Shown here: piece by piece, positions 1-64,000 of the stretch
Layout: each line of letters starts with the position of its first letter
How positions within the stretch are numbered: position 1 is the stretch's first letter
Assembly: GCF_000422885.1 (NCBI RefSeq)
Contig: NZ_KE383942.1
Span: forward strand, 127,353-191,352
Source of the DNA: Ottowia thiooxydans DSM 14619
Lineage (GTDB): Bacteria > Pseudomonadota > Gammaproteobacteria > Burkholderiales > Burkholderiaceae_C
Direction of reading: 5' to 3'
Length of the DNA stretch: 64,000 nt
Made by a program: the position numbers and the translations under genes
The notes under the pieces: model-generated
Seen by the model: only the letters and a program-made list of their open reading frames with translations
The model's database searches: none
What the model was told of the DNA's origin: nothing

Positions 1-830
1 GTGACTGGCGCGGGCGTTTCAGCGCGAACGTACATCCCCCCCCAGCTGTAGTTAACGAAGCTTGGAAAACCGCTCTCCTTCACGGTGGGTACATCGGGCA
101 AATCAGGGTGACGTACATCACCAGTGACTGCAAGCGCCCGCAGTTTTCCGGCTTTGATTTGTGTCAGCGTTGCCAAGGGGTCGCTGATCGCCCAGTCGAG
201 CTGGTCACCCATCAAGCCCACCACCACGTCGCCGATTCCCTTGTAGCTGACGTAGACCTGCGGCGTCTGGGTGACATTGGCGAACCATGCCGCAGAAAGC
301 TCGAAGCCGCCCGTATAACCTCCCACGTTGAGCGATTTTCCGGCCTGGCGTGCGCCTTGCGTGATGTCCGCCACGCTCTTGAGCGGGGAGTTTGCCCCCG
401 TCACCAGAACCATCATTTGACGGGAGAGCCCGCTGATCGGTTTGAAATCATTTTGCGCGTCGTAAGGGACGCCCTTCATCAGAACCGGATTCACCGCCAT
501 GTGTGTGTTGGTCCCCAGAAAGATGGTGTGGCCATCGGCTGGTGCGTTCTTGACTGCCATGGCCGCAATAGCGCCATTGGCCCCAGGGCGGTTCTCGACA
601 ATGACGGGTTGACCCAAAGCCTTGCTGAGTTGTTCGCTGAAGAAGCGAGCGGTCATGTCAGACCCGCCCCCAGCTGCCGTGGGCACGACGATGCGCAATG
701 TGCGTGTTGGAAAACTGTCTTGCGCCCATGAAGCCGGGGCGAAGCTGACGCAGCATGCGAGTGCCCCAGCCATGGTGATGAACTTTTTGAAGTACCGAAA
801 GCCTGGAACGGAGTTTGCCTTGTTCGTCAT
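1..830 (-). CDS. Bug/TctC-family solute-binding protein (C-terminus beyond window)
   Basis: The minus strand is open from the ATG at 830 to the window edge, so the 3' end is missing. The start follows an AAGAGACA ribosome-binding-like stretch. The product opens with a basic, hydrophobic signal peptide ending in an ASWA-type cleavage site. It then shows TctC-family hallmarks: RIVVPTAAGGGSDMTAR, a VIVENRPGANG loop, an APADGHT segment and LRALAVTG near the break. Bug proteins bind carboxylates in the periplasm; the ligand cannot be read from sequence. It lies 66 bp downstream of the fused acyl-CoA dehydrogenase on the same strand and could share its transcript. No tctA or tctB is nearby. Confidence 0.9.
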   Translation of the reverse strand, partial: MTNKANSVPGFRYFKKFITMAGALACCVSFAPASWAQDSFPTRTLRIVVPTAAGGGSDMTARFFSEQLSKALGQPVIVENRPGANGAIAAMAVKNAPADGHTIFLGTNTHMAVNPVLMKGVPYDAQNDFKPISGLSRQMMVLVTGANSPLKSVADITQGARQAGKSLNVGGYTGGFELSAAWFANVTQTPQVYVSYKGIGDVVVGLMGDQLDWAISDPLATLTQIKAGKLRALAVTGDVRHPDLPDVPTVKESGFPSFVNYSWGGMYVRAETPAPV

Positions 831-896
831 ATTTGTCTCTTGAGTCATTGATGTAGTTTTGGAAAGCGGGGCGTGGGGAAAAGGCAATTTGCTGAA

Positions 897-3236
897 TCAG
901 CCGCGCGGATTCCCTGATGGCAAGGCCAGAATCTGTTTCGCGAGGATGTTGCGCTGGATCTCATTGGAGCCACCGAAGATGGCCGGCATGCGCGAGTCCA
1001 GGTACTGCCCCATCACGTCGGAGGCGATGCCGTTGATGAGTACGTCGTCCATCTGGCTGCCGTAGTCGCCCGCAAGTTCTACTAGCTCGTCAGTGATGCG
1101 TTGGTAGGTCTCGGTGCCCCAGATCTTCAGGTAGGAGACTTCCGGGCCCAGCTCTTCCCCGCCACGCAGCCGTCCCATGAAGAGCTCGAAAGCAGCTTTC
1201 AAGTCTCGTACGTCCAGAACGATCTGCGCGTAACGGTCGCGGAACCCGCCGTCCTCCAGCGCATCGGTGGCCTCCACCAGGCGGTCCAACTGAGCCAGCG
1301 CGTATTCGCATTGGCGCGGGGTACCGAAGAAGATGCGCTCTTCACGCAGAAACGAGTTGGCGACGTTCCATCCGTCGTCGATGCGACCCACCACGTTGGA
1401 GACGGGAACGCGCACGTTGTCAAAGAAGACCTCGCTGAACTCACCCTCGCCCTTGAGGTTGACGATGGGGCGAACCTTCACGCCCGGTGTTTTGAGGTTG
1501 ATCAGCAAGAAGGTGATGCCGCGCTGCTTGGCCATGCCTTCAGCCTTGTTCGTGCGCACCAACGCGAACATCCAATCAGCGCCCGGGCCGAGGGTGGTCC
1601 AGGTTTTCTGGCCGTTGACGATGAGGTCATCGCCGTCGAGGTGGGCGCTGGTGCGCAGGCTAGCCAAATCAGACCCGGCGTTGGGCTCGGAGTAGCCCTG
1701 GCACCACATGATTTCACCGTTCAACACGCGCGGTAGGTGGTAGCCGATCTGCTCAGGCGTGCCATGCATCAGCAACAGCTTGCCGATGGCCAGGCCATGA
1801 TCAGGGATGCGAGCGCAGCCGTAGCGTGCGATCTCTTCGGCGTAGATCACCTGCTTGGTGGCCGACAGGCCCATGCCCCCGGCCGACTTGGGCCAGGCAG
1901 GCGCGAGCCAACCTTTTTTTGAGAGCGACTGATACCAGTCAGAGATGTCTGCGTAGAACGCGCGCTTTTTCATGAAGCGCTTTTCAGGCGGATAGTTGGC
2001 AGCAATCCAGGTTGCCAACACGCGGCGGAATTCCTCGTCGGGCAGCTCGGCCACGTCTACATCGTCTGCTACCACCACGGGTGCTGAATCGCCCTGGCGC
2101 ACGCGGCCGCTTTTATGCAGCTCAGCGATGAACTGCCTGCGCTGCCATAGCGGATTGCCTAACCACGCGGAGAGCGTCAGGCTCCGCTTGAGGCACAAGC
2201 CGATGTCTGTCTCATCGGCGATGCCCATGCCGCCGTGCAGATGGATGGCCGCCTTGCTCACGAGTAACGCCGTGGCACCGGCACGGGCGCGCGCCGCACG
2301 CAGCGACTGGATGCGCGTGACTTCGTCCGTTGGGTTAATCCAGTCCTGCAGCGCATTCTCTACCGAAGAGCGGGCCAATTGGCAATGCATCCACATGTCG
2401 ACCATGCGGTGCTGCAGCGCCTGAAATGATGCGATGGGCTTGCCGAACTGAATGCGTTGCGAGGTGTAGGCTACTGTCGTTTCCAGCGCACGTTCGGCTA
2501 CGCCTACCAGCTCGAAAGCTGAGACCAGGCGAGCGAGTTCGATGGCGTACGCCACCGCTTCGCGCACAACCGGGCCGCGGGCCAGCAATGCGTCACCCGA
2601 AAGCGTGAGCCCATCGAAGGAAGCCGCGCCGAAGTTCAAGCCGTCCACCGTGCGGCTGTTCTGTACGCGTAAGCCCGCTTGGTCCGCGTCGACCCAGAAC
2701 AGTGCGGGGATGCTTTCGTCGAGAGCGTAGACCAGGAAGCCGTCGGCGGAGCTGGCCAGGGGCACGAAGCGTTTTTCTGCGCCTTGCAGTTGCCAGCCTT
2801 CGCCGTGCTTGCAGGCTTGCAGTTGGATATTCGCCAGATCAGGGGCACCGGCGGCTTCCTGCCAGGCCAAGGCTGCCACTTTCTCGCCACTCACCACGCC
2901 TTCAAGCAGCGCGCGGACGGTAGCGGATTCAGGTGCCAGAGGCACCAGGGCTTGCACCACCAGCACACTGCTGGCCACGAAGGGCTCGGGAGCCAGGCCT
3001 CGGCCGAGTTCGCTCGCAATCAACGCGGCTTCGGCCGCACCGAGGCCGTGGCCACCAAGGCTCTCGGGTACCAGCACCCCGAACCAACCAGCCTCGGCCA
3101 TCGCGAGCCACACAGCTCTATCGAAGGGCTCAGCGGTGTCGCGGATACGGCGTACGCGTGCCGGAGCTGGCCGTCGTTCATGGAATGCCTGCACGCTGTC
3201 GCGCAGCATGGTCTGGGTTTCATCGAGAGTTGTCAT
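897..3236 (-). CDS. Fused two-domain acyl-CoA dehydrogenase
   Basis: The 779-residue product is about twice the usual acyl-CoA dehydrogenase length because two dehydrogenase units are joined in one chain. The first (about residues 1-375) has the GKPIASFQALQH and HLHGGMGIADE segments but a degenerate FAD-side motif. The second (about 400-779) keeps the classic YSEPNAGSDL signature starting at residue 515, NGQKTWTT, and a C-terminal FGGSNEIQRNILAK motif. Single-chain alpha-beta fusions such as mycobacterial FadE34 act on branched or steroid side-chain CoA esters, so a bulky substrate is plausible here, but this is inference. The enzyme would introduce an alpha-beta double bond using FAD. The ATG at 3236 is the only sensible start. 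Confidence 0.9.
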   Translation of the reverse strand: MTTLDETQTMLRDSVQAFHERRPAPARVRRIRDTAEPFDRAVWLAMAEAGWFGVLVPESLGGHGLGAAEAALIASELGRGLAPEPFVASSVLVVQALVPLAPESATVRALLEGVVSGEKVAALAWQEAAGAPDLANIQLQACKHGEGWQLQGAEKRFVPLASSADGFLVYALDESIPALFWVDADQAGLRVQNSRTVDGLNFGAASFDGLTLSGDALLARGPVVREAVAYAIELARLVSAFELVGVAERALETTVAYTSQRIQFGKPIASFQALQHRMVDMWMHCQLARSSVENALQDWINPTDEVTRIQSLRAARARAGATALLVSKAAIHLHGGMGIADETDIGLCLKRSLTLSAWLGNPLWQRRQFIAELHKSGRVRQGDSAPVVVADDVDVAELPDEEFRRVLATWIAANYPPEKRFMKKRAFYADISDWYQSLSKKGWLAPAWPKSAGGMGLSATKQVIYAEEIARYGCARIPDHGLAIGKLLLMHGTPEQIGYHLPRVLNGEIMWCQGYSEPNAGSDLASLRTSAHLDGDDLIVNGQKTWTTLGPGADWMFALVRTNKAEGMAKQRGITFLLINLKTPGVKVRPIVNLKGEGEFSEVFFDNVRVPVSNVVGRIDDGWNVANSFLREERIFFGTPRQCEYALAQLDRLVEATDALEDGGFRDRYAQIVLDVRDLKAAFELFMGRLRGGEELGPEVSYLKIWGTETYQRITDELVELAGDYGSQMDDVLINGIASDVMGQYLDSRMPAIFGGSNEIQRNILAKQILALPSGNPRG

Positions 3237-3914
3237 GGGATCTGTAATGAGTCAGTGCATGCCATCTGAAAGTGGCGTTGCAGATAGGGGGTGGCCGAGT
3301 CTTTTCGGCAGAAAGGGGATAGCCGCGCAAAGACTCGCGAAGCTTGAGCTTCGGCTGCTTGCCGGTGGCCCGTGTGGGGAAGAACTTCCACAAACACGGT
3401 TTTGTCTGGCAACCGCTAATTAGCTATCTCGTCTTTTCCAAAAGCGCGGATGTCTTCACACGTAGCTTTTTAGTCGTCCTCACTCCGTTTGGTATGTCAT
3501 TCATGACGCGGAGTTTACCGGCCGGCTAGTAAAAATGAAAGGTATCCTTATGCATCAAATACTCGGTAAAACCCTAGGTCTGTCCGTGATCTGGTTTATT
3601 CGCTGCCAAGATTAGTGGCGCGCGTAAGGGTGCGTGGGTGCTTATGTCGCGGCTGCGCCGGTATGCCACCGGCATGGCGAGGCGGCCATGGGCAACTGCA
3701 CACGCCAGTGCCCATGCGGCAGTCCAAGCGAGTCCCTATCAGGTTGCCGCTATTTGCTTGCGCGACTAACGAATCGCTTGCGCCGAGAAGGGGGAAGCGC
3801 TAACGAGGGCGATGATCGATGTCCCAGACAGCCGGCAGGGAGGCTGTGGAATGGGACGATCGCCTTGGCCAGGTTCAGATACTTGGTCGCAATGTGATGG
3901 CGGCGGATCAGCGA
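3237..3914. other. Long intergenic stretch with no convincing gene
   Basis: Between the start of the fused acyl-CoA dehydrogenase and the end of the SBF-like transporter I see no family-like protein. A 26-codon ATG frame at 3535-3615 has no recognisable ribosome binding site or homology. The part around 3400-3560 is more AT-rich than its surroundings and probably carries the upstream signals of the dehydrogenase gene. The part around 3600-3800 is GC-rich and unassigned. Confidence 0.4.
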
Positions 3915-4913
3915 TCAGGCCTTGTTTTCGTGAGTGCTCGTGAGAGGGGCGCTCGTCCGACGCGAATAACGATGTGCCAACGCGGCGCAAACCATAAGCT
4001 GCATCTGATGGAACAGCATGAGCGGCAGCACAATGGCCCCGACCGACGCTGCTGGGAAAAGCACCTTGGCCATCGGCACGCCACTGGCCAAGCTCTTCTT
4101 GGAGCCGCAGAACACGATGGTGATTTCATCGGCTTTGTCAAAGCCCAGCTTACGCGCTGCCAAAGCGGTAAGCACGAGCGCGAGCGTCAGCAGCACCGCG
4201 CACACGACGAGTAACCCGGCCAGAGCCGAGAGTGGCACCTGTTTCCACAAGCCCTCAATCACAGCGGCGCTGAAGGCGGTGTAGACCACCAGCAAGATCG
4301 ATCCCTGATCGACGAACTTCAGGGTAGACGCGTGACGTTTGACGAAGCTCCCAATCCACGGGCGCAGGAGATGACCAGCCACAAATGGCACCATCAGCTG
4401 CAGCAGGATGCGGCCAATCGCATCAAGCGAGCCGCCACTCTGGTGGTGCGGCACCACCAGTGCGCTGACCAGCAGCGGGGTGATGAACACACCCAACAAG
4501 GTGGAGGCGGAGGCACTGCACACCGCTGCTGGAACGTTGCCACGCGCCAGTGAAGTGAACGCAATGGCTGACTGAACGGTCGCTGGGAGGACGCAAAGAT
4601 ACAGGATCCCGACATACAGCTCGGGCGTGACCAATGGCGCCAATGCTGGTTTGAGGATCATCCCCAGCAATGGAAAGAGCACGAAGGTGCTGCAGAGCAC
4701 CAGCAGGTGCAACCGCCAATGGGTCACCCCCGCAAAGACCGCCTCCCTGGAGAGCTTGGCGCCGTGGAGGAAGAAAAGCAGCCCTATGGCGACCGTGGTC
4801 GCCATTTCAAAAAGGCGGGCTGTTGGGCCACTCGCGGGCAGCAGGCTTGCCGCTGTGACCGTGGCTATGAGTGCCAGGGTGAAATTGTCTGGAAGGAAGC
4901 GCGGGCGTGTCAT
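3915..4913 (-). CDS. SBF-like (bile acid:sodium symporter fold) transporter
   Basis: This 332-residue polytopic membrane protein has about nine or ten hydrophobic segments and the layout of the SBF-like/YfeH group (PF13593). Recognisable parts are GLLFFLHGAKLSREAV near the N-terminus, LCVLPATVQSAIAFTSLARGN in the middle and FCGSKKSLASGVPMAKVLF near the C-terminus. These proteins move organic anions or related solutes across the inner membrane; the substrate is not evident. The ATG at 4913 is chosen because the in-frame extension to 5099 would run into the divergent LysR gene and is not hydrophobic. The gene is divergent from that regulator with a 69-bp gap, so LysR control is likely. Confidence 0.85.
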   Translation of the reverse strand: MTRPRFLPDNFTLALIATVTAASLLPASGPTARLFEMATTVAIGLLFFLHGAKLSREAVFAGVTHWRLHLLVLCSTFVLFPLLGMILKPALAPLVTPELYVGILYLCVLPATVQSAIAFTSLARGNVPAAVCSASASTLLGVFITPLLVSALVVPHHQSGGSLDAIGRILLQLMVPFVAGHLLRPWIGSFVKRHASTLKFVDQGSILLVVYTAFSAAVIEGLWKQVPLSALAGLLVVCAVLLTLALVLTALAARKLGFDKADEITIVFCGSKKSLASGVPMAKVLFPAASVGAIVLPLMLFHQMQLMVCAALAHRYSRRTSAPLTSTHENKA

Positions 4914-4955
4914 GCGGCAATTGGAGCTTGCGGAGATTGAAAAGTGAAATGGATT

Positions 4956-4968
4956 TATCTGATGGATA
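4956..4968. promoter_or_regulatory. Candidate LysR box (T-N11-A) between transporter and lysR gene
   Basis: The sequence TATCTGATGGATA is an inverted repeat (TATC, five bases, GATA) and fits the T-N11-A rule for LysR-type operators exactly. It sits in the 69-bp divergent gap, 14 bp before the regulator's start codon, where autoregulatory LysR sites are usually found. Confidence 0.5.
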
Positions 4969-4982
4969 TATGATTCAAAGTC

Positions 4983-5891
4983 ATGAATGTCACTTTGCGC
5001 CAGCTTCGGGTATTTCGCGCCATCGCCGAAGAGCACAACTTCAGCCGTGTGGGCGAACGCATTGGCTTGACCCAACCTGCGGTAAGCCGGTCCATCCACG
5101 AACTGGAGTCGCAGCTTGGGATCAGGCTTCTGGACCGAACAACGCGCGAAGTGGCGCTAACCAGCGCGGGCCAATCATTGGCCACGCGCCTGGATTGGCT
5201 CCTTGATGAACTCGATCAAGCGCTGCGAGATGTAGGGGACATGGGCAGTGCCTTACGCGGACGGGTGCGAGTTGCCAGCAGCCCAACGCTCTCTGCCAAT
5301 CTCATGCCTGAATGCATTGCGGCCTGCTTGCAGCACGAGCCAGACATACAGTTGGTCCTGCTAGACCGCATTCAGCAAGATGTCCTGGCCAGCGTGCGAG
5401 CGGGTGAGGTGGATTTCGGCCTGGTGATAGAGCCTTCGCCCATCAATGACCTCCACTGCGAATCCATCATGCAGGACCCGTTCGTGCTGGTGGCCCCGAA
5501 AACCCATCCGTTAATGCAACACAGCTCACTGCGATGGTCGGCATTGAGCGGGCAGCCCTTAGTGTTGCTGGACTATGCCTCTGGCAGCCGGCGCTTGATT
5601 GATGCTGCGTTGGGGCGCCATGGCGCGCAGTGCGAGGTGGCCCAGGAGCTCGGCCACCCCACCACTGTCTTCCGAATGGTCGAGGCGGGTATTGGCATCA
5701 GTGTCATGCCGGCACTTGCGGTTCCTCCGGAAGGTCTAGGCCAACTCGCCACGCGCCCTTTGATACCGGTCGTTCAGCGAGACATCGTGCTGGTGCACCG
5801 TCGCAATCGCTCACCTTCACCCGTCGCACATCGCGTTTGGGAACTCATCCGCGGGACGGTCATGGGCCGTGTTGAAAAGCAGATTCGGTAG
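4983..5891 (+). CDS. LysR-family transcriptional regulator
   Basis: The 302-residue product begins with the typical LysR winged helix-turn-helix (RQLRVFRAIAEEHNFSRV, LTQPAVSRSIHELESQLG, LLDRTTREVALTSAG, residues about 6-66). A periplasmic-binding-like effector domain follows (about 90-290), including GIGISVMPALAV. It is transcribed away from the SBF-like transporter and probably controls it in response to a small organic ligand. The effector is unknown. Confidence 0.93.
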   Translation: MNVTLRQLRVFRAIAEEHNFSRVGERIGLTQPAVSRSIHELESQLGIRLLDRTTREVALTSAGQSLATRLDWLLDELDQALRDVGDMGSALRGRVRVASSPTLSANLMPECIAACLQHEPDIQLVLLDRIQQDVLASVRAGEVDFGLVIEPSPINDLHCESIMQDPFVLVAPKTHPLMQHSSLRWSALSGQPLVLLDYASGSRRLIDAALGRHGAQCEVAQELGHPTTVFRMVEAGIGISVMPALAVPPEGLGQLATRPLIPVVQRDIVLVHRRNRSPSPVAHRVWELIRGTVMGRVEKQIR

Positions 5892-6049
5892 GACACCTCA
5901 TCAGTTGCAAAAGGGCTTTTCAGCAGTCTGACGTGTCCAGGAAGACGTGCGCGTTCTTTTCGGTTCGCTTCAAGGCAACTGCGCTTGTGACCCTGGCAGT
6001 GACTGGAATCCACGGGTCATAATTCACCCTAAAGCAAAAGGATCGTTCT

Positions 6050-6748
6050 GTGAGTCTATCTGAGCAGCAAGGCGACGTACTGCGCCGTGAAAGCCGTCTA
6101 CGGACGTTGCCCGAACAAATAGCAGAGCGTTTATATGAGTCGATCGTCTCCGAGCGCGTTCAACCTGGCGAGCGCTTGAGGGAGGACGCACTGGCAACGT
6201 CGTTCAACGTGAGCCGCGGGCCCATTCGTGAAGCGCTTCGCATTCTGGAAAACGACGGCGTGATTCAAATGCTCCCGAATCGCGGGGCCTATGTAAGCAA
6301 GCTCTCCGTTGAGGAAGTCAACAGCGTTTTTGAAGTTCGAATATTGCTGGCCGGTGCCATGATCCGAGGGCTTGCGAATGCCAGCAAGGCAGTTTTGAGC
6401 GACTTTGAGAAGAGAGTGCAAAAACTCGAGGGGCTTGCCAATGAGCCAGGAGAACAAGCGGACACCTATGCCGCCTGTAGCGTTGATCTTTCGTTGACCT
6501 TGGCAGAGTCTTGCGGCAATCCCGTTCTCGCCCAATTTATGGGATCGTTGGCGCGCCGTAGCTGGCGCTACACGAAACTGAGCCTAAGAACGGTGGAGCG
6601 CAGGCAATCGTCGGCTACGAATTGGCGGCAAATTTACAACTACGTGAAAAAGGGCGAAGTGCAGGAGGCGGGCGAGATCATGCAGAGATTGGTGAACGCC
6701 ACTCGTCTGGATGCAGTGAAGTATCTTTCTGAAGTGGGGCCTTCCTAA
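6050..6748 (+). CDS. GntR-family (FCD type) regulator, paralogue 1 of the carboxylase island
   Basis: The 232-residue product starts at a GTG codon preceded by AAAAGGA. It has a GntR winged helix (LRTLPEQIAERLYESIV, GERLREDALATSFNVSRG, PIREALRILE; residues about 18-85) followed by an all-helical FCD ligand-binding domain. It is strikingly similar to the second GntR gene at 11465-12196, with shared blocks such as PEQIAER, RGP-REALRILE and NRGA-V, so one probably arose by duplication. It is convergent with the CaiB-type gene. It may bind the operator-like elements at 8239 and 12449. Confidence 0.92.
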   Translation: MSLSEQQGDVLRRESRLRTLPEQIAERLYESIVSERVQPGERLREDALATSFNVSRGPIREALRILENDGVIQMLPNRGAYVSKLSVEEVNSVFEVRILLAGAMIRGLANASKAVLSDFEKRVQKLEGLANEPGEQADTYAACSVDLSLTLAESCGNPVLAQFMGSLARRSWRYTKLSLRTVERRQSSATNWRQIYNYVKKGEVQEAGEIMQRLVNATRLDAVKYLSEVGPS

Positions 6749-6883
6749 GAGCATGAACGCTTTCCAAGGTGCGCTCAAGATCCTGAATCAAAGTGGCCAA
6801 GCAGAAAATGAAAGTTCCAGCTCTATGCGTTTCAGCACTTCATTGCATCTGAAAAATACCACTTAAGATTTAGATTCTTAAGC

Positions 6884-8137
6884 TCAGCTGCCGGACAATC
6901 CTTCTGCGCCGCTAGGGCTGGATTGGAAAATGATCCCTTGGCTGCTCAGGCGATCTACTTCTTCCCTTGAGAGGCCGGCAAGATCAATGAGCACGCGCTC
7001 CGTATCCCGTCCTACTGCCCCGCCGCTTGAGTAAACGTGCCCGGGCGTGGCAGACAGTTTGGGAACCACGCCCGCCACAGTAACCGTGCCAAGCGTGTCG
7101 TGAGGCACTTCGAGCAACATGTCGCGCGCTTTGAAGTGAGCATCCTGGAAGATATCTTCCATGGTGAAGATCCGGGTTGCGGGTACACCCGCCGCTTCCA
7201 GTTTCTGCTCAAGTTCCGTCAAGGCAAGCGAGTTTGTCCACTCAGAGATAAGCCCATCCAGGGCTTCGCTATTGGAAGAGCGAGCACGCGCCTCTGCGTA
7301 GTCCGGGTGGGTTGCGAGATGAGCTTGCCCCATGGCCTCCGCCAAGCGTTGAAAGACGGCGTTTCCCATGGCAGTGATGTGAATGTGGGAGCCATCACCT
7401 GTAGGGTAGAGATTGTTGGGTGTACTGTCTGGAAGCTTCGAGCCCGCGCGATTGGCGATGAACCCCAGTTTTTCATAGGCGGGAACATGTGGTTCCATGA
7501 AGCTGAAAGCGGACTCATAAAGGCTGGCGTCAATCAACTGGCCGTGCCCTGAATCTTTCTCATGCAACAACGCCATCACTGCCCCAAATGCGGCGTAGAG
7601 GCCGGTCACGCAATCAGTCAGCGAGACTGCCGCGCGAGAGGGCGGACGATCTGGATCGCCGGTCACATGGCGTAGGCCGCTGACCGCCTCACCGATGACG
7701 CCATAGCCGGCCCTCTCGCTATAGGGCCCGTTCTGCCCAAAGCCGCTGATGCGCACCATGATCAGGGCGGGGTTGATCGCCGAGAGCGCCTCGTAACCCA
7801 ATCCCCACTTTTCCAATGCGCCTGGTCTGAAGTTTTCAATGACCACGTCGCACTCCTTCACCAGCCTGCGAACAATCTCCCGTCCTTCTTCGGAACGAAG
7901 ATTCAACGAGATGAGTGACTTGTTACGCAGGATGCTGGCTCCGTAAAGAGATTCTCCTTGGTAGCTTTTGCCCATCATGCGCACCGCGTCTCCTTCGGCT
8001 GGCTCCACTTTGATCACTTCGGCACCGAAATCTGCAAAGAGGCGGCCGCAGAACGGCCCGGCAACCGTCGAACCCAATTCAAGAACTCGATAACCGGAAA
8101 GAGGGCCGGAGCCCTTTTTTGAGGGAGGGTGGTTCAT
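6884..8137 (-). CDS. CaiB/BaiF family class III CoA-transferase
   Basis: The 417-residue product carries the class III CoA-transferase pattern: YRVLELGSTVAGPFCGRLFADFGAEVIKVE at the N-terminus (here only described), ENFRPGALEKWGLGYEAL, and GQLIDASLYESA, whose Asp matches the catalytic aspartate of formyl-CoA transferase. It would move CoA between organic acids, making a substrate acyl-CoA. ATG 8137 is preferred because the family motif starts about 14 residues later; a TTG at 8212 is a weaker alternative. It is divergent from the Bug/carboxyltransferase pair and shares with them a regulatory gap of about 340 bp. Confidence 0.9.
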   Translation of the reverse strand: MNHPPSKKGSGPLSGYRVLELGSTVAGPFCGRLFADFGAEVIKVEPAEGDAVRMMGKSYQGESLYGASILRNKSLISLNLRSEEGREIVRRLVKECDVVIENFRPGALEKWGLGYEALSAINPALIMVRISGFGQNGPYSERAGYGVIGEAVSGLRHVTGDPDRPPSRAAVSLTDCVTGLYAAFGAVMALLHEKDSGHGQLIDASLYESAFSFMEPHVPAYEKLGFIANRAGSKLPDSTPNNLYPTGDGSHIHITAMGNAVFQRLAEAMGQAHLATHPDYAEARARSSNSEALDGLISEWTNSLALTELEQKLEAAGVPATRIFTMEDIFQDAHFKARDMLLEVPHDTLGTVTVAGVVPKLSATPGHVYSSGGAVGRDTERVLIDLAGLSREEVDRLSSQGIIFQSSPSGAEGLSGS

Positions 8138-8475
8138 AAAAGCAAGTTGAAAAATCAGGCCAATACCAAGGGCGGTTGTGGTGTCAGGCGTGCAAACCTG
8201 CGGGTAATTCAACCACCCAGTTCATTGCCGATATTATTATTGTCAACAAGTTGAATGTCTACTACAATTTCCGTGACGTCATTTCTCCATGGCTGCATGC
8301 TGGGGTGTTTCCGAACACGCCCGAGGCGGTGGCCGGGTTTGGTTGTTGTGGTGTGAGAACAGGTCGTCATCGGAATGAGAGACGCTGTAGTTCAAGCGCA
8401 GCAACACATGCCAGGCTCCGTGTGTCGCTTGTGATTCATTGCCTGGGAACACTAAGAAAGAATGGAGACAAAGAC
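8138..8475. promoter_or_regulatory. Divergent regulatory region of the carboxylase island
   Basis: This 338-bp gap separates the CoA-transferase from the Bug gene. Its most notable content is an AT-rich block around 8230-8275 holding the operator-like element described at 8239. A ribosome binding site (GGAGACA) at 8465 serves the rightward gene. No coding sequence is supported here. Confidence 0.6.
8239..8268 (+). promoter_or_regulatory. Operator-like element, copy 1 (GntR candidate)
   Basis: The core TTGTCAACAA (8240-8249) is a 4+2+4 inverted repeat of the kind bound by GntR/FCD regulators. It is followed after four bases by GAATGTCTACTA. The whole 30 bp matches the reverse complement of 12449-12478 at 24 of 30 positions by direct count. 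The second copy lies in the other divergent promoter of the same island. Confidence 0.6.
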
Positions 8476-9456
8476 ATGCTTCAACGCAGAGAAGTCATGA
8501 AACGGATCGCCGCAGCCTCAATGGCGGGTTCTTCTGGGGCCGTGTTGGCTCAAACCGGCTATCCCTCAAAGCCGATCAACATGGTGTGTGGCTTTGCAGC
8601 GGGTAGCGCCACCGATGTCGTGGCGCGGGTGATCTCGATCAAACTGGGGCAGCGGCTTGGTCAGCCCGCGCTCGTGCAGAACGTCACAGGCGCGGCGTCG
8701 ACCATCGCCGCGGACGCAGTCGTTCGGTCTGCGCCGGATGGCTACACGCTGATGACGGTGTCCAGCGCCATCACCATTGTTCCGGCGGTCTACAAAAACC
8801 TGAAGTTCGACGTCGAGAAGGATTTGGTTGCCATCGCCAATATCGGCTTTATCCCAACCGTGCTGATGGTGACGGATTCCATGCCTGTGCGAACGCTCGC
8901 GGAATTCGTGGAGTACGCGAAGGCACATCCCGACAAATTGAACTACGGCTCATCGGGTACAGGTGGGTCCACTCACCTGGCTGCGGCATTGCTGGCTCAA
9001 ACCCTGGGGCTGCGCATGACCCATGTGCCCTATCGTGGAAATGGGCCGGCAGGGCAAGCCTTGATGGCCGGGGAAATTCAAGCCCTGGTGGACACCACGG
9101 TTTTGGCGGCGCAATCCGTTCGTACGGGGCGGGTCCGCGCGCTCGCGGTTACGGGCAACGCGCGCTCACCGGCCCTACCCGATGTACCTACCTTTGCTGA
9201 GGCTGGCGTCAAAAACTTCGACGCTTCAGTGATGTTCGGCATCATGGGGCCTAAAAAAATGCCACAAGCTGCGGTGGAGCGAATCAATCGCGAAGTGGCA
9301 GAGGTGTTGAACGATCCTGCCGTGCAGGAGCAGCTAGGTAAGACAGGTGGCCTTCAGCTGGCGCCTATGTCGCAGGAACAGTACGCAAAACTGATATCTG
9401 ACGAAATCTCCAAGTGGAAGAAGCTGGCCACACAAATGGACATTCGCGCTGAATGA
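8476..9456 (+). CDS. Bug/TctC-family solute-binding protein
   Basis: The 326-residue exported protein begins with a Tat-like or Sec signal (MLQRREVMKRIAAASMAG, cleavage near VLA-QT). The mature part shows the Bug pattern: KPINMVCGFAAGSATDVVAR, the ligand-loop region NVTGAAS, APDGYTL and VRALAVTG. It probably delivers the acid processed by the adjacent carboxylase. The ATG at 8476 follows GGAGACA at good spacing; the longer in-frame extension has no signal peptide at its start. The carboxyltransferase gene follows after 53 bp. Confidence 0.93.
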   Translation: MLQRREVMKRIAAASMAGSSGAVLAQTGYPSKPINMVCGFAAGSATDVVARVISIKLGQRLGQPALVQNVTGAASTIAADAVVRSAPDGYTLMTVSSAITIVPAVYKNLKFDVEKDLVAIANIGFIPTVLMVTDSMPVRTLAEFVEYAKAHPDKLNYGSSGTGGSTHLAAALLAQTLGLRMTHVPYRGNGPAGQALMAGEIQALVDTTVLAAQSVRTGRVRALAVTGNARSPALPDVPTFAEAGVKNFDASVMFGIMGPKKMPQAAVERINREVAEVLNDPAVQEQLGKTGGLQLAPMSQEQYAKLISDEISKWKKLATQMDIRAE

Positions 9457-9509
9457 ATCCAGGCCAAACAGGCCCTACCAAATAAGCAAACTCAGGAGTG
9501 CATAGATTC

Positions 9510-11114
9510 ATGGAAACCCCGACTGTGGAAGCCAAAAAGCAAGAGGCTCCGGAAAACTGGCAGGAAGAGCTTCAGGAGCTGCAAAAGCGCCACGAACTCG
9601 CTGAGAAAATGGGCGGAGACGAAGCCATAGCCAAGCAACATGGCGCCGGTCGTCTGACCATTCGTGAACGTATTTCCCAGCTTGCGGACCAAACCAGTTT
9701 CCAGGAAGTTGGGAAACTCACGGGGCAGGGCCACTATGTGGAAGGAAAGCTGCAGAGCGTCACGCCCGCACCGTACGTCATGGGTCTGGCGAAGATTGAT
9801 GGCCGCCCAGTCGCCATCGGTGGTGAGGATTTCACCATCCGTGGTGGCTCCAGCTGGAGTGGTGATCGCAAGAAGGGCGGGCAAGGCGGATTCGTGGAAG
9901 ACCTTGCGCTGAATTACCGCATTCCTTTGGTGAACCTGATTGATGGCGCTGGCGGAAGCGTGACCTCACACAAGAGGCGTGGCCATGCGGTGTTCCCCGG
10001 CGTTCACGGCTTTGAAACCTCGGTTGAATTGATGAGCGTAGCACCGGTGGTCAGCGCGGTGCTGGGAACGGCCGCCGGGGGGCCTGCGGGCAGGGCTATT
10101 CTTTCTCACTGGTCCGTGATGACGCGCGACACCAGCCAGATTTTTGCGGCAGGGCCTCCCGTCGTTGAGAGATCGCTGGGGCAAATCATTAGCAAGGAAG
10201 AGCTTGGCGGGCACAAGGCCGCAGCTGATATGGCGGGGCTGGTGCATAACGTTGCGGCCAATGAGGCCGAGTGTTTTGAGATGATCAGGCGCTACCTTTC
10301 CTACATGCCTAACAACGTGTGGGAGCTCCCGCCGGCGGTGGAATCCCAGGATCCTCCTGAGCGAGCGGAAGAAGCGTTGCGAACCATCGTGCCCAAGGAC
10401 AGACGCAAGCCTTACAACATGCGTACCTTGATCAGCCTGTTGGTGGACAAAGCGTCGGTGTTCGAAATTCAGCCCACTTATGGAAAGTCCGTCATCACCA
10501 GTCTTGCGCGAATGAATGGGAAGGTCGTGGGCGTGGTCGCCAACAACCCCATGATCTATGGTGGGGCACTGGATTTGAAATCATCTCGCAAGCAGACGCA
10601 TTTCATTCAGCTTTGCGACACCTTCCATATTCCGCTGATTTTTTTGGTTGATGTGCCTGGGTTCATGGTGGGGAAAGATGCAGAGCTGGCTGGCACATTG
10701 CGCGAAGGTATGCGCAGCGTGTATGTGGCCATGCAGGCGACCGTGCCCATTCTTACTGTGGTGATCCGCAAGTGCTATGGGATGGCCGGGATGGCGGCTA
10801 CGGATAAAAATGGCATCGGTCTCAAGCTCGCCTGGCCTTCAGCAGAGTGGGGATCATTGCCTGTAGAAGGTGGTGTGGCCGCAGCCTACAAACGCGAGAT
10901 TGCGGCGGCGGAAGATCCCAAACAAAGGGAGCGTGAACTGGAAGCAGAATTGCGCGAGTTGACTTCTCCGTTCCGTACCGCTGAGGCGTTTGGTGTGGAA
11001 GACATCATTGATCCCAGTGAAACGCGGCGCTATCTCTGCCGCTTCATCGATGCCGCCCAAGGCCGGCTTCGGACATCACTGGGTCCCAAGCTGCGGTCTG
11101 GTGTTTTACCTTGA
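9510..11114 (+). CDS. Acyl-CoA carboxylase, carboxyltransferase subunit (first of two)
   Basis: The 534-residue product is a full-length carboxyl-transferase domain protein (PF01039 type) related to propionyl-/methylcrotonyl-CoA carboxylase beta subunits. The first crotonase-like half contains GAGRLTIRERISQL and a divergent acyl-CoA-binding loop (DGAGGSVTSHKRRG in place of the usual SGGAR-QEG). The second half has VVANNPMIYGGALD, FLVDVPGFMVGKDAE and RKCYGMAGMAA. It would move CO2 from carboxybiotin to an acyl-CoA. The ATG at 9510 is chosen over a GTG at 9498 because AGGAG at 9494-9498 is spaced correctly. It differs clearly from the second carboxyltransferase at 14997. Confidence 0.92.
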   Translation: METPTVEAKKQEAPENWQEELQELQKRHELAEKMGGDEAIAKQHGAGRLTIRERISQLADQTSFQEVGKLTGQGHYVEGKLQSVTPAPYVMGLAKIDGRPVAIGGEDFTIRGGSSWSGDRKKGGQGGFVEDLALNYRIPLVNLIDGAGGSVTSHKRRGHAVFPGVHGFETSVELMSVAPVVSAVLGTAAGGPAGRAILSHWSVMTRDTSQIFAAGPPVVERSLGQIISKEELGGHKAAADMAGLVHNVAANEAECFEMIRRYLSYMPNNVWELPPAVESQDPPERAEEALRTIVPKDRRKPYNMRTLISLLVDKASVFEIQPTYGKSVITSLARMNGKVVGVVANNPMIYGGALDLKSSRKQTHFIQLCDTFHIPLIFLVDVPGFMVGKDAELAGTLREGMRSVYVAMQATVPILTVVIRKCYGMAGMAATDKNGIGLKLAWPSAEWGSLPVEGGVAAAYKREIAAAEDPKQRERELEAELRELTSPFRTAEAFGVEDIIDPSETRRYLCRFIDAAQGRLRTSLGPKLRSGVLP

Positions 11115-11117
11115 ACC

Positions 11118-11384
11118 TAGGGCGTGTTCACACTAAATTCACCCCCGCGCCGGGGTTTACCGGGTTGCAGTGCAAGGCGCGCCTTGCCGCCAAGGTGCGA
11201 TCCTTGGCAAGAGGCGCAACGCGGCAATGCGGCCCGGCAAACCCCGGCCCGAAGGGTGAGGCTCTGGCAAACCGCACTCGGCGTTGCAAACCCTCCCCGG
11301 GTGTCCAACCCGGCTGCGGTTTGCGCCTTGATTGCGGCTCGCCAGAACCTCACGCGGGGGCGAATCTAGTGTGAACACGCCCTA
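11118..11384. repeat. 267-bp MITE-like palindromic element with 32-bp terminal inverted repeats
   Basis: The ends form a 32-bp inverted repeat with two mismatches. The left end starts TAGGGCGTGTTCACACTA at 11118, and its complement ends at 11384. The interior is GC-rich, highly self-complementary and non-coding. It contains a GCGTTGCAA...TTTGCGCCTTGAT core that also occurs in the repeats at 53601 and 57909. The element sits just after the carboxyltransferase stop codon, between convergent genes, and could serve as a bidirectional terminator. Confidence 0.75.
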
Positions 11385-11464
11385 ATGATCAGGCACGTGG
11401 CGTGGCGTTGCTGCGCTGCGTGCCTGCGTGGTTCCCCGGCGTGGCTGCTTATGGGTTTGTAGGC

Positions 11465-12196
11465 TTAGACGGCTCCGCGTTCAAGCTGACGCGCGGCTTC
11501 ACGGCATGAGTCGTTCACCAGTTTTTCCATCGCGTTTCCCGCAACTTGCCCGTCACCAACGAGGAGCGCCTCCAGAAGCACTCGCCACGTTCGTGCAGAC
11601 TCCATACGCCTGTTGGGATCGCTAAGACCAAGCTTGGTGTAGCGCCAACTCTGCCGGGCCAATGAATTCATGATTTCTGCCAACCGCTCATTGCCAGAAG
11701 CACTGGCTATGGCCAAAGACAATTCAACGCTGGCGGCCAAATATGCCGCTTCTGCTTGCGCATCCTGCGCAGTGGCGAGTTGCTCCAGCTTCTCCACGGC
11801 AGGCGCAAAGCGAGCAACCGTGGCCTGAGACATGCTCGCGAGCCGGCGCACCATGGTGCCAGCTAAGACTCTTCGAACCTCGAAGATGTCGTTAACTTCT
11901 TTGGCCGTCAGCTTGGTCACATGCGCTCCCCGGTTCGCGAGGACTCGAACGACGAAGTCGCGTTCCAGAATTCGCAAGGCTTCCCGAACCGGGCCGCGAC
12001 TCACCCCAAAAGAGTCTGCAAGCGCGTCTTCACGAATGCGCTCGCCAGGTTGGTACTGTCCAGCGACGATAGCTGCGTAGATGCGCTCCGCGATCTGCTC
12101 GGGCATGGTGCGCAAGGCTGCACCATCGCTGCGCGTTCTATCGATCAGACGAAGATCGTGCTTCGAGTCGGGATGGGGAGCGGGCGCGGGGCTCAT
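11465..12196 (-). CDS. GntR-family (FCD type) regulator, paralogue 2 of the carboxylase island
   Basis: The 243-residue regulator has the winged helix (LRTMPEQIAERIYAAIV, RIREDALADSFGVSRG, PVREALRILE) at about residues 30-95 and an FCD effector domain after it. Its ATG overlaps the stop codon of the biotin-carrier gene (TGATG), so the two genes are translationally coupled. It is a close paralogue of the regulator at 6050. Being co-transcribed from the divergent promoter at 12418-12510, it probably regulates itself together with the carboxylase genes. Confidence 0.93.
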   Translation of the reverse strand: MSPAPAPHPDSKHDLRLIDRTRSDGAALRTMPEQIAERIYAAIVAGQYQPGERIREDALADSFGVSRGPVREALRILERDFVVRVLANRGAHVTKLTAKEVNDIFEVRRVLAGTMVRRLASMSQATVARFAPAVEKLEQLATAQDAQAEAAYLAASVELSLAIASASGNERLAEIMNSLARQSWRYTKLGLSDPNRRMESARTWRVLLEALLVGDGQVAGNAMEKLVNDSCREAARQLERGAV

Positions 12197-12417
12197 CAAC
12201 TCTCAATGATGGCCAACTCCTGGCCCTCCTTGATAGCCTGACCTTCCGTGACCAGAATTTTGACGATTCGGCCACCATCCGGCGCCAGAACAGGAATCTC
12301 CATCTTCATGGACTCCAGAACCATGATGGACTGATCTGCTTCGACGTCAGCGCCTATCGCCACCTCGATCTTCCAGACGCTTCCAGTGACTTCAGAGCAA
12401 ATAGTTTCGGTAGCCAT
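12196..12417 (-). CDS. Stand-alone biotin carboxyl carrier protein
   Basis: The 73-residue product is a minimal biotinyl-lipoyl domain. The biotinylation motif ESMKM places the biotinyl lysine at residue 38, with GSVWKIEVAIGADVE before it and EGQAIKEGQELAIIES at the end. In many acyl-CoA carboxylases this domain is fused to the biotin carboxylase; here it is separate, and the biotin carboxylase at 13488 lacks one. It would shuttle CO2 between that enzyme and the carboxyltransferases. Its 5' end faces the shared divergent promoter, and its stop overlaps the gntR start. Confidence 0.94.
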   Translation of the reverse strand: MATETICSEVTGSVWKIEVAIGADVEADQSIMVLESMKMEIPVLAPDGGRIVKILVTEGQAIKEGQELAIIES

Positions 12418-12434
12418 ATAGATCTCCTTGTTGA

Positions 12435-12494
12435 ATTAGACTAAGTTGAGTATAGTGGACATTCTTATTGTCAACAATCTTAATGTAGTCTAAT
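12435..12494. promoter_or_regulatory. Divergent operator region with a nested second copy of the 30-bp element
   Basis: An outer perfect inverted repeat, ATTAGACTA (12435-12443) and TAGTCTAAT (12486-12494), brackets an inner palindrome ATTGTCAACAAT (12467-12478). Positions 12449-12478, read on the minus strand, match the 30-bp element at 8239 at 24 of 30 bases. The location, between the carrier gene and a Bug gene whose ribosome site AAGGAGACA begins at 12498, fits dual operator control by the GntR paralogues. Confidence 0.65.
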
Positions 12495-12510
12495 CATAAG
12501 GAGACATCGG

Positions 12511-13479
12511 ATGAGCAAAAATCGCGGGGTATGGGGTCGTTGTTTGGCAGCCATCACGTTATGTGCAGTGGCCAGTGCTTCTGTCGCATCGGAACAGTGG
12601 CCAACGCAAACTGTGAGATTGGTAGTGCCTTATGCGACAGGTGGCACCACCGATCTCATCGCCCGAAAGCTGAGCGAGCGTCTCACCCGGGAATTGGGCC
12701 AAACCTTCGTGGTGGACAACAAGCCGGGTGCAGCGACCAACATTGGCGCGCAGTTTGTGGCGCAAGCCAAACCTGACGGAAACACCATCCTCTTCGGCAG
12801 CGTTTTTCAGGTGCTCAATCATGTCTTCGGCCCAGAACCGGGTTTTGACATGTTCAAGGCGCTGGAACCAGTGAGCCTGGTGGCAGACATGCCTTTCGTG
12901 CTTGCCGCAAATCCTCGTACGCCTTACCAGAACGGCCGCGAACTCATCGCAGCGGCGAAGGCCGAGCCTAAAAAACTTTCGGTCTCGCACGCACAGTTGG
13001 ATATATCCCTGGAGTTGCTGAACAACAAGGCCGGGATGGAGTTGCTGCTGGTTCCCTACAAAGGGGGTGGTCCTGCAACCACAGATGCCATGGCAGGCCA
13101 AGTGAACATGGTCTACGCGCTGGTCCCCGTGTTGTTGCCCCACATTCAGGCCGGCAAGCTCAAGCCTTTGGCAGTGACATCGGCCACTCGGTTTGAAGGC
13201 TTGCCGAATGTGCCTACGTTTGTGGAAAGCGGTGCCAATTTCGATATGACGATGTGGTACGGAATGTTCCTGCCCGCAGGCACACCGAAGACCATCGTGG
13301 ACAAGCTGGCTCGTGTTACTGAGTCTGTGATGACTAGTAAAGAGATGGTGGACGCCATTCGCACCGCAGGGGCCAATCCGAGGCACACCACGCCTGCAGA
13401 CTTCCGCTCGCTGCTCACGAAAGAACTTACGACTTGGCAAGGCGTTTCGAAATCCATTCCCAAACTCATGCAGAAGTGA
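12511..13479 (+). CDS. Bug/TctC-family solute-binding protein
   Basis: The 322-residue exported protein has a signal peptide ending near ASVASEQW. Typical Bug segments follow: TVRLVVPYATGGTTDLIARK, VVDNKPGAATNIGA, AKPDGNTIL and KLKPLAVTSATRF. It is the second binding protein of the carboxylase island and differs clearly from the one at 8476, so the pair may bind different forms of the substrate or respond to different acids. A strong AAGGAGACA ribosome site precedes the ATG. The next gene starts at or just after its stop codon. Confidence 0.93.
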   Translation: MSKNRGVWGRCLAAITLCAVASASVASEQWPTQTVRLVVPYATGGTTDLIARKLSERLTRELGQTFVVDNKPGAATNIGAQFVAQAKPDGNTILFGSVFQVLNHVFGPEPGFDMFKALEPVSLVADMPFVLAANPRTPYQNGRELIAAAKAEPKKLSVSHAQLDISLELLNNKAGMELLLVPYKGGGPATTDAMAGQVNMVYALVPVLLPHIQAGKLKPLAVTSATRFEGLPNVPTFVESGANFDMTMWYGMFLPAGTPKTIVDKLARVTESVMTSKEMVDAIRTAGANPRHTTPADFRSLLTKELTTWQGVSKSIPKLMQK

Positions 13480-13487
13480 ACCGTTCG

Positions 13488-14921
13488 ATGTTGCCCTCTC
13501 AGCCAACACCCAAGCACCTTATCCGCCGCCTGTTTGTCGCGAACCGGGGTGAAATCGCAGTTCGCGTCATTCGCGCGTGTCAGTCACTTGGAATCGAGTC
13601 GGTCGCGGGCGTCTCAGAGGCGGATCAGGAGTCTCTGGCCGCGCGACTCGCAGATTCAGTAGCGCTCATTGGCCCGGCTCCGGCCTTGGAGAGCTATCTG
13701 AATATTGATCGCGTCATTGATGCCGCTCGGTGCAGCGGCTGTGATGCGCTCCATCCAGGTTATGGATTTTTGTCTGAACGACCGGCGCTTGCCCGTGCCT
13801 GCAGAGAGGCCGGCATCATCTTTATCGGCCCATCTCCCGAAGCCATAGAACAGATGGGCGACAAGATCACGGCGGTGAGCTTGGCGCAGGCGGCGGGCGT
13901 ACCCCGCGTGCCAGGGTCTGGTGCGCTGGAAAGCGTGGCCCAGACTATGGAGCTTGCGCGCGGCATCGGATACCCCGTGCTGATCAAGGCGACGGCAGGG
14001 GGAGGTGGCCGCGGAATGCGTGTGGTCCGTGAGGAGACGGAACTCCCTGCCGCCATGGAGTCTGCCGCCAACGAAGCCAAGGCGGCCTTTGGCGATGGAA
14101 CGCTCTATCTGGAGAAGTTCATCGAATGTGCCAGGCACATCGAAATCCAGATCATGGGTGACCAATTCGGCACCGTGGTTCACCTGGGCGAGCGCGAATG
14201 CTCTACGCAGCGCCGTCATCAGAAGTTGATCGAAGAGTCTCCTTCTCCAGTGATCACGCCTGAGCTGCGGCAAGAGATGGGGCGATGCGCCGTGCAACTG
14301 GCGCGCAATGCGCAATACGCGGGCGCTGGGACCGTTGAGTTCGTACTTGATGAAGTCGAAGGGCGTTTCTATTTCCTGGAAATGAACACGCGTATCCAGG
14401 TGGAGCATCCGGTCACGGAAATGGTGACCGGGATCGACCTGGTGGTGGAACAAATCCAGATTGCGCAGGGGCATCCTCTTTCCTTCACCCAGGAAAGTGT
14501 GAGCTTGCAGGGGCATGCCATTGAATGCCGTATCAATGCGGAGGATTTCAACAAAAACTTCTTGCCAAAGCCTGGCCAGATTGTTCGTTGGGTGCCGCCT
14601 GAAGGTACGGGTGTTCGTCTGGATTCACATTGCTATTCCGGGTATGAGGTGCCACCCAATTACGACTCGCTTTTGGCGAAAGTCATCGTTCACGCGGCGG
14701 ACCGAAAAACGGCGATCAAGGCCATGCGAAATGCACTGGATGCGTTTGTCATTGAAGGCATCCCGAGCACCATTCCTTTTCATCAGGAGGTGCTTCAACA
14801 CCCTGCGTTTATTGAGGCTCGAGTCACCACTCGTTGGGTGGAGCAGAGCTTTATTCCAGAGCGCAAAGCCAGGTTGCGCGCTGAAGCAGACGCCGCTAAA
14901 GCGGCTAGTGCCACGGCATAG
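13488..14921 (+). CDS. Biotin carboxylase subunit of acyl-CoA carboxylase
   Basis: The 477-residue ATP-grasp enzyme carboxylates biotin on the carrier protein using ATP and bicarbonate. Visible hallmarks are RRLFVANRGEIAVRVIRAC at the N-terminus, the glycine-rich ATP loop GGGGRGMR, RECSTQRRHQKLIEE, and EMNTRIQVEHPVTE with the catalytic residues. There is no C-terminal biotinyl domain, which fits the separate carrier at 12196. The ATG at 13488 is used; an in-frame GTG at 13476 would overlap the Bug stop codon (GTGA) and is also plausible, indicating tight coupling either way. Confidence 0.94.
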   Translation: MLPSQPTPKHLIRRLFVANRGEIAVRVIRACQSLGIESVAGVSEADQESLAARLADSVALIGPAPALESYLNIDRVIDAARCSGCDALHPGYGFLSERPALARACREAGIIFIGPSPEAIEQMGDKITAVSLAQAAGVPRVPGSGALESVAQTMELARGIGYPVLIKATAGGGGRGMRVVREETELPAAMESAANEAKAAFGDGTLYLEKFIECARHIEIQIMGDQFGTVVHLGERECSTQRRHQKLIEESPSPVITPELRQEMGRCAVQLARNAQYAGAGTVEFVLDEVEGRFYFLEMNTRIQVEHPVTEMVTGIDLVVEQIQIAQGHPLSFTQESVSLQGHAIECRINAEDFNKNFLPKPGQIVRWVPPEGTGVRLDSHCYSGYEVPPNYDSLLAKVIVHAADRKTAIKAMRNALDAFVIEGIPSTIPFHQEVLQHPAFIEARVTTRWVEQSFIPERKARLRAEADAAKAASATA

Positions 14922-14996
14922 GGCAACTGCGGTCGGACAGGTGCCAACTGTATATCGCCGTCGTGATGAGTTCACGGCGGCACAAGGAGAACGAAT

Positions 14997-16541
14997 TTGA
15001 ATGACATCACCAATGCGGCAGAGCAACTGCAAGCGGAATTTGAACAACGTCAGGCGCATGCGCTGGCGATGGGCGGCGAGGCCAAGCTGGCCGCGCGCAA
15101 AGCCACAGGCATCATGAATGCGCGCGAGCGCATAGAGAAGCTCGTTGATCCGGGCAGCTTCATGGAGTCGGGGCTATTCGCCACTTCTGTGGTGGAAAGC
15201 ATGAGAGAGCGTTCTGCCGGCGATGGAAAGGTTGTCGGTTATGCGCGCATTGCGAACCGGGATGTGGCTGTGGTCTCCAATGATTTCACGGTCATGGGGG
15301 CCTCCAGCAGCGCCACTAACTCCAAGAAAATCAGCCATATGAAGCGCACCGCGACTTCGCGTGGCTTTCCGCTTGTATTTCTCGGAGAGTCGTCCGGGGC
15401 CCGGATGCCTGACACCATGGGCGCACGCGGAATGGGGACCATGCTCGGTGGCGACCCCACGCAATACATGCGCATGCGTGAAACGCCTTGGGCTGGTGCG
15501 GTGATGGGTTTTTGCTATGGCTCGTCGACTTGGTACACCGGGTTTTGCGACTTCAGCGTCATGCGCAAGGGCGCCATCATGGCGGTTTCCAGTCCCAGGT
15601 TGGTTTCCATGGCGGTGAAGGAACAGATTGACCCCGAAGAAATCGGTGGTTGGAAACTGCACTCCGAAGTGACGGGCCTGGTCGACATGGTGGTCGATAC
15701 GGATGATGAGGCGCTAGAAGCCATCAAGCGCTTTCTGGCCTACATGCCAAGCCACCATAACGAGGCACCCCCGGTCGCTGCACCGCAGGAGGCCGGTGGC
15801 GACATGAGCCAGATTCTCGATCTGGTGCCCATTAGCCGAACCAAGGTCTATGACGTTCGCAAAGTGGTGAAAACTATCTTTGACAAGGACAGCGTCTTTG
15901 AGATGAAGCCGCGCTTTGGCAAGGTGGCCCTCACAGCGCTCGCGCGTCTGGATGGGCATACCGTGGGTGTGATTGCGAACAACCCCTTGCACAAGGGTGG
16001 CGCACTGGATACCGATGCGTGCGAAAAGATCACCAGCTTTATCGTGATGTGTGACTCCTTCAACATTCCGCTTGTGCTGCTGGTGGACACCCCCGGCTTC
16101 ATGATTGGCGTCGATGCGGAGCGAAAGCGCGCGCCGGGAAAAATCATGAACTTCATGACGGCGCTGCAGATGGTGACGGTTCCCAAAGTCTCGGTCATCT
16201 TGCGAAAGAGCTATGGCCAAGCGTATCTGAACATGGGGGGCGGTCGCAACTCCGACGAAGTGGCTGCATGGCCCACCGCAGAGGTGAGCTTCATGACCCC
16301 CAGCTATGCCGTCAACATCGTGCACGGGCTCGAACCCGGTGACGATGGATACGAGGAAAAGCTGGCCGAGATGGAAAAGGGCAATAGCGTCTACGACATC
16401 GCTTCCATCTATGCGGTTCAGAACGTGATCCTTCCGCATCAAACCAGGGACTACTTGATCAGGGCGCTCCAAGTGCATCGGCTTCGCCTGACCGGGGGCG
16501 TGGGCAAGCACTTGATGCAGACCTGGCCTTCCACCTACTGA
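14997..16541 (+). CDS. Acyl-CoA carboxylase, carboxyltransferase subunit (second of two)
   Basis: The 514-residue protein is a second complete carboxyl-transferase. It has ATGIMNARERIEKLVDPGSF, GESSGARMPDTMGARG in the acyl-CoA loop, VIANNPLHKGGALD, LVDTPGFMIGVDAE and RKSYGQAYLNMGGG. It starts at a TTG (14997), six bases after AAGGAGA. The nearby ATG at 15001 is out of frame and the next in-frame ATG is 24 codons in, so TTG is well supported. Either it and the first carboxyltransferase form a mixed complex, or the single biotin carboxylase and carrier serve two transferases with different acyl-CoA specificities. Confidence 0.92.
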   Translation: MNDITNAAEQLQAEFEQRQAHALAMGGEAKLAARKATGIMNARERIEKLVDPGSFMESGLFATSVVESMRERSAGDGKVVGYARIANRDVAVVSNDFTVMGASSSATNSKKISHMKRTATSRGFPLVFLGESSGARMPDTMGARGMGTMLGGDPTQYMRMRETPWAGAVMGFCYGSSTWYTGFCDFSVMRKGAIMAVSSPRLVSMAVKEQIDPEEIGGWKLHSEVTGLVDMVVDTDDEALEAIKRFLAYMPSHHNEAPPVAAPQEAGGDMSQILDLVPISRTKVYDVRKVVKTIFDKDSVFEMKPRFGKVALTALARLDGHTVGVIANNPLHKGGALDTDACEKITSFIVMCDSFNIPLVLLVDTPGFMIGVDAERKRAPGKIMNFMTALQMVTVPKVSVILRKSYGQAYLNMGGGRNSDEVAAWPTAEVSFMTPSYAVNIVHGLEPGDDGYEEKLAEMEKGNSVYDIASIYAVQNVILPHQTRDYLIRALQVHRLRLTGGVGKHLMQTWPSTY

Positions 16542-16557
16542 AGCCCGTTTGACGGCC

Positions 16558-17304
16558 ATGCTGGCGGAAGTCTTATTGATCGGCGCGGTTTCGGGCTTCA
16601 TTCAGGGGCTCTCGGGATTCGCGTTCGGTCTGATCGCCACGTCTTTATGGGCGTGGATACTCGCGCCACAAAAGGTCGTTCCCCTGGTCGTCATGGGATC
16701 GCTCATAGGCCAATGCATTTCCATTTTGGGCGTGAGGCGGAGTATCGATATCGCACGTGTGAGCCCCTTCGCGCTGGGGAGTCTTGTTGGGGTGCCGCTA
16801 GGGACACTGCTGCTCCACTCGCTCGATATGACGGTATTTCGGCTACTCATTGGGGCAGCCCTGGTTATTTACTGTTCCGTCATGCTCTGCTCAGTGCGTC
16901 TGCCCAAACTGGAAAATGCCAATCGCGCGGCCGATGGCTGTGTGGGCGCGGTGTCTGGTGTGCTCGGCGGGGCATGTGGATTGAGTGGTCCGCCAATGAT
17001 CTTGTGGTGTTCCATGCGAGGGTGGAGCACCATGGCCCAGCGGGCCACCTACCAGCCCTATTTCATGTTCGTGCAAGTGCAAGTCATCATCTTTTACGCA
17101 TGGCAGGGTTTGATTGATGCGGCGCTGTTGGAGCTGTTTTTATGGCTTGCCCCGGTCGTCATGCTGTCCTCGTGGATAGGATCTCGCGCCAGCCGATGGG
17201 TGAGTGACTTCCACTTTCAAAAGCTGATCTTTGGCTTCTTGCTGCTTTCTGGCTTGGCGCTTTTGATACCAGGCTTTCGGCTGGCCTGGCTGGCCATCAA
17301 ATGA
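16558..17304 (+). CDS. TauE/SafE-family membrane permease
   Basis: The 248-residue protein has about seven or eight hydrophobic helices and the TauE/SafE pattern: GAVSGFIQGLSGFAFGL in the first helix and its half-repeat GAVSGVLGGACGLSGPP in the middle. The family exports sulfite, sulfoacetate or related anions. As the last gene of the carboxylase run, 16 bp after the second carboxyltransferase, it may export or import a by-product, but its substrate cannot be read. ATG 16558 is used; TTG 16549 is possible. Confidence 0.88.
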   Translation: MLAEVLLIGAVSGFIQGLSGFAFGLIATSLWAWILAPQKVVPLVVMGSLIGQCISILGVRRSIDIARVSPFALGSLVGVPLGTLLLHSLDMTVFRLLIGAALVIYCSVMLCSVRLPKLENANRAADGCVGAVSGVLGGACGLSGPPMILWCSMRGWSTMAQRATYQPYFMFVQVQVIIFYAWQGLIDAALLELFLWLAPVVMLSSWIGSRASRWVSDFHFQKLIFGFLLLSGLALLIPGFRLAWLAIK

Positions 17305-17394
17305 CCTGAGGTGTGAGCACGATTTGAAGCAGTAGTTACTTTTACTTAGAATTCAGATCGACGCACCAACGGGTGCATCGGATTCAGATCGACT

Positions 17395-19029
17395 ATGTGG
17401 GAGAACTTAGTGCCGCAAGATCCAAACGACTTCAATGTCTTCAGCATGGCCACGAATGCCAGAAACCTCTCGCGGCGCCAGTTGCTTGATGGGGGCATTG
17501 GGTTAGGTGCGCTCTTGCTCACGGCGGGGGCCGCCAAGGCGGCTGGCCATGCTCACCACTCTGCGCATGGGCAGCACGCCCAACACGGACACATGGACAT
17601 GTCTCCTACGCTGGGCATCGTGCAGGATAAGCGGGTACCTGCGATGGACCAACCGCTTTTGGAGCCTGAGGTGCGGCGGTCTGTGAATGGTGTGCTGAAC
17701 ACCACCTTGCGGGTCGCCTATGCCTACCGGTACATCGGTGGCGTCAAGCTCTATGTGCGTTCTTATGAGGGAGTCAGTCCGGGGCCCACTTTGCGCATGA
17801 AACCGGGCGAAACTTTGCGCATCAAGCTTATCAATGACCTCCCGCCTAACCGGGACCCCATGCCCGCAGACATCAGTCGGCCGCACCAGTTCAACAACAC
17901 CAATTTCCACTTCCACGGGTCCCACGTGAGTCCAAGCGGTATCGCGGACAACGTCATGCGCACCATGGCGCCTGGGAATAGCTACAACGTAGAAATCAAG
18001 GTTCCTGAAGATCACACCAAAGGCACCTATTGGTACCACCCGCATCACCACGGAAGCGCCGATGTTCAGATGTCTAGCGGGATGGTGGGCGCCATCGTCG
18101 TCGAGGGAGATTTTGCCAATGTCCCCGAGATAGCAGAGGCTCAGGAGCGCCTGTTGGTTCTGACTCAGGTGGTGTTCGATGCCAACGGCATGATCGAAAA
18201 TTTTGAGACCTTGTTCCCTGAAACGGCGACCCGTTTTCTCGCCATCAACGGGCAAAGACGGCCGATGATTTCCATGCGACCCGGGGAGGTGCAACGCTGG
18301 CGCATCCTCAATGCGGGCTACCAGGACGATATGTTGCTTGAGCTGGACAAGCACGATCTGAATGCAATCGCCTACGACGGCATCCAACTCGGTGTCATGG
18401 AGCCTCTTAAGCAGATTTTGATTGCACCGGGCCAACGCGTTGATATCTTGGTTCGGGCAGGTGTTGCTGGAACCTACGCTTTGAATGCAGCTCCCTACGA
18501 TCAAGGGCATCCTTCTCCCACTGGCACCTTGGCACGGGTGGTGGTGGCGGGCGCGCCGATGAATATGACGTTGCCGCGTGCCCTGCCCACGCCACCCTTG
18601 AAATCCATCAAGGCCTCGGAGATTACCAACCGCCGCACGCTGGTTTTCTCAGCCACAGCGCCTGAGGCGGATGCCGCTGGTCATTGGCAGGAGTTCGGAT
18701 TTTTCATTGATGGCAAAAAATTCGATCCTCGCCGTATTGATCACCGGGTAAAGCTTGGTGCAGTGGAAGAGTGGAAGATCGTGAATACGCACGAACATGA
18801 CGATCACGTCTTTCATATTCACACCAACCCATTTGAGGTCGTTTCAATCAACGGCAAGCCACTGGCTGTTCCGCAATGGCGAGATACGGTGATCGTCGAG
18901 CGTAAAGGCGGTGAAGTGGTATTTCGCTCCCGGTTCCTCGACTTCACGGGTATCTTCATGCTGCATTGCCACATGATGAACCATGAAGAAATGGGCATGA
19001 TGCAAACGGTCGAAGTCTACAAACCCTGA
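17395..19029 (+). CDS. Tat-exported multicopper oxidase
   Basis: The 544-residue protein begins with a twin-arginine signal (NLSRRQLLDGG followed by a hydrophobic stretch) and a His-rich region after cleavage. All four copper motifs are visible: HFHGSH, YWYHPHHHGS, HVFHIHTNPFEV and LHCHMMNHEEMGMM. Such enzymes oxidise Cu(I), phenolics or other reductants in the periplasm with reduction of O2 to water. The ATG at 17395 is given; the ATG at 17446, which places RR nearer the N-terminus, and a GTG at 17410 behind GGGAGA are alternatives. ATTCAGATCGAC occurs twice just upstream (17350 and 17382). It probably forms its own unit. Confidence 0.92.
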   Translation: MWENLVPQDPNDFNVFSMATNARNLSRRQLLDGGIGLGALLLTAGAAKAAGHAHHSAHGQHAQHGHMDMSPTLGIVQDKRVPAMDQPLLEPEVRRSVNGVLNTTLRVAYAYRYIGGVKLYVRSYEGVSPGPTLRMKPGETLRIKLINDLPPNRDPMPADISRPHQFNNTNFHFHGSHVSPSGIADNVMRTMAPGNSYNVEIKVPEDHTKGTYWYHPHHHGSADVQMSSGMVGAIVVEGDFANVPEIAEAQERLLVLTQVVFDANGMIENFETLFPETATRFLAINGQRRPMISMRPGEVQRWRILNAGYQDDMLLELDKHDLNAIAYDGIQLGVMEPLKQILIAPGQRVDILVRAGVAGTYALNAAPYDQGHPSPTGTLARVVVAGAPMNMTLPRALPTPPLKSIKASEITNRRTLVFSATAPEADAAGHWQEFGFFIDGKKFDPRRIDHRVKLGAVEEWKIVNTHEHDDHVFHIHTNPFEVVSINGKPLAVPQWRDTVIVERKGGEVVFRSRFLDFTGIFMLHCHMMNHEEMGMMQTVEVYKP

Positions 19030-19049
19030 GTGAAAGCCAGAAAAAAAGA

Positions 19050-19079
19050 AGAGCCCTGGCGGATACCGCGCAGGGCTCT
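19050..19079. terminator. Bidirectional intrinsic terminator
   Basis: AGAGCCCTG (19050-19058) pairs with CAGGGCTCT (19071-19079) around a short GC-rich loop. An A-run at 19041-19047 becomes a U-run for minus-strand transcripts. It lies between the convergent multicopper oxidase and FMN reductase genes and should stop at least the leftward transcript. Confidence 0.8.
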
Positions 19080-19147
19080 AATTGCCTTAGAACGAGTTAC
19101 AAAGGCAAGGAGACAAAGGGTAGGTCAGTGGCAGCGCTTACACCTTC

Positions 19148-19714
19148 TCAGGCTGCCCGCCTCAGCAGTGGTCGCTGGTTTTCGATGAACAGTGGTGCCG
19201 CCCGGTCTGCAGCCAGTGCAATGCGGGCCTGCAACGCAGGGCTGGTGACCTGATAGTTCTCGAAGTCCGCATTCGCTCCATACACGCCGATGGGTAGCGT
19301 CAGGGATTGGAAGAACGCGAACAGCGGACGCAGTTGATGGTCCAGTACGAGGGCGTGCCGATCGGTGCCACCGGTGGCGACCAGCAACACGGGTTTCTCC
19401 ACCAGAGCATCCTGGCCGATGAGATCGAACAGGTGTTTGAAGTGACCGGGATAGCTGCCTCGGTAAACCGGCGTTGCCACTATCAATAGAGTGGAGGACT
19501 CAATCGCTTGCAGCTGCTTCTCGATCTCTGCAGGCAACTCGTCGCGCGCCAGCGCTTGCCCGAGCGGGCGGGCGAATTCGCCGAGCTGTATGACACGCAC
19601 GCGCAGCAGCAGGCGTTCCTCAAGTGCGCTCAGCAATGCATCAACCAGCGCCCTGGTGCGTGATGGCTGAGAGGTGCTGCCGACCACAGCAACGACGTCG
19701 AGAGGAATAGGCAT
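19148..19714 (-). CDS. NADPH-dependent FMN reductase (SsuE/MsuE-like)
   Basis: The 188-residue flavodoxin-fold protein shows VAVVGSTSQPSRTRALVDAL at the N-terminus (phosphate-binding loop), ESSTLLIVATPVYRGSYPG and KPVLLVATGG. SsuE/MsuE enzymes supply reduced FMN to flavin monooxygenases that cleave C-S bonds. The LLM-type monooxygenase encoded at 20845 is an obvious local partner, although the two genes are on opposite strands and separated by the acireductone dioxygenase. The ATG at 19714 is the family-typical start. Confidence 0.88.
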   Translation of the reverse strand: MPIPLDVVAVVGSTSQPSRTRALVDALLSALEERLLLRVRVIQLGEFARPLGQALARDELPAEIEKQLQAIESSTLLIVATPVYRGSYPGHFKHLFDLIGQDALVEKPVLLVATGGTDRHALVLDHQLRPLFAFFQSLTLPIGVYGANADFENYQVTSPALQARIALAADRAAPLFIENQRPLLRRAA

Positions 19715-20113
19715 AGAGCAGATGGCTGGATGGTTTGCGAAGGGAGTTTGACTTTAGGCTGGGCACTCCGGGCGGCCAACGAACCAAAACCAATTTGCTT
19801 AGAAGAAAAACGAGTTCTTGCTGCCGTGGCTCTTGCTCGCGTGCCTGCATCGGAGGGTTGCTTTGATAGCCGGAATACGAATATGTACAGCCTGAAAGAT
19901 TCGTTTCCGCGGAAAACCGTTGCGCCGCATACTGGTTGCACCGCGCAGAACGCGCACCACACACAAGCGATTCCATGCGCAATCCTCGTCGCCGGCGTGC
20001 TGCCGCGCTCACACGTCATTTCGCAGAGGTGCAGAAGGCTCTTGTTCTGATGGCAATTTTTGTTCAGCCCGAACAGTGTGTATCGATTACGCGGCTCAGT
20101 ATGAGAGGGGCAT
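19715..20113. other. Divergent intergenic region, regulatory content only
   Basis: About 400 bp separate the FMN reductase from the acireductone dioxygenase. No protein-like frame is convincing. A perfect 12-bp palindrome TTTCCGCGGAAA (19904-19915) stands out as a possible operator; no known regulator can be named from it. Confidence 0.4.
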
Positions 20114-20689
20114 ATGGTTGCATTGGTACGTTTTGATTCCGCCGGGCGGTGGGGTGAAACCTGGGTCTGCGACCACCTCGTAAGCCAGGAGCTCACACGA
20201 GCTGGCGTTCACTGGGGGCGCTGGCCGTTGAGGCCCTTGGTGGGTGATGGGCTGACCGAACTCAAGGCTGTTTACGGCCCTGAGTTGGCGGCTTTGGGGG
20301 AGGATTTTCCGCTGCGTAGCGCGGACCGGGTCGCCATCGCGCCAGATGACTCTCGATGGCCTGAGTGGCGACGCCAGTTTCTGACAGAGCACCAGCACTC
20401 AGATGCAGAGATCCGCTTCTTCCTGGCGGGCACTGGCCTTTTCTACATCCGGGACGACGATGGGTTTCTGGGCCTGTTGTGTGAGGCGGGTGATTGGGTG
20501 GCCTTGCCGGCGGGCTTGCCGCATTGCTTCGATGCGGGGCAAGAACCCCAATTCGATGCCATTCGTCTGTTCAGCGCAGCAGATGGTTGGGTGGCTGAAC
20601 CGACTGGTGCGCCAACACCAACATTGCCTCTGTTCGACGATTTTGTTGGCGACCTGCTTGCACGCATGGACGAAGCACAGGAGGAGTAG
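20114..20689 (+). CDS. mtnD: Acireductone dioxygenase
   Basis: The 191-residue cupin matches bacterial acireductone dioxygenases closely. The metal ligands are H93, H95 and E99 in EHQHSDAEIRFFLAGTGLF and H137 in LPAGLPHCFD, followed by FDAIRLF and GWVAEPTG as in the Klebsiella enzyme. With iron it turns the methionine-salvage acireductone into a keto-acid and formate; with nickel it gives an off-pathway product. No other methionine-salvage gene is adjacent. It sits instead with an FMN reductase and an LLM monooxygenase, suggesting use in sulfur-compound breakdown. Confidence 0.92.
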   Translation: MVALVRFDSAGRWGETWVCDHLVSQELTRAGVHWGRWPLRPLVGDGLTELKAVYGPELAALGEDFPLRSADRVAIAPDDSRWPEWRRQFLTEHQHSDAEIRFFLAGTGLFYIRDDDGFLGLLCEAGDWVALPAGLPHCFDAGQEPQFDAIRLFSAADGWVAEPTGAPTPTLPLFDDFVGDLLARMDEAQEE

Positions 20690-20844
20690 GGCGCCTGAGA
20701 TCGCTTATCCGCCGAAAGAAGTAGCCTTGCGTGCGCGCGTAACCCGCGTTTGCCTTGTGCAGTTTTTGCAGAAGCATGGACGGAAAGCGTCGTGGCACTG
20801 TAGGCGCCAGCGCGCTAAATTGGCTTTCTTTGCGAGATGACGAC

Positions 20845-22176
20845 ATGAGCAGCACTCCAAAGCAATTGCACTTAGGCGCTTTTATGCGCCCGGTCAGCAT
20901 CCACACTGGTGCTTGGCGTTATCCGGGCGCGTGGCGCGACGCCAATTTCAACTTCGAGCGCCTCAAGACTTTGGCGCAAGCGCTGGAGCGTGCTTGCTTC
21001 GATGCCTTCTTCATGGCAGATCATTTGGCGGTGTTGAATATGCCGATCGAATCTCTGCAGCGCAGCCATACGGTCAGCTCATTCGAGCCGTTCACTTTGT
21101 TGTCGGCGCTGGCGCAACACACGACACGTCTTGGTCTGGTCGCCACTGCGTCGACTACCTTTGACGAGCCTTTCCACATTGCCCGGCGCTTTGCCTCGCT
21201 GGATCATCTAAGCGGTGGCCGCGCGGGCTGGAACATCGTGACCACTTCCAATCCTGATGCGGCGCTGAACTTTGGCCGCAGCGAGTCGATGGAACACGAC
21301 GAGCGCTACGCTCGTGCGCGTGAGTTCTACAGTGTAGTCACGGGTCTATGGGACAGTTGGGCCGACGACGCATTCGTGCGTGATGCGGAAAGCGGTAGAT
21401 TTTTCGATCCAGCGCGCTTGCACGTGCTGAACCACCGTGGCAAATATCTTTCAGTGCGTGGCCCGCTGCACATTGCACGACCCGTACAGGGTTGGCCCGT
21501 TATCGTGCAAGCGGGCGCCTCAGAGGCTGGCCGCCAACTTGCGGCAGAAACCGCGGAGGTGGTGTTTTCAGCGCCCGGTACCCTGGAGAACGGACGCCGG
21601 TTCTATACCGATATAAAGAGCCGCATGCGCGTTGTGGGTCGCAACCCGGACCATTTAAAGATTTTGCCCGGCGCCTTCGTCGTGGTCGGCGATACGCTCG
21701 AGCAAGCGCGCGGGATCCGGAGCCGGCTCGACAGCCTGGTACACGAAGATAGCGCCATCGCTTCTCTCTCGATCGCGTTGGGGCACGATGTGTCGGGTTT
21801 CGAGCTGGATCAACCGCTCCCTGAGATCCCTCCTACCAATGCCAGTCAGAGCAGCCGTGAGCGGGCGATCGAACTCGGTCAACGGGAGAACCTCACAGTG
21901 CGCCAACTTGCGCAGCGCCTGGGGGGTTATTCTGGTTTGGCCTTTGTGGGGACCCCTGAGTCCATAGCTGACGAGATGCAACTGTGGCTGGAAACCGGCG
22001 CCAGTGATGGGTTTAACGTGATGTTCCCATGGCTACCCGGTGGCTTGCTGGATTTCGTGAACAAGGTCGTGCCTGAGCTTCAGCGCCGGGGAATTTTCCG
22101 GCGCGCCTACCAGGGCAACACTTTGCGCGAGCACCTGGGATTGCCCCGCCCAGGCAATCAGTTCTTCGCTGGATGA
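20845..22176 (+). CDS. LLM-class flavin-dependent monooxygenase (NtaA/SnaA/DszA type)
   Basis: The 443-residue protein has the NtaA/SnaA/DszA layout: LHLGAFMRPVSIHTGAWRYP at the start, FDAFFMADHLAV, DHLSGGRAGWNIVTTSNP and WPVIVQAGASEAGRQLAA. Members use FMNH2 from a partner reductase to oxidise C-S, C-N or chelate substrates (for example sulfones and nitrilotriacetate). The ATG at 20845 begins the family homology; in-frame codons further upstream look non-homologous. The neighbouring FMN reductase and acireductone dioxygenase support a sulfur-linked role, but the substrate is unknown. Confidence 0.9.
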   Translation: MSSTPKQLHLGAFMRPVSIHTGAWRYPGAWRDANFNFERLKTLAQALERACFDAFFMADHLAVLNMPIESLQRSHTVSSFEPFTLLSALAQHTTRLGLVATASTTFDEPFHIARRFASLDHLSGGRAGWNIVTTSNPDAALNFGRSESMEHDERYARAREFYSVVTGLWDSWADDAFVRDAESGRFFDPARLHVLNHRGKYLSVRGPLHIARPVQGWPVIVQAGASEAGRQLAAETAEVVFSAPGTLENGRRFYTDIKSRMRVVGRNPDHLKILPGAFVVVGDTLEQARGIRSRLDSLVHEDSAIASLSIALGHDVSGFELDQPLPEIPPTNASQSSRERAIELGQRENLTVRQLAQRLGGYSGLAFVGTPESIADEMQLWLETGASDGFNVMFPWLPGGLLDFVNKVVPELQRRGIFRRAYQGNTLREHLGLPRPGNQFFAG

Positions 22177-22486
22177 TCCGGTTTGAGGGTTGGCCACCAA
22201 CAGGTTTGAACACGGTGCCTCCAGCGATCGTGCTCCCAGCGCGCCCTTCTGTCGGAGTTGGGATCGTGGGTAATTTTCAGAAACTGTGCTCTGGTTGATG
22301 CCGTGTTGACCTAGGTCATTAATTATTCCAACCTGCGGTGTCAGAATAAAAATGCGAATCAATTGCATTTAGGGGCGGAATTTCCATTGCTGTGCGCTAT
22401 CGCGCGGCTGGAGTTCTGACGAGGCGGGGCAATGGATCAGTCCGTTGTGCTATCAGCTCGTGCCCGAGACAGAAGCACTGAACACT
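22177..22486. promoter_or_regulatory. Leader of the CobN-like operon
   Basis: This 310-bp gap has an AT-rich part around 22310-22375 that holds a Fur-box-like palindrome (separate entry). I looked for a cobalamin riboswitch B12-box and saw none. The last 100 bp are GC-rich with no clear hairpin. Confidence 0.4.
22351..22369. promoter_or_regulatory. Fur-box-like palindrome
   Basis: AATGCGAATCAATTGCATT is a near-perfect inverted repeat built from the AATGC/GCATT arms typical of Fur boxes in betaproteobacteria. It lies about 118 bp before the CobN-like gene, so iron repression of the operon is likely. Confidence 0.6.
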
Positions 22487-25400
22487 ATGTTGAGACTCAA
22501 GAGATGGCTGCTTTGCGCTGTCATGCTGTTAATGGCCGGCGTGGTGCATGCAGCATCCGTGCTGTTTGTTGCCACTGGCAATGTGCCCGCAGGGAAATTT
22601 CATCAGCTTGATGAGATAGCGCGGCCGTTAGGCTTGAAGGTCGAAGTACGTTTTCTGAATAGTCTTCCCTCCGATGTGGATGGCGGGCTTTGGCGTGGTT
22701 ATGACGCCGTCTTCTTTGACAGCTATCTGCAAGACGAGGTACGCGCCCATCTTGCCCGCGCGCTGCCCTCGCTCGCGGTGCCGAACGCCTGGCTTTATGA
22801 CGCCCGTCCTGCCTGGGGCGGCGGGCTGCCAGAGACTGTGGCGCAACGGCTTATTCGCTACTACGGTAGTGGTGGGCGGCAGAACTTCGAAGGGTTCTTT
22901 GTGACGCTGGCAGCCCAGCTCCAGGGGCGTGATGCCATGGCGTCGGCACCCGATCCCGTGGTATTTCCAAAAACCGGTGTATATCACCCGCGTACGAAGG
23001 GGTTGGTCATGGCTGACCCCGTGGCGTACTTGCGAACGCAGGGAAGCAATCCACCGGAGGCGGGGCGTCGTCCGGTGATTGGAATCTCATTGCATCAGCA
23101 ATACATCGCATCGATGCAGACAGTTTTCATCGATGACCTGATCGCACGTATTGAAGCCGCAGGAGGTATTGCGCTGCCGTTCTATACCCCCATGCTTGAT
23201 GCTGGCGGCTTCACTCGCGTGCTGCAACCGGGCGGAGAAGGTTCGCCCGTGCTAGCGGATGCACTCATCAATACCCAAATCATCTTGAACGCGGATGAGC
23301 GCCGCGCGGAATTTACACGCATGGGCATCCCCGTGGTACAGGCCATGGCTTACCGACGTGGAGGTGAGGCTGAGTGGGCAGCTAATCCACAGGGCGTGCC
23401 GCTCATGGATGTGCCGTTCTACCTGGCGCAGCCTGAGTACGCGGGTGTGGTGGATATCCAGGTTACGGCTGCCACGCGCGCTGGAGATGAGCAGATCATG
23501 CCTATTTCCGCGCAGGCCGCCGCCTTGGTGGGAAAAGCCATGAACATGGTGAAGCTGCAACGCAAAGCGAACTCAGAAAAACGTCTGGCTGTGTTCTTCT
23601 GGAATTACCCGCCGGGCGAGAAAAATTTCTCAGCTTCGTTCCTCAACGTGCCTCGCAGTATGCAGGCCATGCTTTCAGCATTGCGCGGTGCGGGTTATGA
23701 CACGGAGCCTCAGCTTGAGGATCCGCTTGTGGAAAAGCTGCAGCGCCTGCTCGCACCCGCCTACCGCGATGGCATGCTTGCGCCGCTGCTTCGCGACAAT
23801 CTGGCGGAGCGTCTTCCTGTGAAGGAGTACCGGACCTGGCTGGCCACTCTACCGGCTGCCACGCAAATTGCTTTGAAAGACAGCTGGGGTGCACCCGAAG
23901 ATTCTTCTATGGTGCTGCGCGAAGATGGGCAAGCGTTTTTCGTGATTCCGCGGCTCCTTCTAGGCAAGCTTGCATTGCTGCCGCAACCGCCTCGGGGTGA
24001 AAAGTGGGCAGACAAGGAAAAGTCTCTCTATCACTCCACGAGCGCGTGGCCCTCGCACCATTACCTGGCTGTCTATCTGTGGGCCCGACAGCATGCAGGT
24101 GATGCTTTCGTGCATTTCGGCACACATGGCACGCAGGAGTGGTTACCCGGAAAGGAGCGCGGCCTCGCCGTCACCGACCCGGGGATGCTGGCAGTGGGTG
24201 ACGTACCAGTGGCTTATCCCTACATTGCTGACAACATCGGGGAGGCTCAGCAGGCACGCCGTCGCGGCCGTGCGGTGATCGTGAGCCATCAAACGCCGCC
24301 GTTTCAACCAGCAGGGTTGCACGCACAACTTACCGATCTTCACGACCTGCTGCACGCTTGGATGGCACAAGATGAGGGTGCAGTGAAGGACCGTATTGCG
24401 GTGGATCTACTGGCGAGCGCAGACAAGCAGCGCATCGTCGCTGATATGGGGACTACTACAGCACAGGCGCGTGCTGATTTCCCTGCTTTCGCGAACTACT
24501 TGCACGCGCACCTGCATGAGCTGGCGGAAACGGCGCAACCGTTGGGCTTGCACTCACTGGGCGTCGCACCCGCTGATACGCACCGCTTGGGTACTGTGCT
24601 GCTGATGTTGGGTCGCCCGTACTGGGAGGCGGCTGCGCGGCACGCAGGCACGAAACCCGAGGACGTTGATGAAACGCTGGTCGGCGACTATGAGCGCATG
24701 GCTCAGACTGCACCGTACCAACTGCTCGAGCGCCACTTGATCCAGAGCGAGCGTGACGATGCACTGCCCGCACCGTTGCGCGCACAGATGGCGCAGGCTC
24801 GCCAGTGGTGGCAAGCCATCGGGGCGCAGAACGAATTTCCTGCTCTGCTAGCAGTCTTGGCTGGGCGCTACCTGGAAACTTCCTATGGCGGAGATCCCAT
24901 TAAAAACCCCGATGCCTACCCCACCGGCCGCAATCTCTATGGTTTCGACCCCTCGCGCGTTCCCACTCTTCAGGCGTGGGAAGCTGGCAAGCAGGCAGCT
25001 GAGCAACTTATCGCAGCCTATCGTGAGCAACACGGTGGCAGAGCGCCTGAGAAAATTACGTTCTCGCTCTGGTCGGTGGAAACCATGCGCCACCAGGGCA
25101 TGCTTGAGGCGCAGGCGCTTTGGCTTATGGGTGTTGAACCCGTATGGGATAAGGGCGGGCGGGTGACAGGCGTACGCCTTGTACCAAGGCAAACGCTTGG
25201 CCGTGCACGCGTAGACGTTGTGCTTTCCGCCACCGGCTTGTACCGCGACCACTTTCCCAACGCGATGCAGCAACTGGCCCGTGCAGTTCAGCTAGCAGCG
25301 AAAGCCGACGAACCAGACAATCCTTTGGCTGCTAATGCCCGTGCCATTGCTTCCCGGCTACGCGCCCGAGGGATGGAGGAGGGCGCCGCGCTGCGAGCAG

Positions 25401-26521
25401 GTCAGACACGCATCTTCTCATCGGAATCGGGCCGTTACGGAACCGGACTGGATGACGCGGTTCTCGCCACTGATACATGGAAGGGCAAAGAGGAAGGTGA
25501 TCGCAAGCTCGCTGAGCTCTACCTCTCGCGTATGCAGTACGCCTACGGGCCTGATGAATCGGAATGGGGCAGTTTGCCGGCGGGTGGCCAAGGCGCTGCG
25601 GGCAACCTCTATGCTGAGCACTTGGGCGGCACGCAGGCAGCGGTGCTCTCGCGCAGCTCCAACACCTATGGAATGCTGACAACCGATGATCCCTTCCAGT
25701 ATCTGGGGGGCATAGGGCTTGCGGTGCGCCATCTGGATGGTAAGGCGCCGCAACTATTCATCAGCAATCTGCGTGGCTCGGGCAGCGGGCGGGTCGAAGG
25801 CGCAGCACAGTTTCTGGCCAAGGAATTGGCGACACGCCAATTCCATCCAGGCTACATCAAGGGCCTGATGAAGGAAGGTTATGCGGGCACCCTCCAGGTA
25901 TTGGACGCCACCAATAATTTCTGGGGATGGACTGCCGCAGCAAGAGAGATCGTGCGCGATGACCAATGGCAGGAGATGGCCGATGTTTATGTCAAAGACA
26001 AACACCGCTTGGGCCTTGATGCCTGGTTCGAACGGCATAACCCTCACGCTCTCGCCCAGACGATAGAACGGATGCTTGAAGCTGCTCGCCAAGGCTACTG
26101 GCAGGCCGATAAAACATCCGTCCGCGACCTCAAGAACCGGTGGAGCGAACTCTCTCGCCGCTTTGATGTGCGCAGCGACAACGCTCGCTTCACTGCTTTC
26201 GTCGCGGAGGGAACATCTGTACGCGCCAGCGGCTTTGGCCTGGATGCTCCCGCCTTGGTGGCCGCAATTGCCACCAAGCAGGAGGTCACCCCTCAACCCT
26301 CGTCGGAACCTCAGGCAGAACCGGACTCAGCATCCACCCAGCCGGAAGATCCACCACAAGTCAGTGGTATGCGGCTCACTCCAGTGCAGCCCGCCGAACC
26401 ACCCCTTCCATTCAAACCTGCTGCTGCGGTGTTTGCGCTGCTGCTGGCCGCCGTGTCCGTATCCGGTGCATGGCGTCAGCGCTCTCGCTATCGTTTTTCC
26501 GAAGGACTTAAAGCACTATGA
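22487..26521 (+). CDS. Exported, membrane-anchored CobN-like chelatase (HmuS-like)
   Basis: The 1344-residue product is a CobN/BchH-type class I chelatase large subunit, with stretches such as FWNYPPGEKNFSASFLNVPRS, FVHFGTHGTQEWLPGKE, SLWSVETMRHQG and NNFWGWTAAAREIV. Unlike cytoplasmic CobN it starts with a signal peptide (MLRLKRWLLCAVMLLMAG, cleavage near VHAAS). It ends with a Pro-rich linker and one transmembrane helix (FALLLAAVSVSGAW) before basic residues. No CobS/CobT or ChlI/ChlD partner is nearby. Its ATGA overlap with an ExbB-like gene and the upstream Fur box point to metallo-tetrapyrrole handling at the cell envelope, as proposed for HmuS of haem-uptake loci. ATG 22487 gives the signal peptide. 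Confidence 0.88.
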   Translation: MLRLKRWLLCAVMLLMAGVVHAASVLFVATGNVPAGKFHQLDEIARPLGLKVEVRFLNSLPSDVDGGLWRGYDAVFFDSYLQDEVRAHLARALPSLAVPNAWLYDARPAWGGGLPETVAQRLIRYYGSGGRQNFEGFFVTLAAQLQGRDAMASAPDPVVFPKTGVYHPRTKGLVMADPVAYLRTQGSNPPEAGRRPVIGISLHQQYIASMQTVFIDDLIARIEAAGGIALPFYTPMLDAGGFTRVLQPGGEGSPVLADALINTQIILNADERRAEFTRMGIPVVQAMAYRRGGEAEWAANPQGVPLMDVPFYLAQPEYAGVVDIQVTAATRAGDEQIMPISAQAAALVGKAMNMVKLQRKANSEKRLAVFFWNYPPGEKNFSASFLNVPRSMQAMLSALRGAGYDTEPQLEDPLVEKLQRLLAPAYRDGMLAPLLRDNLAERLPVKEYRTWLATLPAATQIALKDSWGAPEDSSMVLREDGQAFFVIPRLLLGKLALLPQPPRGEKWADKEKSLYHSTSAWPSHHYLAVYLWARQHAGDAFVHFGTHGTQEWLPGKERGLAVTDPGMLAVGDVPVAYPYIADNIGEAQQARRRGRAVIVSHQTPPFQPAGLHAQLTDLHDLLHAWMAQDEGAVKDRIAVDLLASADKQRIVADMGTTTAQARADFPAFANYLHAHLHELAETAQPLGLHSLGVAPADTHRLGTVLLMLGRPYWEAAARHAGTKPEDVDETLVGDYERMAQTAPYQLLERHLIQSERDDALPAPLRAQMAQARQWWQAIGAQNEFPALLAVLAGRYLETSYGGDPIKNPDAYPTGRNLYGFDPSRVPTLQAWEAGKQAAEQLIAAYREQHGGRAPEKITFSLWSVETMRHQGMLEAQALWLMGVEPVWDKGGRVTGVRLVPRQTLGRARVDVVLSATGLYRDHFPNAMQQLARAVQLAAKADEPDNPLAANARAIASRLRARGMEEGAALRAGQTRIFSSESGRYGTGLDDAVLATDTWKGKEEGDRKLAELYLSRMQYAYGPDESEWGSLPAGGQGAAGNLYAEHLGGTQAAVLSRSSNTYGMLTTDDPFQYLGGIGLAVRHLDGKAPQLFISNLRGSGSGRVEGAAQFLAKELATRQFHPGYIKGLMKEGYAGTLQVLDATNNFWGWTAAAREIVRDDQWQEMADVYVKDKHRLGLDAWFERHNPHALAQTIERMLEAARQGYWQADKTSVRDLKNRWSELSRRFDVRSDNARFTAFVAEGTSVRASGFGLDAPALVAAIATKQEVTPQPSSEPQAEPDSASTQPEDPPQVSGMRLTPVQPAEPPLPFKPAAAVFALLLAAVSVSGAWRQRSRYRFSEGLKAL

Positions 26522-27045
26522 ACAATCCCATCGAATCGGCGATGTATGACGCCAGCCAGTTGTTTCTCTATCCCGTACTTATTGCCATCGCTGTGCTATT
26601 TGTGCACGCCTTCTACGCGCTGGGTGCGTTCATCTGGCAAGCTTGGCAACGTCACCGAAGGCAGGCAGGCGGCTTCGAATTGATGGTTGCACGCGCCCGC
26701 ACTCCTGGCCTTACGCTGACTGAATTGGAGGCGCTCGCTGTAAAACGTATGGAATTTGCGCGCATCGCCACGCGAGTGGCCCCCATGTTGGGCCTTGTGG
26801 CCACCATGATTCCCATGGGCCCGGCGCTGAAGGCCTTGGCAGATGGGCAATTCACAGACGTGTCTCGCAACCTCATGGTCGCGTTCTCCTCCGTGATTTT
26901 GGCGCTACTGGCCGCAGCCATCAGCTACACCGTGGTCAATGTGCGGAGACGCTGGTATGCAGTGGATCTGGCAGACATTGAGCAGGGCACCATCGTCCCA
27001 GCTTACGATCCCGTGGCGACGCTGGCTGTGGAGGGGGCACGATGA
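26518..27045 (+). CDS. MotA/TolQ/ExbB-family proton channel protein
   Basis: The 175-residue inner-membrane protein has three hydrophobic segments: about 15-38, about 84-105 with MLGLVATMIPMGPALKAL (compare the ExbB LGLLGTV-GMI motif), and about 118-140 (FSSVILALLAAAISYTVV). Its start overlaps the chelatase stop and its stop overlaps the next start, both as ATGA, so the three products are probably made in fixed ratio. It likely forms a proton-driven motor with the downstream DUF2149 protein, energising the chelatase or a linked receptor. Confidence 0.88.
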   Translation: MNNPIESAMYDASQLFLYPVLIAIAVLFVHAFYALGAFIWQAWQRHRRQAGGFELMVARARTPGLTLTELEALAVKRMEFARIATRVAPMLGLVATMIPMGPALKALADGQFTDVSRNLMVAFSSVILALLAAAISYTVVNVRRRWYAVDLADIEQGTIVPAYDPVATLAVEGAR

Positions 27046-27371
27046 GCCGGCTTCGTCTCATGGAGGATCTGGATGCAGACGATCCCATCTTGTCAGTCGT
27101 CAATTTGATCGACGTCTTCCTGGTCATCATCGCGGCGCTCCTGCTGGCTGTTGCCAATAGTACGGTCAACCCATTCAGCGCCGAATCCGTCACGGTCATC
27201 AAGAACCCCGGGAAGGAGAACATGGAAGTGATCATCAAGGATGGCCACAAGGTTGACCGCTATCGTGCCAGCGGAGAGATCGGCGAAGGCCAGGGGGCGA
27301 AGGCAGGTGTGGCCTACCGTCTCAAGGATGGCTCCATGGTCTACGTGCCGGAGCCTGGCGCGGGAGACTGA
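27042..27371 (+). CDS. DUF2149-family, ExbD-like small membrane protein
   Basis: The 109-residue product has one N-terminal transmembrane helix (residues about 19-39) and a short soluble C-terminal domain. The helix begins VVNLIDVFLVIIAALLLAV. The N-x-x-D-V-x-L-V pattern with Asp at position 24 closely mirrors ExbD/TolR, in which the equivalent Asp carries protons. DUF2149 proteins recur beside CobN-like genes. The gene is the last of a three-gene coupled operon and converges, 20 bp away, on the CoA-transferase at 27392. Confidence 0.85.
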   Translation: MSRLRLMEDLDADDPILSVVNLIDVFLVIIAALLLAVANSTVNPFSAESVTVIKNPGKENMEVIIKDGHKVDRYRASGEIGEGQGAKAGVAYRLKDGSMVYVPEPGAGD

Positions 27372-27391
27372 GAGATGCAGACGGAGACGCT

Positions 27392-28597
27392 CTACGCCGC
27401 TGGCCCCAAAGTCCCCGCTTCATGCAGCTGCCTGATTTGCTCCACGCTGTACCCCGCTTGCAGCAGGATCTCGTCCGTGTGCTGGCCGAGCAGTGGCGCG
27501 CAGGTTTCGATCGTTGGCGCTTTGTCTGGCCATTGAAAGCCTGAGACCGCCATCTGAAACTCTCCTTTTGGGGTCTGGACTTTCTGCAGCACCGCACGGT
27601 GCTCAAGTTGTGGATGCTGAATGATCTGATCGACCCGGCGGATAGCCCCGCAGGGAACATCTGCCGCTGTGAGCGTATTTTCCCAATACTCTGCGCTTTG
27701 GGTAGACATGGCGGATTCAATCAACTGTCTTAACGCCGGTTCGTGCTCCACACGCATGGACCAGTTGGCAAAGCGCGGGTCTTCCAGCGCCTCCGGGTGA
27801 CCCAGTGTGCGCATGAGATTGGTGAACTGCTTTTCCTTCATCACCGCGAGCACAATGTCGCCGTCACCGGTTTTGAATCTATTTCCTGTGGGTTTGCCAC
27901 TTACCGATTTGTTTCCAATCTGTGTGTGCTGTGTGCCGGTCATCGTCGCCTCGCACACTTGCGCAGACAAGAATGACAACGCTGAATCCAGCATGGCGAC
28001 ATCCAGAAACGCGCCTTGCCCGGTTTTCTCTCGTTCAAACAAAGCACTCGAAATGGCGAATGCACCCGTGATGCCAGCCATGAGGTCGCACGCGGCAAAC
28101 CCAATGCGCATGGGCCCTCCTGCAGGCTCTCCGTTCATGGCCATGACCCCTGACATCGCTTGGATCTTGCCGTCGAACGCCGCGGTGTATTGCTCCGGGC
28201 CGGATTGGCCAAACCCCGAGATCGCGCAATAGATCAGGCGAGGGTTCAGTTCTTTTAAAGCTTCGTAGCCTAGGCCCATGGCATCCATCACGCCGGGCCG
28301 GAAGTTCTCGCAGACTACGTCCACATCCTTGATCAAGCTGCGAATGATCGAAATGCTTTCCGGTGATCTAAGGTCTAGCGCCAGGCTGCGCTTGTTGGGG
28401 TTCATGGCCAGGAACATCGGCGACATCTTGGCTTCGGCCAACACTTTGTCTTTGGTGACCTCGCGCGTAGGGTCTCCTTCCAAGGGTTCCACCTTGATGA
28501 CTTCTGCACCGAGAACCGCGAATTGAAAGGTGGCGAAGGGGCCGGCGATGTAACGTGTGAAGTCCAGGATCTTTACTTGGCTGAATGGCAAACTCAT
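27392..28597 (-). CDS. CaiB/BaiF family class III CoA-transferase
   Basis: The 401-residue protein shows VKILDFTRYIAGPFATFQFA at the N-terminus, AEVIKVEPLEGDPTRE, VCENFRPGVMDAMGLGYEAL, and FLDVAMLDSALSF with the putative catalytic Asp. It transfers CoA between carboxylic acids. It differs from the CaiB-type protein at 6884 and is not beside a carboxylase. No partner gene shares its transcript, so the substrate is unknown. The ATG at 28597 is the family-typical start. Confidence 0.92.
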   Translation of the reverse strand: MSLPFSQVKILDFTRYIAGPFATFQFAVLGAEVIKVEPLEGDPTREVTKDKVLAEAKMSPMFLAMNPNKRSLALDLRSPESISIIRSLIKDVDVVCENFRPGVMDAMGLGYEALKELNPRLIYCAISGFGQSGPEQYTAAFDGKIQAMSGVMAMNGEPAGGPMRIGFAACDLMAGITGAFAISSALFEREKTGQGAFLDVAMLDSALSFLSAQVCEATMTGTQHTQIGNKSVSGKPTGNRFKTGDGDIVLAVMKEKQFTNLMRTLGHPEALEDPRFANWSMRVEHEPALRQLIESAMSTQSAEYWENTLTAADVPCGAIRRVDQIIQHPQLEHRAVLQKVQTPKGEFQMAVSGFQWPDKAPTIETCAPLLGQHTDEILLQAGYSVEQIRQLHEAGTLGPAA

Positions 28598-28862
28598 TTT
28601 GTCTCCGTCATATTTCTTTGGTTGATCCGCCGGCCAACATGCGGGTCGTCGAAAGCTAAAAATTAGTGTGTTTTCCTATAGGTCATTGCCGCCCATCCGA
28701 ATATGCATTAGGAGGTGTACGTTGCTAAAGATCGCTACCATCCAGTGCTTGGGAGCCTGTCGGGCGTGGATTGGCAATACCCGTTGCCCCGGCAGTTTCC
28801 CTGTCAGCCAGCCTCCTGCTATCTAAGGCTCGTCGATTTCTTCTTCTTTATCAAGCACATTC

Positions 28863-29435
28863 ATGACACGTCCTGTTCTTCATACGCTAATCTGCAGCAC
28901 TCGCCCCGGGCGCGTAGGCCCCGTGGTCGCCGAGTGGGCGCATGGTGTGGCTCAAAACCACGGTGGCTTTGATGCCAAGCTGGTCGATCTAGCTTCGTTC
29001 AACCTGCCGGTCTTCGATGAACCTGAGCACCCCCGTTTCGGCCGCTATGTCCACGAACACACCCGTGCCTGGAGCGCCAGTGTCGAGCAGGCCGATGCCT
29101 TTGTTTTTGTTCTTCCTGAATACAACTACGCACCCCCTGTCTCGCTGGTCAATGCGCTGACTTACCTGGCACGTGAGTGGAATTACAAGCCAGTGGGCTT
29201 TGTTGGCTACGCCGGTATTTCGGGGGGAATGAGGTCCGTGCAGGTCGCCAAGGGCTTGGTGAACACATTCAAGCTTGTTCCCATGTTCGAGGGTGTCTCG
29301 GTCGTGAACGTCGCGCAGCAACTTCAGGCAGAAGGTGGGCTGGCCGCCAACCCCATCAATCAGCAGTCAGCCACGACCATGCTCGATGAACTTCTGCGTT
29401 GGACCAAGGCACTTCAAACCCTTCGCGCCAAATAA
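28863..29435 (+). CDS. NADPH-dependent FMN reductase / quinone reductase family
   Basis: The 190-residue flavodoxin-fold protein carries LICSTRPGRVGPVVAEW (FMN phosphate loop), FVLPEYNYAPP and GFVGYAGISGGMRSVQVAKG, typical of the NADPH-dependent FMN reductase family that includes chromate/quinone reductases. It would reduce FMN or quinones in the cytoplasm. It is divergent from the CoA-transferase with a gap of about 265 bp and has no co-directional partner. It is only distantly related to the reductase at 19148. Confidence 0.9.
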   Translation: MTRPVLHTLICSTRPGRVGPVVAEWAHGVAQNHGGFDAKLVDLASFNLPVFDEPEHPRFGRYVHEHTRAWSASVEQADAFVFVLPEYNYAPPVSLVNALTYLAREWNYKPVGFVGYAGISGGMRSVQVAKGLVNTFKLVPMFEGVSVVNVAQQLQAEGGLAANPINQQSATTMLDELLRWTKALQTLRAK

Positions 29436-29547
29436 TGCGGGACGAGGCTGGTCTTGCAAAAGCTTAGCCGTACCCGGCTGTAGCAGGCCGCCATAAAAAC
29501 CGGGTCCCTCGCATCGGGGGTTCGCCGTTGAGCGCTGCCTTGCTCGT

Positions 29548-30027
29548 TCAGGGCGCGACGTCGCCCGGCTCCAGGCCGGCAGGGCAGGGCCCAAGGTAAC
29601 GGGCGATGATCTCCACGCGGCTGATCTTGGGTTCGCCAGGAGCCAGCGCCAAACCTGAGACCTCAATGGTGCCAGTGGTACGGTATCGGCTGTTCAGGTC
29701 CCCCGTGACGGTTCCCTTGCTGGTCATCGTGCCTTTGTTCATGCGGCATACGCTGAGATAGCTCAAGTCGTTTCCAACGCGCTTGACCTCATTGGTCTGG
29801 CACTCTGCATCGTCCTCCGCGTTTGGAGCCCCGAAAGAGTTGGCGCTGTCGTCAGCGAGGCCCACACAGACTTTCAGCGTAATAGGGGAAGGCGTTCTGT
29901 TGCCTGTAATCACCTGCTCCCAAAGGCCGGGGCGCGGGGCAGGTTTGCTGCCAGCAGGGGTGTTGGCGGAGTTAGCCGAAAAGGCGAGCACGGCGAGCAA
30001 GGAAAGAAGGGTGGCGCGTATGGGCAT
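29548..30027 (-). CDS. DUF3617-type exported protein
   Basis: The 159-residue protein starts with a signal peptide (MPIRATLLSLLAVLAFSANS). Its body fits the DUF3617 pattern: PRPGLWEQVITGN near the N-terminus, paired cysteines (KVCVGL, AECQTNEVKRVGN, LSVCRMNKGT) and a repeat of T-SKGTVTGDLNSRY beta strands. Function is unknown; such proteins are periplasmic. ATG 30027 is used because it starts the signal peptide; a longer in-frame form from 30102 is less likely. Confidence 0.8.
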   Translation of the reverse strand: MPIRATLLSLLAVLAFSANSANTPAGSKPAPRPGLWEQVITGNRTPSPITLKVCVGLADDSANSFGAPNAEDDAECQTNEVKRVGNDLSYLSVCRMNKGTMTSKGTVTGDLNSRYRTTGTIEVSGLALAPGEPKISRVEIIARYLGPCPAGLEPGDVAP

Positions 30028-30431
30028 AAAGGCGTTGTCGAATGACGGAACACGGCAAGGAGGCGAATCCCTCACCATGGCACACAGCTGTGGCATGGTC
30101 ATGACATCGTCATTTGTTCTTCGAGTAGTTCCTTAGGAGCCTCGGCAAAACCTATCGCGGATGCAGGGCGCTGGCCACGGGATGGGCTGCAAGGCGAGTT
30201 TTACAGCCAATAGCTCGTGCGATCGGCAAAAGAATCAACGCAGCAGACCGCCTGGAGGCGGTGATCTGGTGGGGCGGCCATCCGGGTCGTGAGGGGTTTG
30301 CAGAGGTTCCTCAAGGCTCAGATGAACGGATTGTTGATCAGAGCGGCCCTGAACAAGGCTATAATTTAAGTCTTAGCTAAGATCGGCACTGAAAGTAAGC
30401 TCAGCTTTCTTTTTTGCAGGTTTTTCAGCAT
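30028..30431. other. Intergenic region before tRNA-Cys
   Basis: No coding frame is convincing. A short perfect stem (ACCGCC/GGCGGT, 30247-30262) without a T-run is present. A TATAAT hexamer at 30360-30365, about 67 bp before the tRNA, is a plausible -10 element for it; no good -35 lies at 16-18 bp spacing. Confidence 0.4.
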
Positions 30432-30505
30432 GGCGCGATAGCAAAGCGGTTATGCAACGGATTGCAAATCCGTCTAGTCCGGTTCGACTCCGGATCGCGC
30501 CTCCA
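30432..30505 (+). tRNA. tRNA-Cys (GCA)
   Basis: The 74-nt cloverleaf has acceptor arms GGCGCGA and TCGCGCC, anticodon stem ACGGA/TCCGT around TTGCAAA (anticodon GCA at 30464-30466), a T-arm with GGTTCGACTCC, discriminator T and an encoded CCA end. Confidence 0.95.
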
Positions 30506-30532
30506 GATTTTTCATATAAAAATCAAACACTT

Positions 30533-30562
30533 AAACGCCTCGCATAGCCGAGGCGTTTTTGT
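30533..30562 (+). terminator. Intrinsic terminator after tRNA-Cys
   Basis: AACGCCTCG pairs with CGAGGCGTT around a short loop and is followed by a T-run (30556-30560). It lies 28 bp after the tRNA. Confidence 0.85.
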
Positions 30563-30741
30563 TTCCTGGTCTCAATCAGGGCGAAAATTGCCTCGCGGCT
30601 ACCTAAAATCAGTAGCACTGCTACTGCGAGACGGATCGTTCTGTCCGCCTACTTGAGTTGTCTGCTCGTATTGAGATCAAGGTACGAGTTCGGCTAAGCG
30701 ACTGAGCTTGGCTACCTGACGCAAGAGTCGAAAGACGCGAG

Positions 30742-31368
30742 CTATTGGCTTGATGCCTTGTGCGTCAGATGATGTTCCACAAACATCAGCCGATCCTGCC
30801 CATAAAAGAGCTCGTTCCCGATCACATAAGTAGGCGAGCCTGGTACGTCTTGTGCGATGGCCCGCTCGGTGCATTGCTGAAACTCCAGCTGCACCTGCTC
30901 AGAATGCGCCAGATCAAGCATCGCGCGGGCTGAGACACCGCAATCTTGAGCGATGGAGGCAAGTACATCTGCATTGCCGATATCCCGATCGTGCCTCCAC
31001 AGCGCAGTGAGCACTGCGAGGGAAAAACCATCTACGTCTTCACCCAAGGCTTGCGCCGCGAGCACACAGCAAGATGGCAGGAGCCTGTCGCCGCGGTGAT
31101 ACACAGGGTGCACGATCACGGGGATCTTTAGCCACTCGCTCCATCGTTTCACTTCAACTTCGAACTGATGGGCACGCCTGCGTGCGCTGCGCTCCGCAAA
31201 TGGTGTACTGCCGTAAGCGGGTACGACTTGCGACAAGTCTATAGGGAAGTGCCGCAGCTTGCGGCCTGTGCGACGAGCGAGTTCGATGATTCGCGCAGCG
31301 CCAAAATACGCATACACGGATCGTACCGAGTAGTAGCAGTCGATAGCAACTTCACTCTCTGCGAACAC
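30742..31368 (-). CDS. 2-hydroxychromene-2-carboxylate isomerase / DsbA-like family protein
   Basis: The 208-residue protein has the kappa-class GST/DsbA-like fold pattern of HCCA isomerases: IDCYYSVRSVYAYFGA at the N-terminus and GSPTYVIGNELFYGQDRL near the C-terminus. NahD-type members isomerise hydroxychromene carboxylates with glutathione in naphthalene-like pathways; many homologues have other roles. The frame begins at GTG 31368 with no clear ribosome site, and no downstream ATG fits, so the start is uncertain. No aromatic pathway genes are adjacent. Confidence 0.75.
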   Translation of the reverse strand: MFAESEVAIDCYYSVRSVYAYFGAARIIELARRTGRKLRHFPIDLSQVVPAYGSTPFAERSARRRAHQFEVEVKRWSEWLKIPVIVHPVYHRGDRLLPSCCVLAAQALGEDVDGFSLAVLTALWRHDRDIGNADVLASIAQDCGVSARAMLDLAHSEQVQLEFQQCTERAIAQDVPGSPTYVIGNELFYGQDRLMFVEHHLTHKASSQ

Positions 31369-31428
31369 GTTCTGATGTCCCTATGGCTTTATGCCGATTT
31401 GCCTTCAAAAATATAAACCGCTCATAAA

Positions 31429-31454
31429 CCGTTCGAGCTGAGCTTGTCGAAGCC
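31429..31454. repeat. Dispersed short repeat, copy A
   Basis: This 26-bp sequence contains GAGCTGAGCTTGTCGAAG. On the opposite strand it matches the copy at 38453 in the pattern CTTCGACA-GCTCAG--CGA-CGG. Such units are dispersed in many proteobacterial intergenic regions. Confidence 0.5.
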
Positions 31455-31507
31455 TTACGCGGCGCTTCGACATCAAACAGTGTCTATCGCTTTAACGCAA
31501 CTCGGTA

Positions 31508-32473
31508 TCAGTCGTTCTTCAGGCCAGCCTTGCGAATGACAGGCCCCCACTTTTCATAGTCCGTTTGCAGAATATCGGTGAACTCCTTGGGCGAACTGCC
31601 CACCGGCTCCAGCCCTTGAGAGATGAGATTGGCGCGAATGGCAGGGTCGCGCATGGCACGGGCATAGGCGCGGGAAATACGCTCCTTCTCGGCTGCAGGA
31701 GTGCCTGCACGCACCGCAACGCCTTGCCAGGAGGCGGTTGAGTACCCGGGCAGAGTGTCCGCGATAGGAGGCAGGTCTGGCGCAAATTCTTGCCGCTTGG
31801 TGCTTGAAACGCCAAGCAAGGTGAGGCGGCCAGACTCGGCATGCGGGCGCAGCGTCTGGTAGGCATCCAACATGAGGGCGACTCGTCCGGCGAGTAAGTC
31901 GGGCAGGGCGGCAGCGCCTCCCTTGTAAGGCACCACGGTGAGATCGAAGCCACCCGTCATGGACAGCAGCAATCCACCCAGGTGTGACCCGCCACCAAGG
32001 CCTGATGCGGCGATGGTCAGTTTGCCTGGGTTGGCACGTCCCCACGCCACCAATTCACCTATGGTTTTGACGGGCACAGCGGGGCCCACAGCCAGTACCA
32101 ATGGAATATTGACCAGGAGAGACACCATCTCCAGATCTTTGAAGGTGTCGTAAGACAGCTTAGAGTAGGTCCATGGGTTGAAGGCGAGCGAGGTGTAGAC
32201 CCCAATGAGTGTGCTGCCGTCAGCAGGTGCGCTCAGGCCAGACTGTATGGCCGCAATGCCAGCTGCGCCGGGCTTGTAATCGAGCACCATGGTCTGGCCC
32301 AATTCCTTTTCCACGACCGGCACGGTGGCGCGCTGCATGGTGTCGGTGATGCCACCAGGGCCAGTGGGGATGAGCACCCGCAGGTTGCGTGAGGGTGACT
32401 GGGCCGCTGCAAGACCGCCCGAGAGAGCCAAGGCGCCTAACGCTGCGGAGTGAAGAAGTTCTCGACGTTGCAT
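31508..32473 (-). CDS. Bug/TctC-family solute-binding protein
   Basis: The 321-residue exported protein begins MQRRELLHSAALGALALSGG (signal peptide, cleavage near AAA-QS). Bug-family signatures follow: LRVLIPTGPGGITDTMQR, VLDYKPGAAGI, APADGSTL, a GGSHLGGLLL loop and RLTLLGVSSTKR. It is monocistronic by layout, with no transporter membrane components nearby, so the ligand is unknown. The ATG at 32473 gives the signal peptide. Confidence 0.93.
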   Translation of the reverse strand: MQRRELLHSAALGALALSGGLAAAQSPSRNLRVLIPTGPGGITDTMQRATVPVVEKELGQTMVLDYKPGAAGIAAIQSGLSAPADGSTLIGVYTSLAFNPWTYSKLSYDTFKDLEMVSLLVNIPLVLAVGPAVPVKTIGELVAWGRANPGKLTIAASGLGGGSHLGGLLLSMTGGFDLTVVPYKGGAAALPDLLAGRVALMLDAYQTLRPHAESGRLTLLGVSSTKRQEFAPDLPPIADTLPGYSTASWQGVAVRAGTPAAEKERISRAYARAMRDPAIRANLISQGLEPVGSSPKEFTDILQTDYEKWGPVIRKAGLKND

Positions 32474-32741
32474 ATGGGCACCATTGAAGTAGGTTTTGCA
32501 GGGAATGAGTCAGCTTATCAGAGCGCAACTACCTCTACTGCATATGCTTATTCCGCTGCCCGACAGCGCTTTGTGGCCCTTCTGACCTCCAGCATTTCTG
32601 TGTCGCTTAAGCCTTCTTTCGTTCGTGTGGCGAATTTGCGGGCACATCTGACATAAAATCCCGGCCTGCCGATTCTTTTCAGCTTTCCACTTTAGGGATG
32701 GAGTCAAAAAGGATTGGTGTTTTTCGCGCATCGCGCGTTAA

Positions 32742-32826
32742 GCCCGAGTGGTGAAATCGGTAGACACAAGGGACTTAAAATCCCTCGCCGCAAGGTGTGC
32801 CGGTTCAAGTCCGGCCTCGGGCACCA
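32742..32826 (+). tRNA. tRNA-Leu (TAA)
   Basis: The 85-nt class II tRNA has acceptor arms GCCCGAG and CTCGGGC, anticodon loop CTTAAAA (anticodon TAA), a long variable arm, a T-arm with GGTTCAAGTCC and an encoded CCA end at 32824-32826. Confidence 0.95.
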
Positions 32827-32832
32827 GTTTGG

Positions 32833-32867
32833 AAACCGTTCCTGTGTGAATAGGAGCGGTTTTTTTC
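32833..32867 (+). terminator. Intrinsic terminator after tRNA-Leu
   Basis: AAACCGTTCCT pairs with AGGAGCGGTTT (one T-G pair) and runs into seven or more T residues. It lies directly behind the tRNA. Confidence 0.85.
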
Positions 32868-32908
32868 CAAATAAACCCAGCCTATGCCGCTGGTACGGGC
32901 GTGATCAC

Positions 32909-33655
32909 TCAAGGCGTTTGGACACAGTCTGCGAAGGTCGTTTGACCGCCTTCCTGAACGAACGCTGTTCGGCCTTTATTCCAGAAAACAAATGATTCCG
33001 AAGCGTTCGCATAGCGTGCGCCGCTCGCAGAAACAGCCTGTGGCAGCGTCAGCTTACGGCCATCAGACAGAGCCAAATGCACCTGCGCCGAGGGACTGTT
33101 GACGAATTCGGCTGCAATCGATTTGGACCCGGCGCAAACGAATTTCGCTTTAATGACCGCAGAAGCCTTTGGCGTGGCCGCGCCCACCTTGGCCGGCTGT
33201 TGGTCAAGGCGTGGGGTGCAGGAGCCAACAAAGTAGGCGTCTGCGGGGCAAGTCTTCCCACTGGGAAGTTTGCATGTTCCCGCTTCGCTTGGCGTGTTTG
33301 AACCGCTCGTCACGGTATACGACCCACCAGTAATCGCACAGTAGCGCGAGGCTGGCGTCACGTAGCCCGTGACTTTGATGCCTCCCGCGGGGCATTGGCC
33401 ACGCAACATGGCCCATTCCTCGCAAACCCGGTTGTCCTCAAACGTGCAAACGCCGTACTGGCCGCCCCCTGGGGTTTTTTCCATCAACGACTTCCCGCCC
33501 TGAGCTACGCAATGTTGCGATGCCGGGTTCGCAAGTTGCAAGGCTGGTGCCTGAGCGAATACACCGGTTACCCCCAAGGCTGCTCCCACCGCCAAAGAGA
33601 GCGCGATAAGCCGGCGGCGGAGAGCGAAATTGGATGATGGGTAGGGTTTGGGCAT
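32909..33655 (-). CDS. Exported DUF333-DUF333-MliC protein (candidate lysozyme inhibitor)
   Basis: The 248-residue protein has a signal peptide (LIALSLAVGAALGVTGVFA, cleavage near residue 35). Two cysteine-rich DUF333-like units follow: about 41-90 with NPASQHCVAQGGK and VCEEWAMLRGQC, and about 95-142 with TPASRYCAITGGS and CPADAYFVGSC. After an Ala/Lys linker, an MliC-like domain occupies about 170-248 (KFVCAGSKSIAAEFVN, SASGARYAN, FWNKGRTAFV, final Cys). MliC domains block c-type lysozyme, so a protective envelope role is likely. The combination of two DUF333 units with MliC is noted as unusual. It is convergent with tRNA-Leu. Confidence 0.82.
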   Translation of the reverse strand: MPKPYPSSNFALRRRLIALSLAVGAALGVTGVFAQAPALQLANPASQHCVAQGGKSLMEKTPGGGQYGVCTFEDNRVCEEWAMLRGQCPAGGIKVTGYVTPASRYCAITGGSYTVTSGSNTPSEAGTCKLPSGKTCPADAYFVGSCTPRLDQQPAKVGAATPKASAVIKAKFVCAGSKSIAAEFVNSPSAQVHLALSDGRKLTLPQAVSASGARYANASESFVFWNKGRTAFVQEGGQTTFADCVQTP

Positions 33656-34183
33656 CTTGTCGGGTAGATGGTTGGAGGCGATTGAGTGCTAGTGGCTGGA
33701 AATGCCAGTTTGTAAAAAAAAGCGAGTCGTGTCTATGGACATACAAAGCATTATTTCCGTACTTGGTCCCGCGAAGTCTGCTCATACGTAAAAATAACTA
33801 AAGTACACGCCATTCATCCACAAATCCCCCGGATTCCCTGCGTATTCAGGCGTTTAGTCACTTGAATGCCTGGGCACTCTCATTCCTGCGGCAAGCCTTG
33901 TCTTCCGAAGCTTCGAGATGCCATGGGGGCTGAAGTCGTCAGACTCATCTTGATCCGCAACGAGGTATGCTGTCAGCCATAGGACCTCTCCAAACTGTGC
34001 AAGGAGCTTGGTAAACTGCTCTTTCGTAGAGTAGAAAGCCGATGGCTACCTTCAGATGTGATGGAGTGGAAGCGTCAACTTGGAAAAGTTGGGTTCCAAT
34101 TTTGTCCCAATGATCCTCTTGGAACCCGCGTACACATTAGAGAATTCGGCCCCGGCCAGGGGCACTATCAAGAGGAACATGCC
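33656..34183. other. Intergenic region of about 530 bp
   Basis: This lies between the divergent DUF333-MliC gene and the hypothetical gene at 34184. It should contain both promoters. I see no supported coding sequence, hairpin terminator or named operator in it. Confidence 0.4.
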
Positions 34184-34810
34184 ATGAGTCATCAAGACGC
34201 ACCCTTCGAAATACACGTGCATGGCGACGTGAAGCTGCGCTCCGATGTCGACTTCGACACCCTGCAGGATGCGCTGAAACCCCTGTGGAAGTACGCTGGA
34301 GCTCGGTCGCTTGCCGATGGTTCGACCAGCCTGTACGAAGATGAGCCAGGTATTCGCTTCAATCCGCGCGAGCACTTGTTGCAGATGTGCTGGACGCTGC
34401 AAGGTGATGATGATTTTCGTCATCAGCTTGACGAGCTCTGCATGAACCTGAACGAGCTTTCAGAAGCCGGCGCGCAGATCGAAATCACTTTCTATGACGC
34501 CCAATTCGATGAAGACGACGAAAGCGCCGGCAGGGAGTCCCGAGACGATTTCGTGCTGCTCTTCGTTGGCCCCACACCAGAGGCCATCATGCAGGCGCAA
34601 CGCGACCTGCTGGTGGAAGACGTTGTAAACCTCATGGAGCGCCATTTCGATGGCGCCGAACTGGGGGGCGTCGTGGCAGAGATCGACAAGCTCTTTACCG
34701 ACCGTTTCACGGCGCTCACGAGCTCGCTCGATCTCGGCAAACCACCGCGCAGCCCGGGGGGCGGCGGGGCAGGCCATGGCGGTGGACGCAGGCCGCGGCA
34801 CCTTCATTGA
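34184..34810 (+). CDS. Conserved hypothetical acidic protein
   Basis: I do not recognise this 208-residue family with confidence. The ATG at 34184 follows AGAGGA at good spacing. The product starts with HEIHVHGDV-like strands (FEIHVHGDVKLRSDVDF), is acidic throughout (YDAQFDEDDESAGRESRDD), has a central region rich in Leu and Asp/Glu (LDELCMNLNELSEAG), and ends in a Gly/Arg/Pro-rich tail. There is no signal peptide or membrane segment, so it is probably cytoplasmic. It stands alone between a long intergenic gap and the MFS gene. Confidence 0.75.
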   Translation: MSHQDAPFEIHVHGDVKLRSDVDFDTLQDALKPLWKYAGARSLADGSTSLYEDEPGIRFNPREHLLQMCWTLQGDDDFRHQLDELCMNLNELSEAGAQIEITFYDAQFDEDDESAGRESRDDFVLLFVGPTPEAIMQAQRDLLVEDVVNLMERHFDGAELGGVVAEIDKLFTDRFTALTSSLDLGKPPRSPGGGGAGHGGGRRPRHLH

Positions 34811-34972
34811 ACGTGAACTTGCCTGAGCAGAGGCCTTGGAGCACGCGCTAAGAAGCCGCTATGGGTTCCAAGGCCACGCGCACCGCCCGGGGCTTGTGAT
34901 GCCCGAGCCGTCATTGGTTGCCGCTATGCTGTGCAGCGAGCTGGCGGCCCGTTCAGCTTGAAAGCCGATCGC

Positions 34973-36274
34973 ATGCCCATTTTTTCATCCGACGTGCTGA
35001 ATCCCGGCGTTAAAAAGCGCGAGGTTTTTGGCTGGGCGATGTATGACTTCGCCAATTCGGGCTACACCACGGTAGTCATTACAGCGGTGTTTGCGGCCTA
35101 TTTCGCTGGTGCGGTGACGCAGGGGGCGCCCTGGGGCCCGCTCGCATGGACAGCGGCGCTGAGTGCCTCCTATGCCATCGTCATGCTCACCATGCCCAGC
35201 CTGGGGGCTTGGGCTGATCTGAGAGGAGCCAAAAAGCGATTGTTGGCGCTGTTTACCGTCGGGTGTGTTGTAAGCACGGCGGCGCTTGCATTTGCACGTC
35301 CTGGCGACGTCGCACTGGCGATGGTGCTGATCATTATTTCCAACACCTTCTATTCTTACGGTGAGTCGCTTACAGGCGCTTTCCTGCCGGAATTGGCGCG
35401 ACCTGAGGGCATGGGTAAGGTCAGCGGCTGGGGGTGGGGCTTTGGCTATGTTGGTGGCATGCTGGTACTGGGCATTTGCCTGGCGTATGTGCTTTCAGCG
35501 CAGGCACGAGAGGAAGCCGCCGCGGAGTTTGTGCCGGTCACCATGGTGATCACGGCGGCCATGTATGGCTTGGCCGCGTTGGTCACGTTCACTCTGCTGC
35601 GCGAGCGTGCACGCCCCCAGGTAGCCATCCCGGGGCAAGGCAAGGGCCTGGCTGCTGCGCTGCGGCAGCTCCACCAGACCTGGCGTGAAGCGCGGCGGTA
35701 CCGAGATTTCATCTGGTTGCTGGCCTGCACGGTGGCCTATCAGGGCGGTGTGGCCGTAGCGATTACTTTGGCTGCGATCTATGCTGAGCAAGTGATCGGT
35801 TTCGCGCCACAGGAAACCATGGTGCTGATCTTCGTGCTCAACATCGCAGCGGCGGCTGGGGCTTTCGGCTGCGGGTATCTGCAAGACCGCATTGGCCACA
35901 AACGCGCGCTGGCGTTGACTCTGCTGGGCTGGGTGGTCACCTGCGTTATTGCGGCCTTGGCGCAAACCAAGGGTCAGTTCTGGTGGGCCGCTGCAATTGC
36001 CGGGCTGTGTATGGGGTCCAGCCAATCGGCCGGCCGGGCGATGGTGGGCCTGTTTGCACCGGAGCGGCAATTGGCGGAATTTTTCGGACTCTGGACCGTG
36101 GCTACTCGTCTGGCGAGCATCATCGGCCCTTTGAGCTACGGACTCATCACCTGGATGACAGGGGGCAATCAGCGGGTGGCTATTGCCTCGACCACCGTTT
36201 TGTTTGCGCTGGGCCTGCTGGCACTGTTGCCCATTAATGTTCGGCGTGGCCGAGACGCTGCATTAAACGCATAA
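34973..36274 (+). CDS. MFS transporter, UMF1/Atg22-like family
   Basis: The 433-residue protein has about twelve hydrophobic segments and the UMF1 N-terminal signature REVFGWAMYDFANSGYTTVV. It also shows GAWADLRGAKKRLLALF after the second or third helix and GCGYLQDRIGHKRALAL in the second half (the MFS loop motif). Substrates of bacterial UMF1 proteins are mostly unknown. The ATG at 34973 is preferred over a GTG at 34931. The Nudix gene begins five bases after its stop, so the two are probably co-transcribed. Confidence 0.9.
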   Translation: MPIFSSDVLNPGVKKREVFGWAMYDFANSGYTTVVITAVFAAYFAGAVTQGAPWGPLAWTAALSASYAIVMLTMPSLGAWADLRGAKKRLLALFTVGCVVSTAALAFARPGDVALAMVLIIISNTFYSYGESLTGAFLPELARPEGMGKVSGWGWGFGYVGGMLVLGICLAYVLSAQAREEAAAEFVPVTMVITAAMYGLAALVTFTLLRERARPQVAIPGQGKGLAAALRQLHQTWREARRYRDFIWLLACTVAYQGGVAVAITLAAIYAEQVIGFAPQETMVLIFVLNIAAAAGAFGCGYLQDRIGHKRALALTLLGWVVTCVIAALAQTKGQFWWAAAIAGLCMGSSQSAGRAMVGLFAPERQLAEFFGLWTVATRLASIIGPLSYGLITWMTGGNQRVAIASTTVLFALGLLALLPINVRRGRDAALNA

Positions 36275-36279
36275 GCCAC

Positions 36280-36942
36280 ATGAGAATCGACGATGCTTTC
36301 AAGTCTCAGATTAGCTCTGCGCTGATGGGATGGGAGCGAAGCGCGGCAGATCCGACACGATCCAGCAAGCGCGCAGCGGTGGCGCTCACCATTCTCGACG
36401 AAGGATTTGGGGCGGATTTGGCCGGCATCGCAACACCCGGCTCACGTAGCGAAAGCCCGGCCATGTTGTTGACACGGCGCGCCGCAGGGCTGCGCAAGCA
36501 TGCAGGCCAATGGGCTTTGCCCGGCGGTGCCATTGACCCGGGGGAATCAGCCGAGGAGGCTGCACTCCGGGAGCTTCAAGAGGAAGTCGGGCTTGATTTG
36601 CCTACAGACTGCGTAGTGGGAAAGCTGGACGATTTTGTGACCCACTCAGGTTTTTGCATCACGCCGGTGGTCGTTTGGGCGGGTAGGACAGAGGGGTTCA
36701 CGCTCAATGAGGGGGAGGTGGCAAGCGCACACCGGATTCCTCTCAGTGAATTCATGCGCCCGGATGCGCCCTTGCTCGAATCCATAGAAGACAGCACGCA
36801 TCCGGTGCTTCGTATGCCGGTCGGAAGTGGTTGGATCGCCGCCCCCACTGGGGCCATTATTTTTCAATTCACTGAAGTGTGCCTCAGAGGGCGTGCCACT
36901 CGCGTAGGGCACTTTGAGCAGCCGCTGTTTGCGCGTCGGTGA
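36280..36942 (+). CDS. Nudix hydrolase, CoA pyrophosphatase-like
   Basis: The 220-residue protein has a complete Nudix box (G83-x5-E89-x7-R97-E-L-x-E-E-x-G-L, ending at residue 105) preceded by LRKHAGQWALPGG. The extended N-terminus with AMLLTRRAAGLRKHAGQ resembles the NudL/CoAse group that splits CoA into 3',5'-ADP and phosphopantetheine. It follows the MFS gene by five bases. Confidence 0.9.
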   Translation: MRIDDAFKSQISSALMGWERSAADPTRSSKRAAVALTILDEGFGADLAGIATPGSRSESPAMLLTRRAAGLRKHAGQWALPGGAIDPGESAEEAALRELQEEVGLDLPTDCVVGKLDDFVTHSGFCITPVVVWAGRTEGFTLNEGEVASAHRIPLSEFMRPDAPLLESIEDSTHPVLRMPVGSGWIAAPTGAIIFQFTEVCLRGRATRVGHFEQPLFARR

Positions 36943-37563
36943 CAGAGGGTGGCAAGTTATGGGCTTTGCGCGCGTTCCTGGGTTTGATTGTGAGTGAGCA
37001 CATTGAAAGATCGTTTCAGGTCGCCATAGGCAAATCAACCGGCTGGCGCAGCCTCATCGATCGCTGCTGAACTATCCGGCCTTGCCGTTCAGCCGTGCCA
37101 TCTCGCGTGCGCGCGTGATACCGGCTACCACCGTCAGCTCATCGTCTTGCTTGGCGTCTCTGAAATCACTTGGCCAGCTTGGTCAGGTTCGAACTCAAAC
37201 CATTCCAACTTTGCTCGGACGCTTTCTCTTTGGGCTGTAGTCTGAATTTTTTCGTCAAAAATCTACTTAAGTCCCGCATTTTTCGTCAACGATGGCGTAA
37301 CCAAGAACGTAAAAGTCAATTTTTATGTCAACTTGTTTTCTAGGAAAAGTGCGGCAACAACCTGAATTTGCGAAAATATCCCAAGCAACTTGGCAAAATT
37401 CCGTCAATGAGCAACCCTGGCGCCGCAGTAATCATGAAAAAAACGTCAATCCTCGACGATAACCGGCCAGTCGCTCAGTTGTCATCGAGCACATGCATCG
37501 ATTGATCGGTAAGCAGATCATCGCGCCCTTCACTAGTCCAAGAGTCAGGCATTCTCCGGGGGG
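36943..37563. other. Gene-free, partly AT-rich stretch with repeated GTCAA motif
   Basis: This 621-bp region lies between convergent genes, so it needs no promoters. Its second half (about 37200-37450) is much more AT-rich than the rest of the window. It contains GTCAA at 37254, 37285, 37315, 37327, 37403 and 37445, the first three about 30 bp apart, several beside T- or A-runs. No protein family or RNA is recognised; it may be a decayed mobile or laterally acquired remnant. Confidence 0.4.
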
Positions 37564-38373
37564 CTAGGCCGGAGGCAAGATAAAGCGCACTTGATTGGGC
37601 TTGCCGGGTGGCATCAACTCGAAATGATGAGGAAATTTATTAAATAGCTTTGTCGAGGTTGCACTCTTAGCAAGCAACTCTTCGTCGTGCAATACCTTGG
37701 CTACATCACCCAATGGTTGCCATTGCCCAGCCTTCAGATTTGGTGCTGCTGTTAGTATTTTTTGCACTGTGACGGCCCCGGTCGTCGCGCCCGTGGCCTT
37801 CTTGGCAGGCATCTTTTTTGCCACCGCTTTTTTAGTGGCTGCTGGTTTGGGGTTTGCAGTCTTGGGAGCAGGTGATTTTGTTGCTGCCTTCTCGGGTCCG
37901 GCACTTACGGGAGTCGTTGCTAGTGGTTTGGCCTCTACGAGCTTGGGCCGATCAACCTGTCCGCCACCCACATAAAGCACTTGATCGTAGGCTGGTACAG
38001 CGTCCTGCGCCATCTTGCCCCGTTCGGTGACGCATACGACCTTGATGCCACGCTCCCGAAGTCGCACAACCAGCGGCACAAAGTCCAGATCGCCCGAACC
38101 GATAACTACTAACTTTGGTCTTGGAGCCATGCAGGCCAACTCCATCGCGTCCACAGCCAGCGACATGTCAGTGGTGTTCTTGGGAAGGGGCAGATTGACG
38201 AATGGGCGAATAGCCCACATGCGTAACGTGTCGGTCAGCCCCTTCAAATTCTCAGAGCTGCCATAGGCGCGACGAATTGATATTGAGCCTTCAGTCCGTT
38301 CAAGCATTTGAAACGCTTCATCTATCCATGCCGATGATGAAAAATTGTCTGCGTCAATCAGAAATGCGTTTAC
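37564..38373 (-). CDS. NYN-domain (LabA/DUF88-like) putative RNase with non-standard start
   Basis: The frame encodes an NYN (PIN-like) nuclease domain, a Lys/Ala/Pro-rich linker (about residues 145-190) and a C-terminal basic, possibly LOTUS-like domain. NYN hallmarks are FLIDADNF at the extreme N-terminus, DMSLAVDAMELA and LVVIGSGDLDFVPLV. The catalytic IDADN lies upstream of the first ordinary start codon (ATG 38307). The expected start, six bases after a strong AAGGGGAGG, reads GTA at 38371-38373. The gene therefore uses GTA, has just lost its start codon (GTG to GTA), or has a base error. A product from 38307 would lack the first catalytic Asp. Confidence 0.75.
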   Translation of the reverse strand, partial: VNAFLIDADNFSSSAWIDEAFQMLERTEGSISIRRAYGSSENLKGLTDTLRMWAIRPFVNLPLPKNTTDMSLAVDAMELACMAPRPKLVVIGSGDLDFVPLVVRLRERGIKVVCVTERGKMAQDAVPAYDQVLYVGGGQVDRPKLVEAKPLATTPVSAGPEKAATKSPAPKTANPKPAATKKAVAKKMPAKKATGATTGAVTVQKILTAAPNLKAGQWQPLGDVAKVLHDEELLAKSATSTKLFNKFPHHFELMPPGKPNQVRFILPPA

Positions 38374-38452
38374 TGTTGGCCTCCCCTTGTGACTGACATT
38401 ATTGATGCGGTCTTATGAAGTTTGAATTGCGTTCGCCGTGAGAAGAGTCTAA

Positions 38453-38482
38453 GCCCTTCGACACGCTCAGGGCGAGCGGTTA
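38453..38482. repeat. Dispersed short repeat, copy B
   Basis: Contains CCTTCGACACGCTCAGGGCG, which matches the opposite strand of the repeat at 31429. It lies between the NYN and glutamate racemase genes. Confidence 0.5.
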
Positions 38483-38594
38483 ATACATCACCGTGCCGGA
38501 TCTATAAGTGAAATCTGGCGTCTCGCTGGCTTATCGGGTTAGCTATGGACAATGATGTTTCAGCGGGCTCGAGTCGCCTAAGCCGGCTGCGATT

Positions 38595-39428
38595 TCAAGC
38601 CGTCGCGAAGGCTTGCACTTTCGTCAGGCTCGCAACTCCATCCAGCCAGCGCGAAGCCGCTGCACTGAGCGCCTGGCCATCGCCGCTGTCTAGCAACTCC
38701 AGTGAGAGTGAGGGGGCTTGGGTTGTGGCCAGCAGTCCGTGTGCAGCCAGCAAGTCACGCGTATGCCGAGCGACTGCTTCACCAGGATCAATCAATTGAA
38801 CTGTGGGACCCGTGCGCTGCTGAATCCGCGACACGATCAGCGGGTAGTGCGTGCAGCCCAGCACCACCGTGTCGATCTGGCCGGGCTCGGTACCCAGCGG
38901 TCCCAATGCGCTCAGGTGCTGATCGAGCAGGGCATCTGTGTGGGTCTGGATCCCGCTGGATGCTTCTTTTTCTATAGCGGAAGCCAGGCCAGTGCAAGCA
39001 TGCGGTATGAACTCAACCGGTCCTGATAGCCGTTCGCGCAATACTCTGAATTTTTCGCTGGAAAGCGTGCCGTGTGTGGCCAATACGGCCACGCGGCCGG
39101 TACGGGTGGCCAGGGCGCCGGGCTTCAAGGCAGGCTCAATGCCTATGATGGGCAGGTCTGTGTGCTGATCGCGCAAGACGCGCCCGGCTGCGGCGGTGGC
39201 TGTATTGCAGGCGATGACATAGGCCTTGATGCCATGCGTACGGCGCATGCCTTCCAAGACCGCCTGTGATCGCGCGGTGACGTACTCATCACCCCGCTCG
39301 CCGTAGGGTGCGTGCGCACTATCGCCAGCGTAGACGAAGCGCTCTTCGGGCAGTGCGGCCAGCAGCGCTCTCAGCACCGATATGCCGCCAATGCCGCTAT
39401 CAAACACACCAATGGGCGCGGGGTACAT
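38595..39428 (-). CDS. murI: Glutamate racemase
   Basis: The 277-residue enzyme makes D-glutamate for peptidoglycan. It shows PIGVFDSGIGGISVLRAL at the N-terminus, YAGDSAHAPYGERG, and both catalytic cysteines in VIACNTATAA and VVLGCTHYPL. Length is normal for the family. It ends the leftward transcript that starts with the class I fumarase; the intervening gap is nine bases, so the two genes are probably co-transcribed. Confidence 0.95.
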   Translation of the reverse strand: MYPAPIGVFDSGIGGISVLRALLAALPEERFVYAGDSAHAPYGERGDEYVTARSQAVLEGMRRTHGIKAYVIACNTATAAAGRVLRDQHTDLPIIGIEPALKPGALATRTGRVAVLATHGTLSSEKFRVLRERLSGPVEFIPHACTGLASAIEKEASSGIQTHTDALLDQHLSALGPLGTEPGQIDTVVLGCTHYPLIVSRIQQRTGPTVQLIDPGEAVARHTRDLLAAHGLLATTQAPSLSLELLDSGDGQALSAAASRWLDGVASLTKVQAFATA

Positions 39429-39437
39429 AGAGTTTTC

Positions 39438-40988
39438 TCAGGCTGTAGCCAGCTCAATGCCTTTGAATTCACCCGACGCGATGCGTTTTTCCCATTCGGC
39501 CGGGCCAGTGTTGTGCACGCTGATGCCGCTGGCATCGACGGCTACCGTAACGGGCATGTCGACAACGTCGAATTCGTAGATGGCCTCCATGCCGAGATCT
39601 TCGAAGCCCACTACCTTGGCCTTCTTAATGGCTTTGCTCACTAGGTATGCGGCACCGCCCACGGCCATCAAGTACGCACTTTTGTGTTTCTTGATGGCTT
39701 CAATAGCGGTAGGCCCGCGCTCGGACTTGCCGATCATGGAGATCAAACCGGTTTGTGCAAGCATCATGTCGGTGAACTTGTCCATGCGGGTGGCGGTGGT
39801 TGGGCCAGCGGGGCCCACGGCTTCGTCTTTTACAGGATCGACTGGGCCGACGTAATAGATGACTCGGTTGGTAAAGTCTACCGGGAGTTTCTCGCCTTTG
39901 GCGAGCATGTCTTTAATGCGTGCGTGAGCGGCATCGCGACCCGTGAGCATCTTGCCGTTGAGCAGCAAGGTCTCACCTGGTTTCCAGCTGGCGACTTCTT
40001 CCTTGGTTAGCTGGTTCAGGTCAACGCGCTTGCTTTTTTGTGTATCCGGTACCCAATCAACTTTTGGCCAGAGATCCAGCGAAGGAGCCTCCAGGTAGGT
40101 TGGCCCGCTGCCATCGAGTACGAAGTGAGCGTGACGTGTGGCGGCGCAGTTGGGGATCATGGCCACAGGCTTGCTGGCGGCATGGGTGGGGTACATGGCG
40201 ATTTTCACATCCAGAACTGTGGTCAGGCCACCAAGTCCTTGTGCGCCAATGCCCAGGGCATTCACTTTTTCGAACAGTTCCAGGCGGAGCTCTTCTACCT
40301 GAGTGAGTTTTTCGCGCTTTGCCGCCTTGGCTTGCAGCTCGTACATGTCCAGGTCATCCATCAAGCTCTGCTTGGCCAGCAGCACGGCTTTTTCCGCCGT
40401 ACCACCTATGCCGATGCCAAGCATGCCTGGAGGGCACCAACCGGCACCCATGGTGGGAACGGTTTTCAAAACCCAATCGACGATGCTGTCGCTGGGGTTG
40501 AGCATGACCATCTTGCTCTTGTTTTCGGAACCGCCTCCCTTGGCGGCTACGGTGATGTCCACCGTATCGCCAGGCACGATCTCGGTGAAGATGACCGCGG
40601 GCGTGTTGTCTTTTGTATTCTTGCGTGAAAAGTGCGGATCAGCCACGACGCTGGCACGCAGGCTATTGTCAGGGTGGTTGTAGCCACGGCGCACGCCTTC
40701 GTTGATGGCGTCTTCCAGGGAGCCGGAGAAGCCTTCCCAGCGCACGTTCATGCCTACTTTCAGGAACACGTTGACGATGCCTGTGTCCTGGCAGATGGGC
40801 CGGTGGCCAATGGCGCTCATCTTGCTGTTGGTAAGAATCTGGGCCATGGCGTCTTTGGCCGCTGGGCTTTGCTCGCGTTCATACGCGCGCGCCAGATGCG
40901 CGATGTAATCTGCCGGGTGGTAGTAACTGATGAATTGAAGTGCGGCGGCTACTGATTCGATCAGGTCGTCCTGCTTGATGGCGGTCAT
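39438..40988 (-). CDS. Fumarate hydratase class I (iron-sulfur)
   Basis: The 516-residue enzyme interconverts fumarate and malate using a [4Fe-4S] cluster. The cluster cysteines are visible in GHRPICQDTG, GAGWCPPGMLGIG and MIPNCAATRH. The C-terminal beta part follows (VIYYVGPVDPVKDEAVGPAGPTT, MIGKSERGP). The ATG at 40988 has AAGGAA upstream and matches family starts. It is divergent from the class II fumarase at 41257, an arrangement that allows a switch between oxygen-sensitive and stable isozymes. Confidence 0.95.
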   Translation of the reverse strand: MTAIKQDDLIESVAAALQFISYYHPADYIAHLARAYEREQSPAAKDAMAQILTNSKMSAIGHRPICQDTGIVNVFLKVGMNVRWEGFSGSLEDAINEGVRRGYNHPDNSLRASVVADPHFSRKNTKDNTPAVIFTEIVPGDTVDITVAAKGGGSENKSKMVMLNPSDSIVDWVLKTVPTMGAGWCPPGMLGIGIGGTAEKAVLLAKQSLMDDLDMYELQAKAAKREKLTQVEELRLELFEKVNALGIGAQGLGGLTTVLDVKIAMYPTHAASKPVAMIPNCAATRHAHFVLDGSGPTYLEAPSLDLWPKVDWVPDTQKSKRVDLNQLTKEEVASWKPGETLLLNGKMLTGRDAAHARIKDMLAKGEKLPVDFTNRVIYYVGPVDPVKDEAVGPAGPTTATRMDKFTDMMLAQTGLISMIGKSERGPTAIEAIKKHKSAYLMAVGGAAYLVSKAIKKAKVVGFEDLGMEAIYEFDVVDMPVTVAVDASGISVHNTGPAEWEKRIASGEFKGIELATA

Positions 40989-41084
40989 GGCGTGGGTTCC
41001 TTTTTTTTCGTGAGATATGTAGGACGAACGTAAGGGCATCATTCATCTGCTAACGTTGCGGCCAACTCGCTATTTTGACAGGCT

Positions 41085-41220
41085 GGATTGCCCCCTGAGC
41101 CGCCTAAGCGCCTTCCTTTGGTGGAAGGCGCTGCCGGTGGCCTGGAAAAGCCCGCTCCACGATGAATCTGGCAAGGCTTGCCCCGCCACCGCTCCAGCCC
41201 TTCAAGCTGGGCAATGGGGC
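41085..41220. repeat. GC-rich palindromic repeat in the divergent fumarase promoter region
   Basis: A perfect 10-bp stem, AGCGCCTTCC (41107-41116) and GGAAGGCGCT (41123-41132), sits in a GC-rich segment whose flanks resemble dispersed Comamonadaceae intergenic repeats (from memory, not verified). It has no T-run, so it is unlikely to be a simple terminator. Confidence 0.45.
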
Positions 41221-41256
41221 AGAGCCCTATGGTTAATTGGTAACTGGTAATTTGAT

Positions 41257-42657
41257 ATGACAAACTCTCAACAAACCCGAACCGAGCTCGATACCTTTGG
41301 CCCCATTGACGTGCCGGCCAATCAGTTATGGGGTGCCCAGACGCAGCGCTCACTGCAGAATTTCGATATCTCCGGTGAGCAGCAACCGCGCGAGATCATC
41401 TATGCGCTGGCGTTGGTGAAGCGAGCGTCCGCGGCGGTTAACCAGAAACTGGGCCTGCTCAAGGAAGAAAAGGCCAAGGCCATCATCGCCGCGGCAGACG
41501 AGGTTCTGGCCGGCAAGCACCCAGGTGAGTTTCCGCTCGTCGTATGGCAGACCGGGTCTGGCACGCAGACCAACATGAACCTCAATGAGGTTCTTGCCAA
41601 CCGGGCGAGTGAGCTTTTGGGCGGCGAGCGTGGCGAGGCTCGGCTGGTGCACCCGAACGACGATGTCAACAAGAGCCAATCCAGTAACGACGTTTTCCCC
41701 ACCGCGATGCATGTGGCGGCGGTGCAAGCACTGACTGGGAAGCTCTTGCCCGCTATTGCCAAGCTGCGCGCCACTCTGGATGCCAAATCGCGCGATTTCG
41801 CGGATATCGTCAAGATCGGTCGTACCCACCTGCAAGATGCGACACCGCTCACGTTGGGTCAGGAGTTTTCAGGCTATGCCGCCCAGCTGGGACACGCTGA
41901 AACCCATGTGCGCGCCGCGCTGCCGCATTTGTGCGAATTGGCATTGGGAGGCACGGCGGTAGGCACAGGCTTGAATGCGCCCAAGGGCTATGCAGAAGGC
42001 GCCGCTGCAGAGTTGGCACGGCTGGCTGATCTGCCTTTCGTGACCTCACCCAACAAATTCGAAGCATTGGCGAGCTGCGACGCGCTTGTGTACGCCCACG
42101 GCACGCTCAAAGGCTTGGCAGCCAGCCTGACCAAGATCGCCAATGACGTTCGCTGGCTGTCGAGCGGCCCACGCAGCGGTATTGGCGAGCTGAGCATTCC
42201 GGAAAACGAGCCAGGCTCTTCCATCATGCCCGGCAAAGTGAATCCCACTCAGAGCGAGGCCCTCACCATGCTGTGCGCCCAGGTTATGGGCAATGATGTG
42301 GCGGTCAACATCGGGGGTGCCAGCGGCAATTTTGAGCTGAATGTCTTCCGGCCCATGATCGCCCACAACTTCCTGCAAAGCGTGCGTTTGCTCGCCGATG
42401 GGATGGTGAGCTTCAACGACCATTGTGCGGTGGGCATTGAGCCAAATCGCGAGCGAATTGAGGAGTTGGTGAGCCGCTCACTGATGCTCGTGACGGCGCT
42501 CAATCCGCATATCGGCTACGACAAGGCCGCGCAGATCGCCAAGAAAGCCCATAAGGAAGGTAGCAGCCTGCGCGAAGCAGCCTTGGCCACGGGTTACGTC
42601 AACGCTGAACAGTTCGACGCCTGGGTGAAGCCAGGCGATATGGTCGGCACCCGGTAA
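41257..42657 (+). CDS. fumC: Fumarate hydratase class II
   Basis: The 466-residue enzyme is the iron-independent fumarase. It has [20 protein letters not shown] at the N-terminus, [34 protein letters not shown] and the superfamily signature [15 protein letters not shown]. It is divergent from the class I fumarase gene with 268 bp between, suggesting coordinated or opposite regulation, for example by iron or oxidative stress. Confidence 0.96.
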
Positions 42658-42784
42658 CAGGGAAACCAGCGAGCCGTTGTAGATCTGAGGGGGTAGTGCA
42701 TCCCCTTCCACGAGCCCGCAGCCCTTTCATACTTTGTTGCCCAGCCCTTGGGAGCGTTTTAGGATCGGATAATTCTCTACGTTC

Positions 42785-43534
42785 TCAGGGATGCCAAGTC
42801 GAACGCAGGGATGCTGGCGTCACCGTGGCCAGTTCATAGGAAATTTGCCCAGCGGCACGTTTGACGTGAGGTGCATGTTTTTCAAGCAGGGCAAACGTGA
42901 GCCGCTTGATGGGCCCAGAGATGCTGACCGACCCCAACACCGAGCCACGCGCACCGTACACCGGCGCAGACACGCTTGCGGCACCCGCCGCATACTCTCC
43001 ACGCGTTGCCTGGTAGCCGTCCCGGCGGATCTTGTCGTATACGTCGCCGGATTGGCCGAGGGCTGCAAGGATCACCCTTCCCGCTGAACCACGCTCCAGG
43101 GGCAACAACTCGCCGGAGCGGACATGGCCGCGAATGCCTTGAGGGCCTTCCGACCGCAGGAGGCATATCCGCACGTTGTCTTCATAGACAAAGAACGATG
43201 CACTTTCACCGGTCGCAGACGACAGCTCCTGCAGGATCGGCTCCAGGCAATCGTTGACATCGAACTGGGCTTGGTAGCGCGATCCAATCCACCCAGTCCT
43301 TGGCCCAAGGCGCCACGCACCATCTTCCCTTTGCACCATGAATGCCGATTGCGCGAGCGTGCGTGCAAGCCGCAGCACGGTGGGTTTGTGCAAGCCGGTG
43401 CGGCGACCTAGCTCGGCCAGGGAGAGGTAGTCGTCGTCTCCCGTGAAGCTGGTCAGTATCGACAGGGCGCGTGTCACTGCCTGTACGTACACAGGGTTCT
43501 TTGGATCTTTTGAGTTGCCCTGCCTGCTATTCAT
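42785..43534 (-). CDS. IclR-family transcriptional regulator
   Basis: The 249-residue regulator has an N-terminal winged helix (VTRALSILTSF, LSLAELGRRTGLHKPTVLRL, residues about 17-75) and a C-terminal effector domain (ERGSAGRVILAALG, SVSAPVYGARGSVLGSVSISGP). IclR proteins often control protocatechuate and other aromatic-acid operons. It is divergent from the Pht5-like/Bug/LigJ/LigK group and is the obvious regulator of it. Confidence 0.93.
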   Translation of the reverse strand: MNSRQGNSKDPKNPVYVQAVTRALSILTSFTGDDDYLSLAELGRRTGLHKPTVLRLARTLAQSAFMVQREDGAWRLGPRTGWIGSRYQAQFDVNDCLEPILQELSSATGESASFFVYEDNVRICLLRSEGPQGIRGHVRSGELLPLERGSAGRVILAALGQSGDVYDKIRRDGYQATRGEYAAGAASVSAPVYGARGSVLGSVSISGPIKRLTFALLEKHAPHVKRAAGQISYELATVTPASLRSTWHP

Positions 43535-43704
43535 TCAAGACCTGCTGCGGTTTGTGTTCCCAACATCGGGAGATTCCCTCTTAGCCCTCGCGCGCTAGTC
43601 ATTGGGCCTGCTCTGAGGAGGGCGTTTCACCTGATGTAACGCCGTTGTCGCTCTGCGCAAAGCTTCATACATTCGATTCACATCTTCCCATAAGACCTAA
43701 GGAC

Positions 43705-44592
43705 ATGACGATCAACATTTTCCCCAGGAAAGTCTCGACCTTGATTGGCGACTTCCCTCATACCCGGGCCTTCCGTTCGGGCCTGATGAAGTCTGATGCT
43801 GTTGCTCTGGACATCGCGCCGTTCGCGGTAGCGTTCCCCGCGTTCTCGAGAGCGGTTGCTATGGAGTTCGAAGTTTCGGAGCTGTCGCTGGTCACATTCC
43901 TGCAGGCGCGGGCCGCGGGACGCAGGTTGTCGCTGTTGCCGGCCGTCACCCTCTCCCGGTTTCAACACCCCTATCTTGTATACGACTCGACCAGAGGGCT
44001 GATGACGCCCAAAGACCTCGAAGGCGCGCGGATTGGTGTGCGGCTTTTTACCTCGACCACGGCTTCCTGGCTGCGCGGAATTTTGCGCAATGAGTACGAC
44101 GTTGACGTGACGAGGATCAGATGGCTCGCGCACCAGCAACCCAATGTGCCGCAATGGAATGACCCGTCCAACGTCACGCTGGTTCCGAAGATGGACTTGA
44201 CCGAAATGCTCTTCTCGGGTGAGGTCGACGCACTCGTTGTTACGCCGATACCGGACGACCCGCGTATTCGCCCCGTTATCGCGGATCCGCTGGAGGCGAT
44301 GAGGTCCTGGCAGGTGAACAACGATGCGATTCAGATCAACCACATGATGGTTGTGAAAGACGATTTTGCGAATTCCGACCCGGAAGCAGTTCGCGAAATA
44401 TGGCGCATGTTGAAGGAATCGAAACGACTGGCGAATGAGCCTCTCGACCAGGCCGCGTTTACGCCGTTCGGGGTGGAAGCGAACCGCAAAAACATCGAGG
44501 TCCTTGTGAATTACATGTACACGACGTCCATGATTCCCCGCCGTTTTTCAGTCGACGAACTCTTCCACGAAGTGACTGGAGTGCTGTGCTGA
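43705..44592 (+). CDS. Periplasmic-binding-fold protein related to 4,5-dihydroxyphthalate decarboxylase (Pht5)
   Basis: The 295-residue protein has no signal peptide and a PBP-like fold resembling Pht5: FEVSELSLVTFLQARAAG, LTPKDLEGARIGVRLFTSTTASWLRG-like segments, and a C-terminal PFGVEANRKNIEVLVNYM. Pht5 converts 4,5-dihydroxyphthalate to protocatechuate, which the adjacent LigJ/LigK-like steps would help degrade after ring opening. The similarity is of family level, so a relative acting on another carboxylate is possible. ATG 43705 lies just behind AAGGA; a longer TTG form from 43645 is less likely. Confidence 0.75.
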   Translation: MTINIFPRKVSTLIGDFPHTRAFRSGLMKSDAVALDIAPFAVAFPAFSRAVAMEFEVSELSLVTFLQARAAGRRLSLLPAVTLSRFQHPYLVYDSTRGLMTPKDLEGARIGVRLFTSTTASWLRGILRNEYDVDVTRIRWLAHQQPNVPQWNDPSNVTLVPKMDLTEMLFSGEVDALVVTPIPDDPRIRPVIADPLEAMRSWQVNNDAIQINHMMVVKDDFANSDPEAVREIWRMLKESKRLANEPLDQAAFTPFGVEANRKNIEVLVNYMYTTSMIPRRFSVDELFHEVTGVLC

Positions 44593-44669
44593 CATGCGTT
44601 GAAAACGACCATCACCCGATCCTGCAAAACCCGTTCCTGCCAACAAACCTTAAAACTCGAAACAAGACA

Positions 44670-45647
44670 ATGATCAATAAATTCTTCAAACGTGTCGTAC
44701 GATTTGGCGCCGTGCTTGGGCTCGGGCTGGCAATGACCATGCCTGCACTCGCGGCGTTCCCCGAAAAACCAATCCGCCTGGTCGTTCCATTCCCGCCGGG
44801 CGGTGGAGTTGACTCGATCGCACGCGCACTGGGAACGGCCATGTCCCAGCGTTTAGGGCAGTCCATCGTCATCGACAACAAGCCCGGTGCAGGCACCATC
44901 ATCGGCACCGATGCGGTGGCAAGAAGCCCGGCTGATGGCTACACCCTGGTACTTGCCTCTTTCGCGCATGCAGTCAACCCCAGCCTGGTCGCTAAGCTTC
45001 CCTATTCCACCGACACAGGCTTCGCCCCGATCATCTTGATAGGGCGCGGCCCCAATGTGCTGGTGGTGCGCGCCGACAGCCCTTACAAGACGGTCGCGGA
45101 TGTGCTTGTTGCAGCGCAATCCAAGCCCGGGGCCTTGACATATGCGTCGCAAGGCAATGGGACCTCGGCGCATCTCGCCGGTGAGATGTTCGTCAACCTG
45201 GCAAAAGTCGAGATGACACATATCCCCTACAAAGGGGTTTCGGGTGCGATCACCGACATCATTGGCGGCCGAGTTGACATCATGTTCGCCACTTCGTCCG
45301 CCGTCTCCTCGCTTCTCTCGAACGGCAAATTACGCGCCCTCGCCGTGACGACACCCCAACGTTCTCCAGCGTTCAAGGGCATGCCCGCCGTAGCGGAAAC
45401 CGTTCCGGGCTATTCGGTAGAAAGCTGGTATGGCCTTTACGCGCCTGCTGGCACACCCGCCAATGTCATCGCCAAACTCAATGAGTCGGCCAAAGCTGCG
45501 AGTCAGACGGAGGCCTTTCGTCGCAACCTCCAGCAGGAAGGGGTGGTCGTGAGTGCGGGAAGCCCGGAAGAGCTCAACGCCTACGTACGTGGCGAAGAGG
45601 CTCGCTGGCGCAAGGTCGTCGAGACGAACAAAATCAAGATCGATTGA
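44670..45647 (+). CDS. Bug/TctC-family solute-binding protein
   Basis: The 325-residue exported protein has a signal peptide (MINKFFKRVVRFGAVLGLG, cleavage near ALA-AF). Bug signatures follow: IRLVVPFPPGGGVDSIAR, VIDNKPGAGTIIGT, SPADGYTL and LRALAVTTPQR. Its place between a Pht5-like protein and a LigJ-like hydratase suggests an aromatic di- or tricarboxylate ligand, as with the terephthalate-binding TphC of Comamonas. The LigJ-like gene begins right after its stop codon. Confidence 0.93.
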   Translation: MINKFFKRVVRFGAVLGLGLAMTMPALAAFPEKPIRLVVPFPPGGGVDSIARALGTAMSQRLGQSIVIDNKPGAGTIIGTDAVARSPADGYTLVLASFAHAVNPSLVAKLPYSTDTGFAPIILIGRGPNVLVVRADSPYKTVADVLVAAQSKPGALTYASQGNGTSAHLAGEMFVNLAKVEMTHIPYKGVSGAITDIIGGRVDIMFATSSAVSSLLSNGKLRALAVTTPQRSPAFKGMPAVAETVPGYSVESWYGLYAPAGTPANVIAKLNESAKAASQTEAFRRNLQQEGVVVSAGSPEELNAYVRGEEARWRKVVETNKIKID

Positions 45648-45652
45648 AGAAC

Positions 45653-46714
45653 ATGCAAAAAAAAGACGACATGATCATCGACTGTCACGGCCACTACACC
45701 ACTTCGCCACCGGCACTGAACGACTATCGCAAACGTCAGATCGCGGCCCTGGAAAATCCTGCGCTTCCTCCTTTGACGCCGGATTTCCACATCACGGACG
45801 ACGAAATTCGCGAGAGCCTGGAAAAAAACCAGCTGCGAATGCAGCGTGAACGTGGCGTGGATCTCACTATTTTCTCGCCTATGGCGGGCGCGATGGCACA
45901 CCACGTTGGCAGCGAGACGACCAGCCAGCACTGGACGCGCGCTTCCAACGATCTCATACATCGGGCCGTAGCGCTGTATCCAGGCCAACTGGCTGGCGTC
46001 TGCCAACTCCCTCAGTCGCCAGGAGTGAGTCCGGCCAACTGCATTGCGGAGCTGGAGCGCTGCGTGCTTGAGTTAGGTTTTGTCGGATGCAACCTCAACC
46101 CCGATCCCAGCGATGGCTACTGGACTGACCCGCCCTTGACAGCTCGGCATTGGTATCCGCTCTACGAAAAGCTTGTGGAACTGGATGTACCCGCCATGGT
46201 CCATGTAAGTTGCTCCTGCAATCCCAACTTTCATCACACGGGCGCGCACTACCTCAACGGCGACACTACGGCCTTCATGCAGTTCCTGATGTCGGACCTC
46301 TTCAAAGACTTTCCCACGCTGCGTTTTGTCATTCCGCATGGCGGCGGCGCCGTTCCTTACCACTGGGGCCGTTATCGCGGCTTGGCGCAGCAGCTCAACC
46401 GTCCGCCGCTTGAAGACATGATGAAAAATGTGTTTTTCGACACTTGCGTTTACCACCGTCCGGGCATCGAATTGCTGCTGGAAGTGGTGCCCCCTGACAA
46501 CGTCCTGTTCGCCTCCGAGATCATCGGTGCGGTGAAAGGCATCGATCCTCGCACTGGCTACCACTACGACGATACCAAGCGCTACATCGACGCTGTCGAC
46601 TGGCTCGATGTACAGCGCCGCGAGAAGCTTTTCAGCGGCAATGCACTGCGCGTGTACCCACGCCTTGCCGCGCACATGGCTCGTCACGCTAGCGCAAATA
46701 GGTCACTGGCCTGA
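45653..46714 (+). CDS. Amidohydrolase-family 4-oxalomesaconate hydratase (LigJ-like)
   Basis: The 353-residue protein belongs to the amidohydrolase-2 group and resembles LigJ. It starts with IDCHGHYTTSP (metal-binding HxH) and has VHVSCSCNPNFHHTGAHYLN, RFVIPHGGGAVPYHWGRYRG and NVLFASEIIGAVKGIDP. LigJ hydrates 4-oxalomesaconate to 4-carboxy-4-hydroxy-2-oxoadipate in protocatechuate/gallate 4,5-cleavage. ATG 45653 is given; ATG 45671, which puts IDCHGH at the extreme N-terminus, is equally possible. The aldolase for the product follows 75 bp downstream. Confidence 0.85.
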   Translation: MQKKDDMIIDCHGHYTTSPPALNDYRKRQIAALENPALPPLTPDFHITDDEIRESLEKNQLRMQRERGVDLTIFSPMAGAMAHHVGSETTSQHWTRASNDLIHRAVALYPGQLAGVCQLPQSPGVSPANCIAELERCVLELGFVGCNLNPDPSDGYWTDPPLTARHWYPLYEKLVELDVPAMVHVSCSCNPNFHHTGAHYLNGDTTAFMQFLMSDLFKDFPTLRFVIPHGGGAVPYHWGRYRGLAQQLNRPPLEDMMKNVFFDTCVYHRPGIELLLEVVPPDNVLFASEIIGAVKGIDPRTGYHYDDTKRYIDAVDWLDVQRREKLFSGNALRVYPRLAAHMARHASANRSLA

Positions 46715-46789
46715 ATTAACGAAGCAGCCGTGGTGCAGAGGGTGTGATCCCTGAACCACATGGCATTCAACATCATCTAAGGAATATTC

Positions 46790-47464
46790 ATGACCGGATT
46801 TCGAGTTCTTAAACGACGCCGCTGTGTGGATCCAGCAACGGTGGAGCGCTTTCGCGGACTTCCAGTGGCCAACATCAGCGATTCCATGCACCGCATGAGC
46901 GCAGCCGGGCCGCGACTGCGGCCTCTACACGGTGGAGGCTACCTGGCGGGCGCCGCGCTCACCGTCAAGGCACGCCCTGGCGACAACCTGATGGTTCACA
47001 AAGCGCTGGCCATGGCTGTACCGGGTGATGTCATTGTGGTGGACGCTGGTGGCGATCTCACCAACTCGCTGGTGGGCGAGCTCATGACCTCATTCGCCAT
47101 CAGCCGCGGCGTAGCCGGTATGGTCATCAATGGATCAGTTCGCGATCTGGCCACCATACGTGCAGGCCAGTTTCCAGTTTATGCGGCCGGCGTGAGCCAC
47201 CGCGGTCCGTACAAGGATGGGCCCGGGGAAATCAACGTGCCTATCGCGCTGGATGGAATGCTGATAGAGCCCGGTGATCTGATCGTCGGTGACGAAGACG
47301 GCCTGCTGTGCGTTCCCTTGGCAGACGTGGGCCGCGTGCATGCCGCAGCCGTGGCCAAGGGCAACGCAGAGGCCGCAACGCTGGCCGCCACGATCGCCGG
47401 CAAGAAAGACCTCGCTTGGCTAGATGCGGAACTGACGAGGCTGGGCTGCTACATCGAAGAATAG
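46790..47464 (+). CDS. 4-carboxy-4-hydroxy-2-oxoadipate aldolase (LigK-like, RraA fold)
   Basis: The 224-residue protein has the RraA/HMG-CHA aldolase pattern: LPVANISDSMHRM, TVKARPGDNLMVHKAL, VDAGGDLTNSLVGELM and VINGSVRDLATIRA, where Asp/Arg bind metal and substrate. LigK-type enzymes split the LigJ product into pyruvate and oxaloacetate, so the two genes form a coherent pathway end. Oxaloacetate enters the TCA cycle with the nearby fumarases. RraA proteins proper lack this gene context. Confidence 0.88.
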   Translation: MTGFRVLKRRRCVDPATVERFRGLPVANISDSMHRMSAAGPRLRPLHGGGYLAGAALTVKARPGDNLMVHKALAMAVPGDVIVVDAGGDLTNSLVGELMTSFAISRGVAGMVINGSVRDLATIRAGQFPVYAAGVSHRGPYKDGPGEINVPIALDGMLIEPGDLIVGDEDGLLCVPLADVGRVHAAAVAKGNAEAATLAATIAGKKDLAWLDAELTRLGCYIEE

Positions 47465-47564
47465 GGGCGCAGGTTCCCGTGTGAGGCAAACTGGCCCAGG
47501 GACGCCAAAGACACCCGGTCGACGCGCGGCCTGACCCTTGGGTGTTCTTCGATCGCTTAAGCGG

Positions 47565-48170
47565 TCAGTGCCTCGCCTCTTCCGCAGCTGACATCAGCTT
47601 GTCTGTATAGGCAATCGCCAATGCAGACAGCAAGAAAACAGCGTGAATCGCCGTTTGCGCGATCAGCACTTTGTCTGTGTAGTTGTCTGCGTTGATGAAG
47701 GTCTTGAGCAGGTGGATAGAGCTGATCCCGATGATCGAGAGGGCCAGCTTTACCTTCAGCACGGAAGCATTCACGTGGCTCAGCCATTCGGGTTGGTCAC
47801 GGTGGCCTTCCAGATTGAGCCTGCTGACAAAGGTTTCATAGCCCCCGATGATCACCATGATGAGCAGGTTTGAGATCATCACCACATCGATCAATGCGAG
47901 CACCACAAGCATGATGACCGTCTCGTTGAGCGAGGTCACAGGAACGGTGCTTCGGTAGCCAATCGCGTTCACAAGCAATTCCAGAGCGTGTTTATCTCCA
48001 AAAGCTGCCTGGATGAGATGCCACAACTCCACAAGGAAATGCACCACATACACGCCTTGGGCCGCAATGAGTCCCAGATAGAGTGGTAGCTGCAGCCATC
48101 GGCTGGCAAAAACCAGTGCCGGAAGAGGGCGCAGGGGACGATTTGCAGGGAATTGGACTGGGTCGGACAT
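47565..48170 (-). CDS. UPF0114 (YqhA-like) membrane protein
   Basis: The 201-residue protein has four hydrophobic segments and the UPF0114/TIGR00645 pattern: [40 protein letters not shown] and [13 protein letters not shown]. Function is unknown. It is convergent with the LigK-like gene and divergent from acetyl-CoA synthetase. Confidence 0.9.
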
Positions 48171-48375
48171 GAAATAAGGTGGATCGAAGACGAAGACGCC
48201 TCAGAACCTGATAAAAACAGTGATTGTAGAAAGTATCCGTGACAAGCCTCTCAACGCAAGGAATAGGTTGGTTGAAGGCGAAGTCAGAACTTTGTAAGAG
48301 CTCTGCCGGATGATGGCAGGGTTTAGGGTGGCGCGTGGGCGCCTGCTGTGTGCAACAACGACGGAGACAATCCTC

Positions 48376-50358
48376 ATGAGTGCCATCGAATCGGTTTTGG
48401 TTGAAAACCGCGTATTCCCTCCTGGCGAGGCCCTTACCAAGGCTGCGCGCATCTCGGGCATGTCCTCTTACGAGGCCTTGTATGCCGAAGCGGACAAGGA
48501 CCCCGAAGGCTTCTGGGGACGCCAAGCCCGGGAAAACCTGGTGTGGAACAAGCCTTTTACCCGGGTACTCGACGAATCGAACAAGCCCTTCTACAAATGG
48601 TTCGACGATGGCCAGCTCAACGCCAGTGCCAATTGCCTGGACAAGCACCTGGGTACGCCGGTTGAAAACAAGACCGCCATCATCTTTGAAGCAGATGACG
48701 GCGCCGTTACCAAGGTCACCTATAAGGAGCTTCTGGCGCGCGTTAGCCAATTCGCCAATGGGCTGAAGGCGCACGGTATCCAGAAAGGTGATCGTGTCCT
48801 GATCTACATGCCTATGACCATCGAGGGCGTCATAGCCATGCAGGCTTGCGCGCGCATCGGGGCCACACACAGCGTGGTGTTTGGTGGCTTTTCTGCCAAG
48901 GCGTTGCAAGAGCGCATCATCGACGTAGGCGCCGTTGCCGTGGTGACCGCCAACTACCAGATGCGCGGGGGCAAGGAGCTGCCTCTGAAAGCCGTGGTGG
49001 ATGAAGCGCTGAGCATGGATGGCTGTGAATCGGTTAAGAACGTGTTCGTATATGAGCGTACGTCAACGGCCTGCAAAATGGTCGCTGGGCGGGATAAAAC
49101 CTTCGCCGAGTTCCAGCAAGGTCAGTCGACTGAGTGCGCGCCGGTGGCGGTAGATGCAGAGCACCCGCTGTTCGTGCTCTACACCAGTGGCTCCACTGGC
49201 AAGCCCAAGGGCGTGCAGCATGCCACCGGCGGTTACCTGCTGTGGGCCAAGATGACCATGGACTGGACGTTCGATCTGAAAGACAACGACGTTTTCTGGT
49301 GCACTGCAGATATCGGCTGGATCACCGGCCACACCTATGTCGCCTACGGGCCACTGGCGGCGGGCGCCACTCAGATCGTGTTCGAGGGGGTGCCTACATA
49401 CCCGGATGCCGGTCGCTTCTGGCAGATGATCGAGCGCCACAAGTGCACCATCTTCTACACCGCCCCTACGGCCATTCGCTCGCTCATCAAGGTGGCGGAA
49501 ACAAACGAAAAAGTGCATCCCAAGAACTGGGATCTGAGCAGCCTTCGCATTCTTGGAAGTGTGGGCGAGCCTATCAATCCAGAAGCCTGGATCTGGTATC
49601 ACAAGCACGTGGGCGGCGAACGCTGCCCTGTGGTCGACACCTTCTGGCAAACCGAGACCGGCGGTCACGTGATTACGCCGCTGCCTGGGGCCACTCCTTT
49701 GGTGCCAGGCTCGTGCACACTGCCATTGCCGGGGATTGCGGCCGCCATCGTGGATGAGGCTGCGAACGACGTTCCCAATGGCTCCGGCGGCATTCTGGTG
49801 ATCAAGAAGCCCTGGCCCTCCATGATCCGCACGATCTGGGGCGATCCTGAGCGCTTCAAGAAAAGCTATTTCCCCGAAGAACTCAAAGGCTACTATCTGG
49901 CCGGCGACGGCGCCGTGCGCGATGCCGAGCGGGGTTACTTCCGCATTACCGGCCGTATTGACGATGTGCTGAATGTCTCGGGCCATCGCATGGGCACCAT
50001 GGAGATTGAATCAGCCTTGGTGGCCAAGACTGATCTGGTGGCTGAGGCAGCCGTGGTGGGGCGCCCGGACGACACCACCGGCGAGGCCATCTGCGCTTTC
50101 GTGGTGCTTAAACGTTCATTACCGGAAGGTGACGAAGCCCGGCAGATCGCTAAAGAGTTGCGTGATTGGGTGGCCAAGGAAATCGGGCCTATTGCCAAGC
50201 CCAAAGACATTCGCTTTGGCGAAAACCTGCCTAAGACACGTTCGGGAAAAATCATGCGACGCTTGCTGCGCAGCTTGGCCAAGGGTGAAAAAATCACCCA
50301 AGACACGAGTACTCTTGAAAACCCGCAGATCTTGACTCAGCTGGATCAAACTTACTAG
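48376..50358 (+). CDS. acs: Acetyl-CoA synthetase (AMP-forming)
   Basis: The 660-residue enzyme activates acetate to acetyl-CoA through acetyl-AMP. It shows the P-loop [49 protein letters not shown] and the C-terminal [14 protein letters not shown] with the regulatory acetyl-lysine. ATG 48376 is preceded by GGAGACA and matches family starts. It stands as a single-gene unit after a gap of about 205 bp. Confidence 0.96.
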
Positions 50359-50465
50359 TAGGCACCTGCGCGAAACGTACTAAAAGTGCGGATCGCGCGG
50401 ATCGCTTGGTGATACCGAGCGCCGCCATAGCTAAGCTGCGGTTGCCGGCGCGGGCGAAAAGCAAA

Positions 50466-50487
50466 GCGCCGCCTCAAAGGGCGGCGC
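50466..50487 (-). terminator. Intrinsic terminator of the cytochrome c gene
   Basis: GCGCCGCC (50466-50473) pairs with GGCGGCGC (50480-50487). On the minus strand the hairpin is followed by a T-rich tract. It lies between the converging acs and cytochrome c genes. Confidence 0.65.
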
Positions 50488-50553
50488 ATCGTGCGAAATG
50501 TCAGGAGGCCAGGAGCGCGAGCAAGCGCCCCAGCTTCCTGCCTGGCAGATGAT

Positions 50554-50868
50554 TTATTTCAGCGACAAAATCCAGGTGGCCAGCGTTTTGGCTTCCGCTT
50601 CGCTCACGTTGGCATTGGGAGGCATGGGTACAGCACCCCAGGTACCAGAGCTGCCTTTCATGATTTTTCCTGCCAGCATGTCTGCCGCGCCAGCATCTTT
50701 GCTGAACTTGGCAGCTACGTCTTTGTAGGATGGGCCCACAAGTTTTTTATCGACTGTGTGGCAAGCCATGCAGTTCTTCGACTTGGCAAGAGCCTCGTTA
50801 GCCATGACCGGAGTCGAGACTGCGGTAAGGCCGGCCAGGGCAGCCAGGACGAACAAAGCGCGTTTCAT
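50554..50868 (-). CDS. Cytochrome c551/c552-type monohaem cytochrome
   Basis: The 104-residue periplasmic protein has a signal peptide (MKRALFVLAALAGLTAVSTP, cleavage near VMA-NE). It has a single haem-binding CMACH motif (C33, C36, H37) and the axial Met82 in PMPPNANVSE. It is of the size of c551/c552 electron carriers that feed terminal oxidases or nitrite reductases. Confidence 0.93.
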   Translation of the reverse strand: MKRALFVLAALAGLTAVSTPVMANEALAKSKNCMACHTVDKKLVGPSYKDVAAKFSKDAGAADMLAGKIMKGSSGTWGAVPMPPNANVSEAEAKTLATWILSLK

Positions 50869-50967
50869 GTCTTTCCTTTTTTTCGTGGGTGATTGAGCTA
50901 CATTCTCAAAACGTTATTGTATAGATGCGGGTTGACTTCAAGACCTGATCTCCTTCAAGGAAACCTG

Positions 50968-51222
50968 ATGTATTTGCTGGGTTTGGGAATCATTTTGTTG
51001 CTCTTGAAATATTTCGAGATCAGCCCTGTCGCGCAGTGGAGTTGGTGGCTCGTATTGGTGCCTTTCGCCGCAGCCATCGTTTGGTGGGCGTGGGCCGATT
51101 GGTCGGGATATACCAAGCGCAAGGCGATGGACAGGCACGATGTGCGTAAGCAGCAGCGCATCGACCGTCAACGCAAGGCCATCGGCCAGCCTACCGCCTC
51201 ATCCAAGCGGCGCCGCAATTAG
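50968..51222 (+). CDS. Small Trp-rich membrane protein (TIGR04438 type)
   Basis: The 84-residue protein has two hydrophobic segments (MYLLGLGIILLLLKYF and WSWWLVLVPFAAAIVWWAW). A very basic tail follows (KQQRIDRQRKA). This matches the small Trp-rich family found in betaproteobacteria; function is unknown. The ATG at 50968 follows CAAGGAA. It is divergent from the cytochrome c gene. Confidence 0.85.
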   Translation: MYLLGLGIILLLLKYFEISPVAQWSWWLVLVPFAAAIVWWAWADWSGYTKRKAMDRHDVRKQQRIDRQRKAIGQPTASSKRRRN

Positions 51223-51326
51223 GCGTGTGATCCATCACTCTGGCGTGGTGACCCGCCGTAACGTCCGTAGCGCTTTTGCATGCACCCTGACCACGGATAG
51301 GGTGTGTGAGCATGCACAATGCGAGC

Positions 51327-52142
51327 ATGTTGATTCATCCCCAAATTGATCCCATCGCTTTGCAAGTGGGACCCCTGGCCATCCATTGGTACGGGCTTAC
51401 CTATCTGGTCGCATTCGCGCTGTTCTTCTGGCTGGCTACACGCCGACTGAAGCACGAACCATACGCCAGCATCACCCAACCCGCCCCGTGGACGCGGCGC
51501 GACATCGAAGACTTGCTGTTTTATGGCGTCTTGGGAGTCATTGTGGGCGGGCGGATTGGCTACTGCCTGTTTTATAAGCCGGGGTATTACCTGGCGCATC
51601 CGCTGGAGATCTTTGCCATCTGGCAAGGCGGCATGAGTTTTCATGGCGGCATGCTCGGGGTCATTGGGGCGATGGTGTTGTGGGCGTATTCACGTCACCG
51701 GCCTTGGCTGCAAGTGACTGACTTGATCGCACCCTGCGTACCTCTGGGCTTGGCATCCGGCAGGGTGGGCAATTTTATTAATGGCGAGTTGTGGGGACGC
51801 CTTGCTGACCCAACGCTGCCTTGGGCCATGGTGTTTCCTGCCGCTGGCCCTGAGCCCCGCCACCCCTCCCAGGTGTATCAGTTCCTGATGGAGGGGGTTT
51901 TACTGTTCATCTTGCTGTGGCTGTACGCCAGAAAACCACGCAAGATGGGGCAAGTCAGCGGAGCGTTTTTGTTCGGCTATGGCTTGTTTCGGTTCATCGC
52001 TGAATACTTCCGCGAACCGGATGCCTTTTTAGGCTTGCAGGCGATGAGCTTGTCACGGGGGCAGTGGCTTTGCGTGCCCATGATCCTGGCCGGGATTGTG
52101 ATGTGGGTTTGGGCGAGCAAGCGCCGTGAAACCGTAAGCTGA
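51327..52142 (+). CDS. lgt: Prolipoprotein diacylglyceryl transferase
   Basis: The 271-residue inner-membrane enzyme attaches diacylglycerol to lipoprotein cysteines. It has [20 protein letters not shown] at the start, [13 protein letters not shown], the signature [14 protein letters not shown] and [16 protein letters not shown] 51327 matches the family start; a GTG at 51306 is also in frame. Confidence 0.95.
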
Positions 52143-52218
52143 GATTCGAGGCGGCTATCGTCGCTTTAAGCCCGACAGCCTGCGGGGAACGTTTTTATTG
52201 CGTGGAGATCGGATTGGT

Positions 52219-53604
52219 ATGAACACGGAAGTCAATTCAAAGCTCACGGAAGACGCGGCGCGTTCGCCGCGTGGCACGCATGAACGCCTGGAATCACTCC
52301 TGGGGCGCAAGGGCGAAGCCTTGTCGCCGCGCGCACTGCGAAAGCTGCTGGAACAACTTCAAGCCATCATTGATCCCCGCGTAGGGGAGGTCGAGGGCGG
52401 GCGCCGCGCTCAGGCACTGATCACTTGGTACAACAAAGCCGCTCCCGGTGAAAGGCTGGATGTCTGGCTGCTGATGAGCGAGCAATTCGTAGCCGATCAA
52501 GTCAAGGCGCAGGCTGCGCAAGCACAGTACGCGTCCGCTATAGGCACTTCCGATGAGGCGGTTGCGGAGGTTCGGCTGCGGCGCGCCACGGTGTCACCGC
52601 GCCGGCGCATTCTGCAGCGGATCTCAGTATTGCCAGAAGGCGTGCGCTTCCTGGTGGACATGCGCGAACAACTGTTGCCGCATCTCAAGGCGCGCCCCAC
52701 ATTGGCCGCGCTGGACGTCGAGATGGAATACATGTTCTCGACGTGGTTTGACGTGGGGTTCCTGGAGTTGCGCCGCATGAGCTGGGATTCACCCGCCTCG
52801 CTGCTGGAGAAATTGATCAAGTACGAAGCGGTACATGACATCCGCAGTTGGGCCGATCTCAAGAACAGGCTGGACAGCGACCGCCGCTGCTACGGCTTCT
52901 TTCACCCCAGGTTGCCAGATGAGCCGCTGATCTTTGTAGAGGTTGCCATGCTTGGCGAGATGTCTGGCAGCATCACACCGCTGCTCGATGAGTCTGCCGC
53001 CCCGGCCGATCTGGCAAAAGCGACCACGGCTATTTTCTACTCCATCAGCAACACTCAGGCCGGATTGCGTGGTGTGAGTTTTGGGGATTCGCTGATCAAA
53101 CATGTGGTGGACACCCTGAAAACGGAGTTTCCGCGCCTGAAGGTCTTTGCCACGCTTTCCCCGATTCCCGGTTTGCGCGGCTGGTTGGTGAAGAACGCGG
53201 GGCGTTTGATGGAGGCCACGCCAGCCCGGGCGCAGCAATCGCTGACGCGCGAGTTGGGTGAACCTCCCACGGCAAAGAATCTACTTGCGGCCATGGATGG
53301 TGTTTCCGATATGAAAGAGAGCTCCGCGCTTCGCCACTGGTTGCTGGCAAGCGCCGCCGAATACCTGGGGCAGGGCATTGAAGGCAGCAAGCCGCTTGAT
53401 CCGGTCGCGCGCTTTCACCTAGGCAATGGTGCCCGCGTGGAACGCCTGAACTGGCTTGCCGACCCTTCCGCCAAGGGGCTCAAGCAGTCGTTTGGGTTGA
53501 TGGTGAACTATCTCTACGACCTCAATCGCCTGGACAGGCACAAGGCCTCTCTGGTGCAGGGGAAGGTGCCTGTATCCGGGCAGGTCAAGAGCTTGATGGG
53601 CTGA
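52219..53604 (+). CDS. Malonyl-CoA decarboxylase
   Basis: The 461-residue enzyme converts malonyl-CoA to acetyl-CoA and CO2. Family hallmarks are RRCYGFFHPRLPDEPLIFVE, SISNTQAGLRGVSFGDSLIK, LKVFATLSPIPGLRGWL, and a C-terminal FHLGNGARVERLNWLAD with the catalytic His. The ATG at 52219 is used; a TTG at 52198 is in frame. It is the likely MatA partner of the MatB-like synthetase encoded 6.5 kb downstream. A 162-bp tandem repeat begins at its stop codon. Confidence 0.94.
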   Translation: MNTEVNSKLTEDAARSPRGTHERLESLLGRKGEALSPRALRKLLEQLQAIIDPRVGEVEGGRRAQALITWYNKAAPGERLDVWLLMSEQFVADQVKAQAAQAQYASAIGTSDEAVAEVRLRRATVSPRRRILQRISVLPEGVRFLVDMREQLLPHLKARPTLAALDVEMEYMFSTWFDVGFLELRRMSWDSPASLLEKLIKYEAVHDIRSWADLKNRLDSDRRCYGFFHPRLPDEPLIFVEVAMLGEMSGSITPLLDESAAPADLAKATTAIFYSISNTQAGLRGVSFGDSLIKHVVDTLKTEFPRLKVFATLSPIPGLRGWLVKNAGRLMEATPARAQQSLTRELGEPPTAKNLLAAMDGVSDMKESSALRHWLLASAAEYLGQGIEGSKPLDPVARFHLGNGARVERLNWLADPSAKGLKQSFGLMVNYLYDLNRLDRHKASLVQGKVPVSGQVKSLMG

Positions 53605-53941
53605 GAAGGTGTGAACGAATCCCTCATGCCCGCCTTGGCCGCCAAAAACCACCCGCTCAGCGTTGCAAATGCTCGCCATAGCCCGAGCTATGCCTGCGCT
53701 TTGCGCCTTGATCGGGCGGCTTTTGACGGCCCTTTCGCGCACGCCGGATCCATTCCCACCTTCTGAGAAGGCGCAAACGAATCCCTCATGCCCGCCTTGA
53801 CCGCCCAAAACCACCCGCTCCGCGTTGCAAATGCTCGCCATAGCCCGAGCTATGCCTGCGCTTTGCGCCTTGATCGGGCGGCTTTTGACGGCCCTTTCGC
53901 GCACGCCGGATCCATTCCCAACTTCTGAGAAGGCGCAAACG
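53601..53941. repeat. Tandem 162-bp palindromic repeat (two copies plus a partial third)
   Basis: The unit starting CTGAGAAGG occurs at 53601 and 53763, and its first bases again at 53925, so the period is exactly 162 bp. Each unit is an imperfect palindrome around CATAGCCCGAGCTATG and holds the GCGTTGCAA...TTTGCGCCTTGAT core shared with the elements at 11118 and 57909. The first copy begins with the TGA of malonyl-CoA decarboxylase. The reverse strand carries a repetitive open frame that I regard as an artefact. Confidence 0.85.
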
Positions 53942-54277
53942 CTTTCTTCAGAAGCGCAAACAGCATCAGGGTCGGAGTGTTTCGTCGGGTGGAAAGTGGT
54001 CGGCGCTAAGGCCGTTCACTCGTTGGAGCCAAATTTTGCGCCTTGATCCCGATTTCTCGAAATGATTGTTTCCAATTCGGAGAAAGTGTTGTTCTGGTTT
54101 GGGGGTTTTAAACACCCCATTGCAGGCGCAAACTACGTCTTACGGAGCCGGCCACTAGCTTTCCAAGCAAAAAGCCTCCTCCGCGATGAGTCCAAAAAGT
54201 AAAGAGGACTCATTGAAGAGGAGGCCGCCTGATGGGCAGTCTCGCTGGACTAAAGATTCACCTTAAAGGAAAAGATC
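53942..54277. other. Gap before the twin DUF4148-like genes, containing a long leader hairpin
   Basis: No gene is supported. The main feature is the inverted repeat at 54174-54225 (separate entry). The start of the region continues decayed repeat sequence. Confidence 0.45.
54174..54225 (+). promoter_or_regulatory. Long hairpin upstream of the twin small genes
   Basis: GCCTCCTC (54174-54181) pairs with GAGGAGGC (54218-54225), and inside it ATGAGTCC pairs with GGACTCAT around a 12-base A-rich loop. No T-run follows, so it may be an mRNA leader stabiliser or attenuator for the gene at 54278 rather than a terminator. Confidence 0.5.
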
Positions 54278-54580
54278 ATGCAAGTTAAAACCATCGCCCT
54301 CGCGTCCCTGTTTTCTGTCGTTCTGGCTGGCAACGCTTTCGCAGCACAACCTGCATCTGGCGAAGGCCCACTGTTTCTGAACGAAGCGCAAGCTGTCAGC
54401 ACACTGAGCCGCGAAGCTGTGCGCCAGGAAGCCATTGCTAACCCACCCCTTGTTAACGGTTACGACTCCGTTTCCGATGCCAAGTCTGTGCGCAGCACTG
54501 CGACTCGTGCCGAAGTGCGTGAGTCCACTCGTGACGCCATTGCCCATGGCTTCCGCGTGAAAAGCGGCGAAATGGCTTAA
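54278..54580 (+). CDS. Small exported DUF4148-like protein, copy 1
   Basis: The 100-residue protein has a signal peptide (MQVKTIALASLFSVVLAGNA, cleavage after AFA). A short mature part contains two RAEVR-type segments (LSREAVRQEAI, TRAEVRESTRDAIAHGF), as in DUF4148-like proteins of Burkholderiales. The ribosome site AAAGGA precedes ATG. Function is unknown. The first 43 residues are identical to those of the next gene, showing a recent tandem duplication. Confidence 0.82.
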   Translation: MQVKTIALASLFSVVLAGNAFAAQPASGEGPLFLNEAQAVSTLSREAVRQEAIANPPLVNGYDSVSDAKSVRSTATRAEVRESTRDAIAHGFRVKSGEMA

Positions 54581-54611
54581 GTAGATAAAGAACAAATTTA
54601 AAGGAAAGATC

Positions 54612-54914
54612 ATGCAAGTTAAAACCATCGCCCTCGCTTCCCTGTTTTCCGTCGTTCTGGCTGGCAACGCTTTCGCAGCACAACCTGCATCTGGCGAAGG
54701 CCCGCTGTTTCTGAACGAAGCACAAGCCGTCAGCACACTGACCCGCGAAGCAGTGCGCCAGCAAGCCATTGCCACTCCGCCCGCTACCGATGGCTACAAC
54801 GCTTTCGCAATCGATACCAGTGCGCACAGCGATGTCACCCGTGCCGCAGTGCGTCAATCGACTCGTGAAGCCATTGCCCATGGTTTCCACGTGAAAAGCG
54901 GCGAATCAGCCTGA
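54612..54914 (+). CDS. Small exported DUF4148-like protein, copy 2
   Basis: This 100-residue paralogue shares the whole signal peptide and early mature sequence with copy 1 (54278), including the untranslated AAAGGA region, but its middle (residues about 55-75) has diverged. The C-terminal segment TREAIAHGFHVKSGE is again conserved. The offset between copies is 334 bp. A strong terminator follows at 54956, so both copies are probably on one transcript. Confidence 0.82.
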   Translation: MQVKTIALASLFSVVLAGNAFAAQPASGEGPLFLNEAQAVSTLTREAVRQQAIATPPATDGYNAFAIDTSAHSDVTRAAVRQSTREAIAHGFHVKSGESA

Positions 54915-54955
54915 TTGCGCTTAAGGTGGCCTGGTAACGGGCCGCTTGAACAGAA

Positions 54956-54988
54956 AAACGAGATGCATGTCATCTCGTTTTTTTTGTT
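54956..54988 (+). terminator. Intrinsic terminator after the twin small genes
   Basis: AAACGAGATG pairs with CATCTCGTTT around a short loop and is followed by eight T residues. It also touches the 3' end of the convergent marR gene. Confidence 0.85.
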
Positions 54989-55446
54989 TAATCTGCGGAT
55001 TGAGCCTGAGCTTGCAAACGCCGGAGCACTGCATCCAGCGCGTCGGCCTCAGTTTGGGACAGTACCGACACCAGATCGCGATTGAGCGCCGCCACACGTG
55101 GCAGAAGGCGTTCATATAGCGCCAGACCTTTCTCGGAGAGGCGCAGCGGCACCTCTCTCCTGTCGCTTGGGCGCGGTTCGCGCACCACGAATCCCTTGAT
55201 CACTAGGCTGGTGACGGCACGAGAGGTTTGAGCGCGGTCCAGCCCCGTTTGTTCGGCCAGTTGTGAAGACTGCATGCCGTCATTTGAAGCCAGCTCCGCC
55301 AGCATGCGCCACTCCCGCCTTGTGACACCAAACTCCTCTTCGCACATTTGGATCACGGGCCGGCTCGCGCTGGCAGTCAAGCGCCAGAGGCGAAATAGCA
55401 GCATGTCATGCAGTTCTTGCGGTTGGGTAAGGCGTGAGGCGGGCAT
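54988..55446 (-). CDS. MarR-family transcriptional regulator
   Basis: The 152-residue regulator has the MarR winged-helix core (GVTRREWRMLAELASNDGM, SSQLAEQTGLDRAQTSRAV, GFVVREPRPSDRREVPLRLS) and flanking dimerisation helices. It is divergent from a Bug gene and probably controls it, with a carboxylate as likely effector. ATG 55446 is used; a TTG at 55464 is in frame. Confidence 0.92.
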   Translation of the reverse strand: MPASRLTQPQELHDMLLFRLWRLTASASRPVIQMCEEEFGVTRREWRMLAELASNDGMQSSQLAEQTGLDRAQTSRAVTSLVIKGFVVREPRPSDRREVPLRLSEKGLALYERLLPRVAALNRDLVSVLSQTEADALDAVLRRLQAQAQSAD

Positions 55447-55466
55447 CAGGGTATTCACGGGCAATG

Positions 55467-55481
55467 ATTGATTTTGTCAAT
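55467..55481. promoter_or_regulatory. Candidate MarR operator
   Basis: ATTGATTTTGTCAAT is a perfect inverted repeat (ATTGA, five bases, TCAAT) in the gap between marR and the Bug gene. MarR proteins commonly bind such palindromes at their own divergent promoters. Confidence 0.5.
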
Positions 55482-55538
55482 TCTTGGCTGGCACCTAAAG
55501 TCTTTGATTCTGTGATCCTTATTCACCGGAGACAAGCT

Positions 55539-56507
55539 TTGCTACGAAGAAATTTCGCGTACGCCGCCCTAGCCAGCGTGCTGGTCAGCCCACTGACTGT
55601 TCCCAACGCATTTGCCCAAGCCGAAGGGCCTTTGCGCTTTGTGGTTCCTTATGCCCCTGGAGGCTCCAGTGACCGCGCCGCGCGCATCGTGGCCGACAAG
55701 CTAGGCGCCAAGTTAGGCCAGACTGTGATTGTGGAGAACAAGACTGGCGCAGGCGGACGTTTGGCGGCTCAACAACTCAAGGGGCTGGCCGCCAACCAGA
55801 ACGTTCTCATGTTGGCCAACCCCGCCTTGGTGGTCGTGGCCCCGCTGGTGTTCAAAGACGCCGGCTACGATCCAGAAAAGGACTTTCAGCCGGTTTCCCA
55901 AATCAGCGACTATGAGTTCGGTTTGGCGGTGTCTACTGCGGTGCCCGTGAAGGAGCTGAGCCATCTGCTGGCCTGGTTGCGTGCCAACCCAGACAAGGCC
56001 AATTTTGGCGTACCGGCCACCGGCAGCCTGCCTCACTTCTTCGCTTTGATGACCTCTGAAAAAGCCAAGGTCAACGGCCAGGTGGTGGGCTACCGAGGCT
56101 CTGCACCGCTCATTAGTGATTTGATTGGCGGGCAACTGCCCGTCGCTTTTGACACGTTGGATACCCTGCTGCCTCAGTCTGAAGGCGGCAAGCTTCGTAT
56201 CCTCGCCACGTCGGGCGCCAAGCGCTCGCCATTTTCCAAGACGGTTCCCACCTACAAGGAGGCTGGGCTTGATCTCGTGGCCACCGGGTGGAATGCTCTG
56301 TTCGCACCGGCTTCCATGCCGCGTGAGAAGGTAGAGCGGCTGGGCAACGCCATCCGCGATGTGATGCTCGACCCTGATACCCAGCAGAAGTTTGTCGATG
56401 CCAAGATGACCCCCGTATCCAGCACATCAGCGCAAACCACGGCTATGCTCAAAGCCTATCGAGCGCAGTGGGCGCCGGTGGTGCAGAAATCAGGCTACCA
56501 GCCTTAG
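55539..56507 (+). CDS. Bug/TctC-family solute-binding protein
   Basis: The 322-residue exported protein is assigned a TTG start at 55539 because CGGAGACA lies just before it and the signal peptide (LLRRNFAYAALASVLVS, cleavage near AFA-QA) begins there. Longer in-frame ATG starts would run into the regulatory gap. Bug motifs are LRFVVPYAPGGSSDRAAR, VIVENKTGAGGRLAAQQL and LRILATSGAKRS. The usual PADGYT loop is replaced by LAANQNVL. Likely regulated by the adjacent MarR. A sulfatase gene follows after 57 bp. Confidence 0.9.
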   Translation: MLRRNFAYAALASVLVSPLTVPNAFAQAEGPLRFVVPYAPGGSSDRAARIVADKLGAKLGQTVIVENKTGAGGRLAAQQLKGLAANQNVLMLANPALVVVAPLVFKDAGYDPEKDFQPVSQISDYEFGLAVSTAVPVKELSHLLAWLRANPDKANFGVPATGSLPHFFALMTSEKAKVNGQVVGYRGSAPLISDLIGGQLPVAFDTLDTLLPQSEGGKLRILATSGAKRSPFSKTVPTYKEAGLDLVATGWNALFAPASMPREKVERLGNAIRDVMLDPDTQQKFVDAKMTPVSSTSAQTTAMLKAYRAQWAPVVQKSGYQP

Positions 56508-56564
56508 GATGACGAGGTGTCTTGGCATCAAGACGTTCAGGTTCGTTGCAGCCCCGAAATTGAA

Positions 56565-57899
56565 ATGACCCAAAAAAAGCGCCCCAACATTGTTTTTATC
56601 GTTGCCGACGATCTCGGTTTCGCAGACTTGGGCTGTTACGGCGGGCGTGATGCGCGCTTTGGCCGCGTTTCACCCGTGCTCGACGGGCTGGCCGAGCAGG
56701 GTGTGAAGTTCACGCAGGGCTACAGCAACTCGCCTGTATGTTCGCCCACCCGTTTCGGGCTGATGACGGCGCGCTGGCAGTACAGGCTACGCGGTGCAGC
56801 CGAAGAACCCATCAATAGCAAGAGCCGGGGCAGCACCACACTGGGCCTGCCGCCTGAGCACCCTACATTGCCATCCCTGCTCAAAGATGCTGGTTATCGC
56901 ACGGCGCTCATGGGCAAGTGGCATCTTGGCTACCCACCCGCATTCGGTCCGCTTAAATCAGGGTATGAGGAGTTCTTCGGCCCCATGTCTGGTGGGGTGG
57001 ACTATTTCACCCACTGCAGCAGCAATGGTTCGCACGATTTGTATCAGGGCGAAGCTGAGCAGGCGCAGGAAGGCTATTTGACCGATCTCATCTCCGAGCG
57101 CTCGGTCGATTATGTGCAACGCATGGCTCCGGGCGCGCGTGAGGGCTCCCCGTTTTTCCTCAGCGTACATTACACGGCGCCACACTGGCCCTGGGAAACA
57201 CGGGACGATGCTGCGCTGGCGCAGGAGGTTAAATCCAACCTTTTCCATTTGCATGGTGGCAACATCCATACCTATCACCGCATGATCCACCACATGGACG
57301 AGGGCATTGGCCGCATTGTGGAGACACTTCGCCATGAGGGGCTGCTGGATGACACCTTGATCGTCTTCACCAGCGACAACGGCGGCGAGCGTTTTTCTGA
57401 CAATTGGCCGCTAGTGGGCGGCAAGATGGATTTGACCGAGGGCGGCATCCGTGTGCCCTGGATTGCCCACTGGCCAGCCATGATTCGCCCTGGCGGTATC
57501 AGCGAGCAGCTGTGCATGACGATGGACTGGTCCGCCACCATGATTGACATCGGTGGTGCAACGCCTCACACCAACTACCCGCTGGATGGCGTGTCACTGC
57601 TTTCCGTACTTACCGATTCGCAAGCTAAGTTCCAACGCCCTCTGTATTGGCGAATGAACCACCGCGGACAGCGTGCATCGCGGGAGGGAGACTGGAAATA
57701 TCTTCGGGTGGATGGCAATGACTACCTCTTCAACATCCGTGCTGACGAACGCGAGCGCGCCAACCACGCTGATCGAGAGCCTGAGCGTCTTGCCGCGATG
57801 CGTGCCTCATGGGAAGCATGGGCCTCCAGCATGCCAGCTATCCCGCCAGACGCCACTGTGAGCCTGGGCTATTCCGTCAAGGACATGCCCCAGCGTTGA
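56565..57899 (+). CDS. Sulfatase (arylsulfatase family, Cys-type)
   Basis: The 444-residue protein has the sulfatase N-terminus NIVFIVADDLGFADLGCYGG (metal ligands D15, D16). It has the formylglycine signature C59-S-P-T-R63 and later LMGKWHLGYPP and FTSDNGGERF. The Cys must be oxidised to formylglycine for activity; no maturation enzyme is in the window. No signal peptide is visible, so it probably acts in the cytoplasm on an imported sulfate (or phosphonate) ester. The upstream Bug protein may import that ester. Confidence 0.92.
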   Translation: MTQKKRPNIVFIVADDLGFADLGCYGGRDARFGRVSPVLDGLAEQGVKFTQGYSNSPVCSPTRFGLMTARWQYRLRGAAEEPINSKSRGSTTLGLPPEHPTLPSLLKDAGYRTALMGKWHLGYPPAFGPLKSGYEEFFGPMSGGVDYFTHCSSNGSHDLYQGEAEQAQEGYLTDLISERSVDYVQRMAPGAREGSPFFLSVHYTAPHWPWETRDDAALAQEVKSNLFHLHGGNIHTYHRMIHHMDEGIGRIVETLRHEGLLDDTLIVFTSDNGGERFSDNWPLVGGKMDLTEGGIRVPWIAHWPAMIRPGGISEQLCMTMDWSATMIDIGGATPHTNYPLDGVSLLSVLTDSQAKFQRPLYWRMNHRGQRASREGDWKYLRVDGNDYLFNIRADERERANHADREPERLAAMRASWEAWASSMPAIPPDATVSLGYSVKDMPQR

Positions 57900-57908
57900 G
57901 CCTCTTTT

Positions 57909-58070
57909 AGTGCAGCGTTTCACGCTATCTGGCACATAAAAAGGCGTCTTTTCGGCCCTGGCAGCGTTGCAACTCCTCGCGATACCTCCGGGTATCACTG
58001 CGGCTTGCGCCTCGTCATGACCAAAAATCCATCCTTTTTATTTGTGCCACCAAGCATGAAACACTGCACT
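57909..58070. repeat. 162-bp palindromic element
   Basis: The ends are long imperfect inverted repeats: AGTGCAGCGTTTCACGC at 57909 against the complement ending at 58070, continuing through GGCACATAAAAAGG. The centre contains GCGTTGCAA...CTGCGGCTTGCGCCT, the same core as in the repeats at 11118 and 53601, although the arms are unrelated. It fills the gap after the sulfatase and may act as a terminator. Confidence 0.75.
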
Positions 58071-58193
58071 AGGGGGTTCCCCGACTGCCTTTGGTTTTTC
58101 TGGGTTATTGGCCCGCTCCCTGTTATTGTCCGGAATGGAAAAATAAGAGAAGCACTTGTGCAACGAGCTTCATAACCCTAAGGAGACAAACCA

Positions 58194-59258
58194 ATGAGAT
58201 CTTTTTCGTTGTCGGGCCACCTCAATTCAAGAGACGCGCCGCAGAAGAGCCGTACACCACAAGCAACGGAGCAGGGTGGGGACTCTTTCATCACGCGTCG
58301 GCAAGCTATTCTGGGTGCCGCCGCAGTGGCGTTGCCCCTGGGCGCAATCGGGCAATCCGCATGGCCTAGCAAGGCGGTGACGTTGGTGGTGCCGTTTCCT
58401 GCCGGCGGCGGGACTGATGCTTTCGCTCGGCCACTGTCGGCCCAGTTCTCCAGGCTCACGGGCAAAACCCTGGTGATTGACAACCGCGGCGGTGCGGGTG
58501 GCACTGTGGGCGCTTCCATAGCGGCTAAAGCCCCTGCGGATGGCTATACCTTGTTCATGGGCGGCGCTCACCACATGATCGCGCCCAGCATGTATCCCAA
58601 GCTTGACTACGACATCGAGAAGGATTTCGTGCCTTTGATCCAGGTGGCGAGCGTGCCGCAGGTGCTGGTGGTGAACCCCAAACACACGACGGCAGCGACG
58701 TTCAAGGAACTTCTGGCGCAGATCAAAAAAAGCCCGGGTAAGATGAACTATGCCTCGGCAGGCGCTGGATCAGTCCACCATTTGGCGGGCGAGTTGTTCA
58801 AGATTCAGACCAAGACGTTCATCACCCACATTCCCTACCGGGGTGCAGGCCCCGCGCTGCTGGATCTCATCGCAGGTAATGTGGACATGAATTTTGATGG
58901 ACTTGGTTCGTCCGCCGCCCATATCAAGGCTGGTCGAATCAAGGCTTTGATGGTGGCTGGCAAGCAGCGCAACCCCGCTTTCCCCGATGTGCCGTGTGCA
59001 GCCGAGCTGGGCTTGCCTGATTACAACGTCAGCACCTGGTATGGGATCTGGGCGCCCAAGGGGATGCCGGCCGATATGCAGAAAGCGGCCATTGAAAGTA
59101 TTCGTAAAGCGTGCCAGGCCGATGAAGCCAAGGCCGTATGGGCCGCGCAGGGTGCTGTCTTTCCTGATGTGGAAGGGCCGCAGTTCGCCACTTTGATATC
59201 TTCTGAGATTCAGCGTTGGGCGCAAGTGGTGAAAGCCTCTGGCGCCAAACTCGACTAA
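58194..59258 (+). CDS. Bug/TctC-family solute-binding protein with Tat-like signal
   Basis: The 354-residue protein has a long N-terminus with FITRRQAILGAAAVALPLG, a plausible twin-arginine signal. Bug motifs follow: VTLVVPFPAGGGTDAFAR, VIDNRGGAGGTVGAS, APADGYTLFM and IKALMVAGKQRNPAFPDVP. AAGGAGACA precedes the ATG. It begins an operon with an enoyl-CoA hydratase-like gene (12 bp gap) and a MatB-like synthetase, so a malonate-type acid is a reasonable but unproven ligand. Confidence 0.92.
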   Translation: MRSFSLSGHLNSRDAPQKSRTPQATEQGGDSFITRRQAILGAAAVALPLGAIGQSAWPSKAVTLVVPFPAGGGTDAFARPLSAQFSRLTGKTLVIDNRGGAGGTVGASIAAKAPADGYTLFMGGAHHMIAPSMYPKLDYDIEKDFVPLIQVASVPQVLVVNPKHTTAATFKELLAQIKKSPGKMNYASAGAGSVHHLAGELFKIQTKTFITHIPYRGAGPALLDLIAGNVDMNFDGLGSSAAHIKAGRIKALMVAGKQRNPAFPDVPCAAELGLPDYNVSTWYGIWAPKGMPADMQKAAIESIRKACQADEAKAVWAAQGAVFPDVEGPQFATLISSEIQRWAQVVKASGAKLD

Positions 59259-59270
59259 CTCAGTTGGAAG

Positions 59271-60074
59271 GTGGTGTTCGGAGTGTCAAGCCAAGTCTCA
59301 GGCGGTCAGGTTTTCTTGAGAGAGGAGGAGGGCGTGGCTATCGTCACGCTCTCGCATCCCGGCAAGTTCAACGCCATGTCTCGCAGTATGTGGCGCCAGC
59401 TACGCGAAGTATTCGCTCGGGTTCAGGCTGGTTCTGAATCGCGCTGTGTGCTCATAAGCGGCCAGGCTGGCCACTTCTGCGCTGGTGGCGATATCTCCGA
59501 ATATCCCGATTTCCGTTTTGATTCGGAAAGCCTGCGTGCCTTTCACGAGGACGATGTATGGGGCGGTCTGGAGGCCATGTTGGCTTGCGATGTCCCTATT
59601 GTTGCTGCGATAGAGGGCAACTGCATGGGTGCGGGGGTGGAGATTGCCAGCTGCTGTGATATTCGCGTGGCCTCTCGCTCCACCAAGTTCGGCGCCCCGA
59701 TTGCTCGACTCGGTTTTCCAATGGCGCCGCGCGAGGCGCAACTGGTGATGCGCGTGGCCGGTGAAGCGACTGCACGTGAAATGCTGCTGGAAGGGGCCGT
59801 GCTGGATTCCGGCGAGATGAAGGCGCGAGGCTTCCTACACGCTGTGCTGGAAGATGCAGAATTGGCGCCGCATGCCAGCGCAAGGGCGCGGCGCATCGCC
59901 AGCCTTGCACCTGAAGCTGCCCGCATGAACAAGCAGGCCCTCCGGGTACTTGGCGCAAACCCGCCAGGGGCGATTGAAAGGCTGCTGCCCAAGGCCTACG
60001 CCTATGCCGAAAGTTCAGAGCATCGCGAAGGCATCTCGGCATTCCTGAGCAAGCGGCCACCTAAGTTTTTTTGA
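59271..60074 (+). CDS. Enoyl-CoA hydratase/isomerase family protein
   Basis: The 267-residue crotonase-fold protein shows GVAIVTLSHPGKFNAMSRSM, GHFCAGGDISEYPDF (oxyanion-hole region), VAAIEGNCMGAGVEIASCCD and GFPMAPREAQLV. It is reported as a hydratase or isomerase acting on an acyl-CoA; the exact reaction is open. The frame starts at GTG 59271, with GTG 59283 an alternative better spaced from GGAAGG. It lies between Bug and MatB genes in a tight operon. Confidence 0.9.
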   Translation: MVFGVSSQVSGGQVFLREEEGVAIVTLSHPGKFNAMSRSMWRQLREVFARVQAGSESRCVLISGQAGHFCAGGDISEYPDFRFDSESLRAFHEDDVWGGLEAMLACDVPIVAAIEGNCMGAGVEIASCCDIRVASRSTKFGAPIARLGFPMAPREAQLVMRVAGEATAREMLLEGAVLDSGEMKARGFLHAVLEDAELAPHASARARRIASLAPEAARMNKQALRVLGANPPGAIERLLPKAYAYAESSEHREGISAFLSKRPPKFF

Positions 60075-60090
60075 TTTTTTTGCTTGAAGC

Positions 60091-61668
60091 ATGATGACCA
60101 ACCACAACCTCTTTGTGGCGCTGCGCGCCGGTTTCCCCGCTGATCTGGATGCTATTGCCGTCGAGACTGACGAGGGCCTTTCCTACTCCTGGCGCGATAT
60201 TGATAGCGCCACGGCCATGATCGCCAACCTGTTGCAATCTCTGGATATCGCGCCCTCACCGGATGGCGTGCCGCCCCGGGTGGCCGTGCAGGTGGAGAAG
60301 TCCGTCGAGGCCATGCTGCTGTACCTCGCTACATTGCGGGCAGGCTTTGTGTTTCTGCCGCTCAACACGGCATACCAAAGTGCCGAGATTGAATACTTCA
60401 TAGGAAATGCTGAGCCAGCCATAGTGGTGTGCTCCAGCAAAAACTTCAACTGGGTAAGCAAGCTTTCGTTCAAAGCCGGCGCGCGCCACGTGTTCACGTT
60501 GGATGAAGATCGTACGGGGAGCCTTCTTGAGCGCGCCGCTCATTTCAGCCCTCAACAAACGCCGGCTCCAAGGCGCGCCGATGAGTTGGCTGCCATTCTC
60601 TACACCAGTGGAACCACGGGCCGCAGCAAAGGTGCGATGCTCTCGCATGGCAACCTGCTGTCCAATGCGCGCGTGCTCAAAGACTATTGGGGCTGGGAGC
60701 GGGGCGATGTGTTGATCCACGCTTTGCCGATCTTTCACGTGCACGGTCTGTTCGTGGCCATTCACGGCGCATTGCTCAATGGCAGCAAGATGCTGTGGAT
60801 GGGCAAGTTCGACCCCCGGCGTGCAATAGCCGATATGTCCCGCGCCACGGTGTTCATGGGCGTGCCTACGCTTTATGTCCGCATGCTGGCTGAGCCATCC
60901 TTGAACCGCGAGCAAGCCGCGCACATGCGCTTGTTCATCAGTGGCTCCGCGCCGCTGCTGCTGGAAACCTTCACTGATTGGAAGGAACGCACAGGTCACA
61001 CCATCCTGGAGCGCTATGGCATGAGTGAGACCACCATGCTCACCAGCAACCCCTACCGTGCCGATCCGCGCCATAACAACCAGAGCGAGCGACGCGGAGG
61101 AACCGTTGGTTTTCCTTTGCCCGGCGTGGAATTGCGGGTGCTGGGGGACGATGGGAAGCCTGTGCCTACCGGAGAGATTGGCGGTATTCAGGTGGCGGGA
61201 GCAGGCGTTTTTGCCGGGTACTGGCGTATGCCTGAGAAGACCGCTGAAGAGTTCTCGTCTGACGGCTTCTTCAAAACCGGTGACGTGGGCCTGCAAGACA
61301 AGAGTGGCTATGTCACCATCGTGGGAAGAAGCAAGGACCTCATCATCAGCGGTGGCTACAACGTCTATCCGGCGGAGATTGAAGGCTACCTGAACGAGCT
61401 GCCCGGGGTCGCTGAGAGCGCCCTGGTGGGGGTGCCTCATCCTGATTTTGGTGAAGTAGGCGTTGCGGTGGTGATCGCCAAACCGGGTGCCCAATTGAAT
61501 GGGGAGGCGTTGCTGGCAGAGTTAAAAGCGCGCCTGGCTAACTTCAAGATTCCCAAGCGTTGCTTCATAGAAACCGAGTTGCCTCGCAACACGATGGGCA
61601 AGGTGCAGAAAAATCTGCTTAGAGAGCAACACAAGGGCCTGTTTGCAGGCGCAGCGCAGACGCCTTGA
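60091..61668 (+). CDS. Malonyl-CoA synthetase-like acyl-CoA ligase (MatB-like)
   Basis: The 525-residue AMP-forming ligase has LYTSGTTGRSKGAMLSH, PIFHVHGLFVAIHG, FISGSAPLLLETFTDW, ILERYGMSETTMLTSNPY and the C-terminal LPRNTMGKVQKNLL. The ERYGM-ETxM-TSNPY segment and a short, Arg-containing pocket region are typical of MatB, which makes malonyl-CoA from malonate. Together with malonyl-CoA decarboxylase (52219) it would yield acetyl-CoA. Methylmalonate or another short dicarboxylate is possible. It ends the Bug-hydratase-ligase operon. Confidence 0.87.
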   Translation: MMTNHNLFVALRAGFPADLDAIAVETDEGLSYSWRDIDSATAMIANLLQSLDIAPSPDGVPPRVAVQVEKSVEAMLLYLATLRAGFVFLPLNTAYQSAEIEYFIGNAEPAIVVCSSKNFNWVSKLSFKAGARHVFTLDEDRTGSLLERAAHFSPQQTPAPRRADELAAILYTSGTTGRSKGAMLSHGNLLSNARVLKDYWGWERGDVLIHALPIFHVHGLFVAIHGALLNGSKMLWMGKFDPRRAIADMSRATVFMGVPTLYVRMLAEPSLNREQAAHMRLFISGSAPLLLETFTDWKERTGHTILERYGMSETTMLTSNPYRADPRHNNQSERRGGTVGFPLPGVELRVLGDDGKPVPTGEIGGIQVAGAGVFAGYWRMPEKTAEEFSSDGFFKTGDVGLQDKSGYVTIVGRSKDLIISGGYNVYPAEIEGYLNELPGVAESALVGVPHPDFGEVGVAVVIAKPGAQLNGEALLAELKARLANFKIPKRCFIETELPRNTMGKVQKNLLREQHKGLFAGAAQTP

Positions 61669-61715
61669 ACACGGCAAATATGGACGCCCTCAGTGTTGTC
61701 TCTGGGGTGCCCTGT

Positions 61716-62978
61716 TCAAGCGGCCTTGTTCCGAAGACGCCGCTTCTTTTGCCAGATCACTAGACCGGTGAAGCTGAGCATGGCGACCAGACAGCCCACC
61801 AGGGTGACAAAAATCTGGAAGGGTCGGCCCCACAGCCCTGCGATATGCAGGGCTGTGATCCAACTGGTGAAGGTATCGCCACTTGCCGCGCCTGTAGGAA
61901 ACCATGTGCTGCGAAGCGCGCCACTATTGGCGTCGAAGACCACATGGGTTCGGCCGACCTTTTCTCGTACATCCAGGTTGGTGCGCACGTAGTAGCTGAA
62001 GATGGCTTTGCGCGTGTCGTAGTAGAGCAGGTCTTCCCGCTCAGTCGTGAACCCTTGCGCCAACGCCTGCTCAGACATCAGCTTTCGGCCAATAGTGAGA
62101 GCCTGGTTCCAATCGAGGCCTGGCTCGAGTTGGGCGCTGCCAGGTGCAGGCAGCGACTTCGCTGTTCCCTGGAATGGCAGGCCTGATTTTTTCATCGCGG
62201 TCTGATAGATGGGCGAGAGATTGAAAGCCACGCTGCTCCACGCGAAGACCAAAAGCATGGGCCAGATCCAGAGACCGCCAGCACGGTGCAGGTCGAAGTT
62301 TCGCTTATAGGCGCCGTCGTGCCATCGGATTAACCAGGATTTTTTCCATTTCACAAGCCATGGCCTTCTGGTTGATCCGCCCTGAGCTCGCCACATAGCA
62401 GCGTCATGAGAAGGATTCAGGCCACTCTTGGCTTTTCGCCCGGCGACCGGTAAGGTCAGCCAGAAGCCGAAAAAGCAGTCCAGCGTCCACAGTATCGCTA
62501 TCGCACCGAGCAAGACAGTCCCAATCGTGCCGAGCGCCAACGAATGGTGGAGACGGTATACGAAGGGCATGACATGCTTGGCGTCGAATCCGATGTCCCC
62601 AAGTACCCTGTCGCCCAGCACTTGTCCTGTGTAGGGGTGAACGAGAACCTGCAGCACGGGCTCTTCGGGTGCGCCAGGCTGACCTGGCCGGGCCACCACA
62701 TAGAACACGGCCGAGCGACCGATCGCCTGGCTGAGTGGTATGTGATTGACCAGCTTGTTGGGGTAGGATTTTTCAACTTGCGCGCGAAGTGCCAAAGGGG
62801 CCAGCGCCTGCTCAGTACCCGGCGCTGGTTGAGCCTTCAGGAGCGCGGGGCTTAGCAATGCATCCAGTTCCTCATACCAGGCTAAGAGGGCGCCGCTCAA
62901 CCCTGCAAGAAGCAGAAATCCGGCCATGCTAAGGCCGATCCAACGATGCAGGCTTGCGACCGCCGATCGCAGGCGCAC
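61716..62978 (-). CDS. PepSY-associated transmembrane (PepSY_TM) protein
   Basis: The 420-residue inner-membrane protein has four main transmembrane helices: SLHRWIGLSMAGFLLLAGLS near the N-terminus, one around FVYRLHHSLALGTIGTVLLG, one at LWIWPMLLVFAWSSVAF, and one near the C-terminus (FVTLVGCLVAMLSFTGLVIW). PepSY periplasmic parts lie between them. Such proteins often follow siderophore receptors and are implicated in ferric-siderophore reduction. GTG 62978 is chosen because it starts two bases after the receptor stop; a longer frame from 63062 would overlap the receptor. Confidence 0.87.
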   Translation of the reverse strand: MRLRSAVASLHRWIGLSMAGFLLLAGLSGALLAWYEELDALLSPALLKAQPAPGTEQALAPLALRAQVEKSYPNKLVNHIPLSQAIGRSAVFYVVARPGQPGAPEEPVLQVLVHPYTGQVLGDRVLGDIGFDAKHVMPFVYRLHHSLALGTIGTVLLGAIAILWTLDCFFGFWLTLPVAGRKAKSGLNPSHDAAMWRAQGGSTRRPWLVKWKKSWLIRWHDGAYKRNFDLHRAGGLWIWPMLLVFAWSSVAFNLSPIYQTAMKKSGLPFQGTAKSLPAPGSAQLEPGLDWNQALTIGRKLMSEQALAQGFTTEREDLLYYDTRKAIFSYYVRTNLDVREKVGRTHVVFDANSGALRSTWFPTGAASGDTFTSWITALHIAGLWGRPFQIFVTLVGCLVAMLSFTGLVIWQKKRRLRNKAA

Positions 62979-62980
62979 CG

Positions 62981-64000
62981 TCAGAAATCCATGGTCGCGG
63001 AAATGCTGAATGTGCGTGGCGCAGACAACACAATGCCACCTGAGCCAGCGCTGCCTTCCCAATAACTGCGGTTAGCGAGGTTCAGGATGTTGGCTCGAAT
63101 GGTGAGCGGACGGCCAAATGAGCGGGTGAGATAACGTGCGCCCAGATCCCAGCGAGCCCACCCTGGCAGCTTGAGGGTGTTCTGTGCATTCACGTACTGC
63201 GAGCCTGTCAACAAGGTGCGTGCCGTCAGCGTCAGGCCGGGCAGGAATGGTGTATCCCATTCCACGCCAGCATTGCTGATCCAGCGCGGAGCAACGATGG
63301 CGCTTTTGCCGTCGTTGGCGCCACCTTGCGTACGCACCTGCTTGGCTTGCATGTAGGTCACTCCACCCAGAATCCGCACACCGCGCACCACCTGGCCGAA
63401 TGCACTGACTTCAATTCCCCGGTTGCGTTGCTCCCCGTCCATCACATAGCGGTATCGATTGGGCGCGCTGCCAGGTACTGTGATGGCATTGGGTTGCCGT
63501 AGCTCGAAAAGCGCGATGGTGCCAATAACCTGGCCAAAATCGACCTTGACGCCCAGCTCCGTTTGTTTGGTCTTGATGGGAGGAAAGGCCTGACCGGCGT
63601 TCTCAGCGTCCGCAGGTGCCGTGGCGCCCGCGCTGAGCCCCTGGATGTAGTTTGCGTAGATGGATGTGTTGTTCCACGGTTTCAACACCAGGCCCACCGC
63701 TGGTGAATTGACTGATTTCCCATAACCGGAAACCCAGTTGTTCACAGGTGCTGTGCCAGCGTAGTTGTCGACAGTGATTTTCTGGCGCCGCATGCCCAGC
63801 GTGAGCTGAACGGCGCCGTCCTGCCAGGACATGGTGTCGGAGATGCCCACTGAAGCAAGTTTGGTTTCAGAAGCCTGGCGTGTATCCAGAAAGCCAGCAA
63901 AAGGCGCGCCTGTCTGAAAAGGGTTTTCAACGAAGACCGGGCGATGAAGGTTTGATGCGAAACCCTGCCACTGAGCGAAGGCGTAGCCCGCTGCGATATC
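62981..64000 (-). CDS. TonB-dependent siderophore receptor, C-terminal part (N-terminus beyond window)
   Basis: The minus frame is open from the window edge to the TGA at 62981, giving 339 residues of a beta-barrel. They show alternating strands: WNNTSIYANYIQGLS, TKQTELGVKVDF, RNRGIEVSAFGQVVRGVRIL, and the C-terminal TIRANILNLANRSYW, PRTFSISATMDF with terminal Phe. This fits the FhuE/FoxA-type siderophore receptors. The plug and signal are outside the window. It is coupled to the PepSY gene, consistent with an iron-uptake operon. Confidence 0.92.
   Translation of the reverse strand, partial: DIAAGYAFAQWQGFASNLHRPVFVENPFQTGAPFAGFLDTRQASETKLASVGISDTMSWQDGAVQLTLGMRRQKITVDNYAGTAPVNNWVSGYGKSVNSPAVGLVLKPWNNTSIYANYIQGLSAGATAPADAENAGQAFPPIKTKQTELGVKVDFGQVIGTIALFELRQPNAITVPGSAPNRYRYVMDGEQRNRGIEVSAFGQVVRGVRILGGVTYMQAKQVRTQGGANDGKSAIVAPRWISNAGVEWDTPFLPGLTLTARTLLTGSQYVNAQNTLKLPGWARWDLGARYLTRSFGRPLTIRANILNLANRSYWEGSAGSGGIVLSAPRTFSISATMDF

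Follow-up and report, generated by a model that had tools for sequence, protein, structure and literature searches.

A predicted Fur-controlled operon of Ottowia thiooxydans encodes an exported CobN-like chelatase with ExbB-like and DUF2149 partners

Organization of the operon

A 64,000-nucleotide stretch of Ottowia thiooxydans DSM 14619 (the window) carries a set of three overlapping genes on the + strand, with Acidovorax and Diaphorobacter as host relatives. The first gene (22487-26521), read from an ATG at 22487 with an alternative TTG start possible at 22445, encodes a CobN-like chelatase of 1344 amino acids that covers positions 2-1088 of the 1090 of PF02514 (CobN-Mg_chel, E-value 3.5e-291). 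It is followed by a 175-residue ExbB/TolQ/MotA-like, HmuU-like membrane protein (26518-27045), confirmed as an ExbB-like subunit by alignment and by PF01618 (MotA_ExbB, 9e-07; 29.1 bits over a cut-off of 22.9), and by a HmuV-like DUF2149 protein of 109 amino acids (27042-27371; PF09919, 1.9e-29). The open reading frame ends and the position of an upstream palindrome were re-derived and agree with a preliminary description of this DNA, which had also proposed translational coupling; ATGA overlaps are indeed present at both gene junctions. That description had further pointed to the absence of AAA+ partners and to a likeness with the hmu loci of Bacteroidota, and both points hold: no AAA+ gene, CobS/CobT included, was found in the operon or adjoining it, and the gene content (CobN-like, ExbB-like, DUF2149) matches that of hmu loci.

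The chelatase is predicted to be periplasmic and membrane-anchored, as the same description had it, with a signal peptide at residues 1-22 (22487-22552) and a C-terminal transmembrane anchor at residues of about 1307-1325 (26405-26461). Both segments were assigned from hydropathy rather than by a signal-peptide program, with peaks of 2.39 and 2.40 at the two termini against a threshold of 1.6. By this measure, signal and anchor occur together in 76 of 81 non-reference chelatases (for one of the 81, L147, tblastn detects no ExbB or DUF2149 in its stretch) and in none of nine cytoplasmic references.

The DUF2149 protein has one membrane helix, and in a ten-sequence alignment the motif N-L-I-D24 is invariant. 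Its membrane aspartate aligns with that of ExbD with an hhalign probability of 54%, as opposed to 0.2-0.7% for three controls, yet the protein has no ExbD Pfam match and its structure model is too weak for a comparison of folds (pLDDT 58.3). An ExbD-like membrane aspartate is consistent with a proton-driven motor; energization by proton motive force rather than ATP is plausible.

Family placement and cleft residues of the chelatase

The best PDB match of the chelatase is HmuS (9d26, 2.3e-113), and a FastTree phylogeny of 61 sequences, with HmuS entered as two fragments, places it in one clade with HmuS (support 0.926), apart from six cytoplasmic CobN and BchH. Judged from its sequence, the operon is thus of the published BtuS/HmuS kind, which is distinct from cytoplasmic CobN. 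The predicted structure (pLDDT 64.8, pTM 0.48) confirms the fold and does not settle the subtype; Foldseek ranked CobN 7c6o ahead of HmuS 9d26 and then ChlH, with query TM scores of 0.33-0.43 (full-length matches). The window protein also matches the NCBI model NF004644, 'cobaltochelatase subunit CobN' (1370 bits, cut-off 1248), a name that misguides pathway prediction in this genome, where no CbiC/CobH gene, one marker of corrin ring synthesis, was found and B12 synthesis is therefore unlikely.

Alignment with HmuS revealed that His-538, His-506, Glu-577, Asp-1208, Ser-1014 and Ser-1199 (HmuS residue numbers) are retained. The first of these is His-547 of the window protein, in the motif HFGTHG (residues 543-548; 24113-24130, + strand). 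Other defining features of HmuS are missing. Its motif LSLDHxxEFMGG reads LTTDDPFQYLGG in the window, where Asp-1067 and Asp-1068 (25685-25690, + strand) align with Asp-1208 and His-1209, and Gln-1071 takes the place of Glu-1212; the head/neck haem site (His-254 in His-Gly-Arg, and Gln-299) is replaced by Ile-Ile-Leu and Phe; and the methionine-rich insertion of 283 amino acids is represented by 122 amino acids with three Met. Without His-1209, Glu-1212, the His-Gly-Arg of the head site and the methionine-rich insertion, the protein is not HmuS proper. The Asp/Gln pair is also carried by five of seven cytoplasmic CobN references, while His at position 1209 occurs in HmuS and both BchH.

Among the relatives, the branch that includes the window (A1) comprises 32 loci (L003, L006, L010, L062 and 28 from a family search) and has a sister branch B. 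A residue table that omits sequences with interrupted or truncated frames (L080 and L085 of A1, L133 of B, L060 of the HmuY type) shows the Asp/Gln pair in 26 of 26 branch-B sequences. The His/Glu pair is carried by subgroup A2. Branch counts refer to loci and not to independent events, with L003/L077/L078 and L090/L101/L102 being near-duplicates, and exclude L061, L063 and L110, L111, L118, L134 (ExbB-DUF2149, no chelatase in reach). Genes in the relatives were called by our own procedure, in which GC-rich shadow ORFs corrupted some calls.

Promoter region, receptors and history of the operon

A Fur-like box, AATGCGAATCAATTGCATT (22351-22369, + strand), precedes the operon with a score of 13.9, which was not reached once when the 650 bases around it were randomly resampled 1000 times with a first-order model. 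The score matrix derives from a Fur consensus in which C was permitted at one position per arm after the boxes of the window and L091 had been viewed. A search with the box's own pattern, allowing up to three mismatches, gave this single match in the window (0.27 expected by chance). Near-identical boxes lie at the equivalent promoter of relatives, L091 and L079 having close counterparts ahead of their receptor gene. In 31 of 32 A1 loci, the 8 kb preceding the chelatase contain a Fur-like box scoring at least 9.9 (0.30 expected per 8 kb), although some of these matches are far from the called receptor (7.3 kb in L006) and may be chance. Within the 550-base promoter stretch of a called receptor gene, a box is present in 20/32 A1 loci (0.02 expected each). 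The same matrix found boxes in 0/5 loci of A2, despite its His/Glu pair, in 1/9 of the class group and in 2/27 of branch B. Of the HmuY-type loci, L058 and L059 have strong boxes, and in L060, a class relative with HmuY beside the module (PF14064, 7.6e-21), the match lies 937 bases before the chelatase, within the operon. The palindrome singled out in the preliminary description is thus beyond chance and conserved across branch A1 as a putative site, through which the operon is probably switched on by iron shortage.

Other modes of control were considered and rejected. Rfam scans of the window and of four A1 relatives gave no match to a cobalamin riboswitch, and a search of the 32 A1 loci with a Zur consensus found no Zur-like site at a threshold of 9 (the other groups were listed at 8). 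A sigma-70-like promoter gave no match in 22150-22600, and no clear Shine-Dalgarno sequence was seen by eye before the ATG at 22487.

In A1, a TonB-dependent receptor gene precedes the chelatase gene, CirA-like in 22 of the 32 loci and PhuR-like in nine; the adjoining receptor of the closest relatives resembles CirA and not a haem receptor. Diaphorobacter nitroreducens and Acidovorax sp. MR-S7 are relatives in which the operon is complete. The receptor of L101 matches PhuR (8the, 3.2e-91) and scores above the thresholds of the two NCBI haem-receptor models, and a gene for the haem-binding ChaN lies nearby in 8/32 A1 loci (PF04187, 7.3e-35 in L101). The receptor gene has been lost from the window operon, where its final codons alone persist: the remnant GCGCGGCTGGAGTTCTGA (22402-22419, + strand), encoding the end ...A R L E F stop, is to be compared with the receptor 3' ends GCGCGGCTGGACTTCTAA of L091 and GCGCGGCTGGATTTCTGA of L098. 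With up to two mismatches its pattern has one match in the window (0.03 expected by chance). The remnant had been missed in the first reading of the sequence. Relocation of the receptor was rejected, since the best match to the L091 receptor elsewhere in the genome, which has 25 Pfam matches to TonB-dependent receptors, is just 30% identical and lies near hemS.

A recent transfer from a high-GC donor was likewise rejected (GC3 0.625, compared with 0.66-0.68 for flanking genes and 0.916 for L091). The dN/dS versus L091 is 0.054, with dS near saturation at 1.46. In a survey of the genus, 23 of 29 genomes had no match and just two others matched, at 65-66%.

Proposed function and comparison with known systems

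We give an even chance to the operon being a BtuS/HmuS-type system expressed under iron starvation, in which the chelatase and an ExbB-DUF2149 stator extract iron in the periplasm. At low iron, Fur would leave the promoter at 22351 and the chelatase and the ExbB-like/DUF2149 pair would be made. Haem, or another iron tetrapyrrole or chelate, would enter the periplasm via an outer-membrane receptor, which must be another TonB-dependent receptor since the dedicated one is gone from the genome, and would reach the central cleft of a class I enzyme anchored in the inner membrane. The chelatase would run in reverse, extracting iron. Where CobN and ChlH use an ATP-driven AAA+ motor, ExbB-DUF2149 would act on this chelatase as a proton-driven, ExbBD/MotAB-type stator, and the released iron would be imported by a general iron importer. 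We infer iron rather than another metal, haem as ligand, removal rather than insertion, and proton coupling; most likely, iron is stripped from haem or another iron chelate. Haem is a plausible substrate, and the statement in the preliminary description that HmuS de-irons haem was correct: in the available text of PMC12583661, HmuS takes iron from haem without needing ATP, driven in vitro by NADH, and proton motive force was not found reported there. Because HemS is encoded near a different receptor, haem uptake need not rely on the window operon. The HmuS-like label fits the family, gene content and export; it does not extend to the three absent HmuS-defining features, the CirA-like receptor of the relatives or the window's lack of a receptor of its own.

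The CirA-like receptors and Fur-like boxes of A1 would also suit an iron chelate that is not a tetrapyrrole, for instance a catecholate or another siderophore, with the chelatase fold recruited to open the ferric chelate. We consider this rather unlikely, given that the characterised kinds of the superfamily in the available text of PMC12583661 (HmuS, CobN, ChlH) all act on tetrapyrroles and that the chelatases of A1 loci with PhuR-like receptors have the same Asp/Gln pair where aligned. Sharing of that pair with true CobN and with branch B, which lies within B12 clusters and has a cobalamin riboswitch at each of the seven loci scanned, could instead indicate periplasmic removal or insertion of cobalt in cobalamin or its precursors, as branch B may do. 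This is unlikely for the window, since A1 has Fur-like boxes, no riboswitch was matched in the window or the four A1 relatives, and CbiC is absent from the genome; moreover, six genomes have both A1 and B copies, so that a B12 role there is covered by B.

Acquisition of zinc (or nickel or cobalt) is suggested by P. aeruginosa PA1922-PA1925, a CirA-like receptor, CobN-like, ExbD-annotated and DUF2149 set in equal gene order (PMC9431628), whose expression rises 44.7- to 147.3-fold when znuA is deleted (PMC4542158) and whose PA1922 promoter is shifted by Zur (PMC8531726). A Runella copy of the module among hydrogenase genes and invariant His patches in A1 chelatases (five His, three of them also in the single B sequence compared) point the same way. 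We nevertheless regard zinc as improbable, considering Zur-like sites in 0/32 A1 loci at threshold 9 versus Fur-like boxes in 31/32, a kinship to PA1923 judged from order and annotation and not from sequence, and, in the available text of PMC8129501, P. plecoglossicida cobN and exbD that do not respond to loss of znuC. Receptor loss may also have severed the operon from its substrate, leaving a decaying orphan, as the rearranged 5' end lacking a clear ribosome site and the sparse matches in the genus could suggest. Such decay appears quite unlikely with three intact frames, preserved overlaps, GC3 in line with the genome and the low dN/dS, though the last chiefly reflects the period before receptor loss.

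More broadly, the whole exported CobN-like family may be the proton-driven counterpart of ATP-driven class I chelatases, a possibility that we hold tentatively and in which ExbB-DUF2149 would replace AAA+ partners and copies would be assigned to metals by receptor and regulator swaps (iron under Fur, zinc under Zur, cobalt under cobalamin riboswitches, nickel at hydrogenase loci), the window being a betaproteobacterial iron copy with a CobN-type Asp for the axial His.

Compared with known systems, the window resembles Bacteroidota HmuS/HmuU/HmuV (B. thetaiotaomicron HmuS, 9d26) in superfamily, tree clade, export and anchor, ExbB-like and DUF2149 partners and, as predicted here, iron-starvation control; it differs in Asp for His-1209, Gln for Glu-1212 and the lack of the His-Gly-Arg head site, the methionine-rich insertion, hmuT, hmuY and hmuR. 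It is set apart from the BtuS family (Rodionov 2003, as cited in the available text of PMC6460266) by its Fur-type box, and no description of the betaproteobacterial branch was found in the literature on that family available to us. The loci of its relatives share the order receptor, CobN-like, ExbB/D-like, DUF2149 with PA1922-PA1925, which is Zur-regulated, whereas the window has a Fur-type box and no receptor. With cytoplasmic CobN, which works with CobS/CobT, it shares the fold and the Asp/Gln pair in the cleft, but its protein is predicted from hydropathy to be exported and anchored, in a genome without CbiC and with no adjoining AAA+ gene. Anaerobic iron removal from haem was demonstrated only recently, in Bacteroidota (available text of PMC12583661), and a Fur-controlled relative in Comamonadaceae would carry it beyond that phylum to proteobacteria. 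Like the ExbB-ExbD, TolQ-TolR and MotA-MotB stators, the window pairs a MotA_ExbB domain with a single-helix partner bearing a membrane Asp; unlike them, it has DUF2149 as the partner and would drive a chelatase, so that the recurrent ExbB-DUF2149 pairing poses the question of whether a chelatase can be powered by the proton gradient.

The operon and its proposed drive

As the preliminary description had it, the CobN-like chelatase gene (22487-26521), the ExbB-like gene (26518-27045) and the DUF2149 gene (27042-27371) are joined in this order by ATGA overlaps and preceded by a Fur-like palindrome (22351-22369) that scores 13.9 on our Fur-like matrix. The signal and C-terminal anchor attributed there to the chelatase are likewise predicted by hydropathy, the N-terminus being hydrophobic and the C-terminus a membrane helix. 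The gene is the single PF02514 member of the host genome (7.05 Mb, 78 contigs). Genes for a multicopper oxidase, an FMN reductase, an ARD-like cupin protein and a luciferase-like monooxygenase lie 5' of the operon and a CoA-transferase gene lies 3' on the opposite strand, and neither flank hints at the operon's function. A further TonB-dependent receptor gene occupies 63077-64000 on the minus strand and runs past the window's end.

Of 399 genomes from the family 58 have DUF2149, as do 18 of 274 from the class, the host's own being counted in both sets. Loci for comparison comprised 81 stretches from DUF2149-positive genomes, nine named loci and 16 plasmid records. The nearest named relatives of the window chelatase are those of Acidovorax sp. 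MR-S7 (L002, 83% identical) and Diaphorobacter nitroreducens (L009, 82%); within the genus, 6/29 genomes match, and beyond the host's own, two do so at 65 and 66% and three at 30-36%.

Predicted export sets these chelatases apart from cytoplasmic ones, with signal and anchor both found in 76/81 non-reference chelatases versus 0/9 cytoplasmic proteins; at least three of the five without both are cut or mis-called frames. In the DUF2149 membrane helix, N-L-I-D is invariant among ten aligned sequences and occurs in some form in 48/49 members of the gene family (43 by pattern, five by eye; one is a mis-called frame), and in a profile comparison the membrane Asp pairs with the ExbD Asp at a probability of 54% versus 0.2-0.7% for three controls. 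From these component parts we infer that ExbB-DUF2149 would drive the chelatase with protons. According to PMC12583661, HmuS, the exported haem de-chelatase of Bacteroidota (PDB 9d26), ran on NADH in vitro without need of ATP, and its ExbB-like and DUF2149 partners, HmuU and HmuV, are given the role of powering haem import.

Branches, gene order and regulation

The window's own chelatase branch (A1, 32 loci) has the order receptor, chelatase, ExbB, DUF2149, which a further subgroup, A2, shares while differing in residues. The sister branch B has the order ExbB, DUF2149, chelatase, in clusters where Pfam identifies BtuC- and BtuF-like genes in L120 and the CobB family through a member from L068, and where CobO, BluB, CobU and CobD are assigned from N-termini alone. 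A HmuY type (L058-L060; HmuY identified by Pfam for L060 and gene clustering for the other two) runs receptor, HmuY, ExbB, DUF2149, chelatase, and a class group of nine loci (L066-L074) has chelatase, ExbB and a DUF2149 whose match is weak.

The 19-base Fur-like matrix was built from a consensus, with the C allowed per arm set post hoc from the window and L091 boxes; scores of at least 9.9 occur 57 times over 1.545 Mb of fetched loci. This background, in which true sites are counted too, amounts to 0.30 per 8 kb. In the 8 kb preceding the chelatase, matches were found in 31/32 A1 loci, 3/3 of the HmuY type (that of L060 weak and inside the operon), 1/9 of the class group, 2/27 B loci (a sister pair) and 0/5 A2 loci scanned, and L065 has three. 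In 20 of the 32 A1 loci a match lies in the 550 bases taken as the promoter of the called receptor gene; the box of L079 is the window's except for the central base, and that of L091 is close to it. Cobalamin riboswitches were detected in 7/7 B loci scanned, and none in the window, four A1 loci or five A2 loci scanned; L144 has one behind DUF2149, and L071 of the class group has one.

CbiC is absent from the host genome and from 29/30 relatives tested (22/23 genomes with a B copy and 7/7 with A1 only), making cobalamin synthesis an unlikely role for the window operon. As for B itself (L108-L138), the exported CobN-like protein and ExbB-DUF2149 in riboswitch-bearing clusters of genomes mostly lacking CbiC make up a putative periplasmic "cobaltochelatase" in what are likely corrinoid salvagers. 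The host genome contains HemS and, outside the operon locus, a ChaN gene, and lacks a haem oxygenase of the PF01126 kind; at G000:C8:89712-94183 HemS lies close to a TonB-dependent receptor, resembling a classical haem-uptake locus.

Other settings were also observed. On a Runella slithyformis plasmid (L142, 2140-10174) a receptor, a "urease accessory" protein, ExbB, DUF2149 and a CobN-like protein lie between hypF and hypC-hypD-hypE, and this position within a hydrogenase operon suggests nickel. The module is two genes away from bzaF in a Trichlorobacter lovleyi plasmid record, and accompanies three receptors, an ABC transporter and NnrS on a Diaphorobacter plasmid; several receptors, an ABC transporter and NnrS likewise surround it in A1 loci L003, L077, L078 and L146. 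Four loci (L110, L111, L118, L134) have the ExbB-DUF2149 pair with no chelatase match within the fetched stretch; a histidine kinase follows the pair in the first three (by Pfam for two, by clustering for L110), with a response regulator too in L111, and both L111 and L118 have a Sel1-repeat protein ahead of the pair.

Receptors and the receptor missing from the window

A1 receptors are CirA-like (nearest that of L091) in 22/32 loci, PhuR-like (nearest that of L101) in 9/32, and neither in one (L107). The L091 receptor matches the colicin I receptor (2.2e-80) and reaches the threshold of none of the NCBI models listed; that of L101 matches PhuR (3.2e-91) and exceeds the thresholds of the two NCBI models for haem receptors. 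ChaN (PF04187, a haem-binding family) occurs in 8/32 A1 loci, namely seven PhuR-like loci and L107. Through these PhuR-like receptors and ChaN neighbours, one part of A1 is tied to haem; the window's part is tied to iron by its Fur-like boxes, yet to a CirA-like receptor.

At 22402-22419 the window carries GCGCGGCTGGAGTTCTGA, the counterpart of the receptor 3' ends GCGCGGCTGGACTTCTAA (L091) and GCGCGGCTGGATTTCTGA (L098) in two close relatives that retain the receptor gene, with a chance expectation of 0.03 in the window. Given this match, Fur box, apparent last receptor codons and chelatase stand adjacent, as after near-exact deletion of a receptor gene. Among 25 receptor matches in the host genome, the best to the L091 receptor is just 30% identical and lies near hemS. 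Compared with L091, the window chelatase has a dN/dS of 0.054 at a dS of 1.46, near saturation; this strong constraint on the gene says little about the time elapsed since receptor loss.

Comparison with HmuS and described systems

The preliminary description called the chelatase operon HmuS-like, which holds for the broad family, since HmuS falls within the exported-chelatase clade (support 0.926), and fails for HmuS proper. In a 91-row residue alignment including HmuS fragments, seven cytoplasmic CobN and two BchH, the window protein retains His-538, His-506, Glu-577, Asp-1208, Ser-1014 and Ser-1199 (HmuS numbering), but has Asp and Gln in place of His-1209 and Glu-1212, and lacks His-Gly-Arg 254-256, Gln-299 and the methionine-rich insertion of HmuS. 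The Asp/Gln pair is found in 30/30 A1 relatives, 26/26 tabulated B sequences, L058, L059 and L065, and is held in common with 5/7 cytoplasmic CobN (the others being Asp/Ala and Gly/Gln). His/Glu occurs in HmuS, L103 and 6/6 A2 sequences, His/Asp in both BchH, and Asp/Asp in 9/9 of the class group. That His versus Asp may track porphyrin versus corrin is our own observation from few references, and no strict rule would follow, since A1 loci with PhuR-like receptors and ChaN retain Asp and A2, which has His, shows no Fur-like box in the five loci scanned.

Besides these positions, H612, H619, H623, H673 and H677 (24320-24355 and 24503-24517) are invariant in A1 and missing from HmuS, and the single B sequence in the comparison shares three of them. 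Two more, H869 and H1120, occur in B and A2 examples and are absent from HmuS and the two CobN compared. The A2 proteins (L064, L095, L104, L105, L106, L144) combine the HmuS-like pair with absence of His-Gly-Arg. The HmuS-like protein of L103, from a genome (G289) filed under the host's family, has His-Gly-Arg, Phe-502, Trp-1202 and ISLDHVYEFMGG, and lacks Gln-299, Ser-1014 and Gln-1198. Its insertion is long but not rich in methionine, and the protein may reflect transfer or contamination.

Published work describes HmuS as a haem de-chelatase (PMC12583661) and covers P. gingivalis HmuS (PMC13227078), the BtuS family (PMC6460266, citing Rodionov 2003), an iron stimulon including hmu products (PMC10434189), Zur-regulated PA1922-1925 (PMC4542158, PMC8531726, PMC8456098, PMC9431628), Methanosarcina BtuS (PMC10846266) and a P. 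plecoglossicida case (PMC8129501); among the open-access papers listed by our searches, judged by listing or passages, we recognised none on a Fur-regulated case in proteobacteria. With BtuS/HmuS already described, the window system is known in kind, yet appears to represent an iron branch of its own, marked by cleft residues of the CobN type, and the window copy has lost its receptor.
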